In this document: positions 1 to 64,000 of the stretch, piece by piece
How the letters are laid out: every line of letters starts with the position of its first letter
Position numbering within the stretch: the first letter of the stretch is position 1
Assembly (NCBI GenBank): GCA_000169115.1
Contig: AAVV01000012.1
Location: forward strand, 62,001 to 126,000
Source of the DNA: a marine gamma proteobacterium HTCC2080
GTDB taxonomy: Bacteria; Pseudomonadota; Gammaproteobacteria; Pseudomonadales; Halieaceae
Direction of reading: 5' to 3'
DNA length: 64,000 nt
Notes under the pieces: model-generated
The model's database searches: none
The model's input: only the letters and a program-made list of their open reading frames with translations
What the model was told of the DNA's origin: nothing
Made by a program: the position numbers and the translations under genes

Positions 1-780
1 ACACCCTATCTGCAATCGCCTTATCTGGGGACCTATTACTATTTGGTAAACACAGAACGTCCACCGGTAGACAATGTAAAAGTACGACAAGCGCTGTCGA
101 TGGCAGTCGATAGAGAGAAACTGGTTCGCAGCGTGCTGCAGGAAACGGCCGTACCGGCCTATAGCATTACGCCTCCAGACACGCTTGGGTATTTCCCACC
201 TCAAGTATTCCGCTACGATCCCGATAAGGCCCGTGCCCTACTGGCAGAGGCCGGCTACCCCAACGGCGAGGGTTGGCCAGGACTTGAGATTATTTACAAC
301 ACGCAGGAAGCACATCGAAAAATAGCCGTTGCCATTCAGCAAATGTGGAAGTCGGAGCTTAATGTCGACATCACGCTGGCAAACCAAGAGTGGAAGGTTT
401 ATCTCAACTCGGTGTCCCAGCGCGATTTCCAAGTGGCCCGACGAGGCTGGATTGGCGACTACGTGGATGCCAACAACTTTTTAGATTTATTCATTACCGA
501 CGGCGGTAACAACAACACCGGATACAGCAACCCCATTTACGACGACCTGATTCTTCAGAGAGCACCCAGGGCCCAATCACGGGAAGAGCGCTATGCGCTG
601 TTCACCGAGGCAGAAACTATGCTCATGGAGGAGATGCCCATCATTCCGATTTACACCTACACCAGTAAACATCTCATCCATCCCAGCGTAGAAGGTATTT
701 ACCCCAACCTTATGGATTCACTAAATTTGAAGTACGTCAAACTGCACCCCGAGCAAACGCTCTCTGGGGAGGTGAAGTAA
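1..780 (+). CDS. ABC transporter substrate-binding protein, oligopeptide type (5'-truncated)
   Basis: C-terminal part of a periplasmic solute-binding protein of the SBP_bac_5 (OppA/DppA) family, which captures peptides or similar solutes for an ABC importer. The frame is open from base 1, so the start lies outside the window and about 259 residues are visible. The VRQALSMAVDRE segment and the tyrosine- and proline-rich C-terminal lobe are typical of the family. Its stop overlaps the start of the first permease by one base, so it belongs to the same operon. The substrate cannot be read from this fragment; peptides are the family default. Confidence 0.9.
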   Translation, partial: TPYLQSPYLGTYYYLVNTERPPVDNVKVRQALSMAVDREKLVRSVLQETAVPAYSITPPDTLGYFPPQVFRYDPDKARALLAEAGYPNGEGWPGLEIIYNTQEAHRKIAVAIQQMWKSELNVDITLANQEWKVYLNSVSQRDFQVARRGWIGDYVDANNFLDLFITDGGNNNTGYSNPIYDDLILQRAPRAQSREERYALFTEAETMLMEEMPIIPIYTYTSKHLIHPSVEGIYPNLMDSLNLKYVKLHPEQTLSGEVK

Positions 781-1718
781 TGTTGCGCTTCATAATCAGC
801 CGACTGCTGCAGGCCATACCGGTTATTTTTATCGTGATTACGGCCACCTTCTTTTTGGTTAGAGCTGCACCTGGCGGGCCTTTTGATGCTGAAAAAGTGG
901 TGCTTCCTGAGGTCAAGCGGGCGCTGGAAGCCCAATACAAATTAGACTTACCGTTATATGAACAATACTTTGCTTACCTCACGGATCTAGCTCAAGGTGA
1001 ATTGGGGCCGTCTTTTAAGTACCCGGGGCGCAGCGTTAATGAAATTTTGTTTTCAGGGCTTCCTGTAACCGCGGAGCTGGGCTTCTACGCCCTACTTATT
1101 GCCCTGATAATCGGTGTCACCGCAGGTGTTCTAGCTTCTCTCAAACCGAATACCCGGCAAGATTACATTCCCATGAGCTTGGCAATGATTGGCATTTGTA
1201 TGCCGTCTTTTCTGTTGGGCCCTTTGTTAGTACTCGTTTTCGGAATTTATCTCGAATGGCTTCCGATCTCAGGCTGGGGATCGATTCCAGGAGACAAAAT
1301 ACTACCCTCCATTACTCTTGGCGCAGCATATGCGGCTTATGTGGCACGGTTATCCCGAGCAGGCATGCTAGAAATTTTATCTCAGGATTACATTCGCACC
1401 GCCCGTGCTAAAGGCCTGCCCGAGTGGCAAGTGGTGAGCAAGCACGCTTTGCGCGGCGGCCTCATCCCTGTGATCGCCTTCCTTGGCCCTGCCTTCGCCG
1501 GGCTACTCGCCGGATCCTTTGTGGTAGAAACCATTTTTCAAATCCCAGGTTTAGGGCGATTCTACGTGCAAGCCGCCTTCAACCGTGACTACACCATGAT
1601 TTTGGGCACCACGGTGTTCCTCTCTACGCTCATCGTGCTGTTCAACCTCATCAGCGACGTTGCAGCAGCGTGGCTCAACCCACGACTGCGCAGTCAGCTG
1701 TCTGGAGGTGGGAAATGA
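780..1718 (+). CDS. Oligopeptide ABC transporter permease (OppB type)
   Basis: Inner-membrane permease of the OppB/DppB family, 312 residues, the family's usual length. It has an N-terminal membrane anchor (IISRLLQAIPVIF), a periplasmic segment, then the transmembrane core. The EAA coupling loop near residues 200-222 (DYIRTARAKGLPEWQV) docks onto the ATPase. It forms the pore with the next gene. The start overlaps the upstream stop (TAATG) and the end overlaps the next start, consistent with translational coupling. YejB proteins are longer, so OppB/DppB is the better comparison. Confidence 0.92.
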   Translation: MLRFIISRLLQAIPVIFIVITATFFLVRAAPGGPFDAEKVVLPEVKRALEAQYKLDLPLYEQYFAYLTDLAQGELGPSFKYPGRSVNEILFSGLPVTAELGFYALLIALIIGVTAGVLASLKPNTRQDYIPMSLAMIGICMPSFLLGPLLVLVFGIYLEWLPISGWGSIPGDKILPSITLGAAYAAYVARLSRAGMLEILSQDYIRTARAKGLPEWQVVSKHALRGGLIPVIAFLGPAFAGLLAGSFVVETIFQIPGLGRFYVQAAFNRDYTMILGTTVFLSTLIVLFNLISDVAAAWLNPRLRSQLSGGGK

Positions 1719-2614
1719 CAACACTCCAATCGAGCGAGTCTGCTGATCTGCTTGAAAACGCAGAAATGGGCGCCTCCCTTTGGCGCGACGCTTGGCAACG
1801 ACTGCGTAAAAACAAAATGGCGGTGGGTGGCGGTATTACCCTACTCCTGTTCATCGTAATAGCGCTGCTCACGCCATGGTTAGCGCCTTACAGCTATGAA
1901 GCACAGAATCTTGACCTTGGCGCATCACCCCCTTCAGCTGCGCATTGGTTGGGAACCGACGTTTTTGGTAGAGATGTGCTGACACAGGTGATGTACGGAG
2001 GCCGTGTATCACTCGCGGTAGGGTTCATTGCAACCGCTGTAGCGCTACTTATTGGGGTGACTTGGGGAGCCATTGCGGGTTACGTCGGCGGTCGAGTCGA
2101 TGCCGTAATGATGCGTATCGTCGACATTTTGTATGCCCTACCCTTCATGATCTTTATCGTGTTGTTAATGGTGGTCTTTGGTCGCAACGTGCTACTGCTA
2201 TTCTTAGCCATTGGTGCCGTTGAATGGTTAACAATGGCCCGCATCATGCGTTCACAGGTTCAATCGTTGCGACAACAAGAATTTGTCGAAGCCGCCATCT
2301 CACTAGGTCTTTCCCCGGCGGCAATTATCCGGCGGCATGTCATACCCAATGCCCTGGGGCCAATTATTGTCTACACCACGCTCACTATTCCTTCGGTGAT
2401 GCTTTTAGAAGCATTTTTGAGCTTCTTGGGGCTGGGAATCCAGCCACCCCAAACATCATGGGGCCTGCTCATTAGTTACGGAGCAGAGACCATGGAAGAG
2501 TATCCCTGGCTGCTTATTTTTCCAGGGCTAGCCTTAACCACCACGTTATTTTCCCTGAACTTTCTGGGTGACGGGCTACGTGATGCACTCGATGTCCGGG
2601 GGTCTAAAGACTGA
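1715..2614 (+). CDS. Oligopeptide ABC transporter permease (OppC type)
   Basis: Second permease subunit, OppC/DppC family, 299 residues from the chosen ATG. That ATG sits in an ATGA overlap with the previous stop and follows a strong Shine-Dalgarno sequence (GGAGGTGGGA) inside the upstream gene; an in-frame extension to 1670 has less support. The N-terminal OppC segment (SLWRDAWQRLRKNKMAV) precedes the first membrane helix, and the EAA loop reads QEFVEAAISLGLSPAAII. The protein pairs with the OppB-type subunit in the inner membrane. Its stop overlaps the ATPase start by one base. Confidence 0.92.
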   Translation: MTTLQSSESADLLENAEMGASLWRDAWQRLRKNKMAVGGGITLLLFIVIALLTPWLAPYSYEAQNLDLGASPPSAAHWLGTDVFGRDVLTQVMYGGRVSLAVGFIATAVALLIGVTWGAIAGYVGGRVDAVMMRIVDILYALPFMIFIVLLMVVFGRNVLLLFLAIGAVEWLTMARIMRSQVQSLRQQEFVEAAISLGLSPAAIIRRHVIPNALGPIIVYTTLTIPSVMLLEAFLSFLGLGIQPPQTSWGLLISYGAETMEEYPWLLIFPGLALTTTLFSLNFLGDGLRDALDVRGSKD

Positions 2615-4200
2615 TGAGCCTACTGAATGTAGAAAATTTAGAAGTCAGTTTTGTGACTCGAAACGGCACCTCAAAAGCCGTGAAAGGCGTGAGCTTCACG
2701 GTAGAGCCAAAGCAAATCACTGCGATTATTGGTGAATCCGGTTCTGGCAAGTCGGTGTCGTGTTACGCCCTGCTAGGTTTAATACCCTCGCCTCCTGGCC
2801 GTATCGACGGCGGTGTCGCCAGCTTTGAAGGTCAAAACTTGTTGGCACTATCAGAAGTAGAACTTAGAAAGATTCGGGGCAGTGACATTGCGATGATTTT
2901 TCAAGACCCAATGACCTGTTTAAACCCCTATCTCACCATTGGCGAACAGCTGATCGAACCCCTGCTTATACACCGCAATCTTTCCCGGGCAGATGCCAAA
3001 ACTCGCGCCATAGAGTTACTCAACGAAGTCGGTATACGTAGCCCCGACAGCACTTTCGATAGTTTCCCTCATGAGTTCTCTGGCGGCATGCGCCAACGCG
3101 TCATGATTGCCATGGCTTTGATCAATGAGCCCAAACTACTCATTGCTGATGAACCGACCACGGCTTTGGATGTCACCATTCAGGCACAAATTTTGCGACT
3201 CATTGCCGATCTCCAAAAGCATCGGGATATTGGGGTTTTATTCATATCCCATGACCTTGCTGTCGTTTCTGATATTGCCGATCAGATTGTGGTTATGGAG
3301 CAAGGCGAGGTTGTCGAAAGTGGTGCCCCTGACGCTATTTTTAACCATGCTCAGCACCCTTACACCCAAAAGCTTCTCGCGGCGATTCCGTCTGGAGAGC
3401 GTGACAGTGGCGAAGCCAAAGGCGACACGTTGATCAATGTCCGCAACCTTCGCACCTGGTTCCAAGCCAGTAGCGACTCAGAGCCCGTTAAAGCCGTCGA
3501 TGATGTGAGTTTTGATATTCATCGCGGAGAAATATTGGGCCTTGTGGGCGAATCTGGGAGCGGAAAATCAACATTGGGCCGTTCAATTATGCGACTCGCT
3601 CCTATAACCAGCGGTGAAGTGACTTTTGATGAAATGAATCTCACCGCTCTGGCAGGACGTCACCTAAAAAACTTTCGCTCCCGCATGCAGATGATCTTTC
3701 AAGACCCCTTTGCTTCATTGAATCCACGCATGACGGTTTACGATACGCTCGCGGAACCGCTGCTACTACACAACATTTGCCAGCGCGCCAATCTCGACCA
3801 GCACATCGCAAAGCTGATGGACGACGTGGGGCTGGCCAGAAATTTTATTCGCAAGTACCCCCATGAGTTCTCTGGCGGTCAGCGACAACGCATTGCTATT
3901 GGCCGAGCGCTCGCGACCCGTCCCGAGTTCATTGTTGCCGATGAGCCAGTCTCGGCTCTCGACGTCACAATACAAGCCCAAATTCTCGATTTGTTAATGG
4001 CATTGGGTCGCGAGCACAACCTAACCATGCTTTTTGTGTCCCATGATATGGCGGTAATTCGGCACATCGCCGACAGGGTATTGGTTATGTATCAAGGTAA
4101 AGTTGTCGAGGCAGGTCCAGTAACGCAGGTCTTTAACCAGCCTCAAGCGCCCTACACCCAATCTTTGCTGGCGAGTATCCCAGGGGCAGCGATGCTGTAA
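2614..4200 (+). CDS. Fused duplicated ABC ATPase (OppD-OppF / YejF type)
   Basis: A single 528-residue protein carrying two complete ATPase domains, which drive the importer from the cytoplasmic face. Each half has a Walker A (GESGSGKS), a signature (FSGGMRQR in the first, FSGGQRQR in the second) and a Walker B ([12 protein letters not shown] and [12 protein letters not shown]). In classical Opp systems these are the separate OppD and OppF proteins; the fused form is known from YejF and GsiA. Oligopeptide-transporter C-terminal tails follow each half ([16 protein letters not shown]). It is the last gene of the four-gene operon. No clear terminator follows. Confidence 0.93.
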
Positions 4201-4459
4201 ATACTAAAGGCAGCACTATGGCTTAGCGCCCGATGAACTTGCACAAGGTAGTGTTGCAGTTGGCGGGTGTGTGAACGTCGCTGCTCCTCAGAAAATTCCT
4301 ATGTGCTCTGTATATGCCTAAAACTGAGGTTAAATGTGCTGCCACAATGGTGCAGGATTAGCTTGCCTTGAATTCAGTAAGGAGCGGGCCCGCCAGGGTT
4401 AGACGGATTCAATAAGGGATTTCCTGTGGCAAATGGAAAACATTAGGCTAGCGCCCCAA

Positions 4460-5233
4460 CTACAGCGTAAAGCCACCATCGAGTGTCAGCAATTGTCCCG
4501 TGACGTATTTAGACCCAGTTACAAAAGACACAATCGTATTGGCGACGTCATCGGGGGTCACCACGTGGCCCAGTGGCGTTTGGTCAGTAAAGTGAGCTTT
4601 TAAATCGCCGTACTGACCTTCATCACCCCCGCCCCAAGTATTAAACGCCCAGTCACCGTCTATTAAACCGGGCAAAACAGCATTAACTCGAATACCGTCG
4701 CTCCCCAGGGTTTTGGCCAAGGTTTTCGTAAGGCTGTTCATACCTGCTTTGGAGGCACAGTACGCAATAGAACTACCATTAGCCGTCACGCTGGCAATAC
4801 TAGACGTCATTACCACCACGCCAGAGCCTGCTTCCCGCAAATAAGGTACGGCCTCACGGCACATGAAAAACGCACCCATGAGGTTGACGCCTAAGGTTTG
4901 ATGCCAAATGTCTTCAGTGAGCCCTTCTAGGTCATGATGCGGTACAAACGTAGTCGTGCCTGCGTTATTAATGAGGATATCGAGTCGCCCAAATCTCTCG
5001 ATGGTTTTCTCCACAATGCGCCGACAATCTTTTTCCTGGCTTACATCACCCTGTACGGCAATGGCTTGCGCACCAAGATCGGTAATATTTTTTACAACAG
5101 CCTGGGCGCCGCTTAGCGAAGAATTGTAATTAACCACAACATTAATACCCAATTGCGCAAGCTTTAGGGCAGTTGCGGCACCCACGCCAGAGCTAGCGCC
5201 CGTGATTAACGCTGTTTGACCTAAATGGGACAT
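4460..5233 (-). CDS. Short-chain dehydrogenase/reductase (FabG-like SDR)
   Basis: Classical cytoplasmic SDR oxidoreductase, 257 residues, using NAD(H) or NADP(H). Visible motifs are the nucleotide-binding TGASSGVG at 11-18, NNAG at 89-92, the active-site serine near 144, and YCASK with Tyr158 and Lys162. The end (LTLDGGFTL) is the usual SDR C-terminus. A Shine-Dalgarno sequence (AAGGAGG) precedes the ATG. It stands alone between the ABC operon and the histidine kinase, so the context gives no substrate. FabG-like describes the fold only; a role in fatty acid synthesis is not implied. Confidence 0.88.
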   Translation of the reverse strand: MSHLGQTALITGASSGVGAATALKLAQLGINVVVNYNSSLSGAQAVVKNITDLGAQAIAVQGDVSQEKDCRRIVEKTIERFGRLDILINNAGTTTFVPHHDLEGLTEDIWHQTLGVNLMGAFFMCREAVPYLREAGSGVVVMTSSIASVTANGSSIAYCASKAGMNSLTKTLAKTLGSDGIRVNAVLPGLIDGDWAFNTWGGGDEGQYGDLKAHFTDQTPLGHVVTPDDVANTIVSFVTGSKYVTGQLLTLDGGFTL

Positions 5234-5551
5234 GGCGATCGCCCTCCTTCACGAAAACATTCCCCGTAACTGTAAACCAAAATTTAAGGTAGCACCGTTT
5301 CCATTTCGCGCTAGCAAGCGCTCGGAAAGCGAACAGTAGCCGCATAACAAACCCCGCTCATCGACACCCCAAAAATTCGATATTCATTGTCTGGGGCACT
5401 GGCCTTTAGAAACAGGCAAGTGACCAACCCCAAATGGCCGATATAAACTTCAGAAAATGCCATTTTTTCCATTGCTGAGGATAGACCCCAGTATTAGAGT
5501 TGGCACCCGGACATTAAGCAGCAACAGCCAGTTCGTACAAGCAACACAAGG
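5234..5551. other. Intergenic region between divergent SDR and histidine kinase genes
   Basis: This 318-base stretch must hold the divergent promoters of the two flanking genes. I see only a short GCGCT-AGCA-AGCGC hairpin near 5310-5325 and no convincing operator, RNA gene or open frame. Confidence 0.5.
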
Positions 5552-7945
5552 ATGTGTTGGGTAAAACTCATGGCAACAAACGAAAAAGACCACTTTTTAA
5601 CCTCACTCGCTACTAGAGCCTACTGGCTCATTTTTAGTGCCCACTTCATTGTGTTCGTTATTATGATGGTGCGCTCCGCCACAGACACGATCTATGAAAT
5701 TCCCTTTGTTACATGGGCTGTTTGGAGCGTTATTATTCTCGGAACGCCCGCGTTCTATTTCACAGCTTTTGGTCAATCCTATAAATTCAGAGCACTGCTA
5801 ACACAGGCCTTACTATTAGTCAGTCTTGCCTTTGGGCTGGCAAATCAAGGCTTAGGCGCAGTCACGACGTTTAACGTGCCGCTCATGGCTCTGCTGGGCA
5901 CCATTTTCTTCTCTCGAAAAGCGGCTTTAATTCAGTTAGGCGTAGCCGTACTCGTTTTGCTCAGCTTTCTTTACATGAAGCTCACCGTTCAGCTTTCGGA
6001 TGTAGCCAATGCAGACTGGGTTTTAAACTCGAACTATCGTTGGATTCTACGAACCGCCTACATCGCGCTTTTTAGCGGTGTCATTGTTTATTTTTTACAG
6101 CAGTACGTTAACTACACGTTTAGGTCTGTTGATGATCTGGAGCTACTCAAAGAAGCCGTAGATCAAGCCCCTGACGCTTTTGTCGTGTGGGACCAAAATG
6201 ACCGCCTTTTTATGAGCAACCGACGCTACCAAAATCTTGATTTAAGACTTGAGCCTACGCTTCGTAAAGGGGTCAGCTTTGAGCAGACGCTTCGAAAGGG
6301 TATTCAAGTCGGTATGTACCCCGAGGCTATCGGTCAGGAAGACCTATGGGTTGAGCAGCGCCTGCGCGCGCACCGCCAACAGGAATCCAGCAAACTCGTA
6401 AGACTAGATGACGGCCGCTGGATGAATGTGGTGGAGTCCCGTACATCATCTGGTTACCTAGCCGGTTTTCGCACCAATGTTACGGCGCTTATAAACTCAC
6501 AGAATCTTTTGCAGGCAACCTTAGATTCGGTGTCTGAAGCGGTCGTTACGATTTCGCGTAATGGAGAAGTTATAAACATTAATGCCGCTTCACAACAACT
6601 GTTTGGATATTCACTATCTGAGCTTAAAGGTCGAAAGGTCAGCGCGATTGCACCAGACCCAAGTCTACTCGGTTTGGGTCGCAATCTTATTAATGCCTCT
6701 GAAGACGCTGAAGTCGGCAGATTCACGAGAAAATTACAAACAACGCTAGCCCGCAAAGATGGGACTAATTTTATCGCCGCAATTGAAGTTCGCGACGTTG
6801 AAATCAATGGGCAGCAAGTATTTATCAGCTTCATTCAAGACCAAACTGGAATACAAAAATTTGAACGTACCGTGCAGGCCTTGGGTTCTGCAGTAGAACA
6901 ATTGGCTGTTGGAATCGTTCTACTGAACAACGAATCTCAAGTAACTTACAACAATGCTTATTTTCTAAAATTACTGAACCTTTCCTCAAATGTTTCGCTC
7001 GAAGGGCAGGCAGCCAGCAATTTGTTCCATCAAATAGGCTCGCATATTAAACAGATAGACTCCGGTAGTGTTGAGTCAAATGAGACGCAGCTGCTGAATT
7101 TTTACGAAAACCCAGCGTCACCAATTTCTCTCCGTACAAGAGCGGATCATCTATTGAGTCTTCGAATTCAGGCACTCGAAGGGGGGAACACCATTCTAAC
7201 CCTGACAGACAATACTGAAGAGCGCGAACGGCACCTTCAGCTGGAACAAACCAACAAGCTAGCGACGCTTGGCGAAATGGCAGCAGGCATTGCCCATGAA
7301 CTAAACCAACCTTTAAACGCCATAAAACTTACCGCCAAGAATCTCGAGCGGCAATACCAGCACGATAAGGCAAAAGCCGAAAAACATATGCTGCCAAAGT
7401 TAGAACAAATTATCGCTCAGGTTGACCGCGCCACCATCATTACCGATCACATGCGTAAATCAGCCCGCCTCGCCAACGAGGAACAAGCCACCGCTGATAT
7501 CAACACGGTGATTAATGAGGCTTACCTATTAGTCGAACCTAGCATGAGACTCGAGAGCATTGAATTTCGAACAGAAATCGATGCGGCCTTACCCTCCTGT
7601 AAACTTCATCCTGTCCGGCTAGAACAAGTACTGTTGAACCTTATTACCAATGCTCGTGATGCCTTTAGAGAACGCGCCGAAGAAAATCGGTTCAACTGGA
7701 TATTGATTACCGCTCGCCAAAAAAAGAAAAGCACCATTGAGCTGACATTCGAAGATTCCGCCGGCGGCATTCCTGAAGGCACTATGAATCGAATTTTCGA
7801 TCCTTTTTACACCACAAAAGAAGTTGGCAAGGGTACGGGGTTAGGGTTATCCATCTCTCACTCGATTATTACCGACTCGGGTGGGGAACTATCAGTCAGA
7901 AATACAAAGTGCGGTGCAAAATTCACCCTACTGCTTCCCGTTTAA
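5552..7945 (+). CDS. Membrane PAS-domain sensor histidine kinase (orphan)
   Basis: Inner-membrane signalling kinase of 797 residues. The first about 190 residues hold roughly six hydrophobic helices. Three PAS-like modules follow, near 195-305, 318-435 and 440-555; the second has the classic LDSVSEAVVTISRNGEVI opening. The dimerisation domain has the H-box GIAHELNQPLNAIK with phosphoacceptor His582. The ATPase domain shows the N box (NLITNARDAF) and G boxes (DSAGGIPEG, GTGLGLSI). No receiver domain or response-regulator gene is adjacent, so partner and signal are unknown. An internal ATG at 5570 (residue 7) is an equally plausible start. The 3' end overlaps phoD on the other strand by 18 bases. 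Confidence 0.92.
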   Translation: MCWVKLMATNEKDHFLTSLATRAYWLIFSAHFIVFVIMMVRSATDTIYEIPFVTWAVWSVIILGTPAFYFTAFGQSYKFRALLTQALLLVSLAFGLANQGLGAVTTFNVPLMALLGTIFFSRKAALIQLGVAVLVLLSFLYMKLTVQLSDVANADWVLNSNYRWILRTAYIALFSGVIVYFLQQYVNYTFRSVDDLELLKEAVDQAPDAFVVWDQNDRLFMSNRRYQNLDLRLEPTLRKGVSFEQTLRKGIQVGMYPEAIGQEDLWVEQRLRAHRQQESSKLVRLDDGRWMNVVESRTSSGYLAGFRTNVTALINSQNLLQATLDSVSEAVVTISRNGEVININAASQQLFGYSLSELKGRKVSAIAPDPSLLGLGRNLINASEDAEVGRFTRKLQTTLARKDGTNFIAAIEVRDVEINGQQVFISFIQDQTGIQKFERTVQALGSAVEQLAVGIVLLNNESQVTYNNAYFLKLLNLSSNVSLEGQAASNLFHQIGSHIKQIDSGSVESNETQLLNFYENPASPISLRTRADHLLSLRIQALEGGNTILTLTDNTEERERHLQLEQTNKLATLGEMAAGIAHELNQPLNAIKLTAKNLERQYQHDKAKAEKHMLPKLEQIIAQVDRATIITDHMRKSARLANEEQATADINTVINEAYLLVEPSMRLESIEFRTEIDAALPSCKLHPVRLEQVLLNLITNARDAFRERAEENRFNWILITARQKKKSTIELTFEDSAGGIPEGTMNRIFDPFYTTKEVGKGTGLGLSISHSIITDSGGELSVRNTKCGAKFTLLLPV

Positions 7946-9598
7946 AGCACCACTAAATTGCCGGGCTCCGACTTTAGCGATCAAACTCGGAGTTTCCTCT
8001 ACCGTATAGTCACGGTCTAAAATTGAACTCACAAAACGCCATTGACTCACTGTTGCATCAGGCGTCAACGTCACCTTTGACCAACCCCGACGATAGGTAT
8101 CCAGAGCGAGGAGTTCAGAGCTGCTGCCTCTTAATAGCTTCGCCATCTGCTCCGGTGGCAGTGGAAAATAGCTCTCCAATCCTGGGCTGGTGATGCCTGG
8201 GCACCCAACCTCAACCCCAACGGAAAGACCTGCTTCGGTTTGCAGATTAAAAGCCCAGCCGTTGTGGGTGTCTCCCGCCACGACCACTGGGTTATTGGCC
8301 AACTCCAGTAATAACTGGTACACCCGCTCTCGATCTGCGGGATAGCCATCCCATGCATCAAGATTCATTGGCAAACCAAAGGCACCGAGCTGCAATGTGC
8401 CTAACACATAGCTACGCACTTCCTCTGGCAATGTCAGCATTGCCAGCTGCTCCTGAGTCATTTGAGGAATGTTTAGCTTCCCCATTAAGACCTGTTGTCC
8501 CAAAAATTGCCAGGGTGCCCCCCGATCTTTACTCGCCGCTAATTGGTTGGCGAGCCAGTTGAGCTGGTCTTCACCCAACAGAGTACGCTTGGGGTCACGA
8601 AGTAAGGTGTCCTTGAACACTTGGGGCGCGCGCTTGGCATCAATAAGATCACGTCTATAGTCAAGTTGCTCGTCACGACCCACAAGCCGCGTATCCAACA
8701 TAATAAGGTCTGCTAAATCGCCCACCCGGAAAGACCGATAAATCGGACCTTGGTCAGTTTGCGCGGGTGTTCGAATAGGCATCCATTCATGGTATGCCTT
8801 TCGAGCCATTTGAATACGGGTAGCAAAATCCCCTTCGCCATCATTGTGATTTTGTGCTCCCTCTTGCCACGTATTGTTTGCTAATTCATGGTCGTCCCAA
8901 ACACAAATCCAAGGGTGTGCAGCGTGAGCAGCCTGTAGGTCCGTATCTGTGCGATACAAGCCATAGCGTTGGCGATAGTCCTCCAAGGCCAGTATTTCAT
9001 GCTCAGGCACCACGGATCTTCCCAATGAGTCGACCACATAAGGGTTGGCATAGACTCCCTGCGCATATTCGTAGATGTAATCGCCAAGGTGCATTACAAC
9101 ATCAACATCGGCGGTGGCAATATCCCTGTAGGCATTGAAATAACCTTGAGGATAGTTGGAGCACGAACATACCGCCACAGTGAACGCCTCTACGGCGCCC
9201 TCAGGCAAGGTTTGTGTGCGGCCGATCGGTGAGTTCACCCCGTCAAAAATAAATCGAAACCAGTATCGAGTGCCCGGCTTTAATCCGGTAGCGTCAACTT
9301 TAACCGTGTAGTCTTTTGTGGGCCCAGTTGTCGCTTCACCGCTCGCCACGATGCGCTTAAACTGCAGGTCTTCTGCGACCTGCCATCTACCCGTCAGCGC
9401 TTTCAAAATGCCATCACCCGGCAGCACTCGAGTCCATAGAATCACCCTATCACCCAAAGGGTCTCCACTAGCGATGCCGTGGGTGAAGTGAGCAGGTGCC
9501 GCAGCGGCGACCTCAAACCCACGAAGCGAGGCCAAGCCAAGGGTCAGACCCATTCCCTGAATCACTCGTCTACGATTAATGTTTGAAGTCTCCATCAT
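7928..9598 (-). CDS. phoD: PhoD-family alkaline phosphatase / phosphodiesterase, Tat-exported
   Basis: Secreted metallophosphoesterase of the PhoD family, 556 residues from the chosen ATG, expected to release phosphate from organic esters in the periplasm or outside the cell. A twin-arginine signal (NRRRVIQGMGLTLG) lies at the N-terminus, as in other PhoD enzymes. An N-terminal PhoD domain (THGIASGDPLGDRVILWTRV) precedes the catalytic part with VMHLGDYIYEYAQG, WDDHELANN and VVAGDTHNGWAFN, which carry metal ligands. The start at 9598 has a GAGGA ribosome site and places the Tat motif close to the N-terminus; a longer in-frame start at 9646 is less likely. The upstream outer-membrane protein gene is 57 bases away. 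Confidence 0.93.
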   Translation of the reverse strand: MMETSNINRRRVIQGMGLTLGLASLRGFEVAAAAPAHFTHGIASGDPLGDRVILWTRVLPGDGILKALTGRWQVAEDLQFKRIVASGEATTGPTKDYTVKVDATGLKPGTRYWFRFIFDGVNSPIGRTQTLPEGAVEAFTVAVCSCSNYPQGYFNAYRDIATADVDVVMHLGDYIYEYAQGVYANPYVVDSLGRSVVPEHEILALEDYRQRYGLYRTDTDLQAAHAAHPWICVWDDHELANNTWQEGAQNHNDGEGDFATRIQMARKAYHEWMPIRTPAQTDQGPIYRSFRVGDLADLIMLDTRLVGRDEQLDYRRDLIDAKRAPQVFKDTLLRDPKRTLLGEDQLNWLANQLAASKDRGAPWQFLGQQVLMGKLNIPQMTQEQLAMLTLPEEVRSYVLGTLQLGAFGLPMNLDAWDGYPADRERVYQLLLELANNPVVVAGDTHNGWAFNLQTEAGLSVGVEVGCPGITSPGLESYFPLPPEQMAKLLRGSSSELLALDTYRRGWSKVTLTPDATVSQWRFVSSILDRDYTVEETPSLIAKVGARQFSGALNGKQ

Positions 9599-9655
9599 GT
9601 TTTTGATCCTCAGATACCTGTAGAAAAACCGCGCAGTAAATTTCAAACTAGGCGG

Positions 9656-10690
9656 CTAAAAAGTCCCGCCCGGTCTTATTGATAAATTCAGACGAATAAA
9701 TGGGCTACGAGAAATATCAAACTCAGGCCCTTCAAGCTCAGTGCCATCACCAAATTGCAGCGCTCGTAAACCTCCAACACCGGCACTAAGAGACGCCCAT
9801 AAGCTTCCCTTAATTCTACGATTGAAATCAATGCCAAAGTCAAAAGCGTTGATATCTCTGCTAGCAGCGCCCTCATTGGCGTCAATTGCCCAGCCCGAAC
9901 CAGAAATCATGCCGCCAACAGCAAAAAACCAGTCCGTTGACGGCGCATAAATAACCTGTGGCCAAGGCATAATTCCGCTGATCGACCACTCTTGGTTAAT
10001 CGTGTAAGAAACACCTAAATATGGCAGCCAGTAATCATCATAGGGGGACGTATTGGCAAAGACACCAAACATCCACCAAATATCGTCCGAGGCAATATAA
10101 CGAGTAAAAATCCCCCCCATAGTTTGCCAATAGGCGGCACCGTTATCGAGATTATTGTCATTGTAGAAGGGCAACAAGAAGCCCATAACTTGCCAATCCT
10201 CACTCCATTGTTTGAAGTAGCCCAAGCCTAAAGCAGCCGTATCGACATTAAATTTCTGCGTTTCAAAGTTACTCGAGTCATCGAGGGTAAATTGACTATG
10301 ACTTGCGTAAAAACCTAAAACTAAAGCATCCGTTTTATTAAGAAGAAAAGGCAAACCTCCCGCAGCGCTCGCAGTGCTTTCCTGATAACGAACAGAATTT
10401 CCAACCGATGGAAACTCCCGCACCGTAGCGTCGTCGTAATAAGACGTGCCGAGGTAAGCAACCGGGAGAAATGGAGCGTTGCTCCGAGATCGAGAGAATT
10501 CGATATCCGACTCAGAAAATGCCAGAGCCTTTTTAGCGATATAACGACCCAAATTAGTATCAGCATTCGATACTTCGGCCGGAACCGACTCAGTCACTAA
10601 CGCATCCGCAGCCGGCTCTGCGTGGGCAGCATGTACCTGCAACGTTACTGCCGCAAAAAGAGTGATCGCACAGATCAATTTATTTGACAT
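9656..10690 (-). CDS. Predicted outer-membrane beta-barrel protein, family not recognised
   Basis: Protein of 344 residues with a Sec signal peptide (ICAITLFAAVTLQVHAAHA) and then alternating aromatic and polar stretches typical of outer-membrane beta strands. It ends in a strand-like segment with C-terminal phenylalanine (RLNLSIRPGGTF), the kind of terminal signal used for barrel insertion. I cannot assign the family; it resembles DUF-type barrel proteins of marine gammaproteobacteria. It is upstream of and co-directional with phoD, so the two may share a transcript. A link to phosphate uptake is only suggested by that position. Confidence 0.75.
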   Translation of the reverse strand: MSNKLICAITLFAAVTLQVHAAHAEPAADALVTESVPAEVSNADTNLGRYIAKKALAFSESDIEFSRSRSNAPFLPVAYLGTSYYDDATVREFPSVGNSVRYQESTASAAGGLPFLLNKTDALVLGFYASHSQFTLDDSSNFETQKFNVDTAALGLGYFKQWSEDWQVMGFLLPFYNDNNLDNGAAYWQTMGGIFTRYIASDDIWWMFGVFANTSPYDDYWLPYLGVSYTINQEWSISGIMPWPQVIYAPSTDWFFAVGGMISGSGWAIDANEGAASRDINAFDFGIDFNRRIKGSLWASLSAGVGGLRALQFGDGTELEGPEFDISRSPFIRLNLSIRPGGTF

Positions 10691-10772
10691 CTACCAGGGT
10701 TCCGCAACTTCATGCAGGGATTGTACGTGTTGGCGCTGGCACTCGCACACCGAACTACTCTACCCTGTCTTC

Positions 10773-11804
10773 ATGAATGAAATTCCACTCGATCTCGTAC
10801 CCTCCGGCCCCCAGTCACCCTGGCGGTTTTGCACTGCACCTTGCATGGATTGGACGGACCGGCATTGTCGCCACTTCTGGCGGCAACTCACCCGGCAAAG
10901 CCGGTTTTATACCGAAATGGTCACCACCGGCGCACTCCTGCACGGTGATATCGATCGACATTTAAATTATGGCAGCCAAGAACACCCACTGGCATTGCAG
11001 CTGGGCGGCTCAAACCCGCAAGATTTAGCCCGCTGTGCCAAGTTGGCTGAGGCTAGGCACTACGACGAAGTTAATCTCAACTGTGGCTGCCCATCAGATC
11101 GTGTACAAAACGGTCGTTTTGGCGCATGCCTGATGGCGGAGCCTGAACTCGTACGCGACTGTATTACAGCTATGCGAGAAGCCGTTGATATTCCCGTTAC
11201 AGTGAAACAGCGGATCGGTATTGATCATCAGGAAAGCTTTGACGAGCTGCGTGACTTTGTCGGAATTGTCGCCGAGGGCGGATGTAATGTATTTATCGTT
11301 CATGCGAGGAAAGCTTGGTTAGAAGGCCTATCGCCAAAACAAAATCGTGAAATACCCCCGCTCAACTACACTTGGGTTTACGCGCTCAAAGAGCAGTTCC
11401 CTCAACTCACTATCGTACTCAACGGGGGCATTCAAAGCTTGGAAGAATGTGAGCACCACTTAACTAAAGTTGATGGCGTTATGCTGGGCAGGGCTGCCTA
11501 TCAAACTCCCTGGCTGCTAAGCAGTGTTGATTCAAGAATCTTTGGCGCCGAGGACCCCGCCTATAGCCGAGAGTCAGTTATTTACAAGTTATCTGACTAT
11601 GTCGAGACATATCTAGCGCAAGGCGGCCGGCTCAACCACGTAACACGACATATTTTAGGACTTTTCCACCAGCAACCCGGTGGCAGGCTATTTCGCCGGG
11701 CGCTCAGTGAGGGCGCACACCTCAGCGGCGCAGACGCTACCGTGTTACTGGCGGCTCTAGCTAAGGTAACGCAGCGCCATGACAACGAATCTATGGTTGA
11801 ATAG
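10773..11804 (+). CDS. dusA: tRNA-dihydrouridine synthase A
   Basis: FMN- and NADPH-dependent enzyme that reduces uridines in the tRNA D-loop; DusA modifies U20 and U20a. The protein is 343 residues from the ATG at 10773. Motifs are the N-terminal TAPCMDWTDRHCR, the NCGCPSDRVQNGRFGA stretch containing the catalytic cysteine (Cys106 by family position), KQRIGI, the DusA-specific HARKAWLEGLSPKQNRE, and the flavin-binding LNGGI. An in-frame extension to 10662 would run into the divergent outer-membrane protein gene and does not look like DusA. It is followed by tal, as I recall for Pseudomonas. Confidence 0.95.
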   Translation: MNEIPLDLVPSGPQSPWRFCTAPCMDWTDRHCRHFWRQLTRQSRFYTEMVTTGALLHGDIDRHLNYGSQEHPLALQLGGSNPQDLARCAKLAEARHYDEVNLNCGCPSDRVQNGRFGACLMAEPELVRDCITAMREAVDIPVTVKQRIGIDHQESFDELRDFVGIVAEGGCNVFIVHARKAWLEGLSPKQNREIPPLNYTWVYALKEQFPQLTIVLNGGIQSLEECEHHLTKVDGVMLGRAAYQTPWLLSSVDSRIFGAEDPAYSRESVIYKLSDYVETYLAQGGRLNHVTRHILGLFHQQPGGRLFRRALSEGAHLSGADATVLLAALAKVTQRHDNESMVE

Positions 11805-11856
11805 CACGTGAGGGCCATCCCTGCCCCCACAAAGACAAACTCACGGATATGAATAA

Positions 11857-12783
11857 ATGAACAAACTTGACCAACTTCGAGGCATGACTGATGTCGTAGC
11901 TGATACTGGCGATATCGACGCTATTGAGCGCTTGAAGCCTCAGGACGCTACCACCAATCCGTCACTACTGCTTAAAGCAGCAAAAATGCCTCGGTTCGAA
12001 GAGCTTGTTGCAGTTGTAAAGGCAGGCAACAATTCTGGGGCCGATGCCTGCGATCAATTTGCGGTCGCCGTTGGTGCTGAAATCATCAAATTAATCCCCG
12101 GTAGAATCAGTACAGAAGTCGATGCACGCCTCTCATTTGATACTCAAGCTACATTGAAAAAAGCTCGAGAAGTGATGGCCTTATATGACAATCAGGGCAT
12201 TAACAGCGAGCGTATTTTGATAAAAATTGCCGCAACTTGGGAGGGTATTCGTGCTGCAGAAATCCTGGAGCGGGAAGGAATTCAGTGCAACCTGACTCTG
12301 GTATTTGGATTTGCTCAGGCACAGGCATGCGCCGATGCTGGCGTCTTTCTGATTTCACCCTTCGTTGGACGTATTCTTGATTGGTATATGGCGAATACCG
12401 GCCTTAAAGTGACACAATCTAATGAAGATCCCGGCGTGCAGTCAGTAAATCGAATATACGAATACTACAAAAGTCATGGATACGGCACTGTTGTAATGGG
12501 AGCTAGTTTCCGCAATACAGGTGAGGTTGAAGCTCTGGCCGGCTGCGATCGCCTGACGATTAGTCCTGATCTAATGGAAGCCTTGAGCGAAGACCACGGC
12601 AAGCTCACAAGATCATTAGTACCCCTACCGGCCACCCTTAATAAAGCAGCACCCCTCAGTGAGGGAAATTTCCGCTGGCAGAACAATGAAGAGCCTATGG
12701 TAACCGACAAGCTGTCTGATGGTATTCGGCGATTTGCAGCTGATCAGGTAAAACTAGAACACATACTCACCCGGGATCACTGA
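11857..12783 (+). CDS. tal: Transaldolase
   Basis: Cytosolic enzyme of the non-oxidative pentose phosphate pathway that moves a dihydroxyacetone unit from sedoheptulose 7-phosphate to glyceraldehyde 3-phosphate. It is 308 residues, close to the 317 of Escherichia coli TalB. The substrate loop [12 protein letters not shown] lies at 30-42, the Schiff-base lysine is Lys123 in [10 protein letters not shown], and [15 protein letters not shown] and [11 protein letters not shown] follow. It lies 52 bases after dusA on the same strand. The 3' end overlaps the convergent rssC by seven bases. Confidence 0.95.
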
Positions 12784-13256
12784 GCTTCTAAAGTCATGAC
12801 CAAACTTTGAAAAGCCGCGTGGTTAGCTTCATTGAGACCCATTAGCGTGCGGTGCGCTTCAATAACCTTTAGGCGCACCTCGTCCTCACTGGCGTTTCTT
12901 GCGGGCAAATCCCGGTAACACTCAACATCGCACCGCTCGCTGCGAACGTCAAAAAGCTGACTGAAGCCCATGGCCTGTAGAAGCCGATCAATACCAGGGT
13001 CGCAGCTAAAAATCGCGGGTTTAAATCCAAACCGAGCCTCGGTGCTGATCGCAAGTTTGGCAAGCATGCCAAGGGTTGTGCTATCGAGACCCGTCGCCTC
13101 AGTCACATCAACCCAAACCGACAGAAAATCGGGTTCGGCAAACATCCGCTCAAAATATTCGTCGAGGGCCGTACACATGACCAAACGCACGTCGCCCTGA
13201 AGCTTAAGTACGTGTGCCCCTTCATTGCTTCCAGCTCGAATTTGACAGTCTTTCAA
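12777..13256 (-). CDS. rssC: STAS-domain anti-sigma factor antagonist (RssC-like)
   Basis: A 159-residue cytoplasmic protein with one STAS domain. The strand-helix core [20 protein letters not shown] contains DSTTLG, matching the position of the phosphorylatable serine in SpoIIAA-type antagonists (Ser59 or Thr60 here). The C-terminal about 55 residues extend past the domain. It overlaps the upstream phosphatase gene by four bases (ATGA), so the two are coupled. The neighbourhood (tal, this gene, rssB, mlaA) matches the Pseudomonas rssB-rssC locus as I recall it. The likely role is as a substrate of the adjacent PP2C phosphatase in partner switching; the sigma factor controlled is inferred, not seen. 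Confidence 0.8.
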
Positions 13257-14452
13257 CTAAAGCCTCGCGTTATAAACAGGGCCGCCACATCGTCAGGGAG
13301 GTGGTTCGGATCTACAGCCTCTAATCCCAACCGAGTCGCCAGTGACCGAGGGCTTTCCAGAGGCCCCTCGAGAAGGCTCAGCAATGATGCCTCTTTCTCT
13401 ATCAGATTACCGTTGCCTAAGAGTTCGAGGATGCCGTCAGATAACAGCGCCAGCACAAAGTGTTCAGGTAAAACAACCTCATGTTGTGTATAGCGGGCAT
13501 CCCGCATCAGCCCAACCGGGGGTCCCTCTCCCTCTAAATATCGTACGCTATTTTCATCAAGCAACACCGGATGAGGAAGATGACCGGCAATGCTGTAGGT
13601 GAGCTGGTGAGATTTGAAATTTAAAACGCCCACAATCATCGTTGCGTATTTATTAATGGCCAACTCCAGCAATTCATTATTGGCCAATTCCAACATGTCT
13701 TTAGGGCTGACAACCGAGTGGTCTCCCCTACGCAAAAAGTCAGAGCGTTTACGCGCGAACAAATTTTTTAATAGGACTGTAGCGAAAGCAGATGAACTTC
13801 CATGCCCGGAAACATCAGCAAGAAAGAAGGCAATTTGGTCCTCACCCACGCTAAAGTAGTCCGTGAAGTCTCCGCTGAGATACAGTGAAGGTACAATGGT
13901 GTGACTAAACCAATAGTCTCCTTGGTGCAGGGCGCCCGAAGGCAGCAACGCCCTTTGAACTTGTCGACCTGCCTGTTGATCCTGTTCCAAGACCCGCAGG
14001 GAATGCCGCAGCTCAGTATTACTGCGTTCCACATCTTCTTTGCTTGCTTTCAGCTCGCGCTGAAGATACCGATGGTTAACACAGCGCTCTATAGAACGCT
14101 TTAAAAGCCCAGGACGCGCATGTGGCTTCACAAAAAAGTCGGTAGCACCCAGACCCAGGGCTGTCTTCATCGAGTCGACATTTTGTTCATCGGCAACAAC
14201 AATCACTGGCACTTGCACATCAAAGTTTCGCATCGCCCTTCGAACAGACGCCCATGACACATTAATGAGGCCCGCATTACAGAGCACACAATCCCAAGGA
14301 CTATCAGGACCCAATGCGCCTTGTAAATCAGGTACTTCGTTAGCCACATCAAATTCAAAAGCGTCCATGCCCAGCGCGTCAATTAAATGATGGGCCCTGG
14401 TAGACTGATCATCAACAATCAGAACTCTTCTGTGGTCAATATCAATGGTCAT
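13253..14452 (-). CDS. rssB: Receiver-PP2C phosphatase response regulator (RssB-like) with degenerate receiver
   Basis: Cytoplasmic regulator of 399 residues: receiver domain (about 8-125), a coiled coil (130-165), then an RsbU-type PP2C serine phosphatase domain. Phosphatase metal motifs are GDFTDYF (194-200), ADVSGHG (212-218), LLSDGI and DDVAALFI. In the receiver the acidic pair Asp14-Asp15 and Lys109 remain, but the phosphoacceptor position reads VLCNAG, giving Asn59 instead of Asp, and the usual Thr/Ser of the fourth strand is Ala87. It probably dephosphorylates the STAS protein encoded next to it. It follows mlaA by 24 bases. RssB of enteric bacteria lacks an active phosphatase, so the Pseudomonas form is the closer comparison. 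Confidence 0.85.
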   Translation of the reverse strand: MTIDIDHRRVLIVDDQSTRAHHLIDALGMDAFEFDVANEVPDLQGALGPDSPWDCVLCNAGLINVSWASVRRAMRNFDVQVPVIVVADEQNVDSMKTALGLGATDFFVKPHARPGLLKRSIERCVNHRYLQRELKASKEDVERSNTELRHSLRVLEQDQQAGRQVQRALLPSGALHQGDYWFSHTIVPSLYLSGDFTDYFSVGEDQIAFFLADVSGHGSSSAFATVLLKNLFARKRSDFLRRGDHSVVSPKDMLELANNELLELAINKYATMIVGVLNFKSHQLTYSIAGHLPHPVLLDENSVRYLEGEGPPVGLMRDARYTQHEVVLPEHFVLALLSDGILELLGNGNLIEKEASLLSLLEGPLESPRSLATRLGLEAVDPNHLPDDVAALFITRGFS

Positions 14453-14476
14453 CAGTAAGGACTTTCGTTATTACCT

Positions 14477-15187
14477 TCAGAGATCGTCTCCTTCCCATTC
14501 TTCGTCAAACTCCGAAAAATCGTCGAGTACCTCGCCGTCATTGGTTAATAGTGCGCGGCGCTGCATGTAGGCATCTCTCAAAAATATGTATTGATCGCCC
14601 GACAGGAGCTCATCTGCTCCAAGTAAGCCCGCACGGATATCAACAAGCGATACAGCCCTTAGGCCCCATTGCGCATCACGACCGCCAATTTGTCCCGTTG
14701 GTGAGGCATAGGCATCAAACACCGTTCCTGCCGCTGCACGCACAGTACTAGGGCCTAAAAATGGCAGCATAATGAAAGGGCCTTGTGCCACACCCCACGT
14801 CTCTAGCGTATGACCAAAATCGGTTTGATATTGAGGTATTTCCATATGGCTGGCGACATCAAAAACGCCAAAAAAACCCAATGTGGTGTTAACAGCAACG
14901 CGCCCCAGATTATTAGCGCCGTACGCAAAACGCCCCTGAAGAAAAGCGTTCAGTGCCGCATTGACGTCAATAAAATTCCGGAAGAAATTATTAACGCCCG
15001 ATCTTGCTGGAGTAGGCATGACTGCCTCGTAGCCAACGGCAATAGGTCGAACCACATATTTATCGGCACCATTATTGAACCCGTATATAGCCCGATTAAA
15101 ACCCTCAAGGGGGTCGTCTGCAGCCTGTGCTGAACCAGCGACGAAAGACGCCACCAGCAACACCAACGTGGTTAAACGGATACGCAT
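14477..15187 (-). CDS. mlaA: MlaA (VacJ) outer-membrane lipid asymmetry protein
   Basis: Component of the Mla pathway that removes misplaced phospholipids from the outer leaflet of the outer membrane. It is 236 residues with the family start DPLEGFNRAIYGFN, then NLGRVAVNTTLG and FIMLPFLGPSTVR. The signal peptide ends AGSAQA before Ala-Asp and contains no cysteine, so unlike Escherichia coli MlaA it should not be lipid-anchored. An acidic tail (DFSEFDEEWEGDDL) closes the protein. A GAGG ribosome site precedes the ATG. It heads the mlaA-rssB-rssC unit. The transporter genes mlaFEDCB are not in the window. Confidence 0.92.
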   Translation of the reverse strand: MRIRLTTLVLLVASFVAGSAQAADDPLEGFNRAIYGFNNGADKYVVRPIAVGYEAVMPTPARSGVNNFFRNFIDVNAALNAFLQGRFAYGANNLGRVAVNTTLGFFGVFDVASHMEIPQYQTDFGHTLETWGVAQGPFIMLPFLGPSTVRAAAGTVFDAYASPTGQIGGRDAQWGLRAVSLVDIRAGLLGADELLSGDQYIFLRDAYMQRRALLTNDGEVLDDFSEFDEEWEGDDL

Positions 15188-15333
15188 AAATACCTCGCCT
15201 TCTCCATATTAAGTCGTGAACCCAAATAACGTAGCTTTCAATGCCGTAAACCCTACCAAACCTAGAGCACAGCTACGAGTGTAAGGTATTAAATGCCTCT
15301 AAAATTACCCTTACATGCTCTACGTAACAACGG

Positions 15334-18300
15334 TCACCTTGGGTTCTCATTTAGCCAATTTCGCACTTTTTGCCACTGCTCATCGAGGCGTTTTGATGAG
15401 ACAGGCAGGCGAGTTCCGAGCTGTTGTGCAAAAAGCGATACTCTAAACTCCTCAAGCATCCACCGATATTGCAAAGCAGGCGGCGATAATCCGGAAAGAC
15501 CAGGATAATTGGCCGCCGCCTCGCTCAAACGTGTAAGACTGGGTTCCAATAACCTTAGACTCTTTTGATCTTTTTCAGTTTGACCATTGAGCCGCTGAAT
15601 TCGGTGTAGCAAGGCTTTGCCGTAGCGCGGATACTGTTCTAACCAATAGCCAGGGTTCATCACCATAAAGCCGGGCTCCAACAAGCATTGAATTTGCCCT
15701 GAGATGTCGGCGCGTGCAGCCGTGAACTCAGTCTTAGTGAGTTGCTTTAGGTGCTTTTGGGCCTCGGCGAGTGGCAGTAAAAAATTAATCATGACTTGTT
15801 CTTTGGCGAGCGCAGTAGATACCCACTGGCCTTTAATCGCATTAAGTCCGCGGGTAAATGCAGCCTCATCCCGTGGCAGTGTTTCATCCCAGATTTCAAG
15901 GAGGCTAGCCATGATCGTCTCGCGCACCAAAACACTCCGGTCCAGCCCACTGCCCGCGAGAGCTAGTGAGGCCTTGTTATCGGCGAACAGTTGCTTCCGC
16001 AAGTATTTAACCGTTTGGCTACTGCAACTCATGGCCAAAGCAGCGACCCCGCGCCGATGCAGTAACTCCGCATCGGGCTGATAGTCGTGTAACTCCACGG
16101 CAATTCGGTCACCGTGATCCACCAAGGCAGGAAATCGCTCCACTTTCATACCTGCAGCTGTGGTTCGCCAGATATTGGGCAGATCGCCAAAGCTCCAACT
16201 TTTAACCTGATGTTGTGCAGGCGAATTGGAAGGCTCACTTAGTCTTTCCACATCCGCCCCATTGCGAAACTGCGCGACCAGCGCGGCCATATCCCGTCCC
16301 TGCGCGAGCAACTTCCCTCTCTCGTCAACAACTCTAATATTGGCTCGGTACAACTCCGCAAGCCCTGCAATATCCCAGTCTTCGTCGGCGATAGCGACCC
16401 CTCGGGTTCGTCGCAGCGCTGCCGATAGGGCGGAGCACAATGCAACGTCGTCAGCCTGCATCGACGCGAGTGCAGCATCAACCACATCAGGCACGGGCAC
16501 TAACTGCTTACGACAAGCCTTGGGCAGGCCTTTGACCAGTGCAATGCATTTTTCTCGCAACAATCCAGGGACTAGCCACTCAAACCGATAGCGTGGGGCG
16601 CGGTTAAGCAAAGGCAATGGAACTGTTACCGAAATCCCATCATTTTCTTTTCCTGGTTCAAAACGGTATTTCAGTCTATAGGTCGCTTCTCGCCATTCGA
16701 GTTCAGAAGGAAATTGGTCTGCAATAGCCTCACCAGGATCTCGCGTCAAAATTTGTGATTGATCGAGTCGAAGTTGTTTATCGTCAGCAAGCTGTTTAAC
16801 CCACTTTTCAAGGCTACTAGCACTGACGCATTGAGCAGGTATTCGCTCGTCATAAAAATCAAACAGCGCTTGCTCGTCTACCAGTAAATCTCGGCGACGA
16901 GTGCGTGACTCGAGATCCTGAACCTCTTTAATGGAATGCAGATTAGCCTTGAGAAAAGCGGGGGGTTTTCGGTAATCCCCTAAAACCAGACCATCCCTAA
17001 TAAAAATTTCTCGTGCCGCAACAGAATTCACCTCTCCGAAATGAATTCGCTGACCATCACTAATCGTCAGGCCATAAAGTGTTACCCGCTCAATAGCCAT
17101 GACGCGGCCTGAGCGCATCTGCCATGCAGGCTCGTAATGGTGACGTTTGAGAATCTGAGGGTTGATTCGAAGAAGCCATTTAGGATCAATGGCGGCACAT
17201 TGCCTCGCATAAACCTGTGAGGTTTCGACCACTTCTGCAGCGACCAACCACTTCGGCGGCTTTTTATGTAGCACCGATCCTGGGAAAATCTGAACGCTTC
17301 TATTGCGCGTGGCGTTGTATTTTCGACCCTCGTCAAGCTGCGCTACCTGGCCTAACAAGCCCGATAGCAGGGCTTTATGCACCCCTTCAAAATCAGTCTC
17401 ATCATTAAGCGCAGCGCCTGGACGCAGCTGTACTTGTCGGCAGGCAATCACCAGCTGAGAATGCACCTCTCGCCACTCTCGTAGTCGCATGAACGAAAGA
17501 AATTCTCGCTGACACAATTTTCGGAATTGGTTCTGCGAGAGCGACTGCCGCTGTTCTTCGTAGTAGTTCCACAAATTAAGCCAAGATAAAAAATCAGAGC
17601 GTGGATGATTGAATCGCGCGTGGGCTTGATCGGCCTGTGCCCGCTTTTCCGCGGGCCGGTCTCTGGGGTCCTGAACCGCGAGGGCACTGACCACCACCAA
17701 AACCTCCTCGAGACATTTGAGTTCACCCGCAGCATGAACCATTCGTGCCAACTTGGGATCAACGGGTAATCTGGCCATTTTTCGACCCAGAGAAGTCAAC
17801 TTTCCCCGTGCCGATATTGCCCCCAACTCCTCAAGTAATCGCTGCCCGTCTCGCACCATTTTGCCTTCTGGCGGATCCACAAAGGGGAACTTCTGAACAT
17901 CACCTAAACCCAGCTCCAACATTTTCAGTACAACGGCAGCGAGGTTTGTGCGCAAAATCTCTGGATCCGTAAATTGAGGTCGTGCCAGAAAATCTTGCTC
18001 GCTATAGAGCCGCAAACAAACTCCTGCTGCTACTCGCCCGCAACGCCCTTTGCGCTGATCCGCACTCGATTGGGAAATACGTTCTACGGGTAATCGCTGT
18101 AGCCGTGTACGATGGCTGTAACGACTAACTCTGGCAGTTCCTGGATCGATAACGTAGCGAATGCCAGGAACGGTCAACGACGTCTCGGCAACGTTGGTCG
18201 CCAATACCACCCGCATACCGCTGCCGGTTGGTTTAAAAACCCGATTCTGTTCAGCCGCACTGAGGCGAGCATAAAGCGGTAAAATTTGACGCCGCTCGTC

Positions 18301-19074
18301 TCCTTTTAAGCGACGGGAAAGATCACGAATTTCGCGCTCTCCCGGCAAAAAAATCAACACATCACCTCGGGGCCCAAAGTCCTCAGCGACAATGCCGTCG
18401 ACAGCACGTACGATCTGATCTTCCACGCCATCTTCCGCGCCGTCAGAGTCGCCTAAGTAAAGCACTTCCACGGGGAACAGCCGCCCCGATACTTCAATAA
18501 CGGGTGCGTTATCAAAATGTTGGGAAAAGCGATCTACATCGATCGTTGCAGAAGTAATAATGACCTTAAGATCTGGCCTTTTCGGTAGTAAAGCCCGGAG
18601 GTAGCCCAGAATAAAATCAATATTTAAGCTGCGCTCATGAGCCTCATCAATAATGAGCGTGTCGTAATCACGCAGCTCACGATCCCGCTGCAATTCTGCC
18701 AGTAAGATGCCGTCAGTCATTAATTTAATAGCTGTGCTCGGGGCTACTGAATCGTTAAAGCGCACTTTATAACCCACCAACCCGCCTAACTCAGACTCCA
18801 GCTCGTCAGCGATGCGTTCTGCGACTCGGCGAGCTGCCAGACGTCGAGGCTGCGTATGGCCAATCCTCGCCTCCTGACCTCGTCCAAGTTCAAGGCAAAT
18901 TTTAGGAATCTGAGTGGTTTTACCTGAGCCCGTCTCTCCAGCAATAATAACCACCTGATGCTGACTTATTGCCTCACGGATCTCCTCTCTACGCTCGCAG
19001 ACTGGCAGCTCGTCTGGAAACTTAATTGGATTCGGAATAACGCGAACCGGTGAGTCTTTCATTTTTTTCAGCAT
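15334..19074 (-). CDS. hrpA: ATP-dependent RNA helicase HrpA (DEAH box)
   Basis: Large cytoplasmic DEAH-box RNA helicase, about 1246 residues, linked in other bacteria to rescue of stalled ribosomes and mRNA processing. Motifs run in order: Walker A GETGSGKTTQIPK, DEAHERS, SATI, FLPGEREIRD and the Q-R-GRCGRV arginine-finger region, followed by helicase-associated domains and the long HrpA-specific C-terminal half. Its N-terminus starts about 65 residues later than in Escherichia coli HrpA, and fadD ends only 25 bases upstream, so no longer version is possible. ATG 19074 was chosen over TTG 19077; Met at 19062 is an alternative. It probably shares the fadD transcript. Confidence 0.93.
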   Translation of the reverse strand: MLKKMKDSPVRVIPNPIKFPDELPVCERREEIREAISQHQVVIIAGETGSGKTTQIPKICLELGRGQEARIGHTQPRRLAARRVAERIADELESELGGLVGYKVRFNDSVAPSTAIKLMTDGILLAELQRDRELRDYDTLIIDEAHERSLNIDFILGYLRALLPKRPDLKVIITSATIDVDRFSQHFDNAPVIEVSGRLFPVEVLYLGDSDGAEDGVEDQIVRAVDGIVAEDFGPRGDVLIFLPGEREIRDLSRRLKGDERRQILPLYARLSAAEQNRVFKPTGSGMRVVLATNVAETSLTVPGIRYVIDPGTARVSRYSHRTRLQRLPVERISQSSADQRKGRCGRVAAGVCLRLYSEQDFLARPQFTDPEILRTNLAAVVLKMLELGLGDVQKFPFVDPPEGKMVRDGQRLLEELGAISARGKLTSLGRKMARLPVDPKLARMVHAAGELKCLEEVLVVVSALAVQDPRDRPAEKRAQADQAHARFNHPRSDFLSWLNLWNYYEEQRQSLSQNQFRKLCQREFLSFMRLREWREVHSQLVIACRQVQLRPGAALNDETDFEGVHKALLSGLLGQVAQLDEGRKYNATRNRSVQIFPGSVLHKKPPKWLVAAEVVETSQVYARQCAAIDPKWLLRINPQILKRHHYEPAWQMRSGRVMAIERVTLYGLTISDGQRIHFGEVNSVAAREIFIRDGLVLGDYRKPPAFLKANLHSIKEVQDLESRTRRRDLLVDEQALFDFYDERIPAQCVSASSLEKWVKQLADDKQLRLDQSQILTRDPGEAIADQFPSELEWREATYRLKYRFEPGKENDGISVTVPLPLLNRAPRYRFEWLVPGLLREKCIALVKGLPKACRKQLVPVPDVVDAALASMQADDVALCSALSAALRRTRGVAIADEDWDIAGLAELYRANIRVVDERGKLLAQGRDMAALVAQFRNGADVERLSEPSNSPAQHQVKSWSFGDLPNIWRTTAAGMKVERFPALVDHGDRIAVELHDYQPDAELLHRRGVAALAMSCSSQTVKYLRKQLFADNKASLALAGSGLDRSVLVRETIMASLLEIWDETLPRDEAAFTRGLNAIKGQWVSTALAKEQVMINFLLPLAEAQKHLKQLTKTEFTAARADISGQIQCLLEPGFMVMNPGYWLEQYPRYGKALLHRIQRLNGQTEKDQKSLRLLEPSLTRLSEAAANYPGLSGLSPPALQYRWMLEEFRVSLFAQQLGTRLPVSSKRLDEQWQKVRNWLNENPR

Positions 19075-19099
19075 CAAAAAATACTACCCAGATCAGCAA

Positions 19100-20782
19100 T
19101 TAAGCTGACTCTCGAAGCTCCCGTCGCAACACCTTTCCAACGTTTGTTTTCGGCAAGTCATCCCGAAATTCGATGTGTCTAGGTACTTTATATCCCGTTA
19201 ACTGAGTTCTACAGAAATCTTTTAACTCAGCCTCGGTCAGCGCTAGATCTTTGCGAACCACAAACATTTTAATGACTTCACCATTTTTAGAATCAGGAAG
19301 TCCCACAGCGGCACATTCCAAAACTCCAGGATGCTTACTAACGACATCTTCAAGCTCATTGGGATAAACATTGAACCCTGACACGACAATCATGTCTTTT
19401 TTGCGATCAACAATTTTCAGATAACCGTCCGGCTGAATCACCGCCACATCACCGGTAAGGAACCACCCCTCGGCATTAATTGCTTCAGCCGTGGCCTCGG
19501 GTCGCTGCCAATATCCCTGCATCACCTGAGGCCCACGAATGCACAACTCTCCTGCATCGTCAAAGCCTAGCGGCTGATTGGTAGCATCAACGACTCGCAC
19601 CTCAGTCTTAGGCACCGGTATGCCAATGGTACCCAACTGCTGAGCTCCCCCAGGATTGCCCGTTGCAACGGGTGACGTTTCAGTGAGGCCATAGCCCTCC
19701 GACACTGGGCACTGCGTTAGCGCCTCCCAGGTCTTTGCAGCGTCTTCGGTTAAGGCCATGCCACCAGAGAGAGTCACTTTTAAGTCGCTAAAGTCTAAAG
19801 CTTGGAAAGCTGAGTCATTAGTTAAAGCCACAAATAAAGTGTTCAGACCAAAAAACAGCCTCGGACGATAGGTTTTAAAGGCGCTAACAACCGACTTTAG
19901 ATCGCGAGGGTTGGGTATCAAAACCGTATGGGCACCTACATAGAGCGCATACATTGACGCCGTAAAAGCGTAGATGTGATACACCGGCAGCGGTTGTACA
20001 AACGTATCTCCACTCCCTTGTAGCTGATAACTGCCAAACAGTGCATCGGCCTGCAGCACGTTGGCCACAAGATTGCCATGAGACAGCATAGCGCCCTTGG
20101 CAACGCCTGTAGTACCGCCGGTATACTGAAGCATTGCCAGATCACCTGCCCGCAGTTGCGTGACCGACACGCATTCATGCTTTCTACCCGCGGCAAGGAC
20201 CTCGGTTAATTTTAATGCCCCTGGAATCGAAAATGCTGGCACCAGTTTTTTGATGTGCTTGGCGATAAAATTGATCAAGAAACGTTTGGGTTGAGGGTGT
20301 AAATCTGCCAACTCTGTAATAACGACCTTTTCAACGGTCGTGCGTGGCAATACTGCCGCTGCCTGCTGCGCAACATTGGCCTGTACCACCAGTAATTTTA
20401 CGCCAGCATCATTAAACTGATGCTCAATTTCCCGTTCTGTGTAAAGCGGGTTTGTATTGACTACAACCATTCCGGCGCGCAAAGCACCCAGCACGACCAC
20501 AAAATATTGGATAAGGTTGGGCATTTGAACAGCAACGCGATCGCCAGCCGCTAACCCTGACTCATATAACAACCAAGCGCCAAAATTTTCGGCAAGCTCA
20601 TCCAATTCACGATAACTCAAAGAATGTCCCAAACTTGTACAAGCCGTGGCATTTCCATGCCTTTTCAGAGCATCATCAAATAACGCGATAATGTTGGGAA
20701 ATGCTTCAGTATTAATGTCAGTAGCGATGTCCAAAGCGGCGAGCCGGTCCGCAATAACTTGGTTAATATCTGCCTGCTTCAT
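19100..20782 (-). CDS. fadD: Long-chain fatty acid-CoA ligase
   Basis: Adenylate-forming enzyme of 560 residues that activates long-chain fatty acids to acyl-CoA at the inner membrane for beta-oxidation. Core motifs are the phosphate-binding loop QYTGGTTGVAKGAML, the A5 motif GYGLTETSPV, and the C-terminal GWFLTGDVAVIQPDGYLKIV with DRKKDMIVVSGFNVYP. The catalytic lysine of the final motif is in NVGKVLRRE. A ribosome site (GAGGAATTT) precedes the ATG. It is divergent from the MaoC gene and leads into hrpA, an order also found in Pseudomonas. Confidence 0.93.
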   Translation of the reverse strand: MKQADINQVIADRLAALDIATDINTEAFPNIIALFDDALKRHGNATACTSLGHSLSYRELDELAENFGAWLLYESGLAAGDRVAVQMPNLIQYFVVVLGALRAGMVVVNTNPLYTEREIEHQFNDAGVKLLVVQANVAQQAAAVLPRTTVEKVVITELADLHPQPKRFLINFIAKHIKKLVPAFSIPGALKLTEVLAAGRKHECVSVTQLRAGDLAMLQYTGGTTGVAKGAMLSHGNLVANVLQADALFGSYQLQGSGDTFVQPLPVYHIYAFTASMYALYVGAHTVLIPNPRDLKSVVSAFKTYRPRLFFGLNTLFVALTNDSAFQALDFSDLKVTLSGGMALTEDAAKTWEALTQCPVSEGYGLTETSPVATGNPGGAQQLGTIGIPVPKTEVRVVDATNQPLGFDDAGELCIRGPQVMQGYWQRPEATAEAINAEGWFLTGDVAVIQPDGYLKIVDRKKDMIVVSGFNVYPNELEDVVSKHPGVLECAAVGLPDSKNGEVIKMFVVRKDLALTEAELKDFCRTQLTGYKVPRHIEFRDDLPKTNVGKVLRRELRESA

Positions 20783-20912
20783 AAATTCCTCAACTAACCA
20801 GTAAAAAAACAGTGGATGGCATCATGTTGTCTTGCGTGCAACGGGGTCAACCTGCCACCCTTACCGCCTAAGAAAAATGTCCAATTTAAACTGCAGCAAT
20901 CAGGAGAACGGT

Positions 20913-21428
20913 ATGTCCAACACAACCCAAATCACCAACCTCACCTTTGACGAAATTAATGTGGGGGATACCGCTGACTATAGCCGCCTCGTGACAACCC
21001 GCGAAGTCGAGCTTTTCGCTGCGGTCTCTGGTGACCACAATCCGGTACACCTCGATCCAGAGTATGCCGCTACTACGCAGTTCGGTGAGTGTATCGCCCA
21101 CGGCATGCTGACCGGCGCATTTATTTCGGCAGCTATCGCCATGGAACTGCCTGGCCCCGGTACGATTTACTTGGGTCAAACACTCCAATTCCGCGCGCCG
21201 GTCACCTTGGGTGATACTCTAACGGTAGAACTAGAGGTCACTGACAAGCACACCAGCAGACCTTGGGTAACTATAGCGACGATCGTAAAAAATCAAGATA
21301 ACAAAGAAGTCGCGAAAGGCGAGGCAACGGTTATGGCCCCAGGCAAAAAAGAGACCGTTACCATTGTGCCTCCTTCGGCGATTCAACTACTGGATGACGC
21401 AGATGCTGCATCTGAGGATAAAAACTGA
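20913..21428 (+). CDS. MaoC-like (R)-specific enoyl-CoA hydratase
   Basis: Hot-dog-fold hydratase of 171 residues. The segment FAAVSGDHNPVHLDPEYA carries the Asp and His that form the hydratase 2 motif of PhaJ and MaoC enzymes, which interconvert trans-2-enoyl-CoA and (R)-3-hydroxyacyl-CoA. The ATG at 20913 follows CAGGAGAA at ideal spacing and is preferred to in-frame starts from 20832. An acidic tail of about 15 residues extends beyond the fold. It lies opposite fadD across 130 bases, which supports a role in acyl-CoA metabolism. The 3' end overlaps the convergent gene by 46 bases. Confidence 0.88.
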   Translation: MSNTTQITNLTFDEINVGDTADYSRLVTTREVELFAAVSGDHNPVHLDPEYAATTQFGECIAHGMLTGAFISAAIAMELPGPGTIYLGQTLQFRAPVTLGDTLTVELEVTDKHTSRPWVTIATIVKNQDNKEVAKGEATVMAPGKKETVTIVPPSAIQLLDDADAASEDKN

Positions 21429-21904
21429 TCGGGATCGACGTAAACCAAGCTAAACGTAACAATGGGACGTTCAGGGTCGGGCGCCAAACCCAGCATGATG
21501 GCATTAACCATGCCATCATGGTTCGTCCCTCCCACAGAGCCAATTAGGTTTAAATCACCGCCGCCATCAAGGGCCTGCTCCTCTGTGTCTAGAGGTTTAA
21601 AAACCGGTAGCGGTTTACCCACCCTTAGGTCATCTGAAAGACGAGCGACCAGGGCAAGGACGCCATCCCGCCACGCCGAAAAGTTCAGGCTTCCATTGAA
21701 CGCCCCGGCGTCCATAGTCAGATCCATTCGAACAGTACCGCCATCTTCCATTTTAAGGTTTGTCAGCGTGACCCTTCGGCTAGCCTCCAACTCCCTAAAA
21801 ATGCGCTTTGCGGTCGTACGATCGGCCTCCAGAATGCCATCATTTAAAAGATTGGCGGCAATGGTGGCAAGTTGATTAGCTTCGAGAACCTTATCTTTCT
21901 TCAT
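21383..21904 (-). CDS. Hypothetical protein, family not recognised
   Basis: A 173-residue protein that I do not recognise. It has no signal peptide or membrane helix. The N-terminal about 50 residues are helical and charged (ATIAANLLNDGILEADRTTA); the rest looks like beta strands rich in Asp and Gly, ending in a serine run (SASSSS). The last 46 bases overlap the MaoC gene antiparallel, so the C-terminal tail is constrained by two frames. It is divergent from mnmC across 110 bases. That it is a real gene is supported by its position filling the gap and by absence of a better frame. Confidence 0.6.
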   Translation of the reverse strand: MKKDKVLEANQLATIAANLLNDGILEADRTTAKRIFRELEASRRVTLTNLKMEDGGTVRMDLTMDAGAFNGSLNFSAWRDGVLALVARLSDDLRVGKPLPVFKPLDTEEQALDGGGDLNLIGSVGGTNHDGMVNAIMLGLAPDPERPIVTFSLVYVDPDQFLSSDAASASSSS

Positions 21905-22014
21905 GATTATGACGTCTGCAAAAAACCGCTATTGTACGCTTTGTCGCTCCACCGGCTAGGGGCACAATAGCAATAAATGCAAATTCACTCCTTTGCTGAA
22001 ATTTAGGACCATTA

Positions 22015-24012
22015 TTGATAAATCGTGACAACAATCCGTGGCGCCCACTGCCCGCTCCTAATATTGATTGGCGCGATGGCATTCCGGTATCCAGAGAGTT
22101 TGATGACGTTTACTACTCTACGGACAACGGCATAGCGGAAAGTCATTACGTCTTTTTGGAGGGAAGCCAGTTTCTGTCTCATTCGAAGGAGAAGAGACTC
22201 ACCATTGCTGAGATTGGTTTTGGTACCGGCCTTAATTGCCTCGTCGCTCTAAACGCCTGGCTAGATCAAAGTAATCAGCGAGCTCCGGATTCGACGCTGC
22301 ACTATGTCGGTTTCGAGGCACAGCCCCTAACAAAAGCTCAACTACAGCGTGCCTGGGAAAAGTGGCCCACGCTATCTCACCTCGCAACGCGTCTCATTCG
22401 AGATTGGCCACAAGCCACGCACGGCTGCCATCGACTCTATTGGCCTAACTGGAATATTACTTTGGATCTTTGGTGGGACGATGCCCAGCAGGCCATGAAT
22501 GATCTTGCTTCCCGAAGACAGCGGTATTTTAACATTTGGTTGCTTGACGGCTTTACCCCAGCACGTAACGAAAGTGCTTGGTCGCCATCGATCTTTTCAA
22601 CCATGGCCGCTCTTAGCCGGAAAGGAGCAACCTTTGCGACATTTACCGCCGCGGGCGATGTGCGCCGGGGGTTAACTGCAGCAGGCTTTACAGTGCAAAA
22701 ACGTCCTGGCTTCGGTGTTAAGAGAGAGGCACTCAGCGGCCAACTTGATACGTTAAAAGAAACTCCTCAAGCATCTGGGATTACGCCCTGGGACTTAACG
22801 CCGAAAATGATCCCGCCAAAAAAAGCCGTGATAATTGGAGCGGGGCTTGCGGGAAGTTTCGCGGCACGCGCGCTAGCTGAAAGAGGGGTTGCTGTAACAG
22901 TGCTTGAGGCTAATGCCGTTGCTAGCGGCGGCTCAAGCAACCTGCAGGGGATCACCTACACGCGCCCATCAAGACGCCATGGCGTGTTAGCCGACTTTGC
23001 GCTAGCCAGTTACCAAATTGCCACACGACTTTACAATCAGCTGTTAGGCACGACGTTAGTTGAAGGCGTCGATGGGCAACGCTGCGGCTACCTTCAAGTT
23101 ACTGAGGATTCAGAAACCCTCGATTACCTAAAGCAATTTGCGGATTGCGATCTACCCTTTCGGGTATTAAATGCTGAGAAAGCATCCGATGAGCTTGGTG
23201 CCCCGTTAACTCAGGACGCCCTATTCTTTCCTGACGCCAGTTGGTTACATCCTGCTGCAGTGTGTCACGAGCGCCTGTCGCATTCACGGATACAGCTGCA
23301 TGAATTTTGTGGCAACTGCGACTTCGGCTCCAGCACAGCTGGCTGGCAGATTAACGATAGCCTAGGTAATCGCTATGACAGCGACATTCTAGTGTTGGCC
23401 ACGGCGAATCAACTCACTGAAGCATCTGAAACCGCTTGGTTACCCCTGCAGACTATTCGCGGTCAAACCACTCATGTCCCAGCGACAGAGTCCTCTAGCG
23501 GATTGCGCACAGCTTTCTGCCATGAGGGCTACCTTGCACCCCCCAGACTCGGCATTCATTGCCTAGGTGCCACTTACGGTCCGCAAGATACGGCCCTCGA
23601 TGAACGCCCTGCTGACCATAGGATAAACCTGCAAAAACTCGCGTCAGCGCTGCCATCGGTGAGCTTTTCAACAACCGAAGCAGCGATCTCGGGTCATGTG
23701 GCGCTGCGATGTACCACAACAGATTATTTGCCCGTCGTGGGCCCAATGCCGAATAGACCCGCGTTTAATGCCTGCTACGCGAGCTTAAAAGCAAAGAAAA
23801 CACGCTTTATCGATGAAGAATGTCCCACGTTGCCCGGGCTCTTCGTACTCGCTGGGCTAGGATCGAGAGGGCTCACGGCAGGTCCTTTGGCAGCAGAAAT
23901 TTTAGTGAGCGATATTATGGGCGAGCCCAGTCCAGTCCCACGATATTTGCAGCAGGCCCTAGCGCCCGCACGTTTTCTAAAGCGTGGAATTGTTCGAGGT
24001 CGACCGCTGTGA
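22015..24012 (+). CDS. mnmC: Bifunctional tRNA wobble-uridine modification protein MnmC
   Basis: Two-domain enzyme of 665 residues completing mnm5(s2)U34 in tRNA. The N-terminal methyltransferase domain (about 1-245) has the SAM loop GFGTGLNCLVAL and the LLDGFTPARN motif. The C-terminal FAD-dependent oxidase domain (about 265-640) opens with VIIGAGLAGSFAARALAERG, the dinucleotide-binding fold, and removes the carboxymethyl group before methylation. The only start giving the conserved N-terminus (NPWRPLPAPNIDWRDG) is a TTG preceded by AGGACC, a rare start codon. The stop overlaps the next gene by four bases. Confidence 0.93.
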   Translation: MINRDNNPWRPLPAPNIDWRDGIPVSREFDDVYYSTDNGIAESHYVFLEGSQFLSHSKEKRLTIAEIGFGTGLNCLVALNAWLDQSNQRAPDSTLHYVGFEAQPLTKAQLQRAWEKWPTLSHLATRLIRDWPQATHGCHRLYWPNWNITLDLWWDDAQQAMNDLASRRQRYFNIWLLDGFTPARNESAWSPSIFSTMAALSRKGATFATFTAAGDVRRGLTAAGFTVQKRPGFGVKREALSGQLDTLKETPQASGITPWDLTPKMIPPKKAVIIGAGLAGSFAARALAERGVAVTVLEANAVASGGSSNLQGITYTRPSRRHGVLADFALASYQIATRLYNQLLGTTLVEGVDGQRCGYLQVTEDSETLDYLKQFADCDLPFRVLNAEKASDELGAPLTQDALFFPDASWLHPAAVCHERLSHSRIQLHEFCGNCDFGSSTAGWQINDSLGNRYDSDILVLATANQLTEASETAWLPLQTIRGQTTHVPATESSSGLRTAFCHEGYLAPPRLGIHCLGATYGPQDTALDERPADHRINLQKLASALPSVSFSTTEAAISGHVALRCTTTDYLPVVGPMPNRPAFNACYASLKAKKTRFIDEECPTLPGLFVLAGLGSRGLTAGPLAAEILVSDIMGEPSPVPRYLQQALAPARFLKRGIVRGRPL

Positions 24013-24791
24013 CACAGATTCTTCGTATTTATGCCATCTTTTTTCTGGCCTTATCGGCTCAGGTCTTTGCTACTGAGTCTGCACCCTCTCAGGCTAATAA
24101 GCAGACTGCCGTGGTCGTAGAATCTCGACCCATGGAACGCCGAAATTTCACCCAAGGGCTGTACATTTCTGATTCGGAGCTTTTCGTCAGCTCAGGCCAA
24201 TACGGAAAATCTGCAGTGCGTGTCTATGCCTGGCCAACAATGACATTAAACCGCGAGGCCGCACTTCCTAAGAACGTTTTTGCGGAAGGACTCACTTTAC
24301 TCGCTACCCGGCTGTGGGTTTTGACGTGGCGTGCTGGTCAGCTGCTTGTCATAGATCCCTCGACACTGGAGATTCTGACGACAGGCAAAATCAGCAGCGA
24401 AGGCTGGGGGATTACCCACAATGCATCAACGCTTTGGCTATCAAATGGTTCATCGAGGCTCCACAGCATCGATCTCAATAATGGTGGTAAAACCACGGCG
24501 CTAGACGTCACCCTGAACGGCGAACCGCTCGCGAGGCTTAACGAACTTGAATGGATTAATGGGAAAATCTGGGCAAATGTCTGGCTGACCAATACGATTG
24601 TGATAATCGATCCGGAAACCGGTATTGTTACCGACGAAATTGCAGTCGATGGCGTCTTATCTGACGAAGATAGATTAGCTAATACCGATGTTCTCAACGG
24701 CATAGCGCAAGATCCTAAAACCGGCGCTATTTGGATTACTGGCAAACGCTGGCCTAAACTATTTCGCATCGAACTTGAAGACACGAACTAG
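24009..24791 (+). CDS. Glutaminyl-peptide cyclotransferase (plant-type), secreted
   Basis: Enzyme of the glutamine cyclotransferase family found in plants and some bacteria, which converts N-terminal glutamine to pyroglutamate on exported peptides. It is 260 residues from a GTG overlapping the mnmC stop (GTGA). A Sec signal peptide (RIYAIFFLALSAQVFA) is followed by beta-propeller repeats. Family motifs visible are FTQGLYI, EGLTLL, LNELEWINGKIWANVW and LNGIAQDPKTGAIWITGK. The periplasm is the expected location. The tight overlap with a tRNA-modification gene seems to be genomic packing rather than shared function. Confidence 0.87.
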   Translation: MTQILRIYAIFFLALSAQVFATESAPSQANKQTAVVVESRPMERRNFTQGLYISDSELFVSSGQYGKSAVRVYAWPTMTLNREAALPKNVFAEGLTLLATRLWVLTWRAGQLLVIDPSTLEILTTGKISSEGWGITHNASTLWLSNGSSRLHSIDLNNGGKTTALDVTLNGEPLARLNELEWINGKIWANVWLTNTIVIIDPETGIVTDEIAVDGVLSDEDRLANTDVLNGIAQDPKTGAIWITGKRWPKLFRIELEDTN

Positions 24792-24834
24792 CGCGCTTCG
24801 CGCTACAATAAGCCCATCGGTGCCTGTAGGCACC
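24790..24834. repeat. Two perfect short hairpins between genes
   Basis: AGCGCG-CTT-CGCGCT (24790-24804, starting in the stop codon of the cyclotransferase) and GGTGCC-TGTA-GGCACC (24819-24834). Neither is followed by a T-run, so they are not standard intrinsic terminators. They may stabilise the upstream transcript or shape the leader of the protease gene that starts 30 bases later. Confidence 0.6.
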
Positions 24835-24863
24835 TCGCCACTTTCTTAGCAACCGGATTTTTC

Positions 24864-27815
24864 ATGGAATCAATAGCTCAAAAAACAGCTCCCATTACTT
24901 TTCAGAAGCAACGCAGCGCAATGATCCCTGCCTTGAATGTTACGGTCGAGGAGTTCATCCACCCCGCTACTGGCGCTCAACATTTACACCTGCAGTGCGA
25001 TAACCCTGAAAATGTGTTTATGGTCGCTCTGCGTACCGTTCCCGAGGACTCTACCGGGGTCGCTCATATTCTCGAACATACGGTGCTTTGTGGCAGCGAG
25101 AACTACCCGGTCCGCGATCCATTTTTTATGATGTTACGGCGTTCGCTTAATACTTTTATGAACGCATTTACCAGCTCCGACTGGACCGCTTACCCCTTCG
25201 CCACACAAAATCGCAAGGACTTCAGTAACTTACTGTCGGTTTATCTAGACGCGGTATTTTTCTCCAGACTTGATCCCCTAGACTTCGCGCAGGAAGGACA
25301 TCGTGTCGAGTTCGAAAATCCGGCAGACTCTGAAGGAAACCTCGTTTTTAAAGGCGTGGTTTTTAATGAAATGAAAGGAGCAATGTCATCGGTCTCCGCC
25401 GTGCTGTGGGACAGACTGTGTTTCGAGCTTTTCCCCACCAACACCTACCATCACAACAGTGGTGGTGACCCCGCGAATATCCCTGACCTCAGCTACCAAC
25501 AACTCAGGGATTTTTACGCCCGACACTATCATCCGAGTAATGCGGTATTTCTCACCTTCGGTGACATTCCGGCCAGTGACCATCAAGCCGTTTTTGAATC
25601 CGCTGTTTTAAAACGTTTTGAAGCCTCAAAGACCCCAATATCAGTTGATCTTGAGCATGCTTTCACCGCACCCAAGCGCGCCACCCACCCCTATGCGGTT
25701 GAGGATGGCGAGGAATCAGGAAGAAAAACACACCATGTCATCGGATGGAAGTTGGGTGAGAGCTCCGACCTGCTTGCTATGCTCGAAGCCCAAGTTTTAG
25801 CCGCAGTACTCATGGAAAACAGTGCCTCGCCACTGATGCAATTCCTCGAAACCACACCCCTAGGAACAGCGCCGTCACCCCTGTGTGGTGTCGAAGAGTC
25901 CATGCGCGAAATGGTCTTTTGTTGCGGCATTGAAGGCAGCGATATTGATCAGTTGGATGAATTCGAACAAGCCACTCTCAGCGTCATTAAAACCATCGCT
26001 GAAACAGGTATACCCAAGGAAAGACTTGAGGCCATACTTCATCAAATTGAACTATCCCAGCGTGAATTGACCGGCGACGGTATGCCCTATGGCCTCAATC
26101 TTATGCTTCGCGCCTTGGGAGCTGCCGTGCATGGAGGCGACTCACTCGCCGCGCTCAACCTTGACCCCATACTTGAGATTATCCGAGAGCGCAGTCTCAA
26201 TGATGATTATGTACCTGGATTGATAGGCCGTTTACTACTGGATAACCCGCACCGGGTGACCTTAACCCTTGCACCTGACAGCGGGCTCACCGCTGGACGT
26301 GAAAAAGCAGAGCAGGGACGGCTGAACACAATGGCCGAATCGTTGGATGACGCTGGACGCAGTAAAATTTTGGACCTTGCCGAGAAGCTGAAAGCTCGTC
26401 AGGGTATTGAAGATGATCCAGACATTCTGCCAAAAGTCACACTGAGCGATATCCCAGATGGCATCTCAGAACCCAAACCGAGCGTAATAAACAAAGGAGG
26501 GGTCGATGTTTGGAACTACACCACCGGCACCAATGGGCTTGTATATCAGCAGTGGGTAAAACCGCTTCCCGATTTGTCTGAGCAAGACATGACAATCCTA
26601 CCTCTAGTCACTGGGCTTATTGGAGAGCTCGGCGCAGGATCCGCTGACTACTTAGAGATACAAGATCAGCAATCTGCCACCGTAGGATCGCTCAGCGTTG
26701 CAACGATGACCCGTAGTGCCAGAGGCGATGTGCAAGATTGCAGTGGCTGGCTGCTGACATCCTCTAAAGCCCTCGCCAATCGTTCAGAACGGCAAGTCGC
26801 GCTTATGCACGACACGTTTTTTCATACTCGATTTGACGAGGGTCCGCGCATACGCGAGCTCATTAATCAGACCCGAGCGCGGCGTGATCAATCGATTACC
26901 GGTAGCGGTCATAGCTTAGCGATGACTGCTGCGACCGCAGGCATGAGCCCTCTGGCTCTTCGGGCTCACGAACAAGGTGGGCTAGAAGGTATTCGCAGCT
27001 TGAGAGCGCTAGATGATCGACTCGCTAATGACAGCGATCTGCAAGAATTCATGGCTCAACTAACAGGAATACACCGCCAGATTGTGGACGCGCAGGGATT
27101 GCAAATAGCGGTCATTGCCGACGAGCAAAACTTAGCGGCGGCAGAAGGTTATGCGCTAGAGACCCTCAAAAAATCGACGCGGGGCGCAGCCGGGGCACTG
27201 TGGCACCCCGATGCAATTAGGGAGCATCGCCATGAAGCCTGGATCACAAATACTCAGGTGAATTTCTGTGCTAAAGCCTACCAAACCGTCCCTTCCAGCC
27301 ACGCAGACGCACCTGCTCTCACGGTTTTATCTGCCGTGCTGCGTAACGGCTATCTACACCGTGCGATCCGAGAACAAGGTGGCGCCTATGGCGGTGGCGC
27401 TAGCCACGATGGTAATGTCGGCGCGTTCCGATTCTTTTCTTACCGAGATCCGCGCCTCGGCGAAACTTTAGCTGACTTTGATGGGGCAATTGACTGGTTC
27501 TTAACAAACAACCATGAATTTGAAACTTTAGAGGAAGCCATCCTTGGTGTAATCGGCAGCCTTGATAAACCGGGATCACCAGCTGGGGAGGCACGCAGGC
27601 ATTTTCATGAGTCATTGTTTGCTCGAACCTCTGAACATCGCGAAGCTTTTCGTCGCGGCATTATCAACACCACGCTAGATGACCTGCGCCGAGTCACGGA
27701 AACCTACCTCGTCAACGCCGAGACCAGTACGGCGATAATTACCAATAACCAAACAGCTACTCGTGAGGCCGCCCTGCTTGCAGAGTTAGGCCTCGAACAG
27801 AGGGACTTAAATTAA
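24864..27815 (+). CDS. M16C metalloprotease, presequence-protease (PreP/Cym1) type
   Basis: Zinc peptidase of 983 residues, full length for the M16C family of mitochondrial and chloroplast PreP. The inverted zinc motif HILEH and the downstream glutamate in VVFNEMKGAMSS complete the active site in the N-terminal half. LRRSLNTFMNAFTSSDWTAYPF is the family signature. The second catalytically inactive half contains the substrate-binding RxxxY-like region around REQGGAYGGGASHDG. No signal peptide is seen, so it is probably cytoplasmic and degrades short unstructured peptides. It follows the cyclotransferase by 72 bases. Confidence 0.9.
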   Translation: MESIAQKTAPITFQKQRSAMIPALNVTVEEFIHPATGAQHLHLQCDNPENVFMVALRTVPEDSTGVAHILEHTVLCGSENYPVRDPFFMMLRRSLNTFMNAFTSSDWTAYPFATQNRKDFSNLLSVYLDAVFFSRLDPLDFAQEGHRVEFENPADSEGNLVFKGVVFNEMKGAMSSVSAVLWDRLCFELFPTNTYHHNSGGDPANIPDLSYQQLRDFYARHYHPSNAVFLTFGDIPASDHQAVFESAVLKRFEASKTPISVDLEHAFTAPKRATHPYAVEDGEESGRKTHHVIGWKLGESSDLLAMLEAQVLAAVLMENSASPLMQFLETTPLGTAPSPLCGVEESMREMVFCCGIEGSDIDQLDEFEQATLSVIKTIAETGIPKERLEAILHQIELSQRELTGDGMPYGLNLMLRALGAAVHGGDSLAALNLDPILEIIRERSLNDDYVPGLIGRLLLDNPHRVTLTLAPDSGLTAGREKAEQGRLNTMAESLDDAGRSKILDLAEKLKARQGIEDDPDILPKVTLSDIPDGISEPKPSVINKGGVDVWNYTTGTNGLVYQQWVKPLPDLSEQDMTILPLVTGLIGELGAGSADYLEIQDQQSATVGSLSVATMTRSARGDVQDCSGWLLTSSKALANRSERQVALMHDTFFHTRFDEGPRIRELINQTRARRDQSITGSGHSLAMTAATAGMSPLALRAHEQGGLEGIRSLRALDDRLANDSDLQEFMAQLTGIHRQIVDAQGLQIAVIADEQNLAAAEGYALETLKKSTRGAAGALWHPDAIREHRHEAWITNTQVNFCAKAYQTVPSSHADAPALTVLSAVLRNGYLHRAIREQGGAYGGGASHDGNVGAFRFFSYRDPRLGETLADFDGAIDWFLTNNHEFETLEEAILGVIGSLDKPGSPAGEARRHFHESLFARTSEHREAFRRGIINTTLDDLRRVTETYLVNAETSTAIITNNQTATREAALLAELGLEQRDLN

Positions 27816-27818
27816 GTC

Positions 27819-28421
27819 TTAGTTGGCGGCATCACGGAAGGTAGGTGCCCTGCCTTCCGTGACTAATGCAATACCTTGGCCTGAAGCATTAGCCCAGCGT
27901 GAGGCTAAAACATCCAGAGGGATTTCTATAATGCCTTGGGATGGGTCATAAATTGTCGCCATACCCAAAAGATCGATTGATTGTAAAACAACAAAGTGCC
28001 CCCAAACTTTTCCCGGTAGTCGCAGAATTGCCGATTGTTCTACTCGCTGGAGCCACAATCGTGACGTAAGCAATCCCCGAGATTGGAAACCAAAGTCTCT
28101 TAATATCCACTGCAGATCAGATAGCGAATAGCCTTCACCAATTGGCCTTCCTCCGGTAGCGGTGTAACGAAAGCTCAACAAATCTGCTATTCCCTCGAGC
28201 TCCGCATGAACCCCCTTTTCGGCGAGTACGAAGGCTACTGCTCGAAGTCCGCAATCGTTTGATAATCCAGCCACCGCTGGGGTATTCGAGGGCAGCAGCA
28301 TCAGGTCGTCTGGAGCATGCTGGCCGTGTGCCGTCATCGCCGTCAAGAAACCAAGCCCGGCAACCAACCGGGCGAAATTTGAAGGAGCTCGGGCTCTTTT
28401 ACACCGGCAATATCGAAACAC
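27819..28421 (-). CDS. Exported C39-family (double-glycine) cysteine peptidase
   Basis: Stand-alone peptidase of the C39 family, 200 residues from a GTG. A basic start and hydrophobic stretch (LVAGLGFLTAMTAHG) suggest Sec export, whereas most C39 domains sit in the cytoplasm on an ABC exporter. Active-site candidates are Cys57 in NDCGLRAVAFVL, His142 in GHFVVL and Asp159 in IYDPSQG. The glutamine usually six residues before the cysteine is not apparent (Ala51), so activity is not certain. It lies 27 bases downstream of a small exported protein with a GG processing-like motif, which is its probable substrate. No strong ribosome site is visible, so translation may be coupled. FapD is a known periplasmic C39 relative, but no fap genes are present. 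Confidence 0.8.
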   Translation of the reverse strand: MFRYCRCKRARAPSNFARLVAGLGFLTAMTAHGQHAPDDLMLLPSNTPAVAGLSNDCGLRAVAFVLAEKGVHAELEGIADLLSFRYTATGGRPIGEGYSLSDLQWILRDFGFQSRGLLTSRLWLQRVEQSAILRLPGKVWGHFVVLQSIDLLGMATIYDPSQGIIEIPLDVLASRWANASGQGIALVTEGRAPTFRDAAN

Positions 28422-28448
28422 GATTTATCGCAGCCACTGATGATCTGG

Positions 28449-28751
28449 TCACGGAGCCTCCGTATAAAAGTGTGGCCTCGACGGCGCATAATGAGGGACA
28501 TAGATACCCCAATAGAAGCTCATCAAAGCCAAATCCACACCAGCAATACCCAACGCCAGGGCCAAAGGTCCCAAGCCTCCTCGAGTGCTCTCCATAGCAA
28601 TCGGATCGAGCTCTTCAATCGGCATATCGTAGATAAAAGCTAAATTTCTGTCGCTAGGCGTAGCAACGTTAATGGCTGCATCGGTGGCTGCTGACGCAGT
28701 CGCACTAGCCAGCATGAGCAGTATCCCTAAAAATTCAAACGTAGTTTTCAT
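28449..28751 (-). CDS. Small exported precursor with double-glycine motif, putative C39 substrate
   Basis: Protein of 100 residues; I recognise no family. Residues 1-21 form a clear Sec signal peptide ending ASATASA. A leader-like segment (22-57) ends in ELDPIAMESTRGG, with GG at 58-59 and hydrophobic residues at -12 (Leu48) and -7 (Met53), as in double-glycine leaders. After GG comes a glycine- and leucine-rich hydrophobic stretch (LGPLALALGIAGVDLALM), then an aromatic, proline-rich tail. The ATG at 28751 lies eight bases after AGGGAG; the ATG at 28757 lies directly against it and is less likely. It is the first gene of a pair with the C39 peptidase. Confidence 0.72.
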   Translation of the reverse strand: MKTTFEFLGILLMLASATASAATDAAINVATPSDRNLAFIYDMPIEELDPIAMESTRGGLGPLALALGIAGVDLALMSFYWGIYVPHYAPSRPHFYTEAP

Positions 28752-28912
28752 AGACATCTCCCTGTCTCAATGGCGGGCCATCCTTGGCCCCTGTTTTGAT
28801 CGCGTCTTTTGTTCTTAAACAAATAACAGCGACGTAACTACCGTAAGGCTATGACGCGAGCAACAACAGTTCAGAGCGATCAAGAGATCAACTCTGGCCG
28901 GCACCACAGCAT

Positions 28913-29872
28913 TTAAGACGCTACTGATGACGACCTTTGAAGCACTTGCTTGAAGACGGCGCCATAACCTGAAAAACCTGGCGTGTTGTCAAAGTAGCCA
29001 CGGGCGTGCAACAACCGGCGAAGATCAGAGAGTCGGTGACACGGAACTGCCGCCATAAAATGGTGCTCTAAATGAAAATTGACGCCATGTGGCGCCACTA
29101 AAAATCGTTGCCAATAAGGCGCTTCTACCGTGCGCGTATTTTCTCTGGGATCAACGCTATAAAGATCCGGCACGGCTCCATGCTCTGCGATCTGGCGCAA
29201 TCGAATCACCAGCATATACGTTGTCATAAAAGTGACGAACCAAAGCAACCACGTCCACCCCCAACCTAGGGCGTAAAGGACTAAAAACAGAGCCAACTGC
29301 GCCAATACTTGCTTGAACAGAAGCAACCGTCCTTGGGCCTGAGCTCGGTTCATATTCCCTGCACCGCCCTTACAAAGGTTTATCAGTAACTTCACGCCTG
29401 TTTGCCCGGTTAAGTCCCGGAAAACTTTTCGGCTGAAACTCATTCTAGAGATAGGGTACGCCGCATAGTTAACTAAATCTGGGTCTTCAGCAGTGCCTGC
29501 TTTCCTGTGGTGCTCCAAGTGGCCCGCCGCGTAACTTGGTAGATCTCCAAGTGTGGGTAGCGCGCAAAACCATTGGCCTATTACGCGATTCAACGAGGAT
29601 TTTTCGAACAACGTGCCATGCCCTGCCTCATGCATGAGAACGGCCAGACCCAGCTGCCGCCCGGGCAACACCACTAAAACAAGAAGTGAGGTCAATACTC
29701 CAGGGTAATGCGCTGCCACGCCCAAGAGCAGGAAAATTAAACCCCAGTTTTTGACCACCAGCCCGAAGCCAACTAAATCACTAGAACGTGTCAGTGTCAG
29801 CCGCTCCTGAGCAGAGAGTATCTGACTAGACTTTATAGCCGTTACGGAGCTTTGTGAAACTTGGAACGACAT
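28913..29872 (-). CDS. Membrane fatty acid desaturase-family protein
   Basis: Integral membrane di-iron enzyme of 319 residues. Three histidine boxes are present: HEAGH (81-85), HLEHH (118-122) and HLEHH late in the protein (VNFHLEHHFMAAVPCH). Hydrophobic helices lie near 35-70 and 175-215. The family includes acyl-lipid desaturases, carotenoid ketolases and hydroxylases, so the substrate cannot be named; the HLEHH boxes fit lipid desaturases. It is 161 bases upstream of and co-directional with the GG precursor and C39 peptidase. Whether they share a transcript is open. Confidence 0.87.
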   Translation of the reverse strand: MSFQVSQSSVTAIKSSQILSAQERLTLTRSSDLVGFGLVVKNWGLIFLLLGVAAHYPGVLTSLLVLVVLPGRQLGLAVLMHEAGHGTLFEKSSLNRVIGQWFCALPTLGDLPSYAAGHLEHHRKAGTAEDPDLVNYAAYPISRMSFSRKVFRDLTGQTGVKLLINLCKGGAGNMNRAQAQGRLLLFKQVLAQLALFLVLYALGWGWTWLLWFVTFMTTYMLVIRLRQIAEHGAVPDLYSVDPRENTRTVEAPYWQRFLVAPHGVNFHLEHHFMAAVPCHRLSDLRRLLHARGYFDNTPGFSGYGAVFKQVLQRSSSVAS

Positions 29873-30332
29873 ATGACCCCATGTTAGCGTGGCATTTTAT
29901 TTGGCCGGCGACCTCATATTCCCACAAACGAGCCAGTAAACGAAACCTCGCACTTTCGGACGCTTTACTAAACAGAGCCTGCTTAAATTCGTGATTACTA
30001 GCAGCGCATGAATTGTAAACAGGGCACCGTAATCAATCGCCACAGCTCAAAATTTTCAATCTATCACCAAAGCCATGCAGTCAGTTCCGCGAGCACAGCG
30101 CATAGCAGTCGGCAGTCGGCATTGACAACTCGACACCACCGAAGCCCTAACAGAAAATACCGACAAACTTACAAAGGGGTAGCCCAATTAATTAAGGTTT
30201 GCGATATTATGAAGGTGCCGCGCCGTAGGCTTTTCAGTTGCAACCGTTCAAAGAGCCCGCCTGCAAAAAGCCAATCTTGATAGAGTCGCACCACCCACAG
30301 ACGAATCCAAAAAAAATCTCGAGGAAATTAAC
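29873..30332. other. Intergenic region upstream of desaturase and lipoprotein genes
   Basis: The 460 bases between two divergent genes must contain both promoters. I see a tandem AGTCGGC pair at about 30106-30120, a lone TTGACA at 30122 without a good -10 partner, and a ribosome site (GAGGAAATTAAC) just before the lipoprotein. A 90-codon frame at 30008-30280 has no protein-like composition and was not annotated. Confidence 0.5.
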
Positions 30333-31019
30333 ATGCGCCAACCCGCCGTATCCTTTTGTTGCATAGCGATGCTGGGCTTACTCACAAGTTGTGCATCAAC
30401 CGAAGATCAGGCCGCCAAGGCGCTAGAGGACACTGGGCAGGTGCGTCCAAACTCGAACTATAAAGACGTAGCGCAGTACCCAGGGAACGTTACCTGCGGC
30501 AAGTATCTCGCTACGGACTACCAAGGCTTTCCTATCTACAAAGATTTTGTCGTATTAGATACCGTCGCCAATCTCAGGCCTTTGTCGATGGACGTGAAAA
30601 TTTACTGCAGTGAGGATCCTGCCGCGGCGCTAAACACAGAACTTGGGATTGATTATGAGATCCAAAAGTCGCAGATAGATCGCATTCTTAACGATTTCCG
30701 AGACCTCGCTGTGCCATTAGAAGCATACATCAGCGACAACCCCTCCTACCCATGGACCGAGCAAGGTCTGCAAGCGCTGGTTCAACCTGCGACAACGGGC
30801 AACCCACCGAGAGATTTCCCCGAAAACGGCTATATTAGCTCGATACCCACGGACCCCTGGAACAGGAACTATCATTACATCTGCGAGCCTTTTGCCGGTA
30901 TCCAAATCCCTTACAAATTGCAAACCTTTGGAGCTGATGGGGTACAAGGCGGGTCACAAGAGAACGCCGATATTAAGCACGATTACCTGCCCTACTTCGA
31001 CCACATAAACAAAATTTAA
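30333..31019 (+). CDS. Lipoprotein with C-terminal GspG-like (type II secretion pseudopilin) domain
   Basis: A 228-residue predicted lipoprotein: the signal peptide ends LLTSC, with lipidated Cys20. Residues about 112-217 match the globular domain of the major pseudopilin GspG: SYPWTEQGLQALVQ (138-151), IPTDPWNRNYHY (171-182), TFGADGVQGG (198-207) and NADI (211-214). The N-terminal methylated pilin helix and prepilin peptidase site of true pseudopilins are absent. Residues 21-110, including two cysteines (Cys55, Cys92), are unassigned. No secretion-system genes are nearby. It would be anchored in a membrane facing the periplasm or surface; the function is unknown. Confidence 0.8.
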   Translation: MRQPAVSFCCIAMLGLLTSCASTEDQAAKALEDTGQVRPNSNYKDVAQYPGNVTCGKYLATDYQGFPIYKDFVVLDTVANLRPLSMDVKIYCSEDPAAALNTELGIDYEIQKSQIDRILNDFRDLAVPLEAYISDNPSYPWTEQGLQALVQPATTGNPPRDFPENGYISSIPTDPWNRNYHYICEPFAGIQIPYKLQTFGADGVQGGSQENADIKHDYLPYFDHINKI

Positions 31020-31043
31020 GCGATCCGGGTCGGCGCATGATGA

Positions 31044-32768
31044 TTAAAGAGGGAATGCCCTTGGGAGCATCAGCAGAACTACTGTGCTGTATATCAGAGT
31101 AATTGGCAGTCCGTACCTCCAGTAATCTTTGCGCTTATAACTCCCTAGGTTTTGCACCATTAAATTCGTGGTGTAGCCATAGGGAGTCAGGAACGAGGCA
31201 CTGGCGCCAAAGGCAATCGCCATAGCAAAAGGCATGGGGTCAACGCCGCTGGACAGGGCTAGTGTCCAAGCCACCGGAAACATGAGCGCAGCTGCAGCAT
31301 TATTGGTCATCAACTCAGTCAGTAAAACCGTCAACAAGTAAACCATTATTAGTATCCATAAAGGTTCAATACCCGTGATCAAGGGCGCCGCCCAAGCCGC
31401 TGCAGCTGCCACCGCCCCGGTATCCTGCAGCCCCTGGGCAACCGTCAGGGCTGAGGCAATAATGATCCACATCTCGAAAGGAAAGCGCCGGCGTAAATCC
31501 GCACCTTTTATGACGCCCAGCACCAAAAATATCGCTAGAAGAAAGGCGAGGCCCTTAATCAAAGCGAGGATTCCCATCGCAGCCAAGGTCACAACCGCTA
31601 CGACCGCGGCGGTTATAAAAATGCTAACCAACAGAGGTAAGCGCATCGTATTTAATTGAGAATTTACTACCAGAAAATTTCGACCCAAGTTCATTCGTTG
31701 GGAAAAATCCGGGCCAACGGCCAAGGCGAGGTAATCCCCTGGCTGCAAGGTAATCCCTCCAAGCTTTCCCGATAGCTGAGCACCGTCTCGACGTAGTCCA
31801 ACTACCGCAGCATCAAAACGTGCTCTGAAACTCGATTCTTTTATGGTCTGGCCTGCGACTGCAGCATTAGGCAACAAAATAACTTCCGTCATATTGTCAC
31901 CCAACAACCCCTCCTCAATCGCAAACAACTGTAGACCTTGAAACGTCGAAAGAAGACCTACACGACTAACGTCTCCCGAAAAAATCAGTCGATCACCTGA
32001 CTCAATACGCTGTGACGGTGCGACCGGCGAGAGGATTTCGTGGCCCCGGGCAATCTCCACCAAGAAAAGACCATCCAGGTCCCGAAGTCCATTGTCTACA
32101 ATGCTTCTTCCAATGAGCTTAGATTCGGGGAGAACTTTGGCTTCAATTAAATGCTCGCTAATCTGTAGCGCTGTTTGCTCATACAGCGGCAGTCGGTGAC
32201 GAAATAAGACCATGCAAATAATGCCGGCAATTGCTGCAGGCAATGCCACGGGTAAAAAGGCAAAGAAATCGATACCCTTTCCCGAGGCCTCTTGTAAAAA
32301 ACTACTCACGATAAGATTGGTAGAAGTTCCAATAAGCGTCAACGTGCCGCCTAAAATGGCCGCGTAAGAAAGCGGCAGTAAGAGCTGGCTGGGCGCATGA
32401 AGACGTGATCGCCTCAGTACCCCCGCAAGGGTCGCCACGACCGCGGTGTTGTTAACAAAGGCTGAAAAGACTGCGGTCACAAGCGAGACGCGTAAAAGTG
32501 ACCCAGTCAACGATGGAACCACCATGCGCCGGGATACCATAAGCAGCCAAGGGAGACGTTCAAAACCGACTGAAATCAGCATCAAAAGTACTAGGGTGAC
32601 CAACCCCTCATTGGTGGCCTTGGCAAGCACAGTATTGATATCGACTAGGCCCATCAACAAACAGGCCAACAAAGCACTGCCAAAAACCCAAGGAGCAGAC
32701 CAACGCGTCACCAAAAGAGTAGTGACTAGCCAGACGACAACCATCATTATTAAGCTAATATCCAGCAA
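31044..32768 (-). CDS. SLC13/DASS-family anion transporter with two RCK_C (TrkA-C) domains
   Basis: Inner-membrane transporter of 574 residues. Two halves of hydrophobic helices flank a soluble middle (about 200-375) with two TrkA-C-like domains (VLPESKLIGRSIVD and LLPNAAVAGQTIKE starts). Family signatures are VNNTAVVATLAGVLRR with GTSTNLIVSSFL in the first half and TNNAAAALMFPVAW in the second. Such proteins usually move sulfate or dicarboxylates with sodium; the substrate cannot be read here. It converges on the GspG-like lipoprotein gene and stands alone on its strand. Confidence 0.88.
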   Translation of the reverse strand: MLDISLIMMVVVWLVTTLLVTRWSAPWVFGSALLACLLMGLVDINTVLAKATNEGLVTLVLLMLISVGFERLPWLLMVSRRMVVPSLTGSLLRVSLVTAVFSAFVNNTAVVATLAGVLRRSRLHAPSQLLLPLSYAAILGGTLTLIGTSTNLIVSSFLQEASGKGIDFFAFLPVALPAAIAGIICMVLFRHRLPLYEQTALQISEHLIEAKVLPESKLIGRSIVDNGLRDLDGLFLVEIARGHEILSPVAPSQRIESGDRLIFSGDVSRVGLLSTFQGLQLFAIEEGLLGDNMTEVILLPNAAVAGQTIKESSFRARFDAAVVGLRRDGAQLSGKLGGITLQPGDYLALAVGPDFSQRMNLGRNFLVVNSQLNTMRLPLLVSIFITAAVVAVVTLAAMGILALIKGLAFLLAIFLVLGVIKGADLRRRFPFEMWIIIASALTVAQGLQDTGAVAAAAAWAAPLITGIEPLWILIMVYLLTVLLTELMTNNAAAALMFPVAWTLALSSGVDPMPFAMAIAFGASASFLTPYGYTTNLMVQNLGSYKRKDYWRYGLPITLIYSTVVLLMLPRAFPL

Positions 32769-32986
32769 GACCTTTTAATGCCCGATGAAGTAAGAAGTGC
32801 CAGAATACGCGCTTAGTGCGCTAAACGACAGTGAGCGAAAGCGACACTAACAGAGCCACCGTGCCCTTAAACAACGCTTTGTAGGAAGGCAACTTTTTTG
32901 GGGGTGCATTGCTAGGGTGCTGCCCACGCGGTGGCACGAATCCCAGCCCATGAATTTTTTATCACTACAACACGGAGAGTAACACC

Positions 32987-33358
32987 ATGATTGGATACGT
33001 CACTTTAGGCGTCACGAACCTTGACAGTGCGAAGGCCTTTTACTCAGAGCTATTAGGCGAAATGAGTGCCTCCACGCTGCTTGAAATGGACCGGATAGCA
33101 TTTTTTGGCAAGGATATGGCCAACCCAATGCTCGCTGTGTGCATACCCTACAACGAAAATGACGCGCATCCGGGCAACGGCAATATGGTGGCCTTTAATC
33201 CAGGCAGCAAGGAGGCCTGCGACGCGCTCTATCAAAAAGCAATTGCACTTGGTGCAACCTGCGACGGAGAGCCCGGACAGCGCATCCCAGACATGTTTTA
33301 TGGCGCCTACGTTCGCGATCCCGATGGCAACAAGCTGTGCTTTTTCCAGTTTGGGTAA
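32987..33358 (+). CDS. VOC (glyoxalase/bleomycin resistance-like) family protein
   Basis: Small cytoplasmic protein of 123 residues with one vicinal-oxygen-chelate domain. The start (MIGYVTLGVTNLDSAKAFYSELLG) and end (VRDPDGNKLCFFQF) are typical of the family. These proteins bind a metal and act on small molecules or bind drugs; nothing here names the substrate. A ribosome site (ACGGAGAG) precedes the ATG. It is followed by a strong hairpin, so it is probably transcribed alone. Confidence 0.88.
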   Translation: MIGYVTLGVTNLDSAKAFYSELLGEMSASTLLEMDRIAFFGKDMANPMLAVCIPYNENDAHPGNGNMVAFNPGSKEACDALYQKAIALGATCDGEPGQRIPDMFYGAYVRDPDGNKLCFFQFG

Positions 33359-33373
33359 TTCCAATAATGGTCT

Positions 33374-33408
33374 CTGTCTAAAGCACGGAAGCACCGTGTT
33401 CTAGACAG
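33374..33408 (+). terminator. Hairpin after the VOC gene, possible intrinsic terminator
   Basis: CTGTCTA...TAGACAG encloses a second stem (CACGG/CCGTG), giving a long, nearly continuous stem with one mismatch and one wobble pair. A T-rich run (GTTTTCTTTTC) starts about eight bases later, further away than usual. It lies 16 bases after the VOC stop and ahead of the DUF481 ribosome site. Confidence 0.6.
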
Positions 33409-33443
33409 GACAAGTTTTCTTTTCTAATAGACAGGAAATATCC

Positions 33444-34610
33444 ATGCGCTCCCTGTTAATCCTCTTCGCCCTGTTGCTGACGACCCATGCTAGTTGGGCA
33501 TTCGCCCATAGCAATAATGATGTTGTCACCATGTATAACGGCGACCGCATCACCGGCGAAATCAAGGGGCTAGCCAATGGCGACCTCAAAATAAATCCGT
33601 CCTACGCTCCCGTGATTGCCCTGGAACTTCAGGATATCGCCTCCATAGATTCTAATTACAACTATGAAATTCTGACGGAAAACAACGAGAGGCTTTATGG
33701 CAATATTTCAAGCACTGAAAAAAAGGGCGCGCTGCAGTTCACCAGCATCGACAGCGACAAGGTAATACCCCTGCTCGAGATCACTGAAATTCGGCCTATC
33801 GAGGAAAGTTTCGCCGAACGGCTGCAGTACACCTTGGGCGCCAATTTCAACTTTGAACCCGACCTGCAAACTTACAAGATCGAAGGAACGGTAACATATG
33901 CCTCAAAGCGCGGGCAGACATCAGCGCGTGCAAATATTTTACGCTCCGACTACCGCACCCAAACTGAAAACGGCGACTATGAGGATGACTATTCCCAAAC
34001 ATCGGGATTGGTTCGATTGGAAAACGAACGCTGGTCCAACTTTAGAGATGACTGGTACCGAAGCTTTTCTGGTCAATACGATTACAACGACCAACTAAAT
34101 AACTTTGGTCGCATCTCGCTGGGCTCCGGTTTAGGACGCTATTTCATCGACAGCGCTGGAATGCGGTTAAGAGCCTTGGTTGGCCTTCAAGGCATTTCAG
34201 AGCGCAGCAAAATCGAAACAGACCCCGAAACTGGTCAAGTCTTGCAACCTCCGAGCTGCCCCGGCGATCTCAGTGATCTTGGCGATGATAATTGCGCTAG
34301 TACGCTGGTAAAAGACACAGCTTACTCGGCTGAAGGGTTCCTGACTGGCTCCTTCATGATGTACAGCCTGACAAATGCGGATCTCGACATCAATATAACG
34401 AGCAGTGTCTACCCCTCCTTAACCGAAGACGACCGCTTGCGAGCCCACTTAGAAGCTGCGGTGAAGTGGGAAGCGGTCAGTGATCTAAGCATCAAACTGA
34501 GCTTGAATTCCGATTACGATTCAGGGAAGGAGAACGAAGGCGAGCTAGATTCAATACCCCGAAAAAAATGGGACTACAGCATATTACTGGGGCTTGAATG
34601 GGCGCCCTAA
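33444..34610 (+). CDS. DUF481 outer-membrane protein (YdiY-like)
   Basis: Predicted outer-membrane protein of 388 residues with a Sec signal peptide (LLILFALLLTTHASWAFA). An N-terminal periplasmic part (about 25-120) starts VTMYNGDRITGEIKGL, the repeat often seen in front of DUF481 barrels. The C-terminal part alternates polar and aromatic residues as in beta strands and ends LLGLEWAP. DUF481 proteins include the salt-induced YdiY; the function is not established. A good ribosome site (ACAGGAAATATCC) precedes the ATG. The stop overlaps the convergent mechanosensitive-channel gene by four bases. Confidence 0.82.
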   Translation: MRSLLILFALLLTTHASWAFAHSNNDVVTMYNGDRITGEIKGLANGDLKINPSYAPVIALELQDIASIDSNYNYEILTENNERLYGNISSTEKKGALQFTSIDSDKVIPLLEITEIRPIEESFAERLQYTLGANFNFEPDLQTYKIEGTVTYASKRGQTSARANILRSDYRTQTENGDYEDDYSQTSGLVRLENERWSNFRDDWYRSFSGQYDYNDQLNNFGRISLGSGLGRYFIDSAGMRLRALVGLQGISERSKIETDPETGQVLQPPSCPGDLSDLGDDNCASTLVKDTAYSAEGFLTGSFMMYSLTNADLDINITSSVYPSLTEDDRLRAHLEAAVKWEAVSDLSIKLSLNSDYDSGKENEGELDSIPRKKWDYSILLGLEWAP

Positions 34611-36331
34611 GTGGACGCCGCGGTGCCATTACCTGGTTCGTGATGAAAATGGTGCAGATCGCGCTGTGGAAATGGAATGGTGATACCCGCACGATCAAAT
34701 GCGAGCTTAACTTCACGGTGTAATGTCCAGTAAGTCGGCCAGTAGTCTGCTGTCTTCACCCACGGCCGCACGACAAAATCAATTGAGCTCTCCCCATGCC
34801 GGTGCACTCTAACCACAGTCTCTGGCTCTGGGAGTATTTCCGGAATTTGCGCCAACACCTCGGTTAACACCTGCTCCGCCTGCTCAATACTATCGCTGTA
34901 GCTGATACAAAACTCGGTATCGACACGACGTATATTTTGACTGGTGTAGTTTCGAATCACATCGCCCCATATTTTACTGTTGGGCACGATAAGGCTTTTA
35001 TTGTCAGTGGTCGTAATGGTTGTTGACACCAAATTCATCCGACGCACAGTACCTTCAACCCCTGCTACGGCAATAAAGTCACCCACATCAAACGGCCGGT
35101 AGGCCAAAATCATGCCCCCTGCCGCAAAATTACTCAGCGTCTCCTGTAGGGCAAAACCCAAAATAAAACCCGCGACGCCTAAGCCGGCCAGCATGGGTGC
35201 CAAAGAAATACCCATTTGTGATAACGCAACAAGAAAACCGGCCGCCATGACACCGCCGCCAATCATTGAGACAGACACATCTCTCAAAAGCTGCGACATG
35301 CCACCGGGTCGCTTGTCGAGAGTGCGCTGTGCAAATCGCCGCGCAGCTCGACTAACAACTCGAGCAAGAAACACGATGCCAAGGAACACCAAAACGCGCA
35401 GCACCAAATCTGGCCCCTCAGTGGAGAACCAACGAGTGAGCTTGGAATAGATATCATCGAGAACAACATTGAAAACTTCGAGGTCCACCATTTCGAAAGA
35501 AATTGCAGTTTGCTCCTCGATAATGGCGCGCTTAATTCGAGTGGTATCGAGACCTACACGCTGCATTTGCGTGGCGATACGCCCCAGCCACGTTACGTCC
35601 AAAGCAAGGAGCTGCTCTGCGCGCAACAATGCCTCCTGTATCGATGGGTCGGAGGACGCTAATTTTAGACGGGATTGTAGAGCTTGCCTTTGCGCCTTCA
35701 ACAGCTGTAATGACCCCAGCCGCTCATCGGCGTAATACAGCAAGCTGCGGTTAGCGAGTTGTTCCAAAGTACCTGCTGGGAAATTCAATGCTGCACGAAC
35801 GTCTACAACATTAATCATATACTCCAAGTAGCGGATTCGCTGCTCATCCATGCTGTCTATTTGCGCACGGAGCAATGCTCGATCTAAACCACTGAGCGCG
35901 TCTAACCCCTCATATTTCACAGCAATACGAGACTCAAGGAGCTCAAATCTTCGACCAAAACCCTCATCAAACTGTTGATTGCGTAGCGCCAACCTCGCCG
36001 CAAGTTCACCGCGCTGTGGGGCATCGCTCTCAAGCTTCAGTATTCGCTCCGCAATTCTGCTGAACTGCTTCAGCACATGAAGAGACTCCTCGTCGAGGTA
36101 AAAGCGCAGTGCATCCTCGGCGCCCCCGTTAACATCGCCAGCCTCTTCCTCGGTCTGCCGAATGGCATAAAAACGCTGCTCCAGCTCATCGAGTTCATCC
36201 GCTACGGTTGGGATAGCCTTTTCTTGAAGTTCCTCAGCTTCTTGACTCAACAGCGAGCCCGAAGTCATCAAAAAAACTAGCGATGCAGCCCACGCCATAG
36301 TTTTAATTTGTGGAAAGCGTTGCGCGATCAC
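34607..36331 (-). CDS. MscS-family mechanosensitive ion channel
   Basis: Inner-membrane channel of 574 residues that releases solutes on osmotic downshock. A signal sequence and a long coiled-coil-rich periplasmic region (about 35-290) precede the membrane helices. The pore helix and MscS beta domain are seen in GVAGFILGFALQETLSNFAAG, YRPFDVGDFIAV and NKSLIVPNSKIW. The size fits YbdG/YnaI-like or periplasmic-extended MscS proteins rather than the 286-residue MscS. The GTG start overlaps the stop of the DAHP synthase gene (GTGA) and has GGAGG upstream, so the genes are coupled. Confidence 0.9.
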   Translation of the reverse strand: MIAQRFPQIKTMAWAASLVFLMTSGSLLSQEAEELQEKAIPTVADELDELEQRFYAIRQTEEEAGDVNGGAEDALRFYLDEESLHVLKQFSRIAERILKLESDAPQRGELAARLALRNQQFDEGFGRRFELLESRIAVKYEGLDALSGLDRALLRAQIDSMDEQRIRYLEYMINVVDVRAALNFPAGTLEQLANRSLLYYADERLGSLQLLKAQRQALQSRLKLASSDPSIQEALLRAEQLLALDVTWLGRIATQMQRVGLDTTRIKRAIIEEQTAISFEMVDLEVFNVVLDDIYSKLTRWFSTEGPDLVLRVLVFLGIVFLARVVSRAARRFAQRTLDKRPGGMSQLLRDVSVSMIGGGVMAAGFLVALSQMGISLAPMLAGLGVAGFILGFALQETLSNFAAGGMILAYRPFDVGDFIAVAGVEGTVRRMNLVSTTITTTDNKSLIVPNSKIWGDVIRNYTSQNIRRVDTEFCISYSDSIEQAEQVLTEVLAQIPEILPEPETVVRVHRHGESSIDFVVRPWVKTADYWPTYWTLHREVKLAFDRAGITIPFPQRDLHHFHHEPGNGTAAST

Positions 36332-37398
36332 GAACTACCTCCCTGTTTCAGGCGTCTTTGGGCCACGTCATCGGCGAGACGGATCAAAATATCTTCAGTA
36401 GCAGCCCAATCGATACAAGGATCAGTAATGCTTTGGCCGTAGATCAGTGTGCCACCCTCAACAACATTCTGACGACCAGCCTCCAGAAAGCTTTCGATCA
36501 TGACGCCAATAATGGCCTCGTTTCCACCCGCTACCTGTTGACCGATATTGGCCAGAACTTCAAGCTGACGCTCCGGTTGCTTGCGGCTGTTAGCGTGGCT
36601 CGCGTCAATCATTAAACGATCGGACAAACCTGCTTTGCCCAGCAGCGCCCGGGCATCGTCGACCGCAAACATGTCGTAGTTTGGCTTATGTCCGCCGCGC
36701 AGAATCACATGACAATCTTCGTTACCCAGTGTTTCGAAAATTGCCGACTGCCCCTCTTTAGTAACAGAAAGAAAATGATGGGGTTGACGCGCTGCACCAA
36801 TTGCATCGACCGCCATTTGCACATCTCCATCGGTACCATTTTTAAAGCCAACAGGGCATGACAGCCCCGAGGCGAGCTCTCTATGGGTTTGACTCTCCGT
36901 TGTTCTTGCACCTATTGCACCCCAACTCACTAGATCAGCGAAATATTGAGGAGATATAAGATCAAGATACTCGGTGCCTGTGGGCAACCCCAATTTATTG
37001 AGGTCTACCAACAGTTGCCTAGCCAAACGAAGACCCTTGTTGATTTGAAAGGAATCGTCTAGATCGGGATCATTAATTAATCCTTTCCACCCTACCGTCG
37101 TTCTGGGCTTTTCAAAATACACCCGCATAACAACTAGCAGGCGATCACTCAATTTTTCAGCGAGGGGCTGGAGGCGCCTGCCGTAATCAATCGCCGCATC
37201 TACGTCATGAATACTGCAGGGACCCACCACCACTACAAGACGGTCATCGTCACCTTTCAGTACGTTATGTATTGCTCCTCTGGCCTGCGTCACGTGAGTA
37301 GCAACGGTCTCATCGAGGGGTATCTGATTCAGCAAATCACTGGGCGCAGCCAGCTCTTTGAGGGACGAAATACGAGTATCATCGGTAATTGAAGGCAT
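36328..37398 (-). CDS. 3-deoxy-7-phosphoheptulonate (DAHP) synthase, class I
   Basis: Cytoplasmic enzyme of 356 residues that condenses phosphoenolpyruvate and erythrose 4-phosphate, the entry step of the shikimate pathway. Motifs are VVVGPCSIHD, FEKPRTTVGWKGL, SWGAIGARTTESQ, VGFKNGTDGDV, RGGHKPNYD and DASHANSRKQPE, all typical of the AroF/AroG/AroH family. Which feedback type (Tyr, Phe or Trp) it is cannot be decided from sequence reading alone, so no symbol is given. ATG 37398 is preferred to GTG 37401. It lies 13 bases after the DUF501 gene and overlaps the MscS gene. Confidence 0.94.
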   Translation of the reverse strand: MPSITDDTRISSLKELAAPSDLLNQIPLDETVATHVTQARGAIHNVLKGDDDRLVVVVGPCSIHDVDAAIDYGRRLQPLAEKLSDRLLVVMRVYFEKPRTTVGWKGLINDPDLDDSFQINKGLRLARQLLVDLNKLGLPTGTEYLDLISPQYFADLVSWGAIGARTTESQTHRELASGLSCPVGFKNGTDGDVQMAVDAIGAARQPHHFLSVTKEGQSAIFETLGNEDCHVILRGGHKPNYDMFAVDDARALLGKAGLSDRLMIDASHANSRKQPERQLEVLANIGQQVAGGNEAIIGVMIESFLEAGRQNVVEGGTLIYGQSITDPCIDWAATEDILIRLADDVAQRRLKQGGSS

Positions 37399-37411
37399 CA
37401 CATTTATAAAC

Positions 37412-37966
37412 TCATGATTGAGCGTCGGAAATAAGACTCGCGGGGCCCTCAGAGAGAAGCCCGTCGATCATACCTCCCACCACATTTGGTTGGACACAGT
37501 GCGCGGCATACCAGGTGTGCAAACAGCGAATTCGATCGGCTCCCTGGATGCCACCAATACCGCGAGAAGTGAAGGCCCCTATCATACCAGAGGACTCCAA
37601 AAATTCTCGTTCCGTAGGCGTCATAGTTGCCGCGCGAGCGGCTTGGTGTTTTTCATGGTCAATCCGCATTTTAGCTCGCAATTCGGCCGATTGGTCCACT
37701 CGCTGTTGCAAGTTGGCAATGCAGCCGGCCGCCTCCAATCGATCGATAGCGAGACAAAGTACCGGGTCGATTAACCAAAATACCGTTGGAAATGGCTTGT
37801 TATCAACCACAAGAGCAACCTGAACAACACGGGGACGGCCGTGCTCGTCCCAGGCGACAATGTTGCGCAAGCCTCTTGGCTCGCGGTCTAAACATTGTCG
37901 AATGTAAGGTCGCCAGCGCTCTAATTTACTCTCGTTCACTGCGTGTAATTTATTTTGCTCGTTCAT
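37412..37966 (-). CDS. DUF501 family protein
   Basis: A 184-residue cytoplasmic protein of the DUF501 family, whose function I do not know. Recognisable stretches are REPRGLRNIVAWDEHGRPRVVQV, PTVFWLIDPVL and the C-terminal IKCLHTWYA-like segment IRCLHTWYAAHCV. Known members often neighbour ppx/gppA or eno in other bacteria, which is not the case here. The ATG at 37966 gives the family-like start; a GTG at 37984 is an in-frame alternative. It heads an apparent DUF501-DAHP synthase-MscS operon. Its promoter region is back to back with the cobalamin riboswitch. Confidence 0.82.
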   Translation of the reverse strand: MNEQNKLHAVNESKLERWRPYIRQCLDREPRGLRNIVAWDEHGRPRVVQVALVVDNKPFPTVFWLIDPVLCLAIDRLEAAGCIANLQQRVDQSAELRAKMRIDHEKHQAARAATMTPTEREFLESSGMIGAFTSRGIGGIQGADRIRCLHTWYAAHCVQPNVVGGMIDGLLSEGPASLISDAQS

Positions 37967-38044
37967 GGAGCAATATGTTAACACTGCTGGGAAACGCAGA
38001 ATAAGATAAAGGTTTGACGCGGCTTTTCAGCGCGAGTACCCTCC

Positions 38045-38185
38045 TCCGCGTTAGGTGCCTGCCGGCCGCTGCGGTCTGGGCAGGTTAAAAGGGAAACTGG
38101 TTACCGGCCTTCAGTCGTTATGCCAGTGCTGCCCCCGCAACGGTAGGGAACCTAGTTCCGAGCCCGATACCTGCCTGACGTAACG
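38045..38185 (+). promoter_or_regulatory. Cobalamin riboswitch aptamer
   Basis: The leader of btuB contains conserved cobalamin-aptamer elements in order: GGTGCCTG near 38054, GGGCAGGTTAAAAGGGAA at 38078-38095, the B12 box GCCAGTGCTGCCCCCGCAAC near 38121-38140, and GAGCCCGATACCTGCC closing the core near 38160-38175. The pairing CCTGCC/GGCAGG can be seen. Adenosylcobalamin binding is expected to repress the downstream genes. End points are approximate. Confidence 0.93.
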
Positions 38186-38196
38186 TAAACCACAAA

Positions 38197-38281
38197 GCGG
38201 AGGGCTTTGCAGGGTGCGACTCCCCATCTGGCTGGAGCCCACACCTGTGCTGTTTTAACAGCGCCTCCGCCAACGCAGGAG
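38197..38281 (+). promoter_or_regulatory. Riboswitch expression platform before btuB
   Basis: GCGGAGG (38197-38203) is complementary to CCTCCGC (38264-38270), and a perfect GCTGTT-TT-AACAGC hairpin lies just inside the second arm. The btuB ribosome site (AGGAG, 38277-38281) follows immediately. No T-run is present, so control of ribosome access is more likely than transcription termination. This is inferred from base pairing only. Confidence 0.6.
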
Positions 38282-38288
38282 CTGCGCT

Positions 38289-40151
38289 ATGTTTCGCCAC
38301 ATCGTATATCGACCCCTTGTTCTATCGTTGCTTACAGGCGCACATATTACGGCTGCTTACGCCGATGATAAGGACAGTGAAGCTCTTGAGGAAACTGTTA
38401 TTGTCGCCTCTCGGGTTCCAACACCTCTGAGCCGAATTGGTGTCTCGGTATCGGTTACCGACCGTGAAACCATAGAAATTCTAGGCTACAGCGATGTTGC
38501 AGACTTTCTCGACCTACAGCCGGGTGTATCAGTGACCCGTGATGGAGGCCCCGGCAAATCGGCCTCGGTGCGGATTCGCGGTGAGGAGGGCTTCCGCACC
38601 CGGGTGGTATTAGACGGTATCGATATAGCTGATCCCTCCTCACCTCAAATTAGCCCCCGCATTGAGCACCTGCTTGCTGAAGGGCTACAGCGCATTGAGA
38701 TACTCAGGGGACCACAAGGACTCGCTTACGGCGCTGATGCCGGCGGCGTCATCGCCATGACGACCCGCCAACCCGAGCAAGGAATGACCGCGAGCCTCAC
38801 TGCGGAAGGCGGCCAGAACGGTTATTCAAAACTCGGGGGCTTTGTCGCTGGGGGCACGGAGGTATTTCGCGGCTCACTATCCATCACCGACTTAAGCACT
38901 GACGGCTTCAATGCCAGACCCTCTGACAACCAATTGCGTGACGATGACGGCTACAGTAACACCACGGTCCATGGCACTGCTTCATTGAGCTTGACCGACG
39001 CCCTCACCCTTACCGGGAGCGTGCACAATATCAATGGTGATAACGACTATGACGGCTGTTTTGACACAGCCACTTTTGCCCAGATCGGCGCCTGTACTGA
39101 TTCCTTTGATCAGTCTGCAATGCGAATCTCCGCAAATTTCCGAAACACTGTGATCGACTCGTCACTCAGCTATGAAAAATCTGACATTGAAAGGGCGTTT
39201 TACAGTGCAGATATATTGTCCTTTGAAACTGAAGGCGAGCAGGAAGAAGTTTCTTGGATTGGCTCCACCACCCCAGCTTTGGGACACCGTTTAACACTGG
39301 GAGTAGATGCTGCTGAACAGTCTCTTATCGATGGAGGCAACAAACGCAGTAGGGATAACCTTGGGATTTGGGGAGAGTACGACCTCGATGTACTTGCCGG
39401 CGCACTCACAGTGGGGGCACGATGGGATGACAACGACGATTTCGGCCAGTTTACCTCGTGGCGCATTAGTTTACAGCAGCAGCTGGCTGGCACCGATCAC
39501 CCTTTGATCATGAAGGGTGCCGTTGGCACCGGCTTTCGTGCACCAAGCCTTTACGAAATAGCCTATAACGCGGGCCCTTTTAGTTACGCACCTGCGGCGA
39601 CCACTGCACTTACTGAAGAAAAAAGCCAGGGTTGGGAAATCGGTCTTAGCTGGGGCCAACCTAACCAGCGACTAGAGGTCACCTGGTTTGATCAGGAGAT
39701 CGAAAACGAAATTTATTTCGATATGGCGAGCTTCTCTGGCTACCTCCAGGGTACGGGCACAACAACGTCTCAGGGCTTAGAAATTGCTGGTGAGACCACT
39801 TTTCTTAACCATTGGCGTCTTCTGGCAAACATTACCTGGAACGAAACAGAGTCCAGCGCCAAACAGCAAAGACCATATCGCCCTGAATGGGCCGCTGCGA
39901 GCAGTGTGTTGTGGCAGAATAGCTCACTAGTTGCAGCCCTAACCGCGCGATTCACCTGGGACTCAGTTGATACCGCTGGAGCGCCTATGCCGGACACCGA
40001 ACGTCTAGATGCCAGTCTGATGATCAATGTGACCCAATCGCTTCGTGTGACAGGACGAATTGAAAATCTTACGGACAACCGCGACCCTCAGGTCAGGGAT
40101 TACAATCAAATCCCCAGAGCCGCTTACATCGGCCTTCGCTACAGTATATAG
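38289..40151 (+). CDS. btuB: TonB-dependent vitamin B12 receptor BtuB
   Basis: Outer-membrane cobalamin transporter of 620 residues, close to BtuB length. A signal peptide is followed by the TonB box EETVIVASRVP (35-44), the plug domain (VSVTDRETIEILG to about 160, with VRIRGEEGFRTRVVLDGIDI) and a 22-strand barrel ending GLRYSI. The last residue is Ile rather than the usual Phe. Assignment to B12 rather than siderophores rests on the cobalamin riboswitch in its leader and cobO downstream. Energy would come from TonB-ExbBD, not encoded here. An AGGAG site precedes the ATG. Confidence 0.93.
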   Translation: MFRHIVYRPLVLSLLTGAHITAAYADDKDSEALEETVIVASRVPTPLSRIGVSVSVTDRETIEILGYSDVADFLDLQPGVSVTRDGGPGKSASVRIRGEEGFRTRVVLDGIDIADPSSPQISPRIEHLLAEGLQRIEILRGPQGLAYGADAGGVIAMTTRQPEQGMTASLTAEGGQNGYSKLGGFVAGGTEVFRGSLSITDLSTDGFNARPSDNQLRDDDGYSNTTVHGTASLSLTDALTLTGSVHNINGDNDYDGCFDTATFAQIGACTDSFDQSAMRISANFRNTVIDSSLSYEKSDIERAFYSADILSFETEGEQEEVSWIGSTTPALGHRLTLGVDAAEQSLIDGGNKRSRDNLGIWGEYDLDVLAGALTVGARWDDNDDFGQFTSWRISLQQQLAGTDHPLIMKGAVGTGFRAPSLYEIAYNAGPFSYAPAATTALTEEKSQGWEIGLSWGQPNQRLEVTWFDQEIENEIYFDMASFSGYLQGTGTTTSQGLEIAGETTFLNHWRLLANITWNETESSAKQQRPYRPEWAAASSVLWQNSSLVAALTARFTWDSVDTAGAPMPDTERLDASLMINVTQSLRVTGRIENLTDNRDPQVRDYNQIPRAAYIGLRYSI

Positions 40152-40162
40152 AGGACTTATCC

Positions 40163-40771
40163 ATGGATGAAACTGACAAAGAAGCGCGCCATAAACGTGC
40201 CATGGAAAAGCAGAAAGCCTCCGTGGATGCCGGAGTCGCGGCGGCGACCACCGATAGAGGGGTGGCGGTTCTTTTGACGGGCGATGGCAAGGGTAAAACC
40301 AGCTCTGCTTTCGGAATGGTGCTTCGAGCTCTGGGCTACCGGCAAAAGGTAGGTGTCGTGCAGTTTATAAAAGGCGTGCAGCTGTCGGGGGAAGAACACT
40401 ACCTTCGCGATCACTGCCCGGAAGTAGAGTTCTACCAAATGGGTACGGGCTTTACCTGGGACACCCAAGACCGTAGTGGCGACATTGCAGCTGCAGAGCG
40501 TACTTGGAAAATTGCAGAGGCAATGCTGCAGAATACAACTCTGGATCTTGTCATACTGGATGAACTTACCTACATGCTTGCTTTCAAGTACCTCCCTGAA
40601 AGCGCTGTTCTAGCTGCAATTACAGGGCGCCCATCTCATCAAAGCGTTGTAGTAACAGGCCGAGGCGGGGGAACTGAGCTGCGTTCAGTCATGGACACCG
40701 TCTCAGAGGTAAAAGAGATTGAGCATGCTTATCGCGCCGGCATTCAAGCGCGTAAAGGGGTCGATTACTGA
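40163..40771 (+). CDS. cobO: Cob(I)yrinic acid a,c-diamide adenosyltransferase
   Basis: CobO/BtuR-type corrinoid adenosyltransferase of 202 residues, which attaches the adenosyl group to cobalamin or its precursors, using ATP. The nucleotide loop TGDGKGKTSSA lies at 39-49, and VQFIKG, DLVILDELTYML and VVVTGRGG follow. The N-terminal helix (ETDKEARHKRAMEKQK) is typical. It begins 11 bases after btuB and is therefore under the riboswitch. With no other synthesis genes nearby, salvage of imported corrinoids is the likely purpose. Confidence 0.94.
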   Translation: MDETDKEARHKRAMEKQKASVDAGVAAATTDRGVAVLLTGDGKGKTSSAFGMVLRALGYRQKVGVVQFIKGVQLSGEEHYLRDHCPEVEFYQMGTGFTWDTQDRSGDIAAAERTWKIAEAMLQNTTLDLVILDELTYMLAFKYLPESAVLAAITGRPSHQSVVVTGRGGGTELRSVMDTVSEVKEIEHAYRAGIQARKGVDY

Positions 40772-41362
40772 GTGGACATGCAGCCATTGAACAACGACTC
40801 CATTGATTTTGGGTGGTTTCTCGCTTATAAATTTTTCAATTCGTTATTCTTGGGTCTGTCTATTGGCGCCGTCTTTACTCTGTACGAGCCACTCTCACCC
40901 GCAATCTTTTCTGCAGGAGGCATTGGACTGGCATTAGCAACTCTTGCCGTGGCTACTCAGTACCACCGACTCTTCAAACCCTATTGGTTTTTTCGGCTCT
41001 CCATCAGTGTTGAGCTGATCATCTTGATGGGGATTTTGGCCGTTCTCATTTACCCTATAGATAAGCCCATAGCGCTTTTTATCTACTTGGGATACCAATT
41101 CACCTTCGCATTGGGAAATTATCTTGTCCGGTGTGAAACGCTTTTATTTGTCGATAACCGGCGACTAGCCCGACTCGATGTTGCAAAGCAAATCGCCTAT
41201 CTTGTGGGGATGGGCTCTTCGTGGATTGGCTACCAAATTTTGGCCGAAAAATTCGAGATCACCCGTAAAATCGCTCAGGTAACGGCATTGCATTGGCCAT
41301 TGTTAGGCATTGAAGTCATCATCATTATTTGTTTAATCTGTGCATTTAGACGACCACGCTAG
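40772..41362 (+). CDS. Six-helix membrane protein in the cobalamin-riboswitch operon, function unknown
   Basis: A 196-residue protein with about six hydrophobic helices. I do not recognise the family. Its helix pattern and loops (LYEPLSPAIFSAGGIGLALATLAV, FVDNRRLARLDVAKQIAYLVGM) resemble half of a major-facilitator fold rather than an ABC permease. Length is like BtuM-type solitary B12 carriers, but I see no convincing BtuM signature; a single cysteine lies in YLVRCETLL. GTG 40772 directly abuts the cobO stop; ATG 40778 is an alternative. No btuCDF genes are present in the window, so an inner-membrane cobalamin step is an attractive but unproved role. Confidence 0.75.
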   Translation: MDMQPLNNDSIDFGWFLAYKFFNSLFLGLSIGAVFTLYEPLSPAIFSAGGIGLALATLAVATQYHRLFKPYWFFRLSISVELIILMGILAVLIYPIDKPIALFIYLGYQFTFALGNYLVRCETLLFVDNRRLARLDVAKQIAYLVGMGSSWIGYQILAEKFEITRKIAQVTALHWPLLGIEVIIIICLICAFRRPR

Positions 41363-41446
41363 CAGGACTCAAGCTCCGCCCAAGAAGGGACATTGCATCT
41401 ATACTAGGCAATCGCTTGTCTACAGGGCGCTAACTAAGGGAAAACA

Positions 41447-41968
41447 ATGCTTCGATTATCGACATCTCTAACCGCAGGATTACTGGCATTCGGATTATGC
41501 AGAGCTGTTGTAAGCACTGCAGAGCCCGGCGAGGTAGCAAGCGAGCTCCTTGACACGGTACAAACCGTCCGCGGCATAGGCGCCTCATCAATCAAAGATG
41601 GCGGCGAGGGTAGTGGCGGAGGAAATGGTGTTGAGCCTCCAAACGATCCAGAGACGGCGGTTCGTCAGGTTTATGAGGATGATGTAAACGCGCTGATTGT
41701 GAGCGCAGCGGGGGGCTGTACAACTTCTGGTTGCCACGGCCGCACTGGTGCACCCGGTGGCTTGAGGCTTTACGGCGCTGGAGAGAGCAACAACATCCAA
41801 CTCAATTACGAGTCCTTCCTGCGCTATATTGAATCAAACTCGGCCGACAAATTGGTGACCAGAATTTCAGGTGGGGGTGGGCATGGTGGGGGACGCCGCT
41901 ACGCCTCCGATTCATCGGAATACGCCATTATCGAAGCTTGGGCAATCTCGGTAGAAGCCTTACCCTAA
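41447..41968 (+). CDS. Secreted protein with possible C-type haem motif (CX4CH)
   Basis: A 173-residue protein with a signal peptide (LTAGLLAFGLCRAVVSTA) and a glycine-rich linker (GGEGSGGGNG). The central segment AAGGCTTSGCHGRTGAPGG contains Cys91, Cys96 and His97, a CX4CH arrangement like the variant haem-attachment sites of some multihaem cytochromes. Surrounding residues (YGAGESNNIQLNYESFLRYI) resemble the small cytochrome-like domains seen in planctomycete-type proteins. A second glycine/histidine cluster (GGGGHGGGRRY) follows. A ribosome site (AAGGGAAAACA) precedes the ATG. It converges on the aldolase with a nine-base overlap. Haem binding is inferred. Confidence 0.65.
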   Translation: MLRLSTSLTAGLLAFGLCRAVVSTAEPGEVASELLDTVQTVRGIGASSIKDGGEGSGGGNGVEPPNDPETAVRQVYEDDVNALIVSAAGGCTTSGCHGRTGAPGGLRLYGAGESNNIQLNYESFLRYIESNSADKLVTRISGGGGHGGGRRYASDSSEYAIIEAWAISVEALP

Positions 41969-42757
41969 CAAATCGGGCTGCTCAGCCAAAATAACGTCAA
42001 ACATTGGCTGAGCACTGAACCAACCTGACAGCCTGCTCCCCACCTGTTGCTGTGTATGCGCCGCCATTTCCTTGGGGATCGGCTGCGGCGTGCCTGCAGC
42101 CTCGGCGAGCAGTTGGGCCTGGCAGCTGCGTTCCATCGTGACGTACCACCAACAGGCCTCTTCCACAGAGCCACCTACCGTAAGATGCCCATGGTTTTGC
42201 ATAATGATTGCCTTTTTCTGGCCTAACACTCGAGCAAGGCGCTCACCTTCAGTCATGTCAACGACGACACCCGTGTAGTCGTCTAGTAAAGCGTGATCCC
42301 CATAAAACGCACAGGCGTCCTGCGTAATTGGATCTAGAAGCCGACCCAAAGATGACCAAGATTTACCATAAATAGAATGTGCATGAGCCGCGGCGATAAC
42401 CTCGGGGCGCGACTGATGAATATGTCCGTGTATGGTGAAAGCGGCGCCGTTAAGAATTCCCTGACCCTCGACAATCTGACCGTCGTGGTCCACCCGAATG
42501 AGATCGGACACGCACACCTGCTTAAAAGAACGTCCCATAGGATTCACCCAAAAGGTTTCTGTATCCATAGGATCGCGAACCGTAATGTGTCCTGCAACGC
42601 CCTCATCAAATCCAAATTTTCCAAAAATACGCAGCGCTGCAGCTAAACGTTGTTTGCGGAACTTCTGTTCCTCTTCAGGCGACCGCTGTGCACCATCTGG
42701 CCCAGCCAATATTTCATCTGAGGCGTTCATAACGAGATCGTTAACCTGCTGGTTCAT
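41960..42757 (-). CDS. Class II aldolase/adducin family protein
   Basis: Zinc-dependent class II aldolase-fold protein of 265 residues. Metal-site segments are AAAHAHSIYGKSWS (two histidines) and MQNHGHLTVGGSVEEACWWY (a third); the start region FDEGVAGHITVRDP is characteristic. Members include fuculose-phosphate aldolase and several decarboxylases; in marine bacteria many have unknown substrates. It follows the HxlR regulator gene with five bases between the stop and the ATG (an overlapping GTG at 42766 is the alternative), so regulator and enzyme are co-transcribed. Confidence 0.87.
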   Translation of the reverse strand: MNQQVNDLVMNASDEILAGPDGAQRSPEEEQKFRKQRLAAALRIFGKFGFDEGVAGHITVRDPMDTETFWVNPMGRSFKQVCVSDLIRVDHDGQIVEGQGILNGAAFTIHGHIHQSRPEVIAAAHAHSIYGKSWSSLGRLLDPITQDACAFYGDHALLDDYTGVVVDMTEGERLARVLGQKKAIIMQNHGHLTVGGSVEEACWWYVTMERSCQAQLLAEAAGTPQPIPKEMAAHTQQQVGSRLSGWFSAQPMFDVILAEQPDLLG

Positions 42758-42762
42758 GATTT

Positions 42763-43323
42763 TCACTCACTTTTCTGTTTGGCCTGCAGCGCAGAAAACT
42801 CTGCGGCTGCAGCGGGTAGTGCTGCTTCCGGCGGCACTGTAGCGCCCGCCTCTAGCAATGACTCTATAAACGTTTGCATGATTGGTCCCGAGCGTGCCGA
42901 CACCTCCTCTGGCCGCAGGGACTCTCCGCACTCACTGCAACTTAATACGGGTTTAGCGAGATTTCCACACCCGGCATGCCAATACTCAGTTGGAGGGCCT
43001 TGCCCCTTGTCTAACCAAGCATCACCCCAATTGCCCAAGGTCATGAGCACGGGATAGAGCCCTAACCCCATTCGGGTTAGGCGATACTCATATCGAACCG
43101 GCCGGTCGCAGTAAGGCACTCGAGTCATCACTCCAGCGTCTACTAGGCCCGCTAGGCGCTCTGCAAGACGATGACGGGTGACGCCGAGGTTGCGGTAGAA
43201 CTCATCGAAACGTCGCGTGCCTTTAAAAGCGTCTCGTATAATCAACAGCGTCCAGCGCTCTCCAACAATGGAAAGCGCGCGGGCCACTGAACAAACCTGT
43301 GAATCAATGTTTTCCCATTTCAT
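42763..43323 (-). CDS. HxlR-family transcriptional regulator with C-terminal cysteine motif
   Basis: Winged-helix regulator of 186 residues from ATG 43323. The HxlR domain (about 10-105) shows VCSVARALSIVGERWTLLIIRDAF and the recognition region [19 protein letters not shown]. The C-terminal part carries CGNLAKPVLSCSECGE, where cysteines could bind zinc, and an alanine-rich tail. Typical HxlR proteins are 100-150 residues. It is the first gene of a pair with the class II aldolase, which it probably controls. An in-frame extension to 43359 lacks family similarity. Confidence 0.87.
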   Translation of the reverse strand: MKWENIDSQVCSVARALSIVGERWTLLIIRDAFKGTRRFDEFYRNLGVTRHRLAERLAGLVDAGVMTRVPYCDRPVRYEYRLTRMGLGLYPVLMTLGNWGDAWLDKGQGPPTEYWHAGCGNLAKPVLSCSECGESLRPEEVSARSGPIMQTFIESLLEAGATVPPEAALPAAAAEFSALQAKQKSE

Positions 43324-43514
43324 GTTGATAGCATGCGACGGAGTGAGGGAACAATACAAGGGCCCTGCGGAAATTCCACAAGCCCAGCCGAACAGGCGAT
43401 ACAGAGTAAAGCGAACCGTAAAGGCACGCGGCCGCTTGCCTGAAGCGCCAATAAATACTCTCTAAGAAAACCCTGACAAAAGATCTGCCTCAAGCAAATG
43501 ACACCTAACGCCAT

Positions 43515-43544
43515 AAAAAAACCCCCAGACCACAGGTCTGAGGG
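43515..43544 (-). terminator. Intrinsic terminator of aceA
   Basis: On the minus strand, CCCTCAGACC-TGT-GGTCTGGGGG forms a GC-rich stem with one bulged base, followed directly by TTTTTTT. It lies 27 bases after the aceA stop and matches a Rho-independent terminator. Confidence 0.88.
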
Positions 43545-43570
43545 CAGTATCGTTTCCTAAGCACTTAAAC

Positions 43571-45169
43571 TTAGCCAAATTGATTCATGGTGTTGTCGGC
43601 GCCACCTGCTTTAAGCGCAGCGTCACCAGAGAAGTACTCTTTGTGATCATCACCCATGTCAGAACCCGCCATATTTTGGTGCTTCACACAGGCAATTCCC
43701 TGACGAAGTTCTTTGCGCTGAACACCCGCGACGTAACCCAGCATACCGGCTTCGCCGAAGTACTCCTTGGCTAAGTTATCGGTTGAAAGCGCCGCCGTGT
43801 GGTACGTGGGCAGCGTGATCAAGTGGTGGAAAATTCCTGCTTCCCGGGCGCCGTCAGCCTGAAAAGACTGAATGCGAGCGTCGGCCTCAATCGCTAAATC
43901 TGTTCCATCGTACTCGGCACCCATTAAGGCATCACGGTCGTACTCAGCCATGTCCTGGCCCGCCTCAGACCACGCGTCAAACACCTGCTGACGGAAACTG
44001 AGTGTCCAGTTAAAACTTGGGCTGTTGTTATAAACCAACTTAGCGTTGGGTACGACTTCCTTGATGCGATTCACCATACTGGCGATCTGACCCACATGTG
44101 GCTTTTCGGTTTCAATCCAAATAAGGTCGGCGCCGTTTTGCAGCGAAGTAATACAATCGAGGACCACGCGATCAATTCCAGAGCCCTTTTTAAACTGGAA
44201 CAAACCTGAAGCCAACCTTGCGGGCTTCAATAGTTTGCCATTGGCTTTAACAACAACATCTCCATTTGCAATGTCATCTGCTGAGTCGATGTAATCACCG
44301 TCTAGAAAACTGTTGTACTTATCACCGAGGTCTCCAGGGGCATCGGTTACCGCAATCTGCTTGGTCAAACCAGCGCCCAAAGAATCGGTCCTCGCAACAA
44401 TAATGCCGTTTTCAACGCCTAACTCTAAAAAGGCGTAGCGAACCGCGCGGATTTTAGCCAGAAAATCGGCGTGGGGTACGGTAACTTTGCCGTCTTGGTG
44501 CCCACACTGTTTTTCATCAGAAACTTGATTCTCAATCTGAATGGCGCAAGCACCGGCCTCAATCATGCTTTTAGCTAAAAGATAGGTGGCTTCCTCGTTA
44601 CCAAAACCGGCGTCTATATCAGCAATAATAGGCACAACATGGGTCTGAAACTCTTCGATTTGCTTGGTGATGCCCTGCACTTCCACATCATTTCCAGCTG
44701 CCCGCGCTGCATCAAGAGCACGGAAAAGCCCACCCATCTCTCGGGCGTCAGCTTGTCGCAAAAAGGTGTAGAGCTCTTCGATAAGGCTAGGCACCGATGT
44801 TTTCTCATGCATTGACTGATCAGGAAGCGGGCCAAACTCTGAGCGCAGAGCTGCGATCATCCAGCCTGAGAGATAGAGGTACTTTTTATCGGTGGTTCCG
44901 AAATGCTTTTTGATAGCAATCAGCTTCTGCTGACCAATAAAACCATGCCAGCAACCCAAAGACTGCGTGTACTGCGCAGGGTCTTCATCATACGCAGCCA
45001 TATCTTTGCGCATAAGATCTGCCGTATATCGAGCAATATCGATGCCCGTTTTGAAGCGATTCTGAGCGCGCATTCTGGCGGCGTACTCGGGGTTGATGTC
45101 GGCCCAAGATGATCCCGCCTCGGCAACTACGCCCTCTAACTCGCCGATCGTATCCAAATAATGACTCAT
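43571..45169 (-). CDS. aceA: Isocitrate lyase
   Basis: Glyoxylate-shunt enzyme splitting isocitrate to glyoxylate and succinate, needed for growth on acetate or fatty acids. The protein is 532 residues, the longer isocitrate lyase type found in Pseudomonas and Acinetobacter. Motifs include GFIGQQKL, the catalytic-loop region QVSDEKQCGHQDGKV, and IVARTDSLGAGL. A ribosome site (AAAGGAGTCGTT) precedes the ATG and an intrinsic terminator follows, so the gene is transcribed alone. Malate synthase is not in the window. Inverted repeats upstream may be operators. Confidence 0.95.
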   Translation of the reverse strand: MSHYLDTIGELEGVVAEAGSSWADINPEYAARMRAQNRFKTGIDIARYTADLMRKDMAAYDEDPAQYTQSLGCWHGFIGQQKLIAIKKHFGTTDKKYLYLSGWMIAALRSEFGPLPDQSMHEKTSVPSLIEELYTFLRQADAREMGGLFRALDAARAAGNDVEVQGITKQIEEFQTHVVPIIADIDAGFGNEEATYLLAKSMIEAGACAIQIENQVSDEKQCGHQDGKVTVPHADFLAKIRAVRYAFLELGVENGIIVARTDSLGAGLTKQIAVTDAPGDLGDKYNSFLDGDYIDSADDIANGDVVVKANGKLLKPARLASGLFQFKKGSGIDRVVLDCITSLQNGADLIWIETEKPHVGQIASMVNRIKEVVPNAKLVYNNSPSFNWTLSFRQQVFDAWSEAGQDMAEYDRDALMGAEYDGTDLAIEADARIQSFQADGAREAGIFHHLITLPTYHTAALSTDNLAKEYFGEAGMLGYVAGVQRKELRQGIACVKHQNMAGSDMGDDHKEYFSGDAALKAGGADNTMNQFG

Positions 45170-45263
45170 AACGACTCCTTTAAAGTCTAGGAAATTGGGC
45201 TCAATGAGACCGCTGAATGAATGAGACCGCGATGCTAATGGGTCAGGAGGTATTTTTAAAGAA

Positions 45264-45297
45264 AATGCTAAATATTATTAGCATTCACTGAGTGAAT
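45264..45297. repeat. Overlapping inverted repeats between der and aceA
   Basis: AATGCTAA-(6)-TTAGCATT (45264-45285) overlaps a perfect 15-base palindrome ATTCACTGAGTGAAT (45283-45297). Read on the minus strand, the first is followed by TTCTTT, so it could end the der transcript. It also lies about 95-130 bases upstream of the aceA start, where a regulator site would be expected. Confidence 0.65.
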
Positions 45298-45302
45298 ATT
45301 AC

Positions 45303-46721
45303 TTATTGTCCCTTACGCTGCTTTTTCTTCTTCTCAGCCTTTTTAATGTGGGACATAAGGCGTTGTCGTCGACTCTCTTGACGCTGGGTCAGTTTATTAC
45401 GCTTACCCGCATAGGGATTATCGCCCGTGCGATATTGAATACGGATGGGGGTGCCATGAAGCTCCAGCACGCGACGAAAAGTTTTTTCAAGATAGCGTGC
45501 GTAACTAGCGGGAAGCGCATCGGTTTGACTCCCATGGATAACCACAATCGGTGGATTCTGTCCGCCCGCATGTGCATAACGCAGCTTGACTCGGCGGCCG
45601 TTTACCAGAGGTGGAGGATGGGTGGCAACGGCATCCTCGAGAATGCGGGTTAATTTGTTGGTATTGAGTGACGTCGTCGCAGCTCGGTGCGCCTGGTGGA
45701 TAGACTCATAAAGGTGCCCTACCCCCGTTCCGTGAAGTGCTGAGATAAAATGGACATCAGCATAATCGACGAATTGTAGGCGTCGATTAAGCTCTGAACG
45801 AATCCAGTCGCGCTCGTCGCTTGCGATTCCATCCCATTTATTAATAGCAACGACCAACCCACGACCCGCATCAATACACTGGCCCAAGAGGTGCAAATCC
45901 TGCTCAACCAATCCCTCGTGGGCGTCCATCAATAAAATGACAACATGGGCTTCGTTAATGGCTTTGAGTGTTTTGACGATCGAAAATTTTTCGACCACCT
46001 CACGAACATTTTTGCGTCGTCGCACACCCGCAGTGTCAATCAGGGTATATGCCTGATCATGGCGCTCATACCTAATGTAAACGCTGTCTCGGGTGGTTCC
46101 TGGCTTGTCAAACACAACGACCCGATCTTCCCCAAGCAGCCGGTTGACCAAGGTAGACTTTCCCACATTCGGTCGCCCGACTACGGCAACCCGAATACTG
46201 GGGTCATTGAGCGCATCAGCGGGTGCTGCTTGGGGTAAAGCGTCGATAACACTGGTAATCAACTGCAGAACGCCTCGATTATGCGAAGCGGCAATTGTGT
46301 GTAATTGCGAGCAACCTAAGCGATAGAAGTCGCTAGCTGCAATATCTTCCCCAACTCCGTCAATTTTATTGACGACTAAATGAAAGGGCTTACTGCGCTG
46401 GCGAAGATAAGACACTAGACTCTCATCTCCTGGATGCAAGCCTGCTCGGCCATCAACCAACAGCAGCACGATATCAGCTTCATCGATTGCAACCCGGGAC
46501 TGGTCTGCCATGGCGGCGTCGATACCTAATTCCTCACCACTGATACCACCGGTGTCAATGACGATGAAAGGTGCATCACCTATCTTCCCCTCACCATACT
46601 TCCGGTCTCGAGTGAGGCCTGAGAGGTTAGCGACTAAGGCATCTCTAGAACGGGTCAGTTGGTTGAATAACGTCGACTTGCCAACATTGGGGCGCCCGAC
46701 TAAGGCGATGACAGGAAGCAA
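45303..46721 (-). CDS. der: Ribosome-associated GTPase Der (EngA)
   Basis: Essential GTPase for 50S subunit maturation, 472 residues. It has two tandem G domains, each with GRPNVGKST (Walker A), DTGG or DTAGVRRR (G3) and NKID or NKWDG (G4), and a C-terminal KH-like domain. The tail is very basic ([13 protein letters not shown]), as is common for Der. It is the last gene of the large minus-strand cluster, three bases after bamB, and may end at the inverted repeat just beyond. Confidence 0.96.
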
Positions 46722-46724
46722 GCG

Positions 46725-47906
46725 CTACTCCAGCCCTGCCACGTCATAGGCCATGAGTTTGCCGTCGTTACTATAGATGTACAACCGATTGCCCTGAGCG
46801 ATCATATCCGCACGCGCTCCACTGTTGTCTGGTCGTGTACGCCCTACAATATCGCCATCTAGCTGGGAAAAAAGGTGCAAATAGCCCTCAAAATCTATCA
46901 GTGCAACGTAGCTTGAGACCACTGTAGGTCGGCTTAATCCACGATAACCTAACTGAATATTTTGCCAGCGTACGCCTTGACCATTACGCAGATAAGCGCT
47001 GACTGTGCCATCCTGATCAGCCACGTACACGTTGCCAAAGCCTACCGCGACACCAGAAACTGACGAAACGTTTTGCTGCCATATTTTACGACCAACACGC
47101 AGGTCTACAGCGGCAACACGCCCTTGGTAACTAGCCGCATAAAGCTCTCCGCTCTGCATAGCCATACTGCCATCAATATCGACAATCCGTTCAATTTCAG
47201 ATCGCCCCTGCGGAATGGCAATACGAGCCTCCCAAGCGACACTGCCATTATCGAGTGACAGCGCCAGTACCTTACCGTCAGCAAAACCTGCAATAGCAAA
47301 GTTATCAACCATAATGGGCGTAGAGGTGCCCCTTAGGGTAAGAACAGGCACATCGCTCAAGTGAACCCATCGCTGCTCACCGGATTCATAATCAAAAGCG
47401 AATAACTTGCCGTCATAGGTCTGGGCGACGACCAGTTCTCCGTTGCCCTGGGGAGCCGCTAACACCTCACCTGAAACTTCGGCCCTCCAAATCTCAGAGC
47501 CGTCATTGGCATCGACCCGCATAACGGTCCCATCGGCACCGCCTAGAAAGAGCGAGTCTTTGTAATGACCGACGCCGCCCGAAATTGCTAGGCCTATCTT
47601 AGCGCTCCATAATTTTCGCCCGCTAGCCGCATCGACAGCGGCAACTAAGCCCTCAGTGGCAGCCACATACAAGGTATCTCCATCCAGCGCAGGCGTGATC
47701 TTATAAAACCCCTTACCCTGCCCATCACCAATGGAGGTGGACCAACGTTTGGAGAGCTTGACCTTCTGGTCGATATCAGCAAGCTCCACTGGCGCCGTCG
47801 GATCGTAATCATCTTCTGCAAACCAGCCGCCTATGGTTTCACAACCCGCAAACGTTACGACAGTCAGACCAATGGCTACTAATTTAGGTAACTTCGCGAA
47901 ATTCAA
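46725..47906 (-). CDS. bamB: Outer-membrane assembly lipoprotein BamB
   Basis: Lipoprotein of the BAM complex that folds beta-barrel proteins into the outer membrane, 393 residues. The lipobox FAGC places the lipid on Cys22. The rest is an eight-bladed PQQ-like propeller with repeats such as AAVDAASGRKLW, MRVDANDGSEIW, FAFDYESGEQRW and AVDLRVGRKIW. It overlaps yfgM by four bases and precedes der, the usual gammaproteobacterial order. Confidence 0.95.
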   Translation of the reverse strand: MNFAKLPKLVAIGLTVVTFAGCETIGGWFAEDDYDPTAPVELADIDQKVKLSKRWSTSIGDGQGKGFYKITPALDGDTLYVAATEGLVAAVDAASGRKLWSAKIGLAISGGVGHYKDSLFLGGADGTVMRVDANDGSEIWRAEVSGEVLAAPQGNGELVVAQTYDGKLFAFDYESGEQRWVHLSDVPVLTLRGTSTPIMVDNFAIAGFADGKVLALSLDNGSVAWEARIAIPQGRSEIERIVDIDGSMAMQSGELYAASYQGRVAAVDLRVGRKIWQQNVSSVSGVAVGFGNVYVADQDGTVSAYLRNGQGVRWQNIQLGYRGLSRPTVVSSYVALIDFEGYLHLFSQLDGDIVGRTRPDNSGARADMIAQGNRLYIYSNDGKLMAYDVAGLE

Positions 47907-48568
47907 GAGGACTCCTCCGATGACGCAAGACGGGATTCAATACTGGTAATTTTAGTGTCTAAAATGCCCGGTGGGTTACCGAGTGCTAGCAGCACAGCTC
48001 GCGCGTCACGGTAAGCCCCTAAAGCCTCTGCGTGTCGACCCTCGGACACATAAATATCGCCCTTTGCCGTCGCATAAGCCGCTGGATAAGCACCCATACC
48101 CGAATTTAAGATCTCCAGGGCTGTTGCAGTATCGCCTTTATCAGCTAACACACGAGCGAGCCGCAGCTGAATCAATTGCCCCAGTTCAGAGTTGGCATCT
48201 TCTTTGGCTAATGCCCAACGAAGCTCACTCTCAGCGGCATCTAGGTTACCCTCTTCTACCGCGAGCGCAGCAAGTTGAAGCGCCGCAAAACGTGCGTAGA
48301 CAGTACGGCTAAAATCATCCTTTAAAGCGCCTGCGAGAGCACGCACATCCTCAGTTGAACGATCATCACCAGACTGCAGAGCCACCTCTATCGCGCCCCA
48401 GGTGTCCGAAGCCAACTCAGCCTGCTGACTAGACCAGCCTTGGTACTGCTGCCAACCCACCGTACCAGCGACTGCCAGCACGACCGCAGCCATCGTACTC
48501 TTGCCATTTTCATCCCACCATCGTTTTAGCGCTTCAACCTGTTCGTCATCCTCTAGATGATCTGCCAT
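47903..48568 (-). CDS. yfgM: YfgM family TPR protein (SecYEG ancillary subunit)
   Basis: Inner-membrane protein of 221 residues with a short cytoplasmic start (EDDEQVEALKRWWDENG), one helix near 24-40 (MAAVVLAVAGTVGW) and periplasmic tetratricopeptide-like repeats. In Escherichia coli YfgM joins PpiD at the SecYEG translocon and helps hand over exported proteins. Position between hisS and bamB is conserved. Three bases separate it from hisS, and it overlaps bamB by four. Confidence 0.92.
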   Translation of the reverse strand: MADHLEDDEQVEALKRWWDENGKSTMAAVVLAVAGTVGWQQYQGWSSQQAELASDTWGAIEVALQSGDDRSTEDVRALAGALKDDFSRTVYARFAALQLAALAVEEGNLDAAESELRWALAKEDANSELGQLIQLRLARVLADKGDTATALEILNSGMGAYPAAYATAKGDIYVSEGRHAEALGAYRDARAVLLALGNPPGILDTKITSIESRLASSEESS

Positions 48569-48571
48569 AAC

Positions 48572-49852
48572 CTATTCTCCGTTTGCTCCAGCAAATGACT
48601 CCGCCAAAAATGCTGCTACTTTGTTATCTGGGAGCGTGACCTGCTCGCCCTCACTTCGTAATGGCTTCAAGGTAACAGACTCAGTAGCCTGCTCAGACTC
48701 GCCATACACCAGCGCAAATCGCGCACCACTGCGATCCGCACGCTTAAACTGACTTTTAAAACTTCCTCCGCCTAAGTGAGCTTGAATAGCCCGACCGGGC
48801 AGTGCCTGCCTAAGAGCCTCTACGCGAGGCAGCGCATGCAGCTGCGACTTAGCATCTGCTGTCACCACGTAAATGTCGGTCTGAGGCACAGACTGCGCCT
48901 CTAAACCTTTGAGCAGCAGCACCAATCGCTCCAGTCCAATAGCAAAACCGGCGGCTGGTGTGTCTCGGCCACCAAATTGCGTCACCAAACCATCATAACG
49001 ACCACCCCCACAAACTGTTCCCTGGGCGCCCAAAGCATCGGTGGTCCATTCAAAAACCGTCTTATTGTAATAATCAAGACCGCGCACCAAACGCTCATTA
49101 ACCACATAGGGTTGCCCCGCCGCAGTCAACATTGCCAGAAGTGCCGCGAAATCATCCCGTGACTGTTCATCAAGAAAATCGCTGAGCGCCGGTGCATCCG
49201 TTAGCAAAGCCTGAGTGTCTACATTTTTGCTGTCTAATATACGCAGGGGGTTAGTTTCAAGACGACGCTGACTATCATCATCTAAAGTGGTCCTGTGATC
49301 GGAGAGAAACTCTACCAGAGCCTCTCTAAAAAGCCCTCTAGCGGCGGGACTCCCTATTGAATTCACTTCCAATGTCAGGAGTTCTCTAACACCCAAACCA
49401 CGCCACAGGGCGTTCGATACCAGAATCAACTCCGCATCTAAATCGGGCGTTGCCACGCCAAACCCCTCAACACCAAGCTGATGAAACTGTCGCTGCCGAC
49501 CTTTCTGCGGTCGTTCGTAACGAAACATAGGGCCTTGGTACCAAAGTTTCTGCACCGTTTGCTGCAGATTATGTTGGACGACCGCACGCACGCAGCTGGC
49601 TGTACCCTCCGGACGCAATGACAGACTCTCGCCGTTGCGATCAGCAAAGGTATACATTTCCTTCTCGACAATATCGGTAACCTCGCCGATAGAGCGAGAA
49701 AACAACTGTGTAGCTTCGATGATAGGCAGGCGAATCTCTTGATAGCCGTACTGCTGCAACACAGTACCCATGACCGCTTCCAGCTGCTGCCAAAGGAAGG
49801 TGTCTTCAGGAAGAATGTCTACCATTCCACGCACTGATCGGTAATCGGTCAT
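48572..49852 (-). CDS. hisS: Histidyl-tRNA synthetase
   Basis: Class II aminoacyl-tRNA synthetase charging tRNA-His, 426 residues (Escherichia coli 424). Motif 1 is in the N-terminal [12 protein letters not shown] region, motif 2 includes [12 protein letters not shown] and [18 protein letters not shown], the histidine-specific loop is [15 protein letters not shown], and GGGRYDGL lies before the C-terminal anticodon-binding domain. It lies 11 bases after ispG and three before yfgM. Confidence 0.96.
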
Positions 49853-49863
49853 AAGCTTGTCTA

Positions 49864-50991
49864 TTAGGTGCTGCGCAGAATGATTTGTTCTTCAGCGGCC
49901 GCGCGCTCAGATACTAATTGATCGGCGCGCTCGCGAATAACAGATTCCAAATGATCAACGAAATCCTGATTACTGACTTTGTGGTCGGGCTCGCCGGCAA
50001 GGTAAATTAAGTTGCTAGGAGTGGCTCCGGTCAGGCCAACGTCAGCCTCCCGAGCTTCCCCTGGCCCGTTGACGATACAGCCGATCACGGCAACATCCAT
50101 CGGGGTACGAATATCTTCCAGTCGACGCTCCAACTCATTCATGGTGCCAATCACATCAAAATTTTGGCGCGAGCAACTGGGGCAGGCGATAAAATTTATG
50201 CCATTCGCCCGCAGCTTCAGGCTTTTAAGTATCTCAAAGCCAACTTTGACCTCTTCTACTGGGTCAGCGGCCAAGGAAATTCGAATCGTATCGCCAATGC
50301 CGTCAAGTAATAAGGCACCCAAGCCCACTGCCGACTTTACGGTACCACCACGTAGGCCCCCGGCCTCGGTAATACCCAAGTGCAGAGGCTGCTCAATTTG
50401 CGTTGATAAACTTCTGTAGGCTGCTTGAGCCATAAAAATTTCGGAGGCTTTGACACTGACTTTAAAATCCTCAAAGTCATAGCGATTTAGAATATCGACA
50501 TTGCGCAAGGCAGACTCCACCAAAGCTTCAGCAGTTGGCTCTGGATACTTACGCATCAGTTCCTTACCCAGCGAGCCCGCGTTGACGCCAATTCGAATCG
50601 GGATACCCCTGTCTTTGCAAGCGGCAATGACCTCCTTCACTTTTTCTTCACGACCAATATTTCCGGGGTTGATACGTAAACAGTCGACACCATATTCGGC
50701 AACTTTCAGCGCGATTTTGTGGTCAAAGTGGATATCGGCAACAAGGGGAACAGTCACCTGCGTGCGAATGTCTCGAAAGGCATCAGCAGCTTCCATACTC
50801 GGCACCGAAATGCGCACGATGTCAGCTCCAGCATCAGCAATAGCTTGCACCTGCGCGACTGTGGCTGCCACGTCGCACGTTTCAGTGTTCGTCATGCTCT
50901 GGACACTGATAGGAGCATCGCCGCCAACGGCCACGTTGCCAACCATAATCTGGCGACTCTTGCGCCGCTTAATAGGTGATTCCTGTTTCAT
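49864..50991 (-). CDS. ispG: 4-hydroxy-3-methylbut-2-enyl diphosphate synthase
   Basis: [4Fe-4S] enzyme of the methylerythritol phosphate route to isoprenoids, 375 residues from ATG 50991. The N-terminal TIM barrel opens with [20 protein letters not shown] and SVQSMTNT. Cluster ligands are the two cysteines of [10 protein letters not shown] and the one in [10 protein letters not shown], with the glutamate following it. The frame is open for 76 more codons upstream, but that stretch runs into pilF and does not resemble IspG. It depends on the Isc system encoded upstream in the same gene group. In many relatives rodZ sits before ispG; here pilF does. Confidence 0.95.
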
Positions 50992-51016
50992 GTCACCGAC
51001 CGATCGAAAGATTTCC

Positions 51017-51790
51017 TTATTGTAACCCTTGCTGGGCCTGCAGTGCTTGATATTCCTGAGAATCAGGATAGAGATTACGCAATGCCAGCTCGTAGCTGCT
51101 CTGGGCATCTTTATCGCCCGAAGCCCGAGAAACCTCAATGCCCAACATGAAGCCTCGAGGTGATTGACGAGGCACAACCGTGCGATAAACGCCATAGTAA
51201 GATTGGGCACCCGCGACATCGCCCGCTGCGAGCCGCAAATAACCCATTTCTAGCAGTGCGATGGGATTTCGCCGATCCATACGCAACGCGCGGCTGAATG
51301 CATCCTCTGCACCGGCATTGTTCTGAAGATTCAATCGGCTCATGCCCAAGTTAATATAAGCAAGCGGGCGCCCCGAGTAGAGTGAATCTTCCGCTACCAG
51401 CACAAACTCGGGCTCTGCCTCGTCATAACGCCCAAGGAAAAACAAGAAAGCGGCATAGTTGTTTCTCGCTCTCGAAAACTTGGGATCGATTCGCAGCGCC
51501 CGTTTAAAACTGTCCTCTGCGCGATCATATTCACCCGTACTTTGATAAACCAGCCCAAAGGCTTCATGCACCGAAGGATTGTCAGAGTCGATGTTATTTG
51601 CGAGCTCAAGGTTTCGCTTAGCATTTTCCCAATCTCCACGACCAATGTACTGTCGAGCTAACTCAACGCGTCGCTCCAGAGCCGCCTGAGGGTCTCCCTC
51701 ATTATCTGTGCCACCCACAGTCTCAGTGACGCAAGATGACAGCAAGCAAACAGCAGCCATGGCAAATATGCCTAAAGTTACGGACTTCAT
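51017..51790 (-). CDS. pilF: Type IV pilus biogenesis lipoprotein PilF/PilW
   Basis: Outer-membrane pilotin of 257 residues made of tetratricopeptide repeats, needed in Pseudomonas for assembly of the PilQ secretin. The signal peptide ends LLSSC, with lipidated Cys20 or close by. TPR units are visible at [38 protein letters not shown] and the following helices. It overlaps rlmN by four bases. No other pilus genes are in the window. Confidence 0.92.
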
Positions 51791-52953
51791 GTTCCTCCAC
51801 CCTCCGTCACCGTGTCGCTTGCCGAATTTAACTGACGGTATCGCTCAGAACGTCGGGTCCGGTCAACTACTTCTCCTACCAGCTGACCGCACGCAGCATC
51901 AATATCATCGCCACGAGTACTGCGTACAGTGACGATAAAGCCCGCATCAACCAACACTTGCCAAAAGCGCGACACGGCGTTGCCACTCGGTCGATCGAAT
52001 CCTGAATTTGGAAAGTGGTTGAAGGGGATCAAATTAATCTTGCAGGGAAAGTCCTTAAGCAGAGTGCTTAATTCCCGCGCATGTTCCGGCTGATCATTTA
52101 CACCGGCTAGAAGCGTGTATTCTATGGTGACAACCCGCTTACGATCTGACTGAGCGTCGATGTAGCTTTTAGCGCTCTGCAACAATTGCTGAATCGGATA
52201 GCGACGGTTTATCGGAACAATTTTATTGCGAATTTCATCATTCGGCGCGTGTAAAGAAACCGCCAAGCTAACGTCGCTGAACTCAGCCAGCCGATCGAGT
52301 GCGGGTACAACGCCTGAGGTGCTTAAAGTCACCTTCCGTTTGGACAAACCGTAGGCTAGGTCGTCTGTCATGAGGCTCATAGCCGACACCACATTATCAA
52401 AGTTGAGAAGGGGCTCACCCATTCCCATCATGACCACGTTCGTGACAATCCGACCTTTACCTGACTGCCAACCGCTGTAAGAGTTAATCGCTAGCCAGAC
52501 CTGACCAATGATTTCTGCCGCGGTTAAATCTCGCTGAAAACCCTGCTTTCCTGTAGAGCAAAACTTGCAGTCTAGACTGCAACCCACCTGCGAGGACACA
52601 CACAGAGTGGCTCTTCCCGCCTCGGGAATTAGCACAGCTTCGACCAAAGCACCCCCGGCCACCCGAACTGCCCATTTTCGGGTTCCGTCAGCCGAATCCT
52701 GCTGATCCGCAATTTCCGGGGGAGTAATCGTAGCGAGGGTCTCTAGCTTTTCTCGCAGGCCCTTGCCCAGGTTACTCATAGCGGCGAAGTCGATAACACC
52801 CTGATGGTGCATCCACTTCATCACCTGCTGAGCACGGAACCGCTTCTCTCCAAGGTCAGTGAAAAAGTCTTCCAGCTGCTGACGACTCAGTCCCAACAGA
52901 TTGACCTTTGCAGCGGCGCTCGAGGTCGCAATCAATCTGTTGGTAACTGTCAT
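51787..52953 (-). CDS. rlmN: Dual-specificity rRNA/tRNA adenine C2 methyltransferase RlmN
   Basis: Radical-SAM enzyme of 388 residues methylating A2503 of 23S rRNA and A37 of some tRNAs. The cluster cysteines are Cys125, Cys129 and Cys132 in [10 protein letters not shown], the methyl-carrying Cys is near the C-terminus ([12 protein letters not shown]), and Cys118 precedes the cluster motif, all matching Escherichia coli numbering at the N-terminal sites. [12 protein letters not shown] is the SAM-binding GEP motif. It overlaps pilF by four bases and follows ndk by 22. It needs a [4Fe-4S] cluster from the Isc system. Confidence 0.96.
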
Positions 52954-52975
52954 AGCGAAGCGTCAGCCGGGCGCC

Positions 52976-53401
52976 TCAGCGCTCGCAAACCTCGTTAGCA
53001 GCAAAAAAGTAAGCGATTTCTCGAGCAGCAGACTCGGGCGAGTCTGAACCGTGTACGGCATTAGCATCGATGGTCGTCGCAAAGTCTGCACGAATCGTTC
53101 CAGCAGCAGCTTCCTGTGGGTTTGTGGCACCCATCAAATCACGATTTTTAGCAATCGCTCCCTCGCCTTCGAGCACCTGAACAACAACGGGACCGGACGT
53201 CATAAACTTGACCAAATCGTCGTAGAAAGGACGTCCTTTATGCTCGGCATAAAAACCGCCCGCAGTGGTGTCAGACAGCTGCATCATGCGAGACGCAACT
53301 ATGCGCAGTCCGGCAGACTCAAAACGGGTATAAATTTCGCCGATAACATTTTTGCCGACGGCATCAGGCTTGATAATTGACAAGGTACGTTCAGTGGCCA
53401 T
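52976..53401 (-). CDS. ndk: Nucleoside diphosphate kinase
   Basis: Balances nucleoside triphosphate pools by phosphate transfer through a histidine. The protein is 141 residues. Active-site His117 lies in [12 protein letters not shown], and [11 protein letters not shown] is the N-terminal motif. The ATG at 53401 has GGAG six bases upstream; an extension to 53434 is not family-like. It is separated from fdx by 265 bases, so it may have its own promoter and be only loosely part of the cluster. Confidence 0.96.
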
Positions 53402-53569
53402 GGGGCACTCCGATTGGAAAAAGGACTGGTGCATGGGACCCGAGGTCCCAATTTCTAAGCGCGCAAATTATAAATGAGGGCAGCGATTATGTCATCGTCG
53501 ACTAATTACCCTAAAACAGCGTTTTGAAAGCGACAACGGCACTAGGTTTAGACGACGTAGGGGGCGCAG

Positions 53570-53601
53570 ACCGGCCCGAATAAAGGCCGGCCCGAACAAA
53601 G
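53570..53601. repeat. Tandem 16-base duplication between fdx and ndk
   Basis: Two adjacent copies of RCCGGCCCGAAYAAAG (53570-53585 and 53586-53601) differ at two positions. They lie inside a potential stem formed by GGGGGC (53560-53565) and GCCCCC (53623-53628). No T-run follows, so a terminator role is uncertain. This is the main structure in the 265-base gap. Confidence 0.55.
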
Positions 53602-53666
53602 ACCGCCACTAAAACAGCCCTAGCCCCCAAGAACGATCAACCCTGCTTTGCATGATCTAACAGCTT

Positions 53667-54005
53667 TTAATGATGCTCTCGGGCATGATTAATGGTGTAC
53701 CGCGGGATCTCAACCACCAAAGGCGTCTCTGCAACGAGTGCTTGGCAAGAGAGCCTCGACTCCGGCTCCAAACCCCAAGCCTTATCAAGAAAGTCTTCCT
53801 CAAGCTCGTCGGCGTCATCCATAGAAGCAAAGCCTTCACGAATAATGACGTGACAGGTGGTGCATGCACAAGACATCTCACAAGCATGCTCAATGGCAAT
53901 ATCGTGCGCCAGCAAAGCGTCACAGATTGACGTTCCAACCTCAGCTTCGACAACTGCTCCCTCGGGGCAAATATCACCGTGGGGCATGACTACAATCTGG
54001 GTCAT
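53667..54005 (-). CDS. fdx: ISC-type [2Fe-2S] ferredoxin
   Basis: Adrenodoxin-like ferredoxin of 112 residues that supplies electrons for Fe-S cluster assembly. The ligands are Cys42, Cys48, Cys51 and Cys87 ([10 protein letters not shown] and SRLSC), the same positions as in Escherichia coli, with the extra free Cys46 also conserved. It is the last gene of the isc operon and overlaps hscA by four bases. The iscX gene that often follows is absent. Confidence 0.96.
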
Positions 54006-55861
54006 GACTCCGCTTCTCCTTCCAATGTGGCCACCGAGATTCCCCCCAGCGCCGATTTAATGCTGCGATCCATACGTCTGGCCGCCAACAGTTCTGAAGC
54101 GCGACCGGTTACCTCGATCGCCTTCCTTAAACTCTCTATATTATTGCCCTGGCTAGCATCGACCAGGTCATTAACAGCAGTCATCAGTGCCTCATGCTCA
54201 GTACCGCTTAATAGATCACCATCACTGGTAACGGCGGCACGAATACCTGCAACCAGCTGCTCCGCCTCAACTTTTGCTTCAGCCAATTGACGCGCATGCA
54301 TGTCCTCAGAGGCATGCTCATAACCAGCACGCAACATAGTGGCAATATCATCTTCAGCAAGACCAAAGGCCGGCTTCACCACCACACTCGCAGTGGCCTG
54401 AGTTGTTGCTTCCTGAGCCTTCACCTCGAGTAGACCATCGGCATCAACCTGAAACGTCACCTCAAGTCGTGCTGCTCCCGCCACCATCGGTGGAATGCCC
54501 TCTAATTCAAACGTCGCCAGGGAGCGACAATCTTCTACACGCTCGCGCTCGCCTTGCACAACGTGAACAATCAGGCCCGTTTGGCCGTCTTTAGCGGTCG
54601 TAAACTCCTGCGCCCTAGCCACTGGAATCGTTGTATTTCTAGGCACGATGCGTTCGACCAATCCACCGTAGGTCTCGACCCCCAAAGACAGCGGAATGAC
54701 ATCGAGCAACAGCAGATCTTCAGCGTCACGATTACCGATCAGCAAATCAGCTTGTCTAGCTGCTCCCATCGCCACGACACGATCGGGGTCGATACTATTC
54801 AGGGGCTCCTTGCCAAACAGGGCAGCTACCACCTCGCCAATAATTGGCATGCGTGTAGAGCCACCCACGAGCACAATTTGATCAATCTGCGATACGCCAG
54901 CGTCCGCAACACATTGGCGGCAGGCATCGAGACTGCGATTCACCAGATCAGCGCATGCACTATTAAATGCTTGACGGGTGACTGTAACGGCACCAAAACC
55001 ACTGATGATGCTATCGAGCTGAACTTCAATTTCCGATGCAATAGTCAACGCTTCCTTAGCCGATCGAGCACAGCGTAACAACGCCCTTTCTTGAGCAACG
55101 CTTAATGAATGCAGACTCGCTTCATCACGGAGTAATGTGACTATGCGTTGGTCAAAGTCATCGCCACCTAAACTACTGTCTCCCCCCGTCGCCAAAACCT
55201 CAAATACGCCCCGCTCCAGTCGCAGAATGGACACGTCAAATGTTCCACCCCCCAGATCATAAACAGCGACTACACCCTCCTCGCCCGAATCAAGACCGTA
55301 AGCTACTGCGGCGGCCGTCGGCTCATTTAGCAAGCGCAACACATTAAGACCGCTCAATTCGGCCGCTTGTCGAGTTGCTAATCGCTGAGCATCATCGAAG
55401 TAAGCAGGCACCGTAATGACAGCGCCAGCTATTGGCATATCAAGCGAGGACAAAGCGCGATCACGAAGCGCGCCCAAAAGCGCCGCAGACACCTCGACTG
55501 GAGTCACCGGGCCCTGGGAGGTTTCAAAAGCCAGCCCACTTTCCGCTAGCTTGGTATAGCTGTCCGCGGCAAGCTCCTCTCGGCTTCGACCGAGATAACG
55601 TTTGGCAGATGCAATCGTGTCATGAGGTGCCGAGACGGCCAAGGCTTCCGCGGCTGAACCCACAAGCGTGCCTTCAGCACCAAAGTGCACCACAGAGGGA
55701 AGGCAGACATTGCCAGAGCCATCCGGCAAAACTTTGACATCGCCATCACTGACATGAGCAACCAAACTGTTGGTCGTGCCCAAGTCAATACCCAGAGCGA
55801 GCTTCCGGCTCGCAGGCTCTTGAGCAACCGCGCCGGGTTCAGCAATCTGTAGCAAGGCCAT
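54002..55861 (-). CDS. hscA: Fe-S assembly chaperone HscA (Hsp70)
   Basis: Specialised Hsp70 of 619 residues (Escherichia coli 616) that releases clusters from IscU. The ATP-binding domain opens [15 protein letters not shown] and contains [14 protein letters not shown] and [11 protein letters not shown]; the substrate-binding domain follows, and it recognises LPPVK of IscU. ATG 55861 gives the conserved start [10 protein letters not shown]; an extension to 55936 would overlap hscB and has no similarity. Confidence 0.96.
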
Positions 55862-55869
55862 AACGCCGT

Positions 55870-56409
55870 CTAGATGAGATCGCTGCTGCCAGCGACCTCT
55901 TTGTTCAGCTTTTGTAAATAAAGCAGGTGTACCCAAGCAGATCCCGCCAACTCATAGTCCTCTTTTTCCATGGCTTCTTGAAAAGAAAGTAGCTCAGCCC
56001 TCATGAGTGACTTCGCTTCAGCCGTTAAATGTGATCTTGCTTCGTTATCGTCAGAGCTTAATGCCTCTGCCTTGTCTCGAAGCTGCATCTGCTGCATCAA
56101 AAACTCACCACTCACTGGCTGTCGCTCGAGAGCGCGCAAATCGCAAGCCTGCCGCTCCAACATATGGCCTGCCCGACTAATAGGATCTTTAAGTGCCTGA
56201 TAGCCCGCGTTGATATCCGCTGAAACCTGCGCCGCAAGGCGCTGCTCAGCCGCGCTTCCGCCGCTGTATCTGTCGGGGTGAAAACGTCGCTGGAGTGTGC
56301 GAAATCTCTGACCTAGATCATCAGTATCCAAGTCGAACTGAGGTTCTATCTGAAAAAGCTCAAAATAATCTTTGGGTGCACCCGAAAACCCTTCAGCAAC
56401 CACGGGCAT
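55870..56409 (-). CDS. hscB: Fe-S assembly co-chaperone HscB (J-domain protein)
   Basis: J-domain protein of 179 residues that delivers IscU to HscA and stimulates its ATPase. The J domain (about 13-80) has the HPD motif at 44-46 (FHPDRYSGG). The C-terminal three-helix domain binds IscU. It lies two bases after iscA and eight before hscA. Confidence 0.95.
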
Positions 56410-56411
56410 AC

Positions 56412-56735
56412 CTAGACGGTAAAACTCTCACCGCAGCCGCACTCACCGGCCACATTGGGATTGCGAAACTCCAACCCTTCATTCAACCCCTCTTTGGCGT
56501 AGTCGACGATAGTACCGTCGAGATAGACCAAACTTTTCGGGTCAATGAATAACTTAACGCCAAAATCTTCGAAAATAGTATCTGTGGTCTCTGCGGCATC
56601 AACAAACTCAAGGACATACGCCAGCCCCGAGCAACCGGAAGTTTTAACCGCAATTCGAATGCCCTCTCCGCGCCCGCGAGCCTCTAGCTGGCGTTGGACA
56701 TGTCCCGCTGCCTGTTCTGTGACTGCAATTGTCAT
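56412..56735 (-). CDS. iscA: A-type Fe-S carrier IscA
   Basis: Cluster carrier of 107 residues, the family length. The three conserved cysteines are Cys35 (SGCSGLAY), Cys99 and Cys101 (ECGCGESF), identical in position to Escherichia coli IscA. The stop-start overlap with iscU is one base. It probably supplies [4Fe-4S] enzymes such as IspG and RlmN. Confidence 0.96.
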
Positions 56736-57118
56736 CAGTCGTCCTGCTTTTCTCGAAAATTCTTTACCGCCGCCTTAATGGCATCCTCTGCGAGCACCGA
56801 ACAATGAATTTTCACCGGTGGCAGTGACAATTCCTGTGCTATTTCAGTATTTGTAATTTGCTCGGCGTCTTCAAGCTTGCGCCCTTTGACCCATTCCGTC
56901 AGCAGAGAACTTGATGCTATCGCTGAGCCACAGCCGTAGGTTTTAAATTTGGCGTCCTCAATAACGCCATTATCATTTACCTTGATCTGTAGACGCATGA
57001 CATCGCCACAGGCCGGCGCACCTACCATACCCGTACCTATGTTTTCATCTTCATCATCGAACTTTCCCACATTCCTGGGGTTCTCATAATGATCGATAAC
57101 CTTTTCACTGTAAGCCAT
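56735..57118 (-). CDS. iscU: Fe-S cluster scaffold IscU
   Basis: Scaffold of 127 residues on which clusters are built. Ligands are Cys37, Cys63 and Cys106 with Asp39 ([20 protein letters not shown]). LPPVK at 99-103 is the HscA recognition motif. It lies 39 bases after iscS. Confidence 0.97.
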
Positions 57119-57157
57119 GACGTACTCCTTTTAAGGGCTGCAATACCAGCGCTATGC

Positions 57158-58384
57158 TTAGTGTGCTGACCATTCAATAGAATTCAAATCAACGCCGTCT
57201 TGGTACATATCCCAAAGCGGCGACAGTTCACGTAATTTTTCAACGGCACCACGAACCTGCGTAATCGCATGATCAATATCCGCCTCAGATGTAAATCGCC
57301 CAAAGCTAAAGCGTAAAGAACTGTGTGCAAGCTCGTCATTAAGCCCCAAAGCCCTCAGAACATAAGACGGTTCCAAGCTGGCTGAGGTGCAAGCTGAACC
57401 AGAGGACAGCGCCAAATCTTTCAAAGACATCAGCAAAGACTCACCCTCTACAAAGGCGAAACTAACGTTAAGCGCGCCGGGTAACCTCCGATCAACATCG
57501 CCATTGATATGCACTTCCTGCATATCCTCCAAGCCTTTCCAAAATCGGGCTCGCAGACTCATTAGGCGCAAGGTTTCGTCAGCCATTTCTTCCTTGGCTA
57601 TACGTGCCGCCTCACCGAAACCAACAGCCTGATGGGTCGCCAGAGTACCTGAGCGCATACCCCGCTCGTGGCCACCACCGTGCATTTGAGCTTCCAGACG
57701 CACCCGGGGCTTTCGACGCACATAAAGTGCACCCACGCCTTTAGGACCGTACATCTTGTGGGCGCTCATGGACAACAAATCAACCTTCATAGCCTCCATG
57801 TCCAGAGGTACTTTGCCGGTGCTTTGCGCTGCATCGACGTGATAAATCACCCCTGCTGCACGGCAGACCTCACCGATACCTTCTATATCGTTAACCACAC
57901 CAATTTCGTTATTGGCATGCATAACACTGACCACCACCGTATCAGGGCGCAGTGCCGCTTGAACGGCCTCTGGCGTGGTCAGCCCCGCTGTATTGGGCTC
58001 GAGGTACGTCACTTCAAAACCTTCCCGCTCCAGCTGACGGCAGGTGTCCAGCACCGCTTTGTGCTCTATTTTCGACGTGACAATATGCTGGCCTTTCTTA
58101 CGGTAAAAATGTGCTGCACCCTTAATCGCAAGATTGTCAGACTCTGTTGCACCGGAGGTCCACACGATCTCCCTTGGGTCAGCGTTAATCAGATCTGCTA
58201 TCTGGGCCCGGGCGTTCTCTACCGCCTCTTCAGCCTTCCACCCAAAAACGTGGGATCGGGAAGCCGGGTTGCCAAAGGTACCTTCCATCGATAGGCACTC
58301 GGACATTGCATCGGCGACGCGGGGGTCGACCGGCGTAGTCGATAGGTAGTCGAGATAAATTGGTGTGTTGACATGAGCGTTCAT
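57158..58384 (-). CDS. iscS: Cysteine desulfurase IscS
   Basis: PLP enzyme of 408 residues that provides sulfur for Fe-S clusters and tRNA thiolation. The PLP lysine is Lys210 ([12 protein letters not shown]) and the active cysteine is Cys332 on the mobile loop ([10 protein letters not shown]). The C-terminus ([18 protein letters not shown]) is the IscU-binding tail and ends like Escherichia coli IscS. It follows iscR by 13 bases. Confidence 0.97.
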
Positions 58385-58397
58385 TAGCAGAGCATCC

Positions 58398-58853
58398 TTA
58401 CTGCAGAATTAATTTTTGCACGGCTTCGTTTGCACTTAGCCTGGCCTTACCAGCTCGATTGTCTACGAGGTCAGCTAAGCTGATCCCGCTTAAGAAGCTG
58501 TGAATACGATCGCTCAAGTCCTGCCAAAGATCGTGTGTCAGACACACCTCTCCATGGTGACAGTTACCCTTACCATTACAGTTAGTAACATCGACGGACT
58601 CGTCAACCGCGTCAATAATTTCAGCGACAAACAAGGTGGCTCGATCCCGCGCCAGACGGTAGCCCCCACCGGGGCCCCTAACGCTGGTTACCAAGGCCTC
58701 TCGTCGAAGCTTGGCAAACAGCTGCTCTAGATAGGATAGCGAAATTTCCTGACGACCGGAGATATCGGCCAGAGATACTGGCTTTTCCTCGCCATTTATC
58801 GCCAGATCAAGCATAGCTGTTACCGCGTATCGACCTCGAGTTGTAAGTTTCAT
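58398..58853 (-). CDS. iscR: Fe-S cluster regulator IscR
   Basis: Rrf2-family repressor of 151 residues that senses cluster supply. The winged helix covers about 1-65. Cluster ligands are Cys92, Cys98, Cys104 with His107 ([16 protein letters not shown]), the same positions as in Escherichia coli. ATG 58853 has the strong site GGAGGTGGC. Two IscR-box-like sequences lie directly upstream, consistent with autorepression of the isc operon. Confidence 0.96.
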
Positions 58854-58879
58854 GCCACCTCCATGCCGATAGTGTGACA

Positions 58880-58927
58880 AAACCCACTAAAACACTCAAG
58901 TAAAAAACCAACTATTTTAGTAGGGCT
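58880..58927 (-). promoter_or_regulatory. Tandem type 1 IscR-box-like sites upstream of iscR
   Basis: On the minus strand, GCCCTACTAAAATAGTTGG (within 58903-58927) fits the type 1 IscR consensus core ACT-A/T-rich-AGT with few mismatches. A second, weaker site (TTGAGTGTTTTAGTGGG, within 58880-58902) is about one turn and a half further on. They lie 27-75 bases before the iscR start, where the promoter must be. Compared with the consensus from memory. Confidence 0.7.
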
Positions 58928-59671
58928 TTACTTTTCGCCCCTGGACGTCTTTTTCTGCGTTTCTGAAAGAACGCCACGCAATATATTCAGCTCCATTTCA
59001 TCGAGACGAACGCGGTTAAACAGGCGTTTTAAGCGCCGCATGAGTTGGCGCGGTGCTTTTGGGTCAAGAAATTCAATATCAATGAGGGTCTGCTCCAAAT
59101 GCGTGTAGAAGCGCGCCATATCTTCTGCTGGCGCAAATGGCGTATCCCAGGCCGCGTCTTCCTCGGTAGCACTACTCCCAGCCAGCTGCGACATTCTTAT
59201 TTCGTAAGCCACAATCTGCACCGCCATGGCTAGGTTCAAAGATGGATAAGATTCGTGGGTAGGAATATGGCAGTGGAGGTTACACAGTTCTAACTCCTCG
59301 TTGAGCAGTCCACGGTCCTCTCGGCCAAACAGAATTACGACCTCCTCCCCCTGAGCGGCATGCCGATAAAGCCGCTCACCGCAATGATGTGCATCCTGCA
59401 GGGGCCAGGGAATGCGTCTCTCCCGCGCACTCGTACCCACAATAAATTGCGCACCTTGGACCGCCTCCTCGACCGTTTCTACAACCGTTGCGTTGGCTAA
59501 AACATCCTCAGCCGAAGCCGCACGCCAGAGTGCTTCGGGGGCGGGAAATGCCTTGGGCTTTACCAATGTCAGCCGGGTGAGACCCATATTTTTCATGGCT
59601 CTTGCCACGCCACCGATGTTGCCTGGGTGGCTCGTATGCACGAGAACAACCCGAATATTATTGAATGCCAT
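58928..59671 (-). CDS. trmJ: tRNA (cytidine/uridine-2'-O-)-methyltransferase TrmJ
   Basis: SPOUT-fold methyltransferase of 247 residues (Escherichia coli 246) modifying position 32 of tRNA. Motifs are VLVHTSHPGNIGGVARAMKNMG at the start, LFGREDRGLLNEEL (SAM knot) and PSLNLAMAVQIVAYE. The C-terminal about 60 residues form the dimer/tRNA extension. In Pseudomonas cysE separates it from iscR; here iscR follows directly. It is divergent from suhB. Confidence 0.94.
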   Translation of the reverse strand: MAFNNIRVVLVHTSHPGNIGGVARAMKNMGLTRLTLVKPKAFPAPEALWRAASAEDVLANATVVETVEEAVQGAQFIVGTSARERRIPWPLQDAHHCGERLYRHAAQGEEVVILFGREDRGLLNEELELCNLHCHIPTHESYPSLNLAMAVQIVAYEIRMSQLAGSSATEEDAAWDTPFAPAEDMARFYTHLEQTLIDIEFLDPKAPRQLMRRLKRLFNRVRLDEMELNILRGVLSETQKKTSRGEK

Positions 59672-59800
59672 GAAAATTACGGTTCTCGAAAGTGAAAAAA
59701 GATCGCAGAGTGTAACAAAGCACTGAACAGGCCACGCCGCCCCTGCTATGCTTCGCCCCCGTCACGGGTCGGTAATCTACCCGTCTTTGGAGAAATCACC

Positions 59801-60595
59801 ATGGAACCGATGGTCACCATCGCCCTACGCGCCGCCCGTAAAGCGGGCGACCTCATCGTCAGAGCCTCAGACGAGCTTGATCGCGTGGGCCACCAAGCGA
59901 AAGGCATCGCAGACTACGTTACCGAAGTCGATATCGCGGCAGAACAGGAAATACTCTATCAACTGGGCAAAGCCTATCCCGACCACGCATTCTTGGCCGA
60001 AGAAAGTGGACAGACCGGCAATGCAAAATCAGACCATCTTTGGGTAATAGATCCCCTCGATGGCACCAGCAATTTTATGCGCGGCATACCTCATTATTGT
60101 GTATCGATCGCGTGTATTGTCGATGGCCGACTGGCTCACGCAGTGGTTTTCGATCCGGTACGACAGGAAGAATTTACCGCCTCTCGTGGTCGCGGCGCAC
60201 AGTTGAATGGCCACCGCCTGCGTGTCAGTAATCGCACCGACTTACGCGAGTGCCTACTCGGCACCGGCATACCGTTTTTGGGACACGAACAACAACGCCT
60301 ACCTCAGTACACTCAGACCCTCGCTGAGCTCGCCGCGCAGTGCATGGGTATCCGTAGAGCAGGAGCAGCGGCACTGGACCTCGCGTACGTTGCTGCAGGC
60401 CGGTTCGACGGTTTTTGGGAAACAGGTTTAGAACGCTGGGACATCGCCGCTGGGGCACTGATTATCAAGGAGGCCGGGGGCCTGATATCTGATCTCAGCG
60501 GCTCAGAGCGTTATCTGGACAATGGCCAGGTAGTATGTGGCAATCCAAAAATATTTAAGCAGCTGCTTTCAACCGTAGGCCCGGTACTGCGCTAA
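59801..60595 (+). CDS. suhB: Inositol-1-monophosphatase family protein SuhB
   Basis: Magnesium-dependent phosphatase of 264 residues that also acts in rRNA transcription antitermination in Escherichia coli. Metal motifs are LAEESG, DPLDGTSNFMRGIPH and the late ERWDIAAG. A GGAG site lies upstream of the ATG. Position opposite trmJ, with secF next, is conserved in gammaproteobacteria. Confidence 0.94.
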   Translation: MEPMVTIALRAARKAGDLIVRASDELDRVGHQAKGIADYVTEVDIAAEQEILYQLGKAYPDHAFLAEESGQTGNAKSDHLWVIDPLDGTSNFMRGIPHYCVSIACIVDGRLAHAVVFDPVRQEEFTASRGRGAQLNGHRLRVSNRTDLRECLLGTGIPFLGHEQQRLPQYTQTLAELAAQCMGIRRAGAAALDLAYVAAGRFDGFWETGLERWDIAAGALIIKEAGGLISDLSGSERYLDNGQVVCGNPKIFKQLLSTVGPVLR

Positions 60596-60605
60596 AACTC
60601 GCGCT

Positions 60606-61520
60606 TCATACCTGAGAGCCGTCTTCGCTGCCGCTTTCTTTAATGGGAATTGCCACGTCTTCCTTGCTGACGCCCATGGCCAGCAAAATTGTCGCTGAAA
60701 CGTAGATAGACGAGTAGGTACCGATCGCAACACCCGCTAACAACGCCAGTGCAAAACCGTGGATCATTTCCCCGCCAAAAATAGCTAACGCTAGAAGCAC
60801 CAAAAGTGTTGTTAAAGAGGTCACTAGGGTTCTGCCCAAGGTTTCGGTCAGTGATATGTCAATGACCTCAGTAGAATTTGATCGTCGCAGCTTTCGGAAG
60901 TTTTCACGAATCCGATCCGCTACAACAATCGTGTCATTGAGCGAGTAACCGATAACCGCAAGGATTGCAGCGAGCACCGTCAAATCAAATTCAAGGCCCA
61001 ACAAAGAAAAGAAGCCCAACACAAACAAAACATCGTGTGCTAGCGCCATCACTGCACCCACAGCGAATTTGAATTGGAAGCGAAAGCCCACGTAAAGCAT
61101 CACTAGCCCAAGGGCAAGCAACATGGCTAACCCACCCTGCTCACGTAACTCCTCTCCCACAGCAGGACCTACAAACTCCATTCGACGCAGCTCTATTGGG
61201 GAACTTGATGCACGACGTAAGACATCAACCATTGCCACTCCTTGCTCATCGGAGTAGTTAATAGGCAATCGAATCAGGACGTCTCGGTCAGTACCAAACG
61301 CAACAACGACAACACCCGCATAGCCACTATCTTCAAGGATTTTTCGAACTTCGCGCAAATTTGCGGTATCGCCATATTCAACCTCAACCAGAGTGCCTCC
61401 CGTAAAATCAAGGCCCCAGTTCAAGGACTGAGTTGTCAAGGCGCCACCTGCTATCAGCATTGCGATTAAAGAGAAACCCGCCGCAAAACGGCGCCATGCC
61501 ATGAAGGGAAGAATTTTCAT
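60606..61520 (-). CDS. secF: Protein translocase subunit SecF
   Basis: Inner-membrane RND-type subunit of 304 residues that, with SecD, uses the proton gradient to complete Sec export. It has six predicted helices, a periplasmic domain after the first (LDFTGGTLVEVEY), and the conserved YSLNDTIVVADRIRENF after helix 4. It overlaps secD by four bases. Confidence 0.96.
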   Translation of the reverse strand: MKILPFMAWRRFAAGFSLIAMLIAGGALTTQSLNWGLDFTGGTLVEVEYGDTANLREVRKILEDSGYAGVVVVAFGTDRDVLIRLPINYSDEQGVAMVDVLRRASSSPIELRRMEFVGPAVGEELREQGGLAMLLALGLVMLYVGFRFQFKFAVGAVMALAHDVLFVLGFFSLLGLEFDLTVLAAILAVIGYSLNDTIVVADRIRENFRKLRRSNSTEVIDISLTETLGRTLVTSLTTLLVLLALAIFGGEMIHGFALALLAGVAIGTYSSIYVSATILLAMGVSKEDVAIPIKESGSEDGSQV

Positions 61521-63418
61521 GCTTGGACCTCCTCAGCATCACGTTTTGGAAGTGGGCCAATCGACAAACTATCCACTCGGCGACCACCATAAATAAGGTT
61601 AACCAATGCTCTGGTGCCCAAAATGGCAGTAAACATTGAGGTGAGAATGCCTAGAGACAAAGTTACTGCAAAGCCCTTTATCGGCCCGGTACCTACAGCG
61701 TAGAGAATAACCGCGACGATGAGCGTTGTAATATTGGCATCGAGAATCGTTGCTACTGCTCGCTCGAAACCGGCGTCAATGGCCATTTGGGGTGACATAC
61801 GTCGAGCCAGCTCTTCTCGTATTCGGGCAAAAATCAAAACGTTAGCATCTACCGCCATACCCACAGTTAAAACAATACCAGCAATGCCGGGCAGGGTTAG
61901 CGTAGCACCCAAAAGCGACATGAAGGCTAGCAGCAATACGAGGTTAGTCGTTAGGGCAACCACCGCAGCAATACCGAATACTCGGTAGTAAAGAATCATG
62001 AAGATGACCACCAAGGCGAGGCCTATTTGCACTGACTTGACACCGAGGGCAATGTTTTCGGCCCCCAAAGATGGGCCCACAGTTCGCTCTTCGACAAATG
62101 TAATCGGGGCAGCTAGCGCCCCTGCCCTGAGCATCAGCGCCAGCTCAGAAGCTTCTCCAGGAGAATCAAGACCAGTTATTTGAAATGATGCACCCAAAGC
62201 TGATTGGATAACGGGAGCAGTGAGCAGTTTCTTTTCGTCGTAAGGCACCCTGACAACAACTTCCTCACCGTTCTCATCTTGCTCGTATCGCGTTCGATAT
62301 TTACGTTCAATAAATAGAACGCCCATTCGGCGCTTGATGTTACTGCGGGTAGCGCGGGACATGAGCATGCCACCCTCGCCATCGAGTGTAATTGACACAT
62401 TGGGCTGGTTGTTTTGGTCAAAACCTGCGGCTGCATTGGAGACCCGCTCTCCGGTGATAATCAGTTCTCGTTCAAGCCACTCTGTCATGCCCTCTCGGGC
62501 ATCACTACGATACTCAAAGCGCTGCCGCTCAGTAACCGGGGCGTTGGTCTCTGCGACCAAGCGAAACTCGAGGTTCGCAACTTTACCCAAAATCCGTTTA
62601 GCCTCAGCCGTATCTTGAATGCCTGGTAACTCAACAACAATGCGGTTCGATCCTTGTTTCTGCACCAGCGGCTCGGAAACCCCAAGCTCATTAACCCGAT
62701 TGCGAATGGTTGTGAGGTTTTGGTCAACGGCATAATCCACAACTTCCTTCATAGTCGCATCAGTCACTTCGGCAAAAAGTTCCCACTTATCGACGCCATC
62801 AACGCGATCTAGTAAAAGTTCAGGGTAGAGGTCTGCAGTGATTTTTCGGGCGTCTTCGCGGACGGCCTCACTAAGAAAGCTCATGCCGATCCGCTGACCT
62901 TGAAGGCGGACCAGCCCCCGAATACGCGCTTCTCTCAGGCCGCGTTTAATTCCGGATTCGTAAGTCTCCAGGCGCCGCTCTTTTGCTGCAGCCACGTCCA
63001 CCTCAAGCTTAAAATGAACACCTCCGCTAAGATCAAGGCCGAGCTTCATCGGCTGTGCACCGCCACGCTTTAGCCATTCGGGTGTTGTGGGAGCTAGGTT
63101 CAAAGCAACAATATAGGCGTCACCCAGCTCGCGACCCAATATGGCTTGCGCCCGAAGCTGGTCATCGCGTCGCAGCAACCGAATGAGTGCTGTTTTACCC
63201 GAGGGCTGTATTTTTTCGCCGAAATACTCGATGTCTGCCGCCTGCAACGCTTCGCTCGCTCGCATCAGCACTTGATAATCGACAGTTTGTGAGCCGCTAG
63301 CTCCACCAATTTGCAAAGCAGGGTCAGGGGCATACAGATTAGGGGCCGCGTAGTACAAGCCAAACAATGCCACGCAGAGAATCAGAAGGTTTTTCCAAAG
63401 GGAATAACGATTAAGCAT
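61517..63418 (-). CDS. secD: Protein translocase subunit SecD
   Basis: RND-type export subunit of 633 residues (Escherichia coli 615). Helix 1 is followed by the large periplasmic domain with LGLDLSGGVHFKLEVD, and by five helices containing TVGMAVDANVLIFARIREEL. In most relatives yajC and tgt precede it; here the upstream neighbour is purL. Confidence 0.96.
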   Translation of the reverse strand: MLNRYSLWKNLLILCVALFGLYYAAPNLYAPDPALQIGGASGSQTVDYQVLMRASEALQAADIEYFGEKIQPSGKTALIRLLRRDDQLRAQAILGRELGDAYIVALNLAPTTPEWLKRGGAQPMKLGLDLSGGVHFKLEVDVAAAKERRLETYESGIKRGLREARIRGLVRLQGQRIGMSFLSEAVREDARKITADLYPELLLDRVDGVDKWELFAEVTDATMKEVVDYAVDQNLTTIRNRVNELGVSEPLVQKQGSNRIVVELPGIQDTAEAKRILGKVANLEFRLVAETNAPVTERQRFEYRSDAREGMTEWLERELIITGERVSNAAAGFDQNNQPNVSITLDGEGGMLMSRATRSNIKRRMGVLFIERKYRTRYEQDENGEEVVVRVPYDEKKLLTAPVIQSALGASFQITGLDSPGEASELALMLRAGALAAPITFVEERTVGPSLGAENIALGVKSVQIGLALVVIFMILYYRVFGIAAVVALTTNLVLLLAFMSLLGATLTLPGIAGIVLTVGMAVDANVLIFARIREELARRMSPQMAIDAGFERAVATILDANITTLIVAVILYAVGTGPIKGFAVTLSLGILTSMFTAILGTRALVNLIYGGRRVDSLSIGPLPKRDAEEVQA

Positions 63419-63545
63419 CGAAGTCTCGTAAGGTTGCGTCGTAGCAGCCCAAGCCTAAGTCCCGGGACCGCTGATTAGATGGCGCGCAGTTTAGCGGCTG
63501 CACGCCTCCATTAACAGGCAAAGGTGGGGACGTGAGTGGGATAAT

Positions 63546-64000
63546 TCAACCTAGCCAAGTTCGAGCATTCCGAAATAATCGCATCCAACCCGAGTCTTCA
63601 GGCCAATCAGCAGGCGCCCATGACAGTTGTGATGTTCGAAAGACCCGTTCGGGGTGCGGCATCATAATAGTGACTCGCCCATCAGTACTGCTCATACCCG
63701 CGATACCGCTGGGGGAGCCGTTGGGATTGTATGGGTAGCGCTGGGTCACCGCACCAGCATGATCAACGTAACGTAGCCCTACCGATCCCGAATTATTGGC
63801 AAGCGTCAAATGCTCGTCATTAGCAAACTGAGCGCGCCCTTCTCCGTGGGCCACTACAATAGGCAGCATAGACCCCGCCATATCAGACAGCAGCACCGAA
63901 GGACTTTCCTCAACCCGCACCAGGGTCAGACGAGCTTCGTACTGCTCGGAGGTGTTGCGAGCGAAACGCGGCCAGTGGGTTGCTCCCGGTATCAGCTCAC
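63546..64000 (-). CDS. purL: Phosphoribosylformylglycinamidine synthase, C-terminal part (partial)
   Basis: The 3' end of purL, about 150 residues of the C-terminal glutamine amidotransferase domain of the purine enzyme. The frame runs out of the window at 64000. Visible are [15 protein letters not shown], the [11 protein letters not shown] segment and [10 protein letters not shown], which holds the amidotransferase His and Glu. The catalytic cysteine lies outside the window. It ends 127 bases before secD, on the same strand. Confidence 0.95.

Follow-up and report, generated by a model that had tools for sequence, protein, structure and literature searches.

Leaders cut by C39 peptidases have hydrophobic residues at positions -12, -7 and -4 and glycine at -2 (PMC10885120, PMC6363468), with GG, GA or GS ahead of the cut (PMC10885120). 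In Pseudomonas, the FapD peptidase works in the periplasm and depends on its cysteine (PMC5557850). Rouse et al. (2017) described the FapD target as unclear, pointed to GG and GA motifs of both FapE and FapF as possible sites, and reported FapE as the one Fap protein with complete N-terminal processing, peptides being missing over roughly its first 70 residues (PMC5557850). In 2018 the target was yet to be determined, and homologues of fapD and fapF were reported to co-occur in five further phyla (PMC6173800). A legend published in 2023 gives FapC as the protein modified by FapD (PMC10638192), and according to a review of December 2025, FapD is thought to process the N-terminus of FapE and part of FapF (PMC12822426). 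The accessible parts of two other papers (PMC12392863, PMC11784438) say nothing of a FapD cleavage site.

The window analysed here is a stretch of 64,000 nucleotides from the marine gammaproteobacterium HTCC2080 (Halieaceae; contig AAVV01000012.1, positions 62,001 to 126,000). It contains a pair of genes on the minus strand, a small precursor and, 27 nt downstream of it, a C39 peptidase; both open reading frames (ORFs) were confirmed. The precursor gene (28449..28751) encodes 100 residues and has relatives across the family. A Shine-Dalgarno-like GGGAG (28758..28762, read from the sequence) lies 6 nt ahead of the ATG at 28751, and an alternative in-frame ATG at 28757 would give 102 residues. 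Residues 1–21 (28689..28751) form a predicted Sec signal peptide ending ATASA, whose boundary was placed by eye. The putative leader occupies residues 22–59 (28575..28688) and ends LDPIAMESTRGG, in which Gly58 is invariant in the family rows. The remainder, residues 60–100 (28452..28574), is hydrophobic and is the predicted product, as indicated by conserved residues and by a helix in the structural model. The peptidase (27819..28421) has 200 residues, a GTG start and an N-terminus that looks, by eye, like an export signal, and it passes Pfam PF03412 with 35.6 bits (cut-off 22). Alignment of the C39 rows places the catalytic residues Cys57 at 28251..28253, His142 at 27996..27998 and Asp159 at 27945..27947, and this triad is kept in every row that reaches those positions. 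The initial annotation had described a Sec-type precursor separated by 27 nt from an exported-looking C39 protein with these three residues, and the description holds throughout, export being a judgement by eye.

Upstream of the pair, on the same strand, is a gene for a fatty-acid desaturase (28913–29872), and downstream is a convergent gene for a peptidase of M16C/PreP type (24864–27815). Also near the pair, on the plus strand (30333–31019), is a gene for a lipoprotein-like protein of 228 residues with a T2SS protein G domain (PF08334, 75.6 bits). A promoter scan of the locus gave no sigma-70-like site, and three terminator-like sites were seen in the same scan, compared to 1.3 ± 1.3 in shuffles. 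The genome has one other C39 match, in a 719-residue frame on a different contig; this is a length usual for ABC exporters.

The pair is ordinary as a C39 system, and unusual as an exported pair of substrate and protease that has no pore. It shares with the C39 domains of PCAT/AMS ABC exporters the peptidase domain and triad, together with hydrophobic residues at -12 and -7 and Gly at -2 of the leader. It differs in having no fused or adjacent ABC transporter, in the Sec-type signal ahead of the leader, and in the -1 residue, which varies among relatives of the window precursor. The likeness to FapD (NF058616), with its partners FapE and FapF, consists of a C39 peptidase with an apparent export signal and of a FapE leader that has the same shape. 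However, the window C39 scores 14.9 bits against the FapD model, and those of Haliea and Parahaliea 63.7, where the curated cut-off is 330. In addition, no FapF or FapE match was found in the window's genome or beside the pair, the window product is small and hydrophobic, and the oxyanion Gln is absent from the window C39. FilB, the C39 peptidase of a putative pilus system (the Fil system of Acinetobacter, NF050078), is matched by Haliea and Parahaliea with 57 and 63 bits, but these are far below its cut-off of 475, and the window C39 gives no match to it at E values up to 1.

Profile searches found the precursor in 63 of 140 Halieaceae genomes, representing 10 of 28 genera, and in 42 of the 57 genomes of Luminiphilus, the genus to which the window belongs, with one copy in each. 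Among the 17 Luminiphilus genomes with completeness of 90% or more and contamination of 5% or less, it is found in 16. A single-sequence search found the C39 protein in 32 of the 57 Luminiphilus genomes. Pairing was counted for 61 intact precursors of the 63, the window included (G427 was not taken in, and G013 is degenerate). It had been proposed as a check that homologues of the precursor should always sit beside this type of C39, and this is what was found: in 59 of the 61 loci the precursor is closely followed, in the same orientation, by C39, and the two without it (G049 and G439) stop at contig ends. In G050, where no precursor can be seen, the C39 gene begins 18 nt from the end of a contig. 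In G013 (locus L096) a degenerate precursor is accompanied by a broken C39, as if the two were decaying together.

Against the nearest relative, G032, both genes are under purifying selection, with dN/dS of 0.08 for the precursor and 0.24 for the peptidase. Because the pairing recurs through the family and both genes are under purifying selection, it goes beyond chance. The possibility of chance ORFs was considered, and is ruled out by the family-wide conservation together with dN/dS. The pair is real and inherited, and probably functional.

The window leader, LDPIAMESTRGG, has Leu at -12, Met at -7, Thr at -4 and Gly at both -2 and -1; in many relatives position -4 is Ile, Leu or Val. Leader rows could be aligned for 54 of the 61 precursors; the anchor pattern did not fit the other seven, which were skipped (G446, G437, G436, G435, G505, G428 and G425). 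These include the two most divergent precursors, G425 and G428, in which the motif was not placed. The first Gly of the motif is kept in all 54 rows. The residue that follows it is variable, namely R (18), G (13), E (7), Q (7), K (6) or A (3), so that Gly or Ala is present at -1 in 16 of the 54. Residues R, K, E and Q at this position fall outside the GG/GA/GS rule. In a set of 23 diverse precursor rows the invariant residues are M1, G58, P62, G68, D73, G82, Y84 and P86, and the second Gly is not among them. GG is found in the window and throughout its clade (8/8 genomes), and the 13 GG rows consist of this clade plus G041, G005, G046, G053 and G045. The C39 tree unites these 13 genomes in a single supported branch (100/99), and GG is therefore a property of one part of the tree. 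The initial annotation took the double glycine to be the signal. As a general recognition unit GG is ruled out, being present in only 13 of 54 leader rows, yet the first Gly and the shape of the leader are kept in 54 of 54. As judged from the alignment, what is conserved is a leader carrying one Gly, and not GG.

Searches of Pfam and NCBIfam with the precursor gave no named family that passed. Its GG leader and glycine-rich hydrophobic core resemble class IIb bacteriocins of the cerein 7B type (TIGR03949), but the window precursor scores 12.5 bits where the cut-off is 21.5. A match to this family at E values up to 1 was obtained for 7 of 23 precursor members. The product might on this basis be a membrane-active bacteriocin or microcin, and the core and the weak cerein match are consistent with this. 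However, the precursor is conserved, with one copy in 16 of the 17 good genomes of the genus; its core contains invariant residues; and no immunity gene is recognized beside the window's pair. The small membrane protein found in relatives (see below) could in principle be an immunity protein. A bacteriocin is nevertheless very unlikely.

PF03412 has a Gln six residues before the catalytic Cys, and the window C39 has Ala there. In the window's clade this residue is A, G, V, I or T, none of the eight genomes having Gln. The warning given earlier about a missing oxyanion Gln was thus justified, and it is limited to this clade of eight genomes: Gln is present in 52 of 52 other Halieaceae rows and 48 of 48 rows from the class that reach the position. 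In the C39 tree the clade forms one branch (100/98), next to Luminiphilus sequences that have the Gln, and a single loss is the simplest reading of tree and alignment. The tree is rooted at its midpoint, so that directions of loss can only be inferred.

This distribution of Gln would fit a C39 protein that, in the window's clade, is a chaperone which binds leaders and does not cut them, like the dead C39-like domains of ABC exporters; the leader would then be a docking signal that is not removed. The absence of the barrel and small membrane-protein partners (see below) points the same way. However, Cys, His and Asp are kept in 8/8 genomes of the clade, as is GG, and the dN/dS of 0.24 for the closest pair of C39 genes also argues against it. 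In a co-crystal of LahT147 the equivalent Gln lies 4.3 Å away from the oxyanion oxygen, and the catalytic His has been put forward as another candidate (PMC6363468). At this distance Gln is not clearly the oxyanion residue, and losing it need not abolish activity. A chaperone is thus improbable, and we favour an active peptidase that removes the leader. An AlphaFold model of the joined pair is confident for the C39 domain (mostly pLDDT above 90) and for the product helix (pLDDT 84–89). The leader has pLDDT 54–64 and the overall pTM is 0.53; the model does not show docking, because the placement of the leader lacks confidence.

Haliea, Parahaliea and other sister genera have a fuller operon, in the order outer-membrane barrel, precursor, small membrane protein and C39. 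The small membrane protein has two hydrophobic stretches, as seen by eye. Of the 20 loci analysed from outside Luminiphilus, every one has the barrel, and 16 have a small membrane protein that is recognized by profile. In contrast, a profile search found the barrel in only one of 57 Luminiphilus genomes, G056. Neither a single-sequence search, of which a negative outcome says little, nor this same profile, which did find the G056 barrel, gave a barrel in the window's genome. The small membrane protein is present in 31 of 41 intact Luminiphilus loci; the ten in which it was not found are the window's eight-genome clade, G053 and G045.

Comparison of the barrel profile with FapF-type proteins gave a probability of 98.9% and an E value of 2.7e-17, over columns 156–465 of 471, the N-terminal part lying outside. 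The FapF set had nine members and was anchored by NCBIfam matches of 437 and 152 bits for two of them. On the basis of this profile comparison, the sister-genus barrel is homologous to the barrel part of FapF. The earlier remark that no exporter is seen is correct for the window, but not for the sister genera, which carry this FapF-like barrel in the operon. The precursor tail has a CxxC motif in 16 of 21 loci that have the barrel, compared to 0 of 40 loci that lack it (L233–L250), and CxxxC is found in three more barrel-bearing loci, G439, G428 and G425. In G433 and G056 the barrel is present and the cysteine pair is absent.

Leaders were also sought beside other exported C39 genes of the class. 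The FapD model matched 76 of 369 sampled class genomes, none of them above its cut-off. Short frames accounted for 60 matches, of which 50, in 49 loci, were analysed; the ten left out were the first hits of G068, G221, G330, G214 and G419, two hits of G319, and the second hits of G289, G268 and G121. Twenty 20-kb stretches served as controls; Luminiphilus G002 supplied one of them, and genomes of the class sample the other nineteen. A strict pattern combined the published leader rule with E, D or Q at position -8, Thr and Ser being allowed at -4, and it matched 21 of 153 exported-like ORFs near C39 genes, compared to 4 of 208 in the controls (p 1.3e-5). Counted by locus, it was found in 15 of 49, against 4 of 80 single-strand 10-kb control segments. 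A looser leader pattern was partly shaped by the class loci, and the leader profile was made from Halieaceae rows only. With this profile, scores of 8 or more were reached by 29 of the 198 exported-like ORFs that lie near C39 genes in short frames and by 5 of 362 in the controls (p 8.6e-10), corresponding to 24 of the 49 C39 loci. Single control ORFs reach a score of 14.0, and one leader match therefore proves little, but the excess is meaningful. No leader with a score of at least 6 was found in 23 of the 49 loci, which is in part a result of crude gene and signal calling.

Several of these loci can be described individually. L147, L151 and L156 were counted as empty, yet a leader motif is visible in them by eye. 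One genome, G102, has seven short-frame C39 matches (L177–L182). Several of them adjoin an exported-looking, leader-bearing protein that starts MKKLT and are followed by a barrel gene, which gives the impression of a multiplied module. Four small exported-looking proteins lie in tandem beside the C39 gene of G192 (L173:2600–4400), and their leaders end in Thr-Ala-Gly (TAG), a GG-like variant. On the minus strand of L175 and L172, leader-bearing proteins with glycine-rich, bacteriocin-like remainders lie beside C39 and barrel genes. Near the C39 genes of L135, L136, L137, L140 and L145 there is a further small exported-looking protein, in which a leader-like segment precedes VILWDE; that of L136 has no Pfam or NCBIfam family match.

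The NCBIfam FapE model located 16 places in 15 of the 369 genomes, none above its cut-off of 250 bits. All 16 have, after the signal region, a leader of similar shape that ends RG[RK][FY] (13 found by pattern and three by reading; examples are LSDDEMGDMRGRY and IPDPELNLMRGRY), a motif that was noticed by eye before it was counted, with a search pattern that demanded RG[RK]. The motif Gly is at about residue 45–71 of the frames, and its fit to the missing FapE peptides is accordingly loose. The R or K of the motif is also a trypsin site. Some FapE proteins have GG six residues after the conserved Gly (TVGGN), which is not kept in all of them. No report of a shared single-Gly leader was found in the literature searched, as far as its accessible text goes, most of it outside subscription journals.

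By analogy with FapE and FapC, the product could be a subunit or nucleator of a surface fibre, given that FapE has a leader of the same shape and the sister genera a FapF-like barrel. However, the product is short, inspection by eye shows no repeats in it, the model gives it a single hydrophobic helix, and no barrel-profile match is found in the window's genome. A fibre component is therefore unlikely. It is decidedly more plausible, if still somewhat short of an even chance, that the product acts in signalling, or as a small peptide with a regulatory or structural function in the inner membrane: the hydrophobic stretch is strongly conserved and has an invariant Asp, and the pair is kept where the barrel is absent. 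There is no identified receptor or partner, and the two-Cys tail of most barrel-bearing relatives would instead suggest an extracytoplasmic end.

Whatever the role of the product, the explanation that we prefer, and regard as likely, is that a GG-like leader with a free -1 position is removed in the periplasm by a stripped-down relative of the FapD systems; cleavage and compartment are both inferred here from sequence comparison. The small protein would be exported by Sec, with loss of its signal peptide, and the segment that follows would act as a helical leader of double-glycine type, with hydrophobic residues at -12 and -7 and Gly at -2. The exported C39 peptidase would bind this leader in the periplasm, its groove taking the -12 and -7 residues, and would cut next to the conserved Gly, either directly after it or one residue later. 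The variable residue would be easier to reconcile with Gly at P1 and an unconstrained P1' than with Arg at P1. What the cut sets free in the envelope would be a hydrophobic peptide about 41 residues long. The initial annotation also had the precursor exported first and then trimmed outside the cytoplasm, which agrees with the exported-looking pair, the FapD likeness and the constant pairing, but not with the double glycine as it was written. The pair would then be a reduced, vertically inherited derivative of FapD-type systems: the barrel was apparently lost in Luminiphilus, and in the window's clade the gene for the small membrane protein as well.

A broader proposal, about which we are evenly balanced, is that exported C39 peptidases form a general Gram-negative pathway for removing leaders in the periplasm. 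Its substrates would carry in series, at the N-terminus, a Sec signal and a leader helix of GG type that depends on its first Gly alone; FapE would be such a substrate, cut at RG[RK]; and the cargo would be amyloid-associated, of glycine-zipper type or, in Halieaceae, a conserved hydrophobic peptide. Luminiphilus would have lost the pore and kept the pair for a new cell-associated role. The leader shape common to the Halieaceae pair and to all 16 FapE proteins offers one candidate Gly for the FapD cleavage question. If the proposal is true, double-glycine processing would take place in the periplasm as well as in the cytoplasm and would leave the -1 position free, and the two-gene pair would be a model small enough for biochemistry.
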